Positions 1-64,000 of a stretch of 64,000 bases of DNA are shown piece after piece. The notes below the pieces were generated by a model, which did no database searches, was not told where the DNA came from, and saw nothing but the letters and a program-made list of their open reading frames with translations. A program made the position numbers and the translations under genes. Each line of letters opens with the position of its first letter. Position 1 is the stretch's first letter. The stretch comes from Ischnura elegans (taxonomy: Eukaryota; Arthropoda; Insecta; Odonata; Coenagrionidae), in assembly GCF_921293095.1 (NCBI RefSeq), contig NC_060247.1, positions 115,215,111 to 115,279,110 on the forward strand, written 5' to 3'.

Positions 1-2562
1 TTGCACATGTGGTGAGTGTGCACTGGTGTTGTGTAAAAGTGTGCGAAAGGCCCGGGTGCATGTGCTCTAAATGGTGCTTTTAAGTCAATTTGCTGTGCAT
101 CAATTCAAAGCATAGGTTTTTTATTATTGCCAGAAGATTTAACCTACAGACTAAACACATTTGATACATAGAAATTATTTTATTGCTCTGACTTAGCCTT
201 CGTACATCTAACTATGGGCCCAAAGAAGCCTAAATGGTGTAGCTTGGCCGGAAGTTGACGTATGCACCAGTGAATTTTTGGATACTTGTGTGTATGAAAG
301 GGTTATAGACTTTTATACAAAATGTACTGTATTGCATACCAACGAGTGCAGACTGTTAAAAAGTTATAAAAAATTGAAATTTGCTGTGTTATATGATCAG
401 GCTTTGTTAAATTTTGAACTCATGAGGTTCATGTTTGTACACAATCCAGAAAGGAGGACCAGAACAATTGTTACTATATTGACTGTGGACATGTGCATTT
501 CTGTACAAACTTTGGGGGCACTTTTAGTTTATAAAAAATGTAACATTAATTTTAAGCTTCTGGTAGATACATGGCTATTCTTAATACTCTGCAGCACTTA
601 ACCGTCTTCTACAAGAAACACTATGCTTAACTGACTGTTGACTCAAGACAACAAGTTTGTGAAGCCATTTTTATCATTCTGATTTTACTGCTGTATATAT
701 TTGCTTGTTGTGCCCTAATGGAAACCCTGAAATTGATATATATATAAATATATATACATATATAAATATATCTAGAATTTTAGGTTAGTGTCTCTCTTCA
801 AAGAAATTATTATTTATTTGGGTAAAGAGTTGTTCTGTTATTTCCAGATACTATGTGAGAAAATGAGAGAAATGGAATGAAGCACTATATTAGTTGTCAT
901 TTTGCCAAGACTGCTGTGAATATAATTGTATAAATAGATCATCATGCTTCTCAGAGAACCTAATTTTTTGTGAAAAGCAAATGTTTCATAACTTGATCAC
1001 ACTTAAGCTGATGGTGGGCGGCTGCACAAAGAACGATGGGTTTACTGTTTTGTCTTAGTGCTCTCTGCCTTCAGAAGACCAACCAATGCCAGCCATGGAA
1101 CTTATATACATGTATGTTACTGCTCACACGAACATGGATGTATATATTCCAGAGGATTCCCATTGGCAAGGAGAGCTAGTGGCCTCACTCACTGTTTGCC
1201 TTTTTGTATACAGTAGACATAACTAATAGTTCTTAAATATGAAAACGTAGCCTCAACCTGTTATTCTTCATTGATATTGAATGGAGCAAATGGGAACTTT
1301 TAAGAACTGTTTTAAACTGTTAACAGACTAGGTTGGCATATTGCATCAACACATAATGGAAATGGGGTTTAATGACCCACAACCTATTTTCTGTCCAGAT
1401 GCTTGATGAAGATAAAACTTCGAGATGCTCTTGTACAGACATAGATTTAGCATAGTAATTAGCCTTGGATCAAACTTTGAGGACCTTGTGAAACCTTAGA
1501 ACAAAACTTGAAAAATATGAGGTGAACTGAAACCACCTAACCTGGAAGAGACTAGTCGACGCAGAAGAAGGACAGAGTCTCATCTCTGTCAGTGTGTTCT
1601 ACAACATGGCAATTCAGATATTGTATGAGTATTTGCAACCGTAGCCTGAATGATTCTTGTGTGTCCTTGCCTAAGGAAGTGTTATCTAGTTTTGTGTTCA
1701 GGTTTATAGCTAGAAGTTGCAATCCTGAATTCTACTGTTCGTGGTTTAAAGGGGTTACTGGTCCACCATCTGGAATGTTGAACTTGTGGTCTATTGACAT
1801 GGATTTTTAAGGCCAGGGAATCTGTTGCCAGTATTACCAATCTCAAAAAAATACTCATTTGCCAGCATCATTTGTAATATATTCGAGCTCTGTGTAATAT
1901 AACACCACCACCCTTCCACAAAGAAAATGACTGTGCTTTTAAAGGAATTTGTGCATTACTTTCATTTTGTCTGTTGACTTGTGCACACCTCCTCCTCCCT
2001 GCGTCAACGCTAAACTATGGGATAAGCCAACAACACCATAGGAAAACACAATGGGACTGTGGTATAGCTGCCTTTAATTACAAAGATCAACTTACAAGAA
2101 GTCTGGAATACATCCATCATAACATTTTCACAGGAAAAGTAAACATCACCAACAATATCATAAACTCGATACTTTTGAAGAACTTGGTTCAATTCATAAA
2201 AACTTCTTATCACATGAAAAATTGCTACAATCAGTCTTGATTTCTTCTGCATCAGGAGATTGTTTTTTTAACGAAATATCACAGGGCCATGATTGTTCCC
2301 TTAAATATCATAGTAGATTTACAAATAGTACAAAAATAGAGGCTGATCTATGCCATAAACAAATTGGTGCCACTCATAGTAGAATACAAGCTTCTCTTTT
2401 ATAATATACACGTGGGATTGACGAGATAAAAAATGGCCAGTTATTAGTTGGTTCACTGAGCACTTAAAAGGAATGTTGCAAATTCCTCTTTGTAGAGGAT
2501 TGGATACCAAAAATTCTCATTTTAATTGGAAGATAAGAACAAGAATTCACGGATTAAATGTC
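1..2562. other. non-coding stretch downstream of LRRC58
   Basis: No convincing exon on either strand. The sequence is AT-rich with a TA microsatellite near 737-775. It lies directly 3' of the LRRC58 stop on the minus strand, so part of it is probably LRRC58 3' UTR; minus-strand AATAAA signals occur at about 813-818, 178-183 and 120-125. The 107-codon open frame at 278-601 has no recognisable motif and looks like chance. Part could also be the 3' UTR of a plus-strand gene to the left of the window. Confidence 0.4.
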
Positions 2563-5500
2563 TCAACCCAGGAGAACCTTTTTCATCATATCATTTGAGA
2601 GCGAGCATTCTTCTGCCGAGTCAGCATTCACATTTTCCATACATTTGGAGGAGCAAAGGTAATGAAGAAGTGGGATGCGGTACTTCCCACAAAAATCGAC
2701 AAATTTTATGTGTTCTATTCTGTTGTCAAAGAAAACACCTGGAATGAAAAATAATGCTGTTTAATTTTTTTGTGCTTGATCATTGACCAAAAGTAAATTT
2801 GTTAATATATAGTGAATTAGCCTAGATCATACGAAACAGGATTTCCAAAACTGATGGTTTAAAACGAAGTTGTACCAGCATAACGCACATGGGCTTCTGG
2901 CAGTATTGAAGTTTTTTCAGCAGGATGCCATATAGACTGTGCTGACTTTTACGAAGGCATCACTTGCAACAATGTTGTGTTTAGCATTTGATGTGTTAAA
3001 AGCTAGCCTTACTTTAAACCTTCAAAGAAAATCAGCATAATCTTGACAACTGATGGTAATTTACCAGATCTAAAATCTTAGGACAGAACTCCCTTATAAA
3101 AACCAATGTAAAACACATTCAGATGTGGTTATCATAAGTTATTTAAGTTCATTTAACTTTGTGCTCGGGCCTTCTAATGGAACCGTAGTGTTCATTCCTC
3201 ATGAATATACAAAATTATTCAGATGCAACTTTAGTTAATTTCTGACATTTAATATGAATTTTATGCTTTTTTTTAACCATTTCTCTTTGCCCCCAATCTC
3301 CTTTCTCTTGAAATTCTCCATTATAAATTCTTATAGAAGATAAAATCAATATCAGGAATTTGTGATAAATGCCACCCAAACAACACAAAACATGAAGGCT
3401 ATCTTGAACATTCAATCAATTTATTGGACATTGAAAATGTTCAGTTAGACCTGTTCATAAGACATTAGATAACATTATCCATATCTACTACTGCCAATTA
3501 CTGCTGTGACATTCGCATGTCATAGCAGAAACATAGACAAGCATTGATAATCTTGATCTTAAAGACTATCTACTGTTTGGACAGAATTATGTATACTAAT
3601 AATAAATACACAAAATAGGAAGTACATAACTTGTCTTAATTGTTACTTATCTTCTCTGTGTGGATATTGAGTTTTGTTTATCGGTACTTATAGGTTGGCT
3701 AGGTATACAATTAATAAGCCAATAAAGGTAGATTTGAATATTCCAACAATAATTCTCGACTGTTACGAATGGTCAGTCTGACCAGTTTAGAACATTCAAG
3801 GTTCCATCATGGATCATTGTTCTGCTGCGTGGGAATCAACATCATCTTTAACAATCTACTGTTACCACATCACAGGCTAAAACAAGAGAATATCCCACCA
3901 AAACTGACCCAGAACACCACCAATACCCGCCTAATTACAAAATAATGACCATTAATGAAAGAAAAACCCTTGAATTCCAGATACGCAGCCTTTCACAGAC
4001 ACCTAAACTATTGTAATACAAGATGACAAACAGTGCCATTTTAAATCACCTCCTAAAACTCACTATTCTGCAACTATTTATCTTTTTAGCAGTTAATATC
4101 AGATAATTAGCCACAAAAAACTTCTACATGGAGAGAAAACTTTTCACATATACAAAAGACAATTCTAAGTTAGGGTGGTGGCCCATTTTCCAGCGCATAA
4201 TTCATAAACACTGATATCAATTTTGAAAGTAAGTTGCAACCACTGAAAAACAATGGAATAAGCTCAACACTTCCTTGGCACAAAAACATTCTATCCAATC
4301 ATTAATGCTGAAGTGTCTAATAGTAGATAATTCCTGGGGGGTAAGCCATTACATTTATAAAGGTTTCAAACTGACTTTTTCATAAAATCATAGACCATAT
4401 TTGGTTAACACACATGAAAAAACAATATCAGCTGCATGGTGACTAGGACTGTAGCCAGGATTATTGGTCAGGGGCAACAGACAGTTCAGGTTGAGCAGCA
4501 AGTATACATTACTGGGTATAGTGAATACGATTGTAAAATCTTGCAGTTCGAGTGGCCTAGGTTTGGTGCCGCCTGGCCGTGATGGTGACATATGATGCAT
4601 TGATTCAATCGTGGAAAATAATGCAGAAGAAATTTCAAGAACAAGAAAAATGATACAAAAAAGGATGAGGTGAAAGACTACGTAGTTTAACAGAATATCC
4701 TATATGTATGTTTAGTAATTCAAATGGCTACATTTTACCATATGTTGTAACATTATGGATTGAACTTTCCCTCAACATAGCCACTAAAAAACGTTTAAGT
4801 CATGAGCAGTCTTACTGAGTGCCCCGCTGTCATTTTTATACATTGCTCAAATCCATGAAGCAGCCTGCAAGTATTTATGCAGTTCTATTTCCTAATTATA
4901 AATTGAATTTCAAAAGCATGGAATCCAAATTATAACAACAAACACAGTTACTAGAAACCTTGATCACATCAATACATTCAGTATACCAGCACCACTGTGC
5001 ATGTGAGGAAATTTAAAATTTTCCCAGCTTTTCCTGACACAGTAATCTTGATAAAATTTTATAGATGTGAATCACGTTTTATATGCCAAGGATACAAATT
5101 TTTATGACAACAAAGACTTTAGGAAACCCCTCAAAGAAAGAATGATGCCTCTTAAAGTTTGGAAAAAAAATTAAATGTGAAAAGCACGAGTATTTTCATT
5201 ACAACGATATCAAATAATTAAATCAATAAGCAAAATGTAACATGCATGACTATAAGAAGCTGTAAACTGGAAGACATTACCCAATTTGAAATAATTTTCA
5301 TAATAATCATTGGCACACTGAGTATGCTAGCATGACTGTTCATGTTTTGCCAAGAGGAGCTGCTGAAGGAATAATGCCATAGGTGGAGATACTGATGTCA
5401 CTTAAACCATTCCTATACCTGCCGGCATACAGTATGTAATGTATCTGATTAGATTGCATAACACGCAAGATGGCTTTTCCTCGAGTGTATGCCCAAAAAT

Positions 5501-8500
5501 GATTCCTCATAATGATATTGCATAACTGATCCAATAGCTTACAACCTCAAAACTTGGTCAAGAGTATCTAATATTTGATTCAAGCTTGCAGAGGCAAGAT
5601 ACAAGTAAACCGGCAGAATATGCTTGGGCTATGCTTTACTAAACACTGACAATGAATCCCCAAAAAACTTAAGGAAGAAGGGAATGCTTGTATCTTAATC
5701 CTGCTGACTATGGTCAAGGCTCACAGAAATATGAGTCTCCTTATATCTCTAATAATTCACCATATTTTCTACCATGAAAGCATAACAATTTAGATCAAAT
5801 ACAAGGGCAAATTCATAAGTAAGGTCTATAATTTTTTTATTGAAAATGACATTCATTTACATTGCTGGATATATCGTCGAAAAAGTCTTGGCTTCAGCTA
5901 TTTCTCTAGTCACCCTGGCACTCGATGACTTTATTAATGATAATATATTGCTAGCTATAAAAAAAATATATGATCATCTTTTAGCCCACCCTACATTGCT
6001 TTCTTTTGAGTCTTTCTTTGAAAAATGAGCTCCCAAATATTTTGATTCTCAGAAATAAGAATACTGAATTTTTTCAAGCAATTAACTGCCAAAGAACCAG
6101 CAATCATTTCTATGAATAATATCCATGGGGAATATGATGTCATCCATAATTTTGTCTTCTGCTAAAGGACTGTGGATACAAGCACAAAAATACTCCTCGT
6201 GGCATAGTGTTCTTGACACCAATAAACTATCTTGTCCTTCACAGCCAACAAAACTTAGAAGGGAGGGTTAATGCCTTAGCAGAATAGTGACTAAGTATGT
6301 GGTGCAAATGAGGGAGATTTGAATCTCAGTCAAGGGAAATGATTTTTCCTCAATTTTTCTACAAATTACTGAAATGCCAGGCATTGAAGAAAAGAATTTT
6401 GAGCTCCAAAATATAACTACCAGCAGTGTGACTTGTCTTTGATTTTATTTATTCTGAGATGGACGGATCTCACCCAAAGGGTCTTCACAGATGAGGGCAA
6501 GAAACTTCTCAGTTCTAAATTTTTAATGAATGATATCAAGGATACAGCAGAAAATTAAATTTATGGTGCAGCATTTTTTTTATGGGACCTGTTAATATTC
6601 TAACACACCCTGCTCAACAGGGGTTAATCAATCATGGGTCACAAATGCTAGCTTAGAGGTAATGACTTAGCCTATAACCTAGAACATTCAGCAATGCCCA
6701 AATAGTTCACAGGTCTTACACAAAGACCTAGACTCCTGAGCTCTCTTTTACACATAGAAGTGACAATATACGATCATTTCTCAAGCATCAAAAGTTTCTA
6801 AAATATGATGGTTACATGAACAAAGTAGTTTTGAAGCCATAACAATCATCGTAAAATGTTCTCGGGATAGAAGGGCAACTCGGCCATCGAAATGTCAGCA
6901 GTTGTACAGTTCCTGAGAACATTTTACGAAGTCTATTTGCCAGGAAAGCACTACATTTTTCTCCATAACGATCATTATTTCAGATTTTTGTTTAGGGAGT
7001 AATACAATATACTCTGAGTGGCTACTCATAAAAATTAAGAAGAGAATTATTACAAAGATTTCTGGACCAAATGGATTGAGGAGAGGTAGAAAATGGTTTT
7101 TATTAGCAAACAAAAGAATGCAGCAAAACATTCACTTGGGAATATAACTTTCCTCTTTGACCCTAGTTAACAGAAAATTATTCCCAAAGATAAAATCAGA
7201 CACAAAACTATGCACACTCAAGTTTGAAGTTTAACAACAAAAAAGTGTACATAAAAGCTACTATCATTTTTCTTCAGTTTATACGTCAGTCTACAATGAA
7301 TACTCTAGTATTTTTTAAACCTATATTTGAATGTTTTATGAGTGCAATGATGTAAAGAGTGCCCATTTTTTCAACACATGTCAAGGAGTCATGTCGAAAA
7401 GTAGTGTCCTTAAAAAATTCAGCTGCATTGGTGTCAACATCTATTGCATACAGGCCCTTCTAAGGGCGGTGGACGGCCATAGCCAGAGGGTGCCAGCACT
7501 ATGCTCAGGGAGGATTACCGGGACAGTCTGGGGGTGTATTATATAACAAAATAAATTTTGATCCTTACCCTCTTGAGATTGAATTGAATCTTACCAAATT
7601 GTATTATATTAGTTTTAATTATTATTTTCTTTACTTAATACAGTGTTAATTATGCTGTTCAATGAGACATCATTGAAATCAAGTTAACTCCTCAGTGTTT
7701 GTATTCAAACTGTAAATTTGTCAGTTTCGGAACAGGAACAGTTTAGGAACAGAATCAAAGATTTCCAGGCTGGAGGGTGTACCGGGATATGTCCCGGTGG
7801 CCCAGCATGGGCCTGATTGCAAAGAACACAGATCTGTTATCTGCAGGTGTAAATAAATTTTGGAATAATAAGTCATAAGAAACACCTATTCTTGAAAATT
7901 TTCTTAAACAACTTTTCCTCAAGAGTGAGTCACTTTAAAAGATGACCTTTGTTGCGTTTCTATCGGCAAAGCATACGTAATTTATTTGTAATGTTCTGTA
8001 AAGTAAAAAGATGATTTCATGAAATGATTATCATCAAATAGCTTATGCTGTGCTGTGTTTATCATCCTGGCTTATGTGCTATGTTGCCACAACTAATCAC
8101 CGATGAACTGAACGAAGAAGCATGCTTTGATGGATTATGCCTCTAGATATTTTGTTAAGAACAATTTTCCCAAAGATTAATATACTGGTGCAATAATATA
8201 TTTTAATCCCGTTTTCTATGACTTTCCTCAAGAGGTTGAGTGGAAAAACTATTAGAACATTAATAAAAAAATTAAAATATGACAAAACAGAAGAGAAATT
8301 TTTTAACTCTTTCAAAGCATACACATTTGTGCTACCACTTTGAAAATTTTTAAAGTTAAAATTGGAAATAGCACGGTGGTTTAAATGTCACAACCAACTG
8401 AATTCAAAAGCGCCTGGTGAGTTGGCCATATGCAGGATTTGTTGTGCAACAAACAAACTCACTTCGTCAACATTCTCCTCAGTTTGTTTTGAATTGTTCT

Positions 8501-11500
8501 CTCAAGGTTTTTTTAAGGGTCTCGCAGATTAATGATGTATTTATATTCTTCCACTGAGGCAAAAATTCTATCAAAATCATCCCTTCCCAGTCAAAACATA
8601 GATTTCATGATTTTTTTGCATGAAATTTAGGTTCTAAATTTTTTTTGGAAAAACCAGATATCCGGAACGTTTGATAATTCCTCAACATAGTGTTGCAACT
8701 TGCCACCTCGTGGCACCACTCTCCGAGCCTTGTTCTGGGATGAGTAGTAAGTTAACACAAGCTATGAACATACGCTAACGACCAAGGCAAGGACACGTAG
8801 GCACAAGAGCCTGCACGCATTTATAAGTTAATTCATTAAAAAAAATATAGAAGCATTTGCACAGAAGACCAGAAATCCAGAAACCTTTGGTCCCAAGCTT
8901 TCCGGTTTTGAGGTCCTCAACTGTACATCATATGAATCAACATATTTACATAAAAGTACATTGTACTCAATCACTTAATTCAGTCAGTTCACATAAGTTA
9001 ATTCATCCAAATGTATTCTGGAAAAGAGCTACCACCTAAGAAGACAGTGCAAAGGTAAGAACCATTCAGCATGGTAAATATGGAGAGCCACCATCACTTA
9101 ACAAAGCTATGTCCTAAATTTTCTCCCTTAAACTTTGGCAAAAAATGATTACTAGGGTTCAAGGAAAAGGTGGAAAATAGGGAATATATTCTGATGGAGT
9201 TATTCACGGAAAAGACACAATTTCTGAAAAAAAATCACTCAGTACAGTGATCTTGGTAGCATTTCTATCTGCAAAGCATACGTAATTTATTTGTAATGCA
9301 AAGATGATTTTCTGCAAATAACATAGTTGAATTTGAAGAGATGATTATGATAACTACTCATTAAAATGGTGATGCAGGAATTTTGAAATGTTTCGCAAAC
9401 ACACTTGTGCCCAACCAGTGGATCACAGGTGTCTGTGAGGGCCTGGGAAGAAGTCTGCTGGACAAATAAAAATTAACTAATGAATGGAGATCTTGAACAA
9501 GATGTTTCAATTATAGGTGTCAAGCAATTCTTAACATGCTTCCATGTAATTGATTTAAATTATCTCTTACAAGGAGACATCGCCAAAGTGACATTCAGGA
9601 TCTGGATGCGGATGTTATTTTCTGAAACTACCGTAAAAGCGCGTGTAAGAGGCACACCTTTTTTCCCAGAAATTGCAGCCGAAAATGAGGGTGCGCCTCT
9701 TACACAAACTTCTTATCTTCCCCCCCTCCCCTTTACCGGTCGCAAGTCCAAGGGGAACTGAGTGGCCTTGGTTTTCAGCGTGAGTCAGTCATCTGAAACC
9801 CTAGGTCAAAAACAAGCAGCAGGCAGGGGAGTTTCTCCCTTAGTGACATATTTTTAAAATGCTCCTGTTTGCTTTTTTGTAATCATAGCGCCGTCACGTC
9901 AGTACCCCAGAGGTGAACATGGATAAGATCACGCGGGGTTTTTGCTCCGGAGGGCGCACTAAATTTACTGCCACGAGTGGGTATCCCGCGGCATTTATAC
10001 TGCATATAGTAATAGCTTATCAAACGTAGAGAAACGCGTAGTTTTGAAGGACATACCTGGTTAATAGTCAATATCTGCCTTGCCGAGTAATTTTCATTAT
10101 GCTGAGGACCTGATTTTTCAAAAATCATCTTCAGACGCTAATATGAGGATTATTGCAACTGAAAATTATATTGGTGTCAAAACCTGCGCTTTAAAAAAAT
10201 TCGAACGAGTGTGTTCATTGTTGGACTAAATTGTGGATAGGAGAAATCAGAATTGCTTATAAGTGAAGAGCGCGGAAGGAGAGGTCGAGGGGAAGGGGCG
10301 CGATCTCTCCGTCATCGAAGCAACGAGGCTACGAGCGAAGGAGCAAGGGACGAACATGTTCGATCTTGCATGTGTGGTCGTTGCCTTCAAAGCGAAGGGG
10401 CGAAGGCGCAGCAATGTGATATACGCAGTTTGCGTTGCCTGAAGTTTCCAGTCGGTCTCGTCTTGTTTGAATGCACTTATGCTACGCTTGTTTCTTCAGA
10501 AATTGTACTGTTTGGACTATTTTTAATATTAGTAGCCTTGTTGTAACTATAAATCTTTGTCAAAAACAATTAGAGCTTAAAAAACTTAAATTCTGTCAGA
10601 TATGCGTCGTGTTAGATCTCTTTCTTTTTTTTGAACCTCGTGCGTGTCATACAATTATTGAAAGCTATCGAGATATCTTCGGGCTCAGTAGATGACTCAC
10701 CTAGCATTTGGCCTCCAGAAACTGGGAGATCGATCAAGGTCAGTTGGTGAGACGGGGTAGGGATGAAACACGTTTCCATTGTTCCCCTTTTAACTTGATA
10801 TTTTCCTGTGGGGTCTCGGAAAGGAAAAAAAACGGTAGAGGCATTGGCTGATGGAGGGCCGAGTGTGGGTCTCTTCTAATTTTTGAAATCACTGTTACAT
10901 TTTATCCCCATTCGTTTTATTTAGTTACTTCACACAAAAATCCGGGGAATTTGATCATCCTCGCCCTAGCCATTCCTCCCACAGCCTCTTTGTATACTCG
11001 TAATCTCAAGTCTTTCTTCTTAACAAATGAACACCATTGCCTATCCTCACATTAAGTTACTGACCCTAGCCAGTTTCCCCTCCTACCCTTCCAGTACAAT
11101 GATCCTGCTTTCCAGCAGCCTACCCAAGCCGTTTTTGAGGTCTTCTTTGTTTAGCTTTCGCACCTGTTTTTACACAATTGGGCCTTGGTACCTCATTCAG
11201 GGATTATCGAGGGTCAGCTGTAGAGGAAGGGTTGTTGGGACGGTTGTCTTTGAAGGACGCTAGAAGGCAGGTCATAAGGGAGGCATGGTGAGTGGAAGGA
11301 TATTCTGTTGTAAGGATCAAGATTTGTTGGGAAGACAGTGGGTGGGCTGTGGATAAAATCTAATGGAGGAAAAGCCTTGTGGAAATGATATTTTGAATAG
11401 AAACGTTGAAGCCGGAAAATACCGGTGCTTCAGAAATGGAAAATAGACATTGAGAGTGGAGGCACACGCACCAAAAACTGGAGAACGATTTATGAATAGA

Positions 11501-14500
11501 TGTCCAAACTGATGCGAGGCAGAGGTGTGCATGATGAGCACATTATACGGTAATTCACGCGTAAGTAATTATATACGTCCTCTAATTCTCGTGGTGAGGC
11601 ACAATTTGGAGTTTCGTTTAAAATCCAAAAATTGATATTAAATTAAAAAAAACAGGAAGTAACTAAATAAAACGAATGGGGATAAAATTTAACAGTGCTT
11701 TCAAAAATTAGAAGAGAGAAAAAATATTGCCGACACTAGGACTCGAACTCGGGATACCCAATACAGGTTAGAGGACTAGCACCCTAGACCGCGCCGCCAC
11801 AGCCGTAGTTATAGGTGACGATTACTCAAGGGATGTCATGGTGCGCCAAAGCTTTACATGCGAATATCTCTCAAACCCGGGCCTATGTGGAAGAAAGCAG
11901 TGACACTTTTTCTACCTTACCTTTATAGTTTCAGAAAATAACATCCGGATGTAGATCCTGAACATCACTTTGGCGATGTCTCCTTGTTAGTTGTATTTCG
12001 GCTTAGGTATAGAGCTAAGTAAAAGTTACAATAGATGGGAGTATGATATGATTAATTCAATCTCACTTTGAGAGGTTCGCACACCTCTACAGGTTTGTAA
12101 TGACAGCCCTAATACAAAATTCAATAATTTACAACAGAGGGGCAATTACTTAAAAATGAGCTATGGGAGGCAATGAGGAGACTTTCAAGGTGATGCAGTT
12201 AATCCAGGTTGTGACTAAGATGTTTTCAGGATATCCTTCATCTCATTTCAAAGAACCTGGAAGCAGAGAATTAGACCTGAATTCTCAGCTCTGTTTTGCA
12301 GGGGAAGCAAAATTTGTGGAGAGCAGTGAAGGGACAGCTGCCATGTATGTTAAATAGAGACTCTGGTATTTATTACCATTCCTATTCCCCAAAAGAAGAG
12401 AGTAGAGAAGGGTGAATATTTGTGGAGAATGGAACTGATTAAAAATGTATCCAAGTTATTGACATGAGTCATCTAAAGGAGAATAGAAGACAAAACAGAG
12501 GAGTTTCTGGATGAAGACCAAATTGGAGGACCAAGGGCACAACATGTTATATTGGCCCTGCAGCTGCTCATAGAAACATAATAGTCTGTCACTCAGGTCC
12601 ATGTGAGCACCAGCAGTGTAGACCACAGCAGATTTCCTATCAGAAGACCAAATGTGAGGATGAATAATTGAGATAGGGTAACTGCTTATTCTAGCTGAAA
12701 GTAGACTCAGTACATCTATTAATTACTAGAAATCAGGTCAATAAAACTAGCTCCACTTGTAATGGTAAACAAAATGGCCAGGACCAGCTGATCTGAGGTA
12801 TAGCCTACTTGTCCTACCAGCCCCATTTATTTTACGTCAATTTGAGGTGTCCAGGGCTTGAAATCTGTTGGTCCTCCTCAGTTTATCAAAGGAAAACAAT
12901 ATCTTATTTAGGTACATATATGATTTACAGGTATACAAACGTGGTTTTCTCATCTGAAATGCATATGCAGTCCACAAGACAAAATGTCTTCAAACTTTCT
13001 TGATTGAAGCTTTCATGGCTTGACTTGCTTCAATAATAATTCGCGAGTATACATGTGTTTAACCAGATTTGGTCAGGCGTTTCACGGCCCACCGCTGGTT
13101 GCTTATCCATGGTGGCACTGACATAACTGGGGGGGATAGATCCCCCAAAGCCTCAGAGATATAAAAGAAATATTAAAAACTATTGCCAAGTTTTAAGATA
13201 TAATAACTGCCCCCCAAAGCATATTCCAAGTTACACCACTTCATGGGGGTAATACTAGCTTATTTCCTATCATGTAAGCCAAGTGGGAAAAGTGGAAAGA
13301 GAGAGGATGGTAGAAAAGGAAGGGGAAGTAGAGAATTTTGTAGATCATATAGCAAACTGCATATTTTCAGGCTGACATTCATTCCTGAAAATACATTCAT
13401 TCCTCATAATTTTGATCATATCGCCTGTTGAGTTAAGGTACAGGATCCAATGGGTAGGTATCATTTGATTCAACTAGGGTGAACAACAAAGTTAACTTCA
13501 ACAGAGCACTGTGAAGGTTCAAACCCCAACTCTTCCACAAAGCCATCAAAATTAAGATGAACAAATATCAAATGAAAAATTTTCCACCAAACCTTTCTCA
13601 TATGAAACCACACCACACTCAAAATAAACAGCTATTTGTGGCCATTGAAAAATCCACTTTAGCAAAGCCTAAAGACCTAAAGTTATACGGTTCATTATCC
13701 AGTATGAGTGAATGTCTAAACATTTAAAATTGCAAATGAATGTAAAAATGCATCGCATTAAAGACCCAACTCGTGCCAATTTGGTTCGTGCAATCGCAAA
13801 CTTTCTCCTCAGGTCTACCACAAATCGTTTATGCATTTGGACGTTAACTCGTATGGGTTAGTATACCAAGTAACCAGGCCTTGACTTATACTCACCCTTG
13901 CATTTTGGATTGAGGCAATAATGGGCACCATTCAGATACTCAAAGATATTCTGTGGTACTTCCTCAGACGTATAAGGTATTGAATGAATTTTAATGATTC
14001 TAGCAGCCAATTCAAGCATAGTTGGGGGATTGTGAGTCATGTCACGTACAAATCTAACAACCAATGGGTTGTCCCGCAAGCTCAGCTGTAGAGTAAAGAA
14101 AGTTGATGTAAAAGCTTGGCAGACTAAATTTCTCATAATACCACAAGAATCAATTTATAACAGCAAAAAAATAAGAAAACATTTACAATACACAAATCAC
14201 AATGCCTTTACCTCTGAAAGTCCTTTGAGGGCTATAATCTCTGAAGGGAGAGTCCTAAGTTGATTCTTATGAAGCAGCAAGGACTTCAGCAAATGCAGGT
14301 TAGCAATCGAGGATGGAAGACTCTCTAGCATGTTGTCACAAAGTACTAGAGAATGCAAATGTTGGAGTTCACCAACAGAAGCTGGTATTTCTACTAAACG
14401 ATTACCACCTAAATAAAGGACCTGCAAACTAGATAATCACTTAGTTGTTTACTCACTGAATGGATGCAAACCATTTACCCAAGAGTTCACATGTTTAATT

Positions 14501-15021
14501 TAAGAATAAATGACCTACCTGTGTAACTTCCATATTTCTTGAGGAATTTCGGTCATTCTGTTTCCACCCAAAAACAAATACCTCAAGTTAGACAGTTCCA
14601 AAATTTGCTCAGGAAAAGCAGTAAGATTGTTACCACTTAAATTAAGTTCCATCAAAGATATGACATTTCCGAGCGATTTTGGGATGGAGTCACTCTCTAG
14701 AAGGTTGTTTTTTGCAATCAGTGAAGTCAATGGGCATTCACATAATGCCTCTGGTAGTCTAACCATACCGTTATTGCTGACATTTATCACTTTCACGTGC
14801 GAAAATCTAGAAATTATGACTGGAATGGTAATTAATTGATTGCTGGCTAGAAGAATTGCCTCTACATTTTCGAAGTGCCGTCTCTCATCCGAACAAAGTG
14901 CTTCCAAATTGTGTGCTAGCGTTTGAGAATCCAACATTAAATAGGACCAATCCAAAACCTTCTTCGGAAGAGCAACGGCATGGTATTCACTGTCACTATT
15001 GTCAGAGGAATATCCTTCCAT
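2563..15021 (-). CDS. LRRC58: LRRC58, leucine-rich repeat-containing protein 58 (4 coding exons, 361 aa)
   Basis: Coding exons on the minus strand are 15021-14519, 14428-14212, 14085-13896 and 2738-2563. Phases fit throughout: 503, 217, 190 and 176 nt sum to 362 codons including the stop, against 371 aa as I recall for human LRRC58. Residues about 45-260 are leucine-rich repeats, with LYLGGNRLVEIP and LFLGGNRMTEIP typical. The exon 1/2 junction restores an unbroken repeat (KLHSLQVLYLGGN). Exon 3 carries the family signature LSLRDNPLVVRFVRDM and the cysteine pair CLNPKC. Exon 4 carries IKFVDFCGKYRIPLLHYLC and the family terminus KKVLLG. Donors are GTAGGT, GTAAAG and GTGAGT; the exon 4 acceptor is TTTTCATTCCAG. 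Intron 3 is 11.2 kb and holds SINEs and a 2.4-kb TIR element. From memory, recent work describes LRRC58 as a cullin-RING substrate receptor for cysteine dioxygenase; nothing in the sequence tests this. It is divergent from the unknown gene at 15726. Confidence 0.95.
6255..6420 (+). repeat. tRNA-derived SINE-like copy
   Basis: An A-box-like stretch (GCCTTAGCAGAATAGTGAC) is followed about 40 nt later by a B-box-like GATTTGAATCTC, then CAGTCAAGGG and an A/T-rich tail. The TCTCAGTC(A/C)AGGG block after the B box recurs at 16730, which suggests one SINE family. Ends and target duplications are unclear. Confidence 0.5.
6851..6932. repeat. inverted repeat around a GGCCATCGAAATGTC core
   Basis: Arms CGTAAAATGTTCTCGGGA (from 6851) and TCCTGAGAACATTTTACG (to 6930) pair over about 18 bp with one mismatch. 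The loop holds CGGCCATCGAAATGTC, resembling the decayed stem II/GAAA part of the hammerhead-bearing Penelope-like tail at 22471. It is probably a short relic of such an element. Confidence 0.35.
7951..7993. repeat. dispersed direct repeat, copy 1
   Basis: GCAAAGCATACGTAATTTAT and flanking bases (about 43 nt) recur in the same orientation at 9256-9298 with few changes. The family is unknown; both copies sit in LRRC58 intron 3. Confidence 0.5.
9256..9298. repeat. dispersed direct repeat, copy 2
   Basis: Second copy of the approximately 43-nt segment at 7951-7993, in the same orientation and 1.3 kb away. The spacing could reflect a local duplication that has since diverged, or two insertions of the same repeat. 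Confidence 0.5.
10871..11716. mobile_element. nested inverted-repeat element with 60-bp arms
   Basis: Arms 10871-10930 and 11657-11716 are inverted copies with about 2 mismatches over 60 bp (the arm core reads AAATAAAACGAATGGGGATA). It lies inside the 9570-11986 element. The middle has no recognisable coding sequence. It is likely a MITE that inserted later, judging by its well-preserved arms; a duplication of its target is not clear. Confidence 0.6.
11725..11812 (-). repeat. tRNA-like SINE head
   Basis: On the minus strand GTGGCGCGGTCTAGGGTGC (A-box region) is followed about 35 nt later by GAGTTCGAGTCC (B box). This spacing and sequence are those of a tRNA-derived RNA polymerase III promoter. 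The acceptor stem does not pair well and no clean anticodon arm is seen, so I call a SINE head rather than a tRNA gene. Confidence 0.55.
11990..13895. other. right part (in window order) of LRRC58 intron 3
   Basis: Intronic sequence with no exon that I can support. It holds one small G/C-run repeat (13111-13242) and, near 13516, a B-box-like GGTTCAAACCCC that may be a worn SINE. The open frame at 12163-12357 shows no family motif. Confidence 0.45.
13111..13242. repeat. short MITE-like repeat with G-run/C-run ends
   Basis: GTGGCACTGACATAACTGGG on the left and CCAAGTTACACCACTTCATG on the right are imperfect inverted copies, with GGGGGG and CCCCCC runs just inside. The 290-bp element at 58869-59158 has the same plan (GCGTAGCTAGG with a G-run, then a C-run before CGCTGCGTCACT). 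Confidence 0.45.
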
Positions 15022-15725
15022 GATTATTGGCTATCAATTTCATACGTAATATAAACATTAAAAACAGTGAGTCGCTCATTCACTGACACCGCGGTCCACC
15101 ATTCTGACGGATGATGAAAGACCGTGATCCAGTTCCTGTATATAGGCCGTAATTTCAGCGATGGAATTACTGAAAGAGAGGTTGACACTGATTATTAATA
15201 CATAGTCTACCTTCCCTTTAGTGCCAACGTAGTAAAAATATCTTGTTGAATTTATAAATTATTTCACGACGTAATTACGATAGTTATGATTGCGCAACAT
15301 TTATGTCAATTACAACAAGGAAAATATAGCGTAGACGTTAAATTGTATATGCTGGCGAAGTCCAATCTCACGTAGTTACGGTAGTGACCACTAGGAAAAC
15401 TCTTGGGAAAACTAGGTGCTACCAGAGTCCTCTATATTGCCATATAATAACTACGAAGTTGACATGACATGATGAGAGAGTAGTGTTGAGAGAGCAATCT
15501 AGAGGACTCTGGGTGCTACATACCGACGAGTCCTCTGGATTGCGTTATGATAACTAGTGGAGTTAAAGGACTGACGACGAAGGTGTGACTGACGACCCTG
15601 ACGACAGTCGTCTCGAATCGAAATATTCGATCTCTCGTCGATCCCGATATATCGAGGTAAATATTGGAGGAATTGGCGCTATTTTATTAGTTTGAAAAGT
15701 TTGATATTGTTTTATTTCACCGGCA
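15022..15725. promoter_or_regulatory. putative bidirectional promoter between LRRC58 and the 15726 gene
   Basis: The two start codons face away from each other across 704 bp. Inside, an 18-nt motif of the form GAGTCCTCTNNATTGC occurs three times: 15423-15440 (+), 15494-15511 (inverted) and 15526-15543 (+). Two copies are followed by ATAATAACTA-like sequence, so the repeat unit is longer than a factor site and may be a small repeat captured into the promoter. No TATA box is clear. Transcription start sites cannot be placed by eye. Confidence 0.5.
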
Positions 15726-18700
15726 ATGGCTGAAGCAAGTAATGAGTTAAATATCACCGATAAACATGATTTTACTGTGCCCGAATTGAGGCCGTTGCCA
15801 CCAAAGGATGATAATGAGAGCTACTATGTGGGTAGCACGAAGAAAACCAGAATTAAGAAAAAGGGCAAGACGTATTCTCTCCTTTCGCCTGCTCAAAGTT
15901 AGTATTTATGTCAGGTATTTATGCATCTATGCATTATCTTTTCTTTTGGCATCACGAGAACTAATTGCATGCTGTAGTGTTACATGCCATGGCGTATGTA
16001 AACGGTAAGTTGTTGCAAGCTTGTATCCGCTGGTGAAACCGTTCTATCACTCCTTTATGATTTCAAGATCAATGTTCGATTTTTCCTTGATGTACGTTAA
16101 GATACACAGTCATTGGATTATTGCTTATGATCGGAACTGTCACGTGGCTTAAAGCCGAAGATGTTTTAACTGTGTACTGTAATGCCATTCATGATCAAGC
16201 TATCGTATGCTACTGTGTAAGGTTTTTCTATAATACCATAATTACAACACCTATCATAATCTTTTATGGCGATATCAGGCAAAACAGAGACTCAATCGTA
16301 TACCTTGGACACCAAGTTTTTGTACATTTCTTCTATCAATTTCTCTACCCTACTCTGTTTACAAAAGAAATCACTTGTACTCTTTGTATTTTCACTCCCT
16401 CAATTTTAGTGTGCTCCCAGAATAAGGCGTGCTTTGACATTGGATAAATTTTCTCTTTTCCCTTTCTGGAAGTCGAGAAGTGGCTCATGGCACACAAGAT
16501 TGGGTCATATTTTTATTTGTAAATTCATGCGTGCTTGGACTTATATTACGTGTGCAATGTGTGTCTATAAGAATGTTACTGTAGATAAAGAGAAAATTTG
16601 CCGTGTAAAAAAAGAAAAAAACTGGTACATATACTTGAATTTATTTGAGAAAAACCATGGGAATCTAGGAGCCTGGATAGTGTAGTGACCTGCAAACCAA
16701 AGTTTCGATTCTCAGTCCAGGGGAATTTGTTCTTATATAATGCAATAATTTATGCAAATTTCTCTGCCATTCATGTGGCAGGCTTCGAATTATTACACAC
16801 TGGTACATGTTGAAAGTGTTTTTGAATATGATGCTGAAATGGGATCATGATGCAGATGAGGAGTAGTACCAACGGGTAAGTACTAAATGCATGCCAATTT
16901 TTGGACTCTCCAAATGGATAAAAATTGATCAGAATGATCATTGCGGCAGATGCTTTGTAGAACTCCATCGTAGCAGAAAAGTAATGAAACTTATACTCAG
17001 TTCACAAGTTAAACTCAATATGTTAAAATTTTATTTGAGTGAGCATGTTTGCGTGTTAGTCCTGATGATGCTGTAGTGCACCGAAATATGTCGAAAAGTT
17101 CTTTCACATTTTGTGCATTTGTACAGAACTTAACATTGTCAGTCAGGGCAATTCTGAAACGAAGATGCCAATGAAACAGCAGTGAGTGATCTAGTGGGGA
17201 AGGTAAAGAGTGTTAGAGCCTACTGTTCAGCTGGGAAAGCCATGTAAAACAAAGGGACTCGTACCTATATTCATGCTCTGCGGACTACATGAACTCTCAT
17301 CAAATAATGCTTCATTCCAGGGGCGGATCCAGGATTTCTTTCTGGGGGGGGGGCTCAAGCAAGGCAGTATCCAGGATTTTTTTCTGGGGGGGGGGGGGCA
17401 CAAGGATACCTTGTAATACAAAATGAGCTCAATAGTTATGGGACCGTATAAAAAATCTTGCATAATATTTAAGGGTCTGGGGGGGGGGCACGTGCCCCCC
17501 CCCCAGATCCGCCTATGCTACACTTAGTTGCAAGAGGATATCCCTGAACGTTAAAAATAGGAAATGGAGGTATAACCATCATTGCAGATAGGGGCATAGT
17601 ATCAATTCAGACTCCGAAGGAAGATGGAAGAGGAATGACAGTGATCCTATCTGAGACAGTGTACACACCTGAATTTGTGTGGGGGCTGAATAAGAAATTA
17701 ATAATAATAATAATTTTTTATTCACCGAACTGGCAATATACATTGCATGGTTTCGTCACAAAAATCACTATGATACAAATTACATGAATACAATAATACA
17801 AATTACATAGAATCATTTAAATAATCGCTAATATTATAATAGGCTTTACCTGCTAAAAAATTACGTAATTTATCTTTGAATAGGGAAGGGGGACAGCTTT
17901 TCAATTCAGATGGAAGTTTATTAAAAATGATGGATGGAGTGTTCGAACGCCACATTTTGAACGAGTGTGGTAGTCATGCCATTCTGATTCCTTGGAAAAT
18001 GCTCAGGATGCATTTTAATAAAAGTGGCACAATTCAAGATAAAAATGGAAGGAAGTGTTAATATTTTTAGGTCCAAAAAGATCGGTTTACCAGGAGTCCT
18101 CTTAGGCACTTGAACCATAGCTTTCAAAGCTTGCTTCTATGTAGAGAAAATAATTTTTTTGCATGGTGTGTAATTCCCCAGAACATAATACCATAAGATA
18201 TATGAGCATGAACATTAGTATGGTAGATAAGTTTGAGCGTAGAAAGAGATAGAAATGGGGCCAGCCTTCTAAGCATAAAAATACCAGTGCTAACTCGATT
18301 CATGATGGCTTCAATGTGTGGTGTCCATTTAAGGTCGTCTGAAACCAGAAGACCTAAAAATTTAACACAATTACTTTGGGTAATGGGCAAATTAACTGAC
18401 AAGTGTTTAGATGTTGTGTTCTCCAGGGAAAAAGGAGTCATTTTAGACAATTTTGAATTGATCTTTAGCTCTAGGAAATGACAGAGGATATACTGTATCA
18501 ACAGTTTGTGGAGTGAATGCGTTCGGGAGAGCTGTAACGATGCCAATAAGATAATAACTGGCGAGAAGAAAACGGTGGTTGAGTAGAAAGAAAATCAATT
18601 GGTGATACTAAGATGTGGCATAGGTGGTTTAGAAATTTGCATCGTGAAGCTTTGGTGAAACTATTATTCCTGAAAGACTTAAAGGAAAAGAAGGAATTAG

Positions 18701-21700
18701 GTAACAGTGCAGTTTGTAGGAAAGGCAATCACAGCTGAAGTTATGTTAATTCAATTTTCCCAGGAGCCTTTCAGGAAATGTTTGTGTCCACCAGAGTTAA
18801 TTCACAGTGACTTAATGGGGAAAATTCTTTTGGAGGGTCTCAATTTGCAATGAAGTTCATTGATGATTTTTCAAGATGCACATGTGACAGTGAAGTGTTT
18901 GAAAAATATGTGAGACACATATGTGGAATTCCTTAAATTTCAAGTATTCGTAGAAAAACAGCATAGAAGGAAGATACTCAAATTCCAATCTGACTTTAGA
19001 GGGGACTACACTTGCTAAGATTTTGAGAACTATACATGGAGCAAAAAGGCATATTTTATTGAAAGACTGTTCAAGAATGCCCTCAATAAAATGGAGTTGC
19101 TGAGAGGCAGTTGAACCAAAATGATGAGGTGTTTGTTTGATTATGGAATCAGGAATGCCCAAAAACTTCTGGGCTGAAGCTATGGTGACTGCAGTATTCT
19201 TCAGAAATTAATGTCCATGTGCTGCTATTCAGCATCCACAATTCCACTCTTGTTATGGACTAGCCGAGAAATTGTTCAAGATGAAGTGAATACAATCAAG
19301 GTCTTTGGGTGGAGGGCATGGGAAAAATCTTCAGAAGGAAACAAGTTAGACTCCAAAGCTTAAGTATGTATCATGATTGGATATGAGGAGAGTACCAAGA
19401 ATGGCTACAGACAGATGGTTACAAGGATGGAGAAATGTAGTGTCATCATACAGAGAGGTGTTATGTTTCAGGAAGTGTGTTTTTCATTCAAAGAAAACAA
19501 TGGGATGGGAGGAAGAGAAATTTTTCTCTATTTCAGATGGAGCGGTCACTCTTGTTCCAGCATGCTCTATGATTGTTTAATAGGATGCAGAGAACCCCAT
19601 CGACAAGCTGTTGGAGATGGAAATTGCTTCGGGGGAAATAATGGAAGGGGAGCCAAATGTTGACCAGGCAAAACCAATAGAAAATCGGCCCAGAGATCAA
19701 CCTGAATGAGGTGGAGTGGGTCAACACCAGGAACCAGCAAAGGAGGAGCTAAGATTATCCCAAAGGCAGAAGATGAAAAATACCTGTGGATGCTGTAAAG
19801 CAGGTGAAGCAGAGAACGATGTGTATAGTCACTGTGATGTGCCAAGAGTGTGGATCAAGGAGCCTGAAACTCCACTTAAGGCTGTTAATGGTAACTATGC
19901 ACTCACTTAGATGGAAGGAGGCCATGGGCATAGGGAACATGGCTGCTAATGATGTGTGGGATATTGTAAAGCACCCACATGATCAATGAGTCATTTAGCT
20001 GAATGGGTATTTTAACTCAAGTGTGATGAACATTAGAATGTAGAGAATTTTAAGGCTAAACTCATTGCACAGGGGTTTGGATGGCAATGGCAGGCAATGG
20101 GACTAGATTGGGAAACAAAATTCATCCCTGTAATTAGAAGGAAGACAGTAAAAACACTATGCCATTTTTCTGAACTGACAGCGGCTGTCCTTGAGTGTGC
20201 TCGAAACTCACCCACTCTTCTAGCCAATCACAGAAGAGCGACAGGAGAAAGTGTGGAAGAGCCCGCAGTCTCTCTCCGAACTCCGTGCAGTGCACATCGC
20301 TCTCCAGCTAGCAGTGTTGCCAAGTCGAATCTTTGGAGATCGCACAGCGCTCGTTCTGCCACCCCCGAAAGTACCGTTGTTCTCAAGGCTGGCAATGCCG
20401 GTCAACCGGATGGAGGGGAAAAGGGAAGGGGATGGAGGGGAAGGGAGAGGTGGAAGGGGCAGCGCTTCTCATTGGCTAGTTTCCATTTTCCACCCAGCCG
20501 CCGTCAGTTCAGAAAAATGGTATAATTGCTATCAGTGAAGAAAATGGACGGGTAAGTGATCATGCAGATGTGACTGGAATTTATTTTGAATGTCTTTGCG
20601 ACTAGGTGACTGGCCCAATTTTTTTAAGGGATGAGAGTGGAGGGCATGTGGCTTCCTGAAAACCAACCTGATTGAGCCTAGCCTCTGGGAGCTATGTTGA
20701 GAATGTTTCATCTTTCTTTGTATGAAAAGGGTGAAACATACTAATTTCTTTAACCCAGAGATTATGTAACTAACTGTTAAACTCTGACCCAATCTGCTAC
20801 AGGATATTCTAGGTAGCCCTTCTGGATATAATTATAATGATCATGTTTCTATTTTAAGAGCTACTTATTTTTTATTGTTCTGACTGCACATTTTTTTCAC
20901 TTTATATATCCTACAATTAATAATTATTTAAACAAATTAATAAATTCTTCACTTAATTCACTCATAAATCACTTGCCCAACACATAAAAACATTTAATGT
21001 GGTCAAAACACAAATTAAATCCAAAACGCAGAGTATCAGAAGAATTGCTCCCTTCAAAATACCTCGTCAGATGTTGTAAGTTACTAAGTGTCATATATCT
21101 TCCAGTGCCATGTCTCCACTCCTAATATGTTCCTCTCCCATGACAGTCTCATTTGTCAGTCGTTGTAGAGCAACAAATCAAGTCTGGAGTTTCACTCAGC
21201 TACCCCCTGCTGACATTGTATCTGTATTCGTTCTTTTCGTCAGTGATGTATTTTGGTAACTCACAGTGAATTTTCGGTCCCAAGAATAGGAAATTTGTTT
21301 AAATAATACTGTTCTTGGTCTGGGTGTGTAAACAGTATTACACTGACGGAGATTGTGTATTCTTGGTTGGTTCTCTTCAGCACGTAATACCCTAAGGACA
21401 TTATAAACAAATAAATACCTCAAAGGTAAGATTTTTATTAAATGGGTCTGAAATTGAAATATATGCATTCTAATTATGAAAAATCAATAAAATGGAACAA
21501 TTCGCATTATATTCTGTACAATTTGGCTGCTAGGGTTTCAAAAATATACATACATGTTTTCTACGTACGATCTGCCTTTGTATGTTATGAAGTCTGCATG
21601 AGTACATTACGAGGGGCGTGGATTTTCAGGCTTAGAAAAATGATAGCTCAAAAGCACACTAATTATCTTGAACTCCCTCATGTACTACATAATTCCTATT

Positions 21701-24700
21701 TTTTGATATTTTGATACTTTCAATATCAATAGAATAGAATAGATTTATTTGCCCAAAAGATAAAATACAAAAGGTAAACCAAAGTAAGTACATAGGGCAC
21801 GTCATGGAAAATATATATACATGAATACAATCAATGTGTAGATGCCAGATAGTCATTTACAGAGTAAAAACATTTATCAAGAAGATAAGAGCTAACTTGT
21901 TTTTTGAACACCAAAAATCTTTTTTCCTTTTTAATATTTAGTGGCAGATTATTATAACTTTACACACATTGCATGGGGCCCTTTCGAAGTTGCACTTAGG
22001 TTTGACATTAAAACATGCACATCATCACAACTTCTTGTCTTATACGAATGATAAAATTTATTTGTTTTAAAATCAGTAAGGCGTTTCATATGTATTCAAC
22101 GGTGTTCGGCGAGATATTGTGGAACATAATGATACAATGGTAAATGAAGAGCAAACTTAGTGCATGTTCGAAGGAAAAGGACGTCGGCTCGACACACTCG
22201 AGCAATGGGAAATTACCAGGAGGAGAAAACGCAAGGAAAATCTTTTGAATGACATTGAGTTCCTGAGTCATTCCCCGTTGTTAGCCCTCCCCCCTCTCAA
22301 ACCTTCAACCGAACCCCAAATCCTTACGTATCCTAACCACCTCCCCACCCCCTTCCCCCATCCTTTACCACCCAAACCCTCTCCCACTTCCGCCGACTCA
22401 TAAATATACCCCTCCCATCGCATGATTGTATATATATATGACTTCTTGACGAAAATATGGCATTTTGTACCTGATGATAGCGAAGTAAGGTCGCTGAAAC
22501 GCGTCGTACCAAATAAAATTACTGTGGACATGCACTAAGTTTGCTCTTCATTTACCATTGTAAGGCATTTCATAGTATACACATACATATTTCGAAATAA
22601 CCAAGGAAAAATATATTGTTTTACAGAAGACATCATTTCCAGTGCATGCATGTATCTTCTTAATTTTGATTGATTTGTGCATTTGATAATCGTGCATCTT
22701 GTTAATCTTCAAAGTTACCATATTTTTTCTTATTACCACTTGTGCAGTGTTCAACCCATTACATTTTTTTAATAGGTGAGGATATAGCTAGAAAAACTTG
22801 CATTACACACAATTTTCTATTTTGTTGAAAAGTTGACTAGGGGTCAATGCTTTTCCTTGGGCTACCTTAAACTTTGAGGATTTTTGTGTGGGAGTTTTCA
22901 AAGGCGTCATTTGGTATTTAAACTCAAGTGCCTTTGATCAGTATAAAATCCTACTATCCACTAGGCTTCCAAAATCCATCTAGTGATGAGGTTGAAGAAA
23001 TTAGAGCAATTTTCCTCTGATGTGTTGAAACCCTTTCAGGCTGAATGCCGCACCTGTGTGGTGAGGATTTTCTTACCCTAACCAACGAATGCCATGCCTG
23101 TACGGCACAGTTGAAAAAAGTGACCGTGGCGGACACAAAAGACCCACGGATGGGGTCGCCCCTCAAGATCAGCCTTAGTGCGAGGCCAGTCTCTTCTTCG
23201 GCCGCTCAGGTCGACCCTTTCCTATCCTCTCCACGCAGTCAACTACTGTTATTTGCAGTGTTTTTTCCAAAAATTATTTGTTCCTTACTTTTGAAATCCA
23301 ATGCTAGAAATGAATTCATCTTTTTTTGCTGACCACATGGAAATTTCAAACGAAATTCTTATGTTAATATCGACAGAGTTAAAGAAGAACAAGTAAATAT
23401 ACTAAATCTGTCTATATCAACGTTAGAATTTTGTTTAAAATTTCTGCATGCTCAGAAAACATACAAAATTCATTTTGAATGTAAAAAAATCGATGCGAGC
23501 AACAAATATTTGCATATATTAAACATTATTATAAAACATTAGCCAGCTGACCACAGACTCGTGCTAGGAAGGGGCTTTTAATCCTTCGAGGGTCTGGGAC
23601 AGAGGCCGAGGAAAGGGATCGGCTCCCCACGGAGTTGGGTCCAAAAATGGTTAGGTAGGGAACCACTGCCTTCTGTCGACGCAAAAAAGCTTCGTTCAGG
23701 GGAGTGAAGAAAAATTTCAAGAGACTCATCATGAGGAAGAATTTCCCTCAACGAAGGTCTGGTGTGAAAGGATTAAAGAGACCTCGCTGCAATTGTTGTT
23801 GAGCCATGTTTCAGCTTTTGACTTGATGTGTTCAGGTCAAACCATTGTTCCCCGTTGTCTTCTTTAAACCTCAATGGTTGAAAATTACCCTGATGTCTTC
23901 AGTGTAATGAAGTTGTTATTCCATGCTATCACCACAGATTATTCACCGTTTATTTGCACTTACCTCCCAATTTCATTTTGCTAATTTGCTCCTACCTTAG
24001 ATTTCCCAGGTCCTGGTCAATGGAATTTTAAGGCAAAGAACATTTCCAATCTGCCTGAAACGAGTCGGGAAGAGATTTCCAGTGAAGATTTTGAAGAAAT
24101 CAGGGTCCTGTCGCTAGATGATGTGAAGGTTTACAAAAGGTAAGTGCTTCCCTGTTGCCGTTATTATTAGTTAATAGAAGTGAATAAGACCCTTGGAGAT
24201 CTATTCATTCAGTTTTTGGGGAATCGGTTTTTCATCTAAATGTGAATAAGTGGAGGAACGTTCATGTGTGTGTACTGTGTTCAATTAATATACATATATG
24301 CTGGTCACTTATTTAAGGGAAAGAATGATTTGTTTTGGTAATTTATTAAGAGATATATATCCTCCTAGAAAGAATTAGGCTTCTTGTTTACTGGTTTGTT
24401 GATGATCTTTATCATTGTATTGTTGTTATCTGTTTCTTCTAAGAAGTTAAAGGAAGAGTACCGGTATACTTTAAAAATAAAAAATGTGTCTTTAATGCCT
24501 TGAAAATTTTCACGCAATCCATCGCTAAAACTGAAATCTTTTGAAATCCAAGTTTGATGAAAGGTACCCTTCAGTTTGAAGAGAACAGTTGATTTGACCT
24601 TTTGTTGTCGTTTTTCAGGGAACACAAAAGCGTGCAAACGTTCAGGAATTCAGTATTGTATTTATGCAATATTTCCTCAGTTTCTGAGGCATGGTGCATT

Positions 24701-26598
24701 AGGCCGGTGTTTTTTTTTAATGATCTGATTCAAGAATTCGTGGTCTCAAAATGTGCAAATTAGTGAGAAAAACATAATCACCCTAGTTCCAGGTTCGTGT
24801 TATGTCAGATAGCCATGCCTGAGGTGCCTAAAGGGCCTAAATGCGGTTATTTTGAATGTTGAGTTGTTCGACCAGAATAAAATGTTTTCAAGGGTAAACA
24901 TGATATTTCGCACGACCCCATTCCTCCTCGAGTGTTTTGTGGAGATCACCTCAAGTACAGCACTCAATCTTTCAGAAAGGACGTTAACCCATGGTCCCCT
25001 TGACACCTTTCTTCAAGAGAAGGCTAATACCATAGCCAGGTTTCTCTTCAAATCTATGGCACAAATGGTCTAATCTGTCGATCTCTTCCTCCTAATACCC
25101 ACTTATGGCTATTACTGCTTAAAAAGTTCCATATACCTTATAATGGGTATTGTGCTGTAAGTACTAAGAGAGCTATGATTTTGGAAATCCAAAAATTGCT
25201 TCTTTTTGATGCCAGCAGCGTTGTGTCCATCTCTTGTGTAAGCACTCATTACTAATTGCTAGCAGCCTGCTTCTAGTAGTTCCTCACAAATTTGCTTGGG
25301 GTGCCAGTTGGAATGTTAAGCTGATTACTCAAATGATAATTGGGTGAATCCAGATTTAGGTTTGCATATCCTGGGTCCGCCAATGAAACAGGATGATAAA
25401 ATAAGTATGTAATTGGTTGTTGAAAAAAAACTTAAAATATTTTCTTACTAATTTACTGAATGAACAAAATAACCCACTTTGAATAAAAAGGAGAAAAATT
25501 TTTTTCTAAACACTGTCCACTAAAGGTCTACCATCGCAGTGAAGGCATTCTTACAGCCTGGCCAGGAAATTTTGCATAACCTCTCGTAGCATGTTGACAG
25601 GTGTTGCCGCTATCTCGTCTGCATGTCTGTGTTTGAGAGCTTGGATGGTTCTGGGTGGATCAGTTTGAAAAACCTTCGGAACAGACAGGTGACTCATAAT
25701 GTAAAAATTGGTAATGCATCAGTAGCCTTCTCCCTGCCCACGACTTCGTAACTCAGTCTTAAGGCCACCTACAATTGTCTGATTTCACTGGCGAACCCTG
25801 TAGGTTATGCCTATTCTTTATTTATGTATGTATGCTTTATGGCCTTGGTTGAGATTTAGACAATATTACTACCCTCACTATCTGTACCCTTGCATGCTTT
25901 TAGCGATAGCTCTGAAGCAATCAGTTCTCTGTGTAGAAGTGGTTATTCATAGAATCTTTGAGTGTAACTCTTGATTGGTAATAATTTTAAATTTCAGGCT
26001 TGTGCCCAGGAATACTTCTCCCTTGAGAGAATTGTGGAAACAGAATGATTTTCCTGGTTTGCAAAATCTAGAAGCCAACAGAGGTGCCAAGGGGTGGTGC
26101 TGTTGCCAAACAGATAGGCCGGTGAACAAGAATTCACGTGAGAATATTAACTGCCCAAGGAGTGTGGTTAAAGTATCCACTTGCTGCCAGACTGATGACA
26201 ATCCATTTAGGGTTGACATTAGTACATCTACTCCAGATGCAGTTCTTTGCCGCAAGGTTCCTGCAGCATTGAGGGGGACAGTAATGAACATCATCTCATG
26301 CAACCATGAAAATCAAAGTGTTATTGTTCTCTTGTCATGCCTTCTTCTCAGATTTATGGTGAATGTCCTTCATAGGAGGGAGACTTTGGAAGTCTTGTCA
26401 CCTTCTGATGTGAAGCATGTTGAATCTATACTTACACATGAAGTGAAAAACTTAGGTTCATTTGCTTCTAGATCAGTTCGTGGTCAAAATAGATTGCAAG
26501 CAATTAATGCATGCTTCAGTGATTTGTTTAGAAAGTATCCAGGTCTTCAGGCTCTGCCAGGGTTTTCTGACTTCATCAACAACTTTCAGGGCCAATGA
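15726..26598 (+). CDS. uncharacterised 300-aa protein (3 coding exons)
   Basis: Coding exons are 15726-15897, 24010-24139 and 25998-26598 (172, 130 and 601 nt; 301 codons including the TGA stop). Donors are GTTAGT and GTAAGT; acceptors are ATTTCCCAG and AAATTTCAG. An in-frame stop at 15702-15704 supports the ATG at 15726. I do not recognise the family. Visible traits: an acidic/proline N-terminus with a basic patch KKTRIKKKGK (residues 39-48); a middle segment with twin cysteine motifs WCCCQTDRP (134-142) and TCCQTDDNP (162-170); a hydrophobic helix-like run VIVLLSCLLLRFMVNV about two thirds along; a C-terminus rich in predicted helix. There is no signal peptide. The paired CCQTD motifs loosely resemble dynein-light-chain (LC8) docking motifs of the TQT type; that is conjecture. 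Intron 1 (8.1 kb) is almost all repeats. Confidence 0.82.
16660..16800 (+). repeat. tRNA-derived SINE-like copy
   Basis: GAGCCTGGATAGTGTAGTGA (A-box region) is followed by TTTCGATTCTC (B-box-like) and CAGTCCAGGGG, then a short unique body. The body after the B box resembles the copy near 6255. It lies in intron 1 of the uncharacterised gene. Confidence 0.5.
17320..17520. repeat. G-run/C-run repeat with GGCGGATCC...GATCCGCC ends
   Basis: Begins GGGGCGGATCCAGGATTTCT and ends CCAGATCCGCCTATGCT, so the ends are short inverted repeats. TCCAGGATTTYTTTCTGGGG occurs twice inside, each time followed by a long G-run, and a C-run precedes the right end. It is a small non-autonomous repeat of unknown superfamily lying within the Copia fossil. 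The long G and C runs are prone to assembly error. Confidence 0.6.
17699..18570 (-). mobile_element. 5'-truncated LINE (Jockey/CR1-like RT end) with (TAA)n tail
   Basis: The minus strand encodes the end of a non-LTR reverse transcriptase: FLGLLVSDDLKWTPHIEAI followed by LRRLAPFLSLSTLKLIYHT and YGIMFWG, then, in another frame, the region with KPIFLDLKILTLPSIFI. The 3' end abuts a run of TAATAA at 17699-17715, the usual simple-repeat tail. The frame changes at least once, near 18125, so it is dead. It is 5' truncated at about 18570 and sits inside the Copia fossil. Confidence 0.8.
20160..20522. mobile_element. 363-bp MITE inserted in Copia fossil
   Basis: Terminal inverted repeats of about 26 bp: CCATTTTTCTGAACTGACAG on the left, and its complement ending CAGTTCAGAAAAATGG on the right. 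TA flanks both sides (20158-20159 and 20523-20524), which points to the Tc1/mariner group. Copia reverse-transcriptase similarity runs up to the left end and resumes after the right end, showing a clean insertion. Confidence 0.75.
21722..22090 (-). mobile_element. LINE 3' fragment
   Basis: The minus strand reads like the C-terminal end of a Jockey/CR1-type ORF2, with SNLSATSKGPHAMCVKL and then FKKQVSSYLLDKCFYS. It is followed by a short 3' UTR and a (TTCTA)n-like tail at 21725-21740. It is a different family from the LINE at 17699 and is 5' truncated. Confidence 0.7.
22135..22560 (+). mobile_element. Penelope-like element 3' fragment bounded by a 33-bp inverted repeat
   Basis: 22135-22167 and 22528-22560 are perfect inverted copies (33 bp, beginning CAATGGTAAATGAAGAGC). 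Just inside the left arm is a frame reading GRRLDTLEQWEI and LNDIEFLSHSPLLAL, which resembles the C-terminal end of GIY-YIG-bearing Penelope proteins. A C-rich spacer and a hammerhead ribozyme motif (22462-22514) follow. A hammerhead in the terminal repeat and a roughly 35-bp inverted tail are both known for Penelope-like elements. The coding part is a fragment. Confidence 0.65.
22462..22514 (+). ncRNA. hammerhead ribozyme motif (type I-like)
   Basis: Core CTGATGA (22471-22477) and GAAAC (22496-22500) flank stem II AGCGA/TCGCT (22479-22483 with 22491-22495, one unpaired T at 22478). The GCGTC that follows supplies the cleavage triplet GTC (22503-22505) and a very short stem III. Stem I is GTAC (22467-22470) with GTAC (22506-22509), extended by ATTT/AAAT across one mismatch. 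Short stem III with an ACGCGT palindrome is the form reported for Penelope-like elements, which may work as dimers. Confidence 0.7.
22870..22990 (-). repeat. worn SINE-like copy
   Basis: On the minus strand GGAAGCCTAGTGGATAGTAG (A-box region) is followed by GAGTTTAAATACC (B-box-like) about 45 nt later. The layout is similar to the SINE at 16660. Only weakly supported. Confidence 0.35.
23031..23772. mobile_element. piggyBac-like non-autonomous element, copy A (742 bp)
   Basis: Left end CCCTTTCAGGCTGAATGCCG and right end GTGTGAAAGG followed by ATTAA form short inverted ends next to TTAA-like sequence. Internal sequence matches copy B at 27798-28628 in the opposite orientation: GATTTTCTTACCCTAACCAA here corresponds to GATTTTCTTACACTAGCGAA on the minus strand there. 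No transposase. It lies in intron 1 of the uncharacterised gene. Confidence 0.6.
25515..25690 (-). pseudogene. Tc1-like transposase C-terminal fragment
   Basis: The minus strand reads VFQTDPPRTIQALKHRHADE and MLREVMQNFLARL followed by a stop and ECLHCDG. This resembles the C-terminal end of IS630/Tc1 transposases, where a helix ends in a conserved RL..C...G tail. It is a lone fragment with no terminal repeats found nearby, and lies in intron 2 of the uncharacterised gene. Confidence 0.55.
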
Positions 26599-27797
26599 AT
26601 ATTTTGGTCTTACATTGTTTGCAAACTGAGGTTTACAGGGATACTTTCCAATGCATTAAAAGTAAAAGAGGCTAGGTATGGCCAAGCTTATTTTTTTATT
26701 GATTTTCAGTTTTTGATAATTTTTTGCTTCCAATCATCTATTTGATGGCATTTGTTATCCTATCATTTTTTCCTTTGATTTGATCTGAAGGATAGTTTTA
26801 TTATTTTCCTCTGTGAACTAAAAGTTATATAGTCATTATTTTTTACTTTATAGAAGTATATAGTGTGGTTGACATTTTGTCACAGTTCCTTACCATATGA
26901 TGGGCAGATAAGTTTTCTGTATCCTAAAAGCATTATAATGCCAATGATTTGTTATTTAATGATTGAAGTCATTGGTGAAGAAGTTACTAATTATACTCAT
27001 TTTGCTCAGAGTTCTATGTTCCTATTTTAATGTTACTTTTTATATATTCATTGATTTTTCTCATAAAAAAACTCAAGTTTGGTGGAAATAAAGCGTTTTT
27101 TCTGATATGTCAATTTTTTTAGTTCCATGTATTTTTACCTTTCATGCTTTTTCTCTTTGACTGTGGCAATGCTGTAGATGTTATCCAAAGAAATGGAGAT
27201 TGCAAATGCAGAAACTAGTGTGGAATTGTCTGCAGAGAGGAGAAAACAAACCTGAAAATACATTTAAGGTGACATCACACAATCATCTTTTGAATAATCA
27301 AAAGATTCAATTGATTGAAAGTCCATTGTTACTGTGTGAGTGGCCAATCTAGTGTACTAGCTAGTACCAGCTCCTAGTTAGCTAGCTAGTACCGGAAAGA
27401 GCCCAGTTCACTTGCTAGCGGCACTTTACATCATCCCCATTTTCCAATTGCAACTATAATAGGCTCGCAAGTTCATTCAACTGTATCGTATTTAATCAAA
27501 TAGTTGACCCACACTTTATGATGGGTTCAACTTACATTGCATGTGTCACACAATCTAAACTGATATTGGGCATGCTTTTTAAAATTCCAACTTTCATCGA
27601 TTTTCTCCACTTATTCTCATTCAGACAATGTGTCATCAATTGTGTAATTATATATGCATTATTTATTAATAATATATGATTTAGACATGGCACAACTTAC
27701 ATGGCCTGATGATTTTTACACTAATTTCTCATCCATATGGTGCCCATTCAGCATATGCTGGAATTCGTTTCACAATCAGCTATCTGGAAAGAATTAA
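26599..27797. other. 3' flank of the uncharacterised gene
   Basis: The first 490 bp are T-rich and probably 3' UTR, ending near the AATAAA at 27087. From 27270 to 27540 there are several CTAGCTAGTAC palindromes and ACACAATC repeats, suggesting another small TIR element, but I could not pair its ends. No gene is seen. Confidence 0.45.
27087..27092 (+). terminator. candidate poly(A) signal of the 15726 gene
   Basis: AATAAA lies 489 bp after the stop codon and is followed by a T-rich stretch (GTTTTTTCTGATATGTC). It is the first canonical signal that I see on the plus strand after the coding region. Confidence 0.5.
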
Positions 27798-28628
27798 CCC
27801 TTTCGAGACGGCGGAGTTTTCGTCTTAGCATAACTGCTGTACTGAGCCCCAAGAGACTTCTTTCTAGTGGTATGGAGCATTTTTGGAGGACATTTGTTAA
27901 GAAGGGTCTCGCACATAATCACACACTTTCAGCTCCAACCTTTTTCGACCCCTCTCAGCGAGGACTCCGCATTATAGCGGACTCCGAGGGTAGTTGTGCT
28001 CCTTCCTTTCCGGGTTTACGGCCATACCTGTGGCATTGGTTTGCGATCAACTTATGGATTGCATATATGTATTTGGCATATGGGTAATTGTTGCTTGCAC
28101 GTAAATGGCAGACTTTGAATTGAATTCCTCATTTTTTTCTCAGCATTGTCAAATTTTAAACGAAGTTCTAAGGTCAATATTAACGCATTTATTGCAGCAA
28201 CAATTTCCATGTTGATGTTTATAGAGAACTCGAGATATAAATTAATATTTATCATAGAATTTCGTTTAAAAATTGCAAAAGCTACTCAAAACACAAAGAA
28301 TTCAATTCTTAGTTTATATTTCTTGAGAAAAGAACAGATATTTATTTCGAAAACTGACTGGATAAACAATGGCATGACCTTACCGCTAAGAGGGGTAATA
28401 AAAGACGAGGGGTCAGGGTACCTGCTCCCAGATTCTGAGGGTAAACCCTGCAGTATTGGTCCTGAAACAAAGACGTATTACACCCGTGACCACCATAAAA
28501 GGGGGAGAGCTATGTACGGCATTCGTTCGCTAGTGTAAGAAAATCTCTGATGTAAATATACGGCTTTCGTCTCCCGGGTCAAGAAACGTCCACACGTATA
28601 TGTATTTATGTCTTTTGTAGGGAAAAGG
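27798..28628. mobile_element. piggyBac-like non-autonomous element, copy B (831 bp)
   Basis: TTAA occurs at both borders (27794-27797 and 28629-28632). The ends CCCTTTCGAGACGG and GTAGGGAAAAGG are short inverted repeats. The body matches copy A in reverse orientation. A TTAA target and CCC-starting ends are typical of piggyBac. No transposase frame is seen, so it is non-autonomous. Confidence 0.65.
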
Positions 28629-28632
28629 TTAA

Positions 28633-30870
28633 TATCGTAAAGCAAGGGTCTACTGTATTGGACTCAAAATAAACTACTGATATTATGATAATTATTTGTA
28701 TTATAGTTGTGTGAAGCTTAAGCTTACACTTTTATTATTTTTTTTATAGCTATAGAATACTTATTTATACTTCAATACCTTGTGATTATAAATGCGAAGA
28801 TATTCTCAGATTAATTGGATATTGGTTGTGTACTCAAAATTTTAGAGTATGAAGGCTGATTTGTATTAAAGCAGTCTTTCATTCTTGGTACCTTATAAAT
28901 ACACTTGTCTCCTCAAAAGCATCTTATCATTTAAAGACCTTTGGATCTATTTTGATTAGGAAGTCTGCTTGCGTTCAAACTTAGTGAAGAGGTATGATTT
29001 ATAGTGGCCATCTGTTTTTACATGGACCTATGCCATTGACATAGATGTGCTAACACTGGATGAGCATGATTTATAAGCAGTCAATTAAACAATTTTCAGG
29101 TGTTGAAAAATAGTATTAATTCCACCTTGTTTATAGTAAAAAATGAGCTTCAGAATTGACTGAAACCTGTTGGCCAAGGTGATTGGGCTTTTATTGTGAC
29201 TTGTTAAAAATTTCATCCTCTTGAATTATGTGGTGATAAGAAGGGAGAAATTATGCTTGATTTTTTTGTCACTAATTTATGTACTTTTGAGTGGATTGAG
29301 AGCAGTTTGTGTATTTCAGGGGAAATCCACTCTCCATGCCCTTTATCAAGTACCCCAATTACTTATCTCTTAGCATTCCTTCAATTTTCCCCTATTCATG
29401 TTTCTTGCAAAATCTTTGCGCTTACCACGCCTGTCTCTGGCACATTGTGCTTTGCAGTTCCCGGTCTCCTTTCTTTGGTTAACTGCCTCAATTTTCATCC
29501 TATCTTTTCATTTGATCTTCGACACCCACCAGCAATACTAGGTCTCTAAGTCTTCAATGCTTTTCTAACAGACTTTTCCAACAGTCCATGTTTCTGATTG
29601 AAAGTGTCACTGCCCACACTTATATTTTTCATACTCTTTCCTTGTCTCTATAGTCGTATGCTCCTCAAACAAAGTAGTGGCCTTTTTGTCTTGCATATGA
29701 TCGTTTATTTGACGGTATGGTGCTTGATGTTTGTTGTGCTTCTTCCATCCCAAGTGATTGTGCTCCTAAGTTAGATAAGTGATGAAGGTATTGTATGTAT
29801 TCACCTAGCAGACAATAATTGTGTTTAGTGATGAAATTAAAGCTTAGCATTTAACAAGAGAGATTTTAGATCTTGCGAATAATGTTAGTATATAACTGGG
29901 GAGTAGGCAGTGATTAACCTTTACTGAGTCCTGAACTCTAGTGCGTGAAATCAGATTGCAGATGCTCAATATTTGCTCCTTGCCTTTAGGCTTGTATATG
30001 TAGGTGAACTATTTATTGAAATGTCATCATGATTTAATGCATTAAAAATGAGTTTCAAGGAAGCTGTAGTTTGGGTATGTATGGAGATATCTTTGAAGAG
30101 AAGGCGCTGTCCACCCTTCTGCCCTCTATCATCTTACTTACATCCCTCTTGTGTTCTTGATCCTCCAATCCTCTTGTAGTTGAATTTATAAGTATAAGAA
30201 TTTGCGTCTGACTTGAAACTGCATATATTTATTCCACAAAAGAATCACATTTTTGTAATGGTTTAAAGTTCTGAGAGAATTTTTAGTGATGATTTGAGGA
30301 TGTTAATCCACAAATTACAAAATCTGCTCAGATGAGGTACCAGACATGCATCAGACTGATCCATCCAGTGAATATCAATTTTTATCTCATATCAGTGAGT
30401 TATTTTGGTGAATATGAATGGCAGCAGTCCCAGCTCACAGCATGAAAGAAGATCACAGTTCATTGTCTTTCCTTAAATTAATTATATGACTACGTATGGA
30501 AGCCAACAAGAGGTGCATAGTGCAGAAAATCCTATTTTAGAAGCTCTCTTGGTACTTGATGTACAGTGTTCAAAGTATGATCGGGTGTTTTCGGAGCATA
30601 TTGCCTCATGGAAGGTATTTGGATATCCCAGCTATTATATGGTTGCTCGGGCTTCAAAACTTGAGGTGAGTTTCAGGATCAGATCTGATGTGAAGTCAAA
30701 GTTGCTAATCTAAGGTAGTAAAGCATGAGAAAAGTTTCAATTAAACCTTTCGGATTGGTTCAGTGAGCTTTCCCACTTGACGAGAACGTGACCATCAGTC
30801 AGCCAAGGATTTCATCAGAAAACATGTTGTGATATACTGAAAAGAATTAAATGAATACTTTATAGTGTGA
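28633..30870. other. intergenic, nothing recognised
   Basis: AT-rich sequence with no splice-consistent exon, no terminal repeat pair and no protein motif that I can support on either strand. The 98-codon plus frame at 29253-29549 is hydrophobic and Cys/Ser/Pro-rich but matches nothing I know. Confidence 0.4.
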
Positions 30871-31866
30871 TATTATTATAGTATTCCACCGATTAAGGTA
30901 GGTTTCCATGGAGTACTTGAGAAGCATTCTGGGAGCCTACCTTGCATTCAAACTACTAATCCCTTTCAATCCATCTAAAAATCCTATTCTCTTCCTTCCC
31001 CTCCCTCGTTTACCTAACATTCTACCCTCTAACACCATTTTCGACATCCCCTTCCTGCAAAGTACTCGCTCCATCCACACTTTCTGTCTCCTCCGTATCT
31101 CATATAAAAGTTGCCTCTCCTCAACCACCATGTGCACTACGTCATTTCTCCTCTCTGTCCATTTAATCTCTATTCTTCTCCATACCCACATCTCAAATGC
31201 CTCCAATCTTCTCTCGTCCTCCTTCCTCAGTGTCCACGTTTCCGCACCATAGAGAGTTACACTCCAGATATAACTCTTCACTAACCTTTTCTTTAAACTC
31301 TTACATAATCCTCTCATGAGATCCTTCCGGTTCATGAACACTGTCTTTGCTCTCAACCTTCAATCTCTCCAGCCTGTTTCTTCCATCAAACAGATCTTCC
31401 ACATTCCTACCATGTACTCTGTGCATCTTCTCGCTCGGTTAGCATCCTCCCATCTTTAGCCTTAATTTTAGACATGGCTTGTCCTCTTTTGCTGCCTGAT
31501 AGAGGCTTTACTTTGGCGTTCTATGTCCCTACCTCTCTTTCCTTCTGGAACTTTTCCATTTCCTCACACTGTCATTTCCACCAAGCCTCCCTTGCCCTCT
31601 TAGTTTCACGCCGTAATGGATTCTTGAGTCACCCCATACTTTCTTTTGCCCTGCTCTGTGTCCATGTTCTTCCACTCCCTTCTCTCCTCCATTTATTTTA
31701 CCATTGCCTCTGTAACCCAAGGCCACAGCTTTGACCATTCCGTTTTGGTATTATCCCACCCTTTCTCTACAGTCTGTGTACTTCCAATCTCCCGTGTACT
31801 AATGTCCACTAGTTCCTGATATTATCTCCTCATAGTCCCCTTCAGCGCTTCTACATTCCATTTCCT
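30871..31866 (-). mobile_element. LINE, 3' part, internally deleted (family A)
   Basis: The minus strand encodes MNRKDLMRGLCKSLKKRLVK and LYGAETWTLRKEDERRLEAF, the end of the reverse transcriptase region shared with the plus-strand copy at 43030-49340. Further 5', 31530-31620 matches the endonuclease-RT linker of that copy (AGGGCAAGGGAGGCT). The RT core between these two parts is missing, so there is a large internal deletion. The 3' end (CCTTAATCGGT then AATACT and TAATAAT) is the same as in the other copy. It is joined at 31866 to 5' UTR sequence of the same family in the opposite orientation. Confidence 0.75.
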
Positions 31867-31931
31867 GGAAGAGATAGCTGGTTGGGTTTCCCTCTTCCAT
31901 TCTAACCCTGTTTTTTACGTGACACAATCAC
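31867..31931 (+). mobile_element. LINE family A 5' UTR, left piece
   Basis: Aligns with 43215-43280 in the plus orientation (GAAGAGATA, GGGTTTCCC, GTTTTTTACGTGACAC). It continues at 39445 after the 7.5-kb nested insertion. Being inverted relative to the adjoining 3' part, it suggests a 5'-inverted LINE insertion. Confidence 0.6.
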
Positions 31932-32366
31932 GGGGCGGAATTCTGTACACGGATACCGACGATCGTCGGTGTCGGTAGCTACCGACGATCGTCGGTAGCA
32001 CCGATAGAGATGTGATTCACAAAACGCCGCTACCGACAGATTGTCGGTGCAACCGACAAATTCGTGACGTAATGCTTTTGTCGGTACGAAAGTGGCACCC
32101 GCACGCGAGGCTAGGCGCCTCGACCAATCATATTTCCCCTTTGTTTGCATTAAACAAATGAGGCTCCGAAAACGCCATCTGTTAGGGTGCCTTCATAGCT
32201 CGGCGTTGCGTACTTGGGGGCGGAGCTAACTCATCGCAGCAAGTTGGAGCCCTTCACAGGTCTGCGTTGCGAAAACAAATGAAAAGCAAAAAGCGTTGGC
32301 TCCTAAAAATCGGCCTGTGAGCATATCATCTTATGATTTCGAACCAAACGCACAATAAATATGTTG

Positions 32367-33053
32367 TTTTCTGCATGTTTACCCAATTTCATTTCTTAAA
32401 ATGTTCTTCTTAACTACAAATAGCATTTGAAGTTAATATGGCGACCATAAAGTCGATAATAATGCATGTAGTGATGGCCCTTGCCTATGCATTATTATGA
32501 CCTTTAAATTTTATTTCCTAACTCGGAATATTCGAAAAATAGCTAATTACAAACACGCAATGAACATGAGTAACGTGGAATGCTATCAGGAATATTTATT
32601 AATGATAACTATTGTTCAAACAGATTGTCCTTGTCATGTTATCTAAATAGCTCTGAGTAGATCATGAGGGCACAATTATTGGATATAAAATGGAATTTTA
32701 ACGACCTTATTTCTGCATGTTTACCCAATTTCATTTCATAAAATGTTCTTCTTAACTATAAATAGCATTTGAAGTTAATATGGCGACCATAAAGTCGATA
32801 ATAATGCATGCAGTGATGGCCCTTGCCTATGCATTATTATGACCTTAAAATTTTATTTCCTAACTCGGAATATTCGAAAAATAGCTAATTACATACACTC
32901 AATGAACATGGGTAACGTGGAATGTTATCAGGAATATTTATTAATGATATCTATTATTCAAACAGATTGTCCTTGTCATGTTATCTAAATAGCTCTAACT
33001 GAGTAGATCATGAGGGCACAATTATTGGACATAAAATGGAATTTTAACTACCT
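32367..33053. repeat. 342-bp tandem duplication inside element 2
   Basis: 32367-32708 and 32709-33053 are direct copies (for example TGGCGACCATAAAGTCGATA in both) at about 97 percent identity by eye. Differences are single substitutions and one 4-base insertion (CTAA) in the second copy. A recent local duplication. Confidence 0.9.
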
Positions 33054-33341
33054 TAGCTACCAAAAAGCACCTCTCACGCTGTATTTAGCTTTTGTTACCA
33101 TTTACGGGTACGAGTTACGCTAATCTATGCTCCTCAGTGATTGTAATCTAATTTAGGGTTAACATTTGTCTTATGTTTAGGAAAGATGCTAAATATCTAA
33201 TCTGAACACTTCAAAATAATAGTAAATAATGAAATAAATAGCATTTGCCACTCCCATTAGAGCTAATCTTGCATATTTGTACACCCAGAAACAAACACCA
33301 ATTCGAAATCGTCGGCGTACTGCCGCCTTGACGCAGAGAAT

Positions 33342-36068
33342 GGGGGTGCGGTCCAATGAATGCTACTTTCGCTACCAGACGCTACAGACGGAAGTGCTCC
33401 GGAGCACCGGTCCATAGGCGCTACGTTCGCTACGAGAATTTCTTTTCGGACCGGTCAGGAGCGACGTCAAGATGGCGGAAATGAACGAGGGTGGGCAAAC
33501 TGGGATTATGAAATCGAAGATGTGGTTTTAATTGCGAATTGAGGTGACTATGATCATTGAATATTAATAAATATGTTTGAATATCATTAAAATGAATTTT
33601 ATTTTTCATTATCGAGGCTCCACATAGGAAAGGAAGAAACTTTGGACTGTATTTCTCACACCAACCCTCGCCTACCCTTCTCAATGAAGCTCATTACCCT
33701 AGTAAAGGAAAAAGTAGGTACTCTACCGTTTTCCCAGTTGAAACATATTAACTTATCATGGTTAACGACTATTAAAAAACATTAATCTATTTCATGTGTA
33801 TCCTATTTTTCTTCAGATTTTAATTTATGGCATGAGTAAATTTGTCGATATATGTTCTTACAATCCTTTCTTTATATTACATGCCCCTTTTAATAATTTT
33901 TGTTGCCTTTTGTATGTAAAGGCTGCTTCCAAAGACATTTGAGTTCATTTCGGGGGAGATACGAGAATGTTTGTCGATATTTAGTTCTTGCTATATATTT
34001 ATTTAAATCACAATTAAATTTACATCTATTTACTAAGTGCGTCTACTCCGTTACTTCGTAGTCACTTATATAGGAGAAAGGCGTCCACATTCAGCGTCCA
34101 TCATCTGCAACGTGAGTAAACTCTCCATTGCCTCAGTGCATTCCCTTCGAATTTCCGCCAAAAACTGACTCGCTCCTCCGCTGACCCAAGTTTTCAGGGG
34201 AGCGTCTGGAGCTGGTCCGGAGCGAGGCGGGAAACGGGTGTATGACGTTTGCCGTGACGTCACAGCCTAACCTGTAGCGCTCCGTAGCGAATAACGGACC
34301 GCTTGGTGGCGCTCCGAAGCATTGGTAGCGTTCAACGGACCGCACCCTGGGTGCATCCAGGGGGAGCTCCGCTCACTGAGCGGAAGGTGAGCGAACCACC
34401 ACTCTCCCCCTGGATGCGACCGCTCACCACCCGATCACTAGTGAGCGGCCGCCATATTTGTGAGCGTACTCCGGGTATGATCACCTCGCTCACCGACCAG
34501 TGAGCGGCGGCGCGAGTTCAAAATGGTGCCGAAGAACTGTCGAGTCGAGCAACCGTATTAATTATACATTGTAACGTATCGAACGCTGGATGACTTATAC
34601 GTAATGTAGGCATATTAAATGCGATTGGCAGAAGGCCTTTTGTTACGTATTTATTTACTAAATTAGGTAGCCAAAATATTATTCTGCGGTGGAATTTTGT
34701 CGTAAGCCAGGTAAAGTTCAGATGTAGCCTTCGCTGAAAAATGGATTTTCGAGTTGAAATGTGTTTTTAATTCTTTATTAATATTTCATAGGCTTCAGAT
34801 AAATTGAAATATATCTATATACGTAAATCGCGGGGTATTACTTGTCCGCTTAGTCAAAAAATAAGGCGTGAGTAATTTTTCTCCCGGGTTAACTAAGTAA
34901 TTGCTTCAACATTGCCTTCAGGCCGTTTTACACGGGGGACGTCATTGCGCAATAGCTGAAGTATGTATGAAGTTAAAATCAAAATTGCATCGTGTAAAGC
35001 GGTGAATTTCTATAACACACGCGAGAATGATCGTACATAAGGTACCTTTATAAATATTGGTCTTCTGGTAGAGAAACATATATTGCAGTGATATCAGGGT
35101 TAAGAGTACAACCTTTCATGTGACCTTTGACAAAGTGAGTGGCATACATAAAGTAGACAGAACTAGAAATGTTGAAGGTTAGAGGCTAAATCTATTATGT
35201 CAATAAAAAGTTGGCATCAAGCAAGTTGTTCAGCGATTTTAAAAACCCTTAAAACTACTCGCTGGCGAACGACAAGAAGATATAAGAAAAATTTGTTTGT
35301 CATCAGCAGGAACATGAACATTAACCCGAGCACATTCAAAGTCCATTCCTCAATTAGAAGCTCATGTGGCACATAGCTCACTTCAAAAGTAATGTCAGAT
35401 TTGGTTAGTACGATAACACCAGCATTTTTTTAATTTGACCGGTTTACCAGCACTTCCTCAAAACATCCGCCACACTACGTCCCGTAATGCTGAGATATAA
35501 CTTCATCATTAGTCACCCGATGTTCACAAACAGTTTGTTGTGATAATAACGTCTACTGCTGTCCTTGATCAATTATTAAATCTCATTCAAGAAACTATAA
35601 GACGAAGCGGATTTCACGGAATTAGCAAATGTGAAACTATTGCTTTCTAAACATGGGAAAGACGTCCATTTTAGTGCAAAGACCTCTTTTTTCAAGACTT
35701 CAATGTCAGGCGCCAGATTCCCAACGAAATATTTGGACGATTGACACAAAAGGCATTTCCAATAAATATCACGGGACTCGTAAAGAACTGTTAGCGATAA
35801 ATCCTTAAGGCCCGTACATTAAGAGTGATATATATTCGGGACAGAGTCACAAGGTATGAACTTATCACAGGAATTAAAGGATATTTCGCAGCCGCTACAC
35901 GAAAGTAAACACAAGCGCTGGGCGCCATATTGAATGTTTTGCATTTCAAGTTCCCCACCAAAGCGCTCACTGAGCATTCACCATGCGGAGGGATGTGATC
36001 GCTCAGTGAGCGCTGACGTCACAGTCCGCTCACTGATCAGGGAGCGATCACTCCCCCTGAATGCACCC
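33342..36068. mobile_element. TIR element 4, nested in element 2, interrupted by element 3
   Basis: Ends are GGGTGCATCCAGGGGGAG and, inverted, GGGTGCATTCAGGGGGAG. CGCTCACTGAGCG-type palindromes recur at 34370-34510 and 35960-36050. Element 3 has inserted two bases inside its left terminus, so the first bases are at 33342-33343 and the rest resumes at 34348-34351. Own length is about 1.72 kb. No clear target duplication and no transposase. Confidence 0.75.
33344..34347. mobile_element. TIR element 3 (1,004 bp), inserted in the terminus of element 4
   Basis: Left end GGGTGCGGTCC and, inverted, right end GGGTGCGGTCC, with continued similarity through TGAAYGCTAC. TGG flanks both sides (33341-33343 and 34348-34350), a 3-bp duplication. 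Subterminal motifs are CGCTAC and GCTCCG with their complements. No coding potential seen. It is the innermost element of the stack. Confidence 0.8.
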
Positions 36069-37571
36069 ATTGAACAGGTTCAGTTTTTCTGCGACGACGC
36101 AGCGAGCTGGAGACGTGACGTCATCAATTCTCAAAGACGGGCTCTGATTGGCTCGCTAGCCGCGGCGTCAACGCAACGCCGAACTGTGAAGGCCCCCTTA
36201 TTCGTCAGCCCGCGAAGAAGTTAAAAAGAGTTGATCACTGCTTTGTGAGATATTTACGATGTTTATTCACTCTGCGAACACAATTTCTTACTCCCGTTGG
36301 TGCGATGTGGCTTGTATTCCGAGATTTTGCCGTATTTACCATAGGATTTTTTCTAGCCCAAGTAAAAAAGCCTTTATATTCAAGGATTCAACGGTCGTTG
36401 ATAGTAGAACACCGGCAACATTTGGTGCTCAATGTATTGGAATTTTCAAGTATAATTGTCTTGAAGAGGACTTTGTCTGCTACATAATTGTTCACCTACG
36501 CTTATTATAATTGTATTCTTGGGATTAGCAGTGACGAAATTATTTTTATTAGTATTGTAACAATGTACCTTCATCTTCAGCCACGGTTTGTTTACATCGT
36601 TTGCCTCATTGTTCGCCGTAAGTCCGATAATTCCACAAGGGTAATTATTTAGTTAGAAAAAATTTTTGTCGCTTGAATTCACATTTTGGGCTATTTAAAA
36701 TACATTCGTTGATAAAAACACCGAGATTCCGCGGATGTCACGGAAGGTATCATCAGTATCATCGCGTCAAGTGTTGTGATTGTGAACTTGAGTGACATAC
36801 TTTACGCTATCTATTTGGAAGTGTTAACTTTTGCATTTTGATACCATTTGTGTGTTATTTCAAACAACTTTGCTTTGATATGACTTTGACTAAATATGCT
36901 TGATTAGTGTTAATTTGTGATATACCGTTGGAAGTATGAAGGTTTTCTCGTGTTGAAATGAAATTTTTGTAGTTTTATGATGAATAATTCATTAAATGTT
37001 TCCTTGTTTCGTGCAATCATTCTTTTTATTTGCCCCTTTCTACCGATGGAATACACGGTACGTACCTACTCAGTGCTCTTATAGTAATAATGAAAATCTA
37101 TCTTGAAGTCCCGTATGGTGTTTGGTTAGTATAGTGAAGTGAATTCAGCATTAATTTTACGGGAAGTTTTGTGCACCGGTAACGACGTCAAAGAGTGAGA
37201 GGAGTTAAGTGATGTCATTTATATTCTTCTAAAATATAGTAGCAATATGCTTTTTCTATTTCGTCGTTGCTGTCTGATGCTCTCAAGAGTGCTTACGAAG
37301 GTAGGAGAGTTATTTTCATTATAAACCCCATTCTCAGATGCTCACATAGGGTATTGAAGTTAATATAAAAGTGAACGAAATGTCCACGTATATATTTCAT
37401 TGAAAGTGCATCAATAGGCATTCGTTTTTATTGAAAATATAAATTAATTTCGGATCCAAACTTTACGAATCAACAATAGATACCTATCGTGTCTTGTTGT
37501 GAGTAATTTAAAAGCAAAGCAATACGTTACATAGGTACTTAAAATTACGGAATATTTATGATGTAAAATAC

Positions 37572-39035
37572 AGCCGATGTCCCACGGTCAAATTTGCGTC
37601 AAAATATTTTGATCAAAATTTTTGTCCAAAAATTTTGATGCAAATATTTTGATACAACTGGACTGAGGGTGTCCCACGATGCATCTCATTTTGATCAAAA
37701 ACAAACGAAAGACGATATTTATGTAAACAACTAGGAAACTTGTGGAGGTGGAGGATTCTTTCTTTTTAAGCAGGCGAAATTGTTTGAACAGGCCTCTTGA
37801 AAATTAAAGATGCGAAAAAAAGAAAACAGAAGGAATGCTGAACTTGGCCTTGGCTGGAAAAGGGGTATGAAAGCGTTGGAATAAGCATGCTATACATGTT
37901 GGAGAAGGAGTTGGTCGCCGATGTTCCCGTTTATTATCGATAATAATTGACGACAAGGCAGGATATTTTCATGTCCCTTATCAGCAAGGTTGAGGGCAGA
38001 ATAAAACGCCAGGATACAAACGTGAGGCAGTTTATTCCCGCGAGGAAAATGTTATTAATAAATGATGGACATTGTGGTTGAGGAGATGTTATGAATAGTG
38101 CTGTAAGCGTGCATTTAAATCACATTTTTCTCTCCTAATCTAGCAGTTTCTAAAATAAGGTCCTTATCCTATTATCATAGTAATAGAAACGGGCAGCTGT
38201 AGTGTTTCACAGGTACAATCGTCAGTTCATGTTAGTCATTTCTCCAGCTGCTCGCTCGCATTGTATACCTTCCATAAAGCGTAAAATTCGGCCTCGATAC
38301 CTTAAGTAAATCTTTTATTATTTCCAAAACATCCCTCCTGGTATTGCGATTCTAAAGATCGCTTCCTTTCTATTTAAGATCAACTGATTATTACAGATTT
38401 CCTAGTTGAGAGCTTCCATCGCCTATCACTAAGACAAATTTTTGCTCATATTTACCTTTAGGGCCACACCAGGCGATGAAATAGACGATCACGAACGTAT
38501 ATATACATTTGAAATAATGTTTTGTGAATTCACTTCGTGGTATGGTGATATTATGAATTTAAAACTAAACCTTTTAGTATTCCATACGATACTAATGAAA
38601 AAACTCAACCGGTTTCGATCTTTTCAGGTCCTTATCTAGAGGTTTACGATTAAGATAACGACCTGAAAAGGTGGAAACCGGTTGGGTTTTTAATGCATAC
38701 TGTGTGGAATACAACAAAGTTTATTTTTGTGTCCATAATATACATAATTATTAATTAAAATACTCATGCAGACGATAAATAAGTTAAACGTATTTGGCCT
38801 GTGTGTCAGCGCTTGGCGATGCTTTTTTGTCAAAGGCCCTGTGATTGGTTGGTTTCATCCAATTGGATGAAAATTTAGAACCTGTCCTATCCATTTGTGC
38901 AAATCGGTGATTTGTACAAACGATAGGACCAAAAGCTAGTTGGAAAAAATTTTGACCGTGGGACAGGGTGCGCGTCAGTTGCATCAAATTTTGATCAAAA
39001 TATTTTGACGCAAATTTGACCGTGGGACATCGGCT
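37572..39035. mobile_element. TIR element 5 (1.46 kb) with perfect 50-bp ends, nested in element 1
   Basis: AGCCGATGTCCCACGGTCAA and the following 30 bases are repeated without mismatch, inverted, at the right end. Just inside is an array of ATTTTGATCAAAAT-type palindromes on both sides. Perfect ends indicate a young insertion. Flanking TAC is seen on the left and TTAC on the right, so the duplication is uncertain. It contains an older 137-bp foldback at 38577-38713. No transposase. Confidence 0.85.
38577..38713. repeat. foldback with ACCTGAAAAGG...GGAAACCGGTTG core
   Basis: Arms of about 58 bp (38577-38636 and 38654-38713) are inverted copies with some mismatches. Each contains CAACCGGTTTC next to CTTTTCAGGT or its complement. 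This CTGA...GAAAC spacing recalls the hammerhead-bearing tails of Penelope-like elements, but the core is not intact. Confidence 0.5.
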
Positions 39036-39444
39036 TTACGCTATTGGAACGCATAATGTAATATACGTGTAACATTGGTAAAGTTAAATACTGCTCCCAC
39101 TATGTAAATTTTAAGTTTCAAGTGTTTAATCAATCATTTTTATTATGAATAACATACAATTAGAGCGCTTCCACGGATCTAGCGTCGTAGATTATGATTT
39201 AAAATCGTCAGCTAGGCCGAAAAGTGTAAACAAAAGTCCGCCATGTTGCTAAAAATTTGTCGGTAGGTCCTACCGAGCGTTTTGAAATCGTCGGTATGTA
39301 CCGACGGGTTTACCGACAACTGTCGGTGGAATAACGACAATCGTCGGTAAAACGTGTTTCCTGAATCGCTCGTACCGAGACTTATCGGTAGGACCGGCTT
39401 ACCGACACCGACAATCGTCGGTACGGTGTACAGAATTCCGCCCC

Positions 39445-39600
39445 TTTCGTCTGGCACCTACCCTTCGACCTATCTGGCATGGGTGGCCCTACCGGGAATA
39501 ATTTATAATTAATCCCACCAGTGCGGCTATAGGGGTCATGGGAACTCGCAAGCCTTTCCACCGCGACAAGGTTGTAGCCCAGGGGAAGGATACTGAGATA
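39445..39600 (+). mobile_element. LINE family A 5' UTR, right piece
   Basis: Matches 43291-43440 (TCTGGCATGGGTGGCC, GCGACAAGGTT) in the same orientation. It continues the piece at 31867-31931 and shows that the nested stack landed within a LINE 5' UTR. Confidence 0.65.
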
Positions 39601-39961
39601 TACATATAAAAAATATATAAATGCACTGATTTCAGCATTTGAAATGAACTAGAAAGTTGAATTTCGAAATCGCATTACTGGTGACATAGAGGTAACCACT
39701 ATGGCTGGTGAGTATGTAAGAAAACGAAGACGATAAAGATGTAGGAGGGCTGTGATCGAAATCATTTAACATGGCCAGATTGCTGGTATCAATATTACTA
39801 TTCATTTCAATGAAATTCATAAGCTGTTTTAAGCTTCGTTCTGAATCGGTGTTTTTTGCATTTACTCACTTAAGTGCGTGGTTTAATCACTTGGTAGTAC
39901 CGTTGTTACATTCACATACATGCGTTGCCAGAAACTTAATTTAAACTGCTGGAATGAATGG

Positions 39962-41550
39962 AATAGGGTTGTTCACCATATTTTTTTTATTTAAGAAATC
40001 GAAAGATCGTGCCTCAGAAGGAGCAATGACAATAATATTATGCTATTTTCTTCATTGTACATGTTTAGAGAAGGCTTTAAACAGTGACAAATTTTACGTT
40101 ACGCCAAAAAGCCCTACTTCCATCTTGAATTGGTGTGTGACGTCACAAGCCTGTAGATGCCCTACTGCAGTGTTTGAAGTGGCTCAGCAGGGTTATTCCA
40201 CTTTTTTTTTAAAGATCTCCAGCGTCTGCCGCCAGATCAGTGTTTAAAGAAAATCCAAATTTATCCTTTAATAAGAGTAATAATAAGCAAAATTACCCTT
40301 ACTTTTACATATTTATTGCTCATCATATCACAAATAGCACTACAACGCACACATTTCACGAGCTGTCTTTTTGATACGTATAATCAGTATATTCCAAATC
40401 AACTGATTCAATAAAAAACTTGGCTCACAATAAATATAAAACACTATTATGTAACACTAATAAAACATGACAATCTGTTTTCCAATCACTCTGCACACAC
40501 AAAAGAATTTGCACTCCTTGAAGTTCGTAAGGATTCTCCACACCTCACTTACCACTCATCACAAACGACTTAGAATCAGTTTACGTTATTTTACATTGAC
40601 ATTACGAAGACAATGAAATGAATAGGCTGAAACAAATTATTAAACTAGCTAAACCAGTTATTGTAACATCAAAAAACTTCGAATTTCACTTTCACTATTA
40701 CCGTAACCAAAATATGACCAAAACAAACAACAGCGCAACGAAATTCGTGAAATGTAAACACTGACGAATGCTCCAAATTAATTGGCAATAGGTAATAAAA
40801 TCAAACAGAACTTAGAGGCGAACAAACGAATGAAAATTAATATACGTTCGATGTATCCTCTAAGTACAACTAGCTCAAATATGAAACATATCCTTCGCAA
40901 TAGTTAGATACCTTAGATCGAAATGTATAGGGTTGATTGAACCAGCATGGAAGAAATAAATAATTTCGTCGAAGATGTTACATTCACAACTCACTTCACT
41001 TGTCGCTTCACTCTTTACTTCATCGTCTATATGCAATCAATTCACTCAGGGGTACATTAAGGGCACAAATTTTGTTCACTTGCACAAGCGGCAAAATGAA
41101 AGTTCACTGCACGTAGGTAGTTTCCTTGCAAATGCAGCTATACAAAACTTTCAATTCCTGTCAACAATTACACTACATACGTTGCCTGCCTAACTTGAAG
41201 AATGGATTTTATGTCGCCTTGATCCATCCGGAAGCTTCATGCACAACATAGGCCATTTCAAAATAAGGAATAACCTTGGCAAATGTCCAGTCGGCATGCA
41301 GAGTGCTCAGCTTGGCATCGAGCGATCGAGGATACAGGCCAGCCGTACAGGCTTGTTTCGTCATCACCTCTATTTCAAGATGGCCGACCGTTTTTGGCGG
41401 CGTTTAAAATTGTTCGAATTTTGATTGCTAATTACTCCATCATTACTTTTTCAACGCATCAGTCATTCATCCCAATCAAAATGAAATTACATCAGAAGTG
41501 ATATACATTCGTTTTTTTAGACCGTTCTGATAGGCTTGAACAACCCTATT
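39962..41550. mobile_element. candidate TIR element upstream of NO66
   Basis: AATAGGGTTGTTCA (39962-39975) and TGAACAACCCTATT (41537-41550) are exact inverted copies. A second GGGTTATTCCACTTTTTT-like sequence at 40189 resembles the left end, hinting at repeated subterminal motifs or a composite. No target duplication is clear and no transposase is seen. It ends 371 bp before the NO66 start codon. Confidence 0.5.
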
Positions 41551-41921
41551 GGGAGTGAGGCCAATTTGAATTTCCCGGTGACAACTAACGCCATCTATAG
41601 CTCAATATCCGTACTAGATCGGCCGGCCCATGCGTAAAACTGGTTTACGTACAGCTGACTACCCAAGTCGTGTGTTTGTTAGCTATCCTGTCCTGCAATC
41701 CTGCTTTGGATATGTCTGCATCGGCATACGAGAGCCGGTCCCACGTGCGAGATGTGTAGATTGTTTTGCTATGTTTTTTGAGTTGCTGAGTATCGATGTC
41801 AGAAGTTTTTGGGCGCGCTAGTGAAATCTGTTCCGCACTAACTCAGGGTAGGTAGGGTAAGCTTAGGTTTTTTTTTGTGGATACTGGAGCATAGCAAAGC
41901 GATTCGAACTGAAGCCTTGAG

Positions 41922-62985
<21,064 letters not shown>

Positions 62986-63169
62986 GTAAATATTATAATG
63001 CTGCTATCATTTAACTTGTGTCCATGTGTAAGAAATAATAAACTGAAATCATTTGCTCTTTTCCTTTGGGCTGTAACCATGTCATGTTGGAAAGTCTTGC
63101 ATATTTCAATGACCACTATAGCTGCACTGTTGGGGTGATTATCGATTACTCCTGGTTGGGACACCCATG

Positions 63170-63440
63170 CCAGATAGGGAAAAAGTTAAGAGGCAGAAAA
63201 AAGATGGTTTGTGTGATGGTAGATGGAGATGGGGACATGGAGGAGAATGGGAACAAAGAAGTGCTAGGCATGGTGGACGAGGAACCTTCTAGATGAGGTG
63301 TAGATACAGGGGATGTGGATGGAGTGAGAACTAAGGAGAGAGGGGACGTGCAAAAATATATTTAAGCGAAGAATGTTTGGTAAGCTAGGAAGGGAGAGGA
63401 AGAGAAGTATTTATGGCTATAATGAAAGGGAATAGGTAGA
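63170..63440 (+). mobile_element. LINE family A fragment
   Basis: Plus-strand similarity to the RT-end region of the 43030-49340 LINE: EEVLGMVDEE here against EEVLDMVGEE there, followed by GGAAGGGAGAGGAAGAG-type sequence. Short and worn. It lies in the last NO66 intron visible in the window. Confidence 0.5.
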
Positions 63441-64000
63441 AATCTGTGAAAGTGGCTTTATTTTTTGCTAAAATTCATTTGTGATTTCGGTGTTAAAGAA
63501 AATCTTGGCGGTGTTATTTGCACTTTTCTATTTTTATTCTTTCTATTTAAATTTTTGCACATTTTTAGGTGTTTTATTATTTTTTGGTGCACATTTCACG
63601 ATTGCTTATACTTTTTTAAGCATTTTAAGCAAGACAAAACAAGCCAATCGACCTTGGAGTTGTGATGAGATAGATCGAATGTACGTCAGCAGCGTTAAAC
63701 AATGAAAGCTTAGGCTTTAATAGATTATGACTCATTGGAAGTGATTTTTTTGCTAATTCGCTTAAAATGCAAAATTTCGTTTTTATTTACCGATTTCACG
63801 TTATTTCGTGTTATTTCACGATATCGCATCTTGCGAATTTCACAGATCTCTTGGAATAGGCTCTTATTGCTGATCTTCCTGGAAGCCAGAAATGAGAAGG
63901 TAAAAAATGCTCTGTGGCAGAAAAATCTTAGTAATGCATTTTTTATGTCTCCCCTCTTCCCCTGACTCAATATTTTGCTGGGCTGTGGTTTCTAACAGTT
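63441..64000. other. end of window, NO66 intron 10 presumed
   Basis: AT-rich, with no exon that continues the NO66 reading frame (phase 0 after LTVK). The expected C-terminal exon, ending in a short hydrophobic YDL/LFSKGL-type tail in relatives, is not found here. Confidence 0.4.

Follow-up and report, generated by a model that had tools for sequence, protein, structure and literature searches.

A serial nest of five TIR elements in Ischnura elegans, four of them assignable by target duplications and ends to Harbinger-type groups

In a 64,000-nucleotide stretch of the Ischnura elegans genome (contig NC_060247.1; the whole stretch is referred to as the window), five TIR elements, E1 to E5, were found to interrupt one another. 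We consider it likely that five non-autonomous cut-and-paste transposons are serially nested in this region, four from different PHIS groups and E3 unplaced, and that the palindromes of the ends serve as docking sites and the pile-up is a by-product. Each of the five represents a mobile family of which the 1.72-Gb genome contains many other copies, and in the window E1 holds E2 and E5, E2 holds E4, and the left end of E4 holds E3 (Table 1). These host-guest relations had been proposed in a preliminary description made from the sequence alone, and are borne out by the ends, the TTA and TGG duplications and the genome copies; its premise that the ends move as units also stands, and all five recur genome-wide. 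The pattern of interruptions shows that E1 came first, with E2 and E5 entering E1, E4 entering E2, and E3 arriving last, onto the end of E4.

By their TSDs and ends, E2 and E5 are assigned to PIF/Harbinger (TWA), E1 to NuwaI (CWG) and E4 to a Pangu-type family (ANT), all within the Harbinger-type (PHIS) superfamily, following the group definitions of PMC4482050. For E1, E2 and E5 the superfamily rests on TSD and ends, because a coding relative was shown for E4 only. An initial guess of PIF/Harbinger, taken in a wide sense, holds for E2 and E5 and is nearly right for E1 and E4; E3, which has a free 3-bp TSD, is left unassigned.

Table 1. Positions of the nested elements and associated features in the window.
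Feature	Position	Strand	Description
E1, non-autonomous TIR element	31932..39444		~2.03 kb without inserts; TIR GGGGCGGAATTCTGTACAC; NuwaI-type target CCWGG
E1 left subterminal array (TACCGACGATCGTCGGTA, CGTCGGT/ACCGACG)	31950..32100		motif 4x in end 160 bp, 0 in 1,626-bp interior
E1 right subterminal array	39258..39425		motif 4x in end 160 bp
TTA duplication of E2 in E1	left 32182..32184, right 36198-36200		uninterrupted E1 copy has a single TTA
E2, TIR element	32185..36197		~1.29 kb excluding E3 and E4; termini GGGTGCCTTCATAG / CTGTGAAGGCCCCC; TWA; PIF/Harbinger type
342-bp unit, two tandem copies inside E2	32368..33055		direct repeats D1 and D4; both also in L003
TGG duplication of E3	left 33341..33343, right 34348-34350		read from the sequence
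E3, 1,004-bp TIR element	33344..34347		ends GGGTGCGGTCC; 3-bp free-sequence TSD; across left end of E4
E4, 1,720-bp TIR element	34349..36068		ends GGGTGCATCCAGGGGGAG; ANT TSDs; CGCTCACTGAGCG arrays at either end; inside E2
E5, 1,464-bp TIR element	37572..39035		ends AGCCGATGTCCCACGG; TWA duplications; ATTTTGATCAAAAT arrays; inside E1

Results

Four of the five elements begin with GGG, as had been noted at the outset, and the first six bases, GGGTGC, are common to E2, E3 and E4. The earlier reading was also correct that no transposase is visible in the window copies: reading the 14 stop-to-stop frames of at least 80 aa around the nest revealed nothing transposase-like, and an RT-like frame left of E1, the one frame of the 14 put through a family search, had no Pfam match. 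The flanks of the window copies of E1 (CAC/TTT), E5 (TAC/TTA) and E4 (AAT/ATT) are not equal, so that the TSDs of these elements rest on sister copies. Reversed-pattern controls for the genome-wide end searches with E1, E3 and E4 gave 0 matches each.

The inverted GGGGCGGAATTCTGTACAC termini of E1 lie exactly at 31932 and 39444, and with at most one mismatch allowed such ends occur 361 times in the genome (182+179); among the first 100 listed, 30 of 36 facing pairs are 1.95-2.10 kb apart. A 2,029-bp copy that is uninterrupted (L009/L010) matches E1 to the left and right of E2 and of E5. In 21 pairs outside the window, the central W of the NuwaI duplication CWG is equal in 17 (16 of 20 with L121/L122 and L123/L124, which are mirror images, taken as one), C is found at -2 in 20 and G at +2 in all 21, and the TIR likewise agrees with NuwaI (GGG start, 12-61 bp). 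Two empty sites, both paralogous, were recovered (L113/L114 versus L085/L086, and L029/L030 versus L141). The TIR itself is closed by C and G, so that a duplication of W alone (1 bp) instead of CWG is possible; a 5-bp CCWGG duplication was set aside, as the bases at -3 and +3 vary one-sidedly with the mirror base unchanged. Four long E1 pairs lie outside the window, and the two that were read were rejected as autonomous copies, L131 being an inverted dimer and L132 holding a piggyBac-like insert. Further odd-sized pairs measure 11.3 kb, 8.3 kb and 0.9 kb, the last too short for an autonomous copy, and none of 150 listed PF13359 places fell inside an E1 pair when compared by eye with the first 100 of the 361 ends.

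At the E2 insertion site the uninterrupted E1 copy runs through with one TTA, which identifies a perfect TTA duplication around E2. A search with the first 316 bp of E2 yielded 1,191 first-look candidates (40 scored), and the TWA duplication of PIF/Harbinger is exact in the window and in three of five two-ended sister copies, the exceptions being L005 (TAA/TGA) and L008 (CTA, only with an extra G assigned to the element). The two parts of E2 are 99.9% and 100% identical to the L003 copy, with one base differing in 1,286 aligned; since so similar an E2 nevertheless holds E4 and E3, the families have probably been active recently. For E5, 1,827 first-look candidates were found, of which 40 were scored; the best sister copies are 98-99% identical, and TWA duplications flank seven of ten, including one copy whose terminal base is altered.

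Exact E4 ends number 70+69 genome-wide, and sister copies at 29 loci are 94-98% identical (30 of 43 listed rows were cut out, one being the window copy). Equal flanks of the Pangu form ANT (AWT), and not the TWA of PIF/Harbinger, surround 22 of 24 copies, or 20 of 22 independent ones given that L057, L058 and L059 represent one event; L042 and L062 are the counted failures, and L043, L053, L060, L061 and L063, which do not have two clean ends, are omitted. E4 is also found at three places within a sixth TIR element. The search for autonomous copies between the same ends, proposed in the preliminary description, is answered for E4 only and by a related coding element, L133, in which the E4-type ends are separated by 8,973 bp and each is flanked by AAT. 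Its transposase matches DDE_Tnp_4 (PF13359; E=7e-35), so that the PHIS-type DDE expected of Pangu is present in this relative and not in E4 itself, and its second protein matches Myb_DNA-bind_4 (Myb/SANT; E=7e-12), where for Pangu PMC4482050 reports a second ORF without known motif. As the ends of L133 and E4 are only 82-88% identical, L133 is a relative of E4 and not its direct source. PF13359 gave 2,144 first-look candidates in the genome (150 scored); among those listed, the closest to the L133 DDE are on C4 and C6 (100%) and C8 (93%), the next reaching 62%, and all three adjoin E4-type ends, the distance to the right end being 2,765 bp in two cases. Against PDB the L133 DDE gave nothing meaningful (best E=0.15), against NCBIfam only weak IS5-family matches (best E=4e-4), and an HTH-like exon of L133 had no Pfam match.

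E3 has 177+176 exact ends in the genome, and 40 of the 41 matches listed are full length and 98-100% identical (the other is 89% identical over 969 bp). Its TSD is 3 bp in 13 of 14 copies and free in sequence (e.g. TCG, GTG, CCC, CTC, GTT), agreeing with none of TWA, CWG and ANT, the TSDs of PIF/Harbinger, NuwaI and Pangu; E3 is left unclassified. Zator, characterised by a 3-bp TSD and a PF07592 transposase, is a candidate that agrees in TSD length; a PF07592 profile search gave 0 matches in the genome, but also 0 in control genomes. The groups hAT, CACTA and Tc1/mariner were set aside for all five elements by TSD length and ends. The E3 target is degenerate and palindromic, roughly CAY-NNN-RTG, with a preference of 2.18 bits compared to a maximum of 1.19 over 2,000 random draws, and leave-one-out scoring places 8 of the 11 sites outside E4 within the best 5% of background. 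The matrix omits the E4-associated sites on purpose, as well as L146 (same repeat as L111); the background sequence omits L043, L044, L057, L058 and L061, and the scoring of sites omits C8 (L134). TGACGTCA half-sites were also encountered near E3 insertions (8 in 3.8 kb of E3 flanks versus 0.57 per kb in other flanks), a signal that is not pressed because it is present in only 6 of 37 flanks. A degenerate palindrome without a fixed TSD core is not among the PHIS-group target rules in the passages of PMC4482050 considered.

Repeated motifs crowd the end 160 bp of the elements and are absent or nearly so from the interior (left plus right ends versus interior: E1 CGTCGGT, 4+4 versus 0; E4 GCTCAC, 7+3 versus 1; E3 GTAGCG, 4+3 versus 0; E5 ATTTTGA, 6+4 versus 0). 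Near-palindromes, defined by arms of at least 5 and a spacer of at most 3, were compared with 300 shuffles and are in excess in E1 (12 versus a mean of 2.2; 0/300 shuffles reach the count), E5 (18 versus 2.4; 0/300) and E4 (6 versus 1.5; 5/300), weakly so in E3 (3 versus 1.2; 44/300), and show no excess in E2 (3 versus 1.5; 71/300). Palindromes without a spacer number 3 in E1 (8/300), 6 in E5 (0/300) and 2 in E3 (13/300), with no excess in E4 (1; 88/300) and 0 in E2. The view that each element has a private palindrome array is accordingly upheld only in part: motifs are repeated in all five, but E2, with counts at shuffle level, has no palindrome array despite three GCGTTGCG motifs, and the array of E4 stands out clearly only if spacers are allowed. 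Private repeats also occur in other TIR elements of this genome, namely the E4 host in L057-L059 and the piggyBac-like insert in L132.

In alignment with L133, E4 motif positions are 96.7% identical, compared to 83.7% elsewhere (p=0.003, mask rolled), a conservation that fits protein-binding sites. The end palindromes are most likely docking sites for the element's own Myb-like protein or transposase, a role that the conservation of the E4 motifs supports. Each family would be moved in trans by the proteins of coding relatives, of which one was seen for E4 only, and would carry a private motif because its partner proteins differ.

Discussion

The clearest departure from random nesting concerns E3 and E4. 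Besides the window copy, E3 occurs at E4 ends three times genome-wide, against 0.0017-0.16 expected (P from 8e-10 to 6e-4, depending on the copy numbers assumed), within a 120-bp zone that was chosen after the cases had been seen. Such insertions make up ~2% of E3 copies counted by exact ends, and two genome-wide junction patterns, which catch part of the junctions, revealed no case beyond the four already known. In L043 and C9, E3 sits within an E4 array and is bordered left and right by E4 sequence, and the best position in E4 on a matrix built without E4 sites is the actual E3 site of L043, in the end array. Scores are poor at the window site (top 18%) and at L061 (top 17%). Reverse nesting, E4 inside E3, was seen once. 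The expectation that the elements prefer their own kind as targets thus survives in part and across families, for E3 at E4 ends, rather than as self-nesting.

The E3 preference for a degenerate palindromic target may explain part of this excess. The pile-up at ends would then be a by-product of E4 end arrays offering good E3 targets, a view that two of the E3 insertions at E4 support; open chromatin common to both families, or some other additional cause, would be required for the remaining sites. A broader version, in which the palindrome arrays of one family serve as landing sites for others, with E3 finding CAY-NNN-RTG enriched in E4 arrays, docking sites turning into hot spots, and nests growing from the ends inwards and some travelling as units, is put forward tentatively, and we are inclined to doubt it.

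Chance nesting in a transposon-rich genome, where abundance alone produces the pile-up, is the simplest account for E2 in E1 and E5 in E1, and agrees with the abundance of Harbinger-type transposases (the 2,144 candidates above) and with the 88 flanks read, most of which hold no E1-E5 sequence. As an account of the whole nest we judge it unlikely, since for E3 and E4 it is disfavoured by the observed excess, with a zone set after the fact, and by the five E2 or E3 pieces found in flanks of E4 copies, four of which lie at or within 150 bp of E4 ends. Co-location through shared open chromatin or ectopic recombination, with no element recognising the end of another, would accommodate two E3 copies close to E4 ends, one lying 6 bp beyond the end (C8) and one at a distance of 78 bp (C4:93722663), the truncated E4 of L061, and the four of 22 E1 pairs read that share one right flank and differ in their left flanks; however, the insertions of L043 and C9 within E4 arrays, the former at the element's best-scoring target, render it quite improbable as a full explanation. 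Finally, a single new non-autonomous lineage of common palindrome-array design whose members target one another, as first proposed, could draw on the GGGTGC start of E2, E3 and E4, the repeated subterminal motifs of all five and the mutual interruption of E3 and E4, but is very improbable given four different TSD rules (TWA, CWG, ANT and free 3 bp), the Harbinger-type DDE and Myb genes of the E4 relative, and private repeats in TIR elements beyond the five.

The nest makes the targeting of one transposon by another testable with real motifs, in that a guest matrix built from outside sites picks the site used inside the host. Furthermore, L133 combines an ANT duplication with a Myb/SANT gene, which suggests that the TSD-based split of Harbinger-type groups may not follow gene content.

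Several known systems resemble parts of this nest. PIF/Harbinger elements and their MITEs (PMC4482050, PMC2836001) share TWA duplications and a first base of G or A with E2 and E5, and the two-gene layout of DDE transposase and Myb/SANT protein with L133, and PIF and mPing show a target preference beyond the TSD (PMC2836001), as does E3 beyond its 3 bp; E1, E3 and E4, unlike these, make no TWA duplications. NuwaI (PMC4482050) resembles E1 in CWG within CCWGG, a GGG start and a TIR of ~19 bp, although E1 is only 2.0 kb and has no recognised protein. Pangu (PMC4482050) is like E4 in ANT and the GG start of the TIR and like L133 in DDE_Tnp_4, but averages ~3.5 kb with a second ORF without known motif, compared to 9.0 kb and a Myb/SANT gene in L133. 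Harbinger3_DR (cited in PMC9710019) has, like the families here, an element-specific subterminal motif, in its case of 9 bp and with demonstrated binding by the Myb-like protein, whereas the palindromes described here are longer and their binding is predicted. ATon of Aedes aegypti (PMC3422177) is likewise non-autonomous, with TIRs, some subterminal palindromic motifs and a coding partner not found, but is shorter than 500 bp, is inserted between an A and a T, with AT as a possible TSD, and follows none of the TSD rules seen in E1-E5. In rice and maize, MITEs occur within other MITEs, sometimes at specific sites (Jiang and Wessler 2001, cited in PMC1925063); in the nest described here, by contrast, the host is a family with another TSD rule and the guests sit at or within its end arrays.

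Nest architecture and mobility of the five families

In the 1.72 Gb of genome searched (110 contigs), the preliminary description of five terminal-inverted-repeat (TIR) elements nested in one another, E1 being the outermost, was upheld in the layout given below. An uninterrupted 2,029-bp copy of E1 (L009/L010) aligns with the window on either side of E2 and E5 and has one TTA at the E2 site. An E2 copy at another locus (L003) matches the window E2 at 99.9% over one of its parts and at 100% over the other. Left of E1, a 140-aa open frame (window 30937-31359, minus strand) resembles a non-LTR reverse transcriptase tail; a Pfam search with this frame returned no match.

Nested elements of the window, and E4-type end pairs around Harbinger DDE (PF13359) places
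Feature	Position	Remark
E1	31932-39444	host of E2 and E5
E2	32185-36197	inside E1; interrupted by E4
E3	33344-34347	across left end of E4; TGG duplication
E4	34349-36068	inside E2
E5	37572-39035	inside E1
E4-type end pair	C6:535049-544021	around PF13359 at C6:540795
E4-type end pair	C4:920748-938641	around PF13359 at C4:935415

The ends also move as units, as had been supposed: the genome holds many copies of E1, E3, E4 and E5 ends or elements, as well as E2 matches, in numbers that are lower bounds because the searches score best candidates only. E1 ends with at most one mismatch number 182 forward and 179 reverse (controls 0), and among the first 100 ends listed, 30 of 36 facing pairs lie 1.95-2.10 kb apart. 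Exact E3 ends number 177 and 176 genome-wide, with full-length matches at 98-100% making up 40 of 41 among the matches listed, and exact E4 ends number 70 and 69. Of the 43 E4 matches listed, 30 were extracted: the window copy itself and 29 more with 94-98% identity. The best E5 sister copies reach 98-99%.

Several E1 copies have unusual surroundings. Locus L131 (C3:107311200-107315260) is a 4-kb inverted dimer of two fused E1 copies with E1 ends outermost, and coordinates alone place a back-to-back pair of E1 ends, one base apart, at C3:17234837-17234875. The right flank AGTAGGGGCTTTCTCTAACTCG is common to 4 of 22 E1 pairs read (L019, L116, L128, L131), their left flanks being different, and L032 holds a diverged copy of it without an adjoining E1. 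The E1 copy in L132 (~1491-5019) contains a piggyBac-like insert with TTAA-like ends, a weak DDE_Tnp_1_7 match (E=0.008) and GGACGCACCGGTGCGTCC palindromes of its own.

The same E4 recurs at three loci (L057, L058, L059) within a sixth TIR element, which has GGGCCCCCGCGCACTGGCAAC ends and GGCAACT/AGTTGCC repeats of its own. Both of its ends, with TTA on either side, are present in L057 and L059; L058 retains the right end, homology ceasing ~120 bp before the left. Since the outer flanks differ, this element has reached three sites with E4 as its cargo.

Target-site duplications distinguish the families

The five elements had been proposed to form a single lineage, which their target-site duplications (TSDs) contradict by separating the families. 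The 3-bp flanks of E4 agree in 22 of 24 two-ended copies (L057, L058 and L059, a single event, included) and almost always read AAT or ATT; E3 has equal flanks of free sequence in 13 of 14. TWA flanks E5 in 7 of 10 copies. The window E2 is flanked by TTA, and 3 of the 5 sister copies of E2 with two ends have exact TWA, the exceptions being L005 (TAA/TGA) and L008 (CTA if an extra G is assigned to the element). E1 is flanked as CCW|element|WGG, the central base agreeing in 17 of 21 non-window pairs, or 16 of 20 because L121/L122 and L123/L124 are mirror images, and two paralogous empty sites carry a single CAG where occupied sites have two. Clean duplications are missing from the window copies of E1 (CAC/TTT), E5 (TAC/TTA) and E4 (AAT/ATT). 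As described in PMC4482050, PIF/Harbinger duplicates TWA, NuwaI duplicates CWG and has TIRs starting GGG, and Pangu duplicates ANT; by these rules E2 and E5 look PIF/Harbinger-like, E1 NuwaI-like and E4 Pangu-like, and E3 fits none of the three.

Subterminal arrays and a coding relative of E4

The motifs of E1-E5 are repeated within the end 160 bp and hardly present in the interior. Compared with shuffles, near-palindromes with spacers up to 3 are in excess in E1, E5 and E4, weakly so in E3 and not in E2; spacer-free palindromes show no excess in E4 (one, matched by 88 of 300 shuffles). Separately, TGACGTCA lies at window 34255, 36014, 36116, 40138 and 60741 and is present in the end regions of E3, E4 and E2; in other flanks it occurs at 0.077 per kb (10 in 129.8 kb), ~6x the base-composition expectation.

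Among the best 150 PF13359 places scored, those at C6:540795 and C4:935415 lie between E4-type ends, each 2,765 bp from the right one, and a third (C8:90695913) lies 4.0 kb from an E4-type end. The C6 element (L133) spans 8,973 bp with AAT on either side, and its frames match DDE_Tnp_4 (E=7e-35) and Myb_DNA-bind_4 (E=7e-12). Its DDE as query returned the same three places at the top (100, 100 and 93%), the next being 62%. L133 is a relative of E4 and not its source, because its ends are only 82 and 88% identical to those of E4. Array motif positions are 96.7% identical between the two (60 positions) vs 83.7% at the remaining positions of the end alignments (227; p=0.003), with p from below 0.001 to 0.042 under other motif definitions.

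Insertion of E3 at E4 ends

The further proposal, that these elements prefer their own kind as targets, survives in part: E3 is enriched at E4 ends, which concerns just ~2% of E3 copies counted by exact ends. E3 lies at an E4 end in the window, within the array at C5:124223257 (L043) and C9:106786458, and 6 bp outside the end at C8:12934142; in L061 it adjoins a truncated E4. In a 120-bp zone per end, 3 cases besides the window compare with 0.0017-0.16 expected, depending on whether the copy numbers assumed are strict or generous (P between 8e-10 and 6e-4, indicative values since the zone was chosen after the cases were seen). This count is a lower bound, as junction patterns detect only junctions near two 8-mers.

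Two further arrangements occur once each: E4 inside E3, with 95 bp between it and the E3 end (L044), and E4 ~5 bp from an E2 end (L060). Across 132 kb of sequence flanking E4 and E1 copies (88 stretches of 1.5 kb, L057-L059 entering as three), the remaining E1-E5 pieces were a second E2-like stretch in L060, E5 ~145 bp away from E1 (L034), an E1 pair with a spacing of 1.3 kb (L032/L033), part of a diverged E1 (L019) and short fragments in common (L062, L066, L068). An E4 subfamily (L049, L052, L055, L056, L063) has one E5-like end within, perhaps all that is left of an inserted E5. By coordinates only, an E3 pair at C1:11125351-11127643 exceeds E3 by 1,289 bp, the E2 length plus 3, and may be E2 inside E3.

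E3 also has a target preference, roughly CAY-NNN-RTG: 38 half-sites outside E4 give a matrix of 2.18 bits, whereas none of 2,000 random draws exceeded 1.19, and in leave-one-out scoring 8 of 11 two-sided sites rank within the top 5% of the background scores (the others at 9, 20 and 24%). The best position across the whole of E4, TCCGCTCAC|TGA|GCGGAAGGT, is the actual L043 site; the C9 site is in the top 0.9%, and the window (top 18%) and L061 (top 17%) sites are unremarkable. Positions above the 99% background score number 9 of 310 in the E4 end arrays vs 15 of 1,438 inside, a roughly threefold excess that is insufficient alone for the enrichment.

Relation to known systems

Titles and abstract openings of the literature matches listed mention none of these particular families. 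Nesting and end palindromes are not new as such, judging from what these sources describe: nested MITEs are known in rice and maize (Jiang and Wessler, cited in PMC1925063), and Aedes aegypti has non-autonomous elements with subterminal palindromes, their coding partner not being known (PMC3422177). PIF and mPing, like E3, are reported to prefer sequence past the TSD (PMC2836001). As for the arrays, their likeliest use is as putative docking sites for a Myb-like protein, as in Harbinger3_DR, whose Myb-like protein is described as binding a subterminal motif of 9 bp (PMC9710019).
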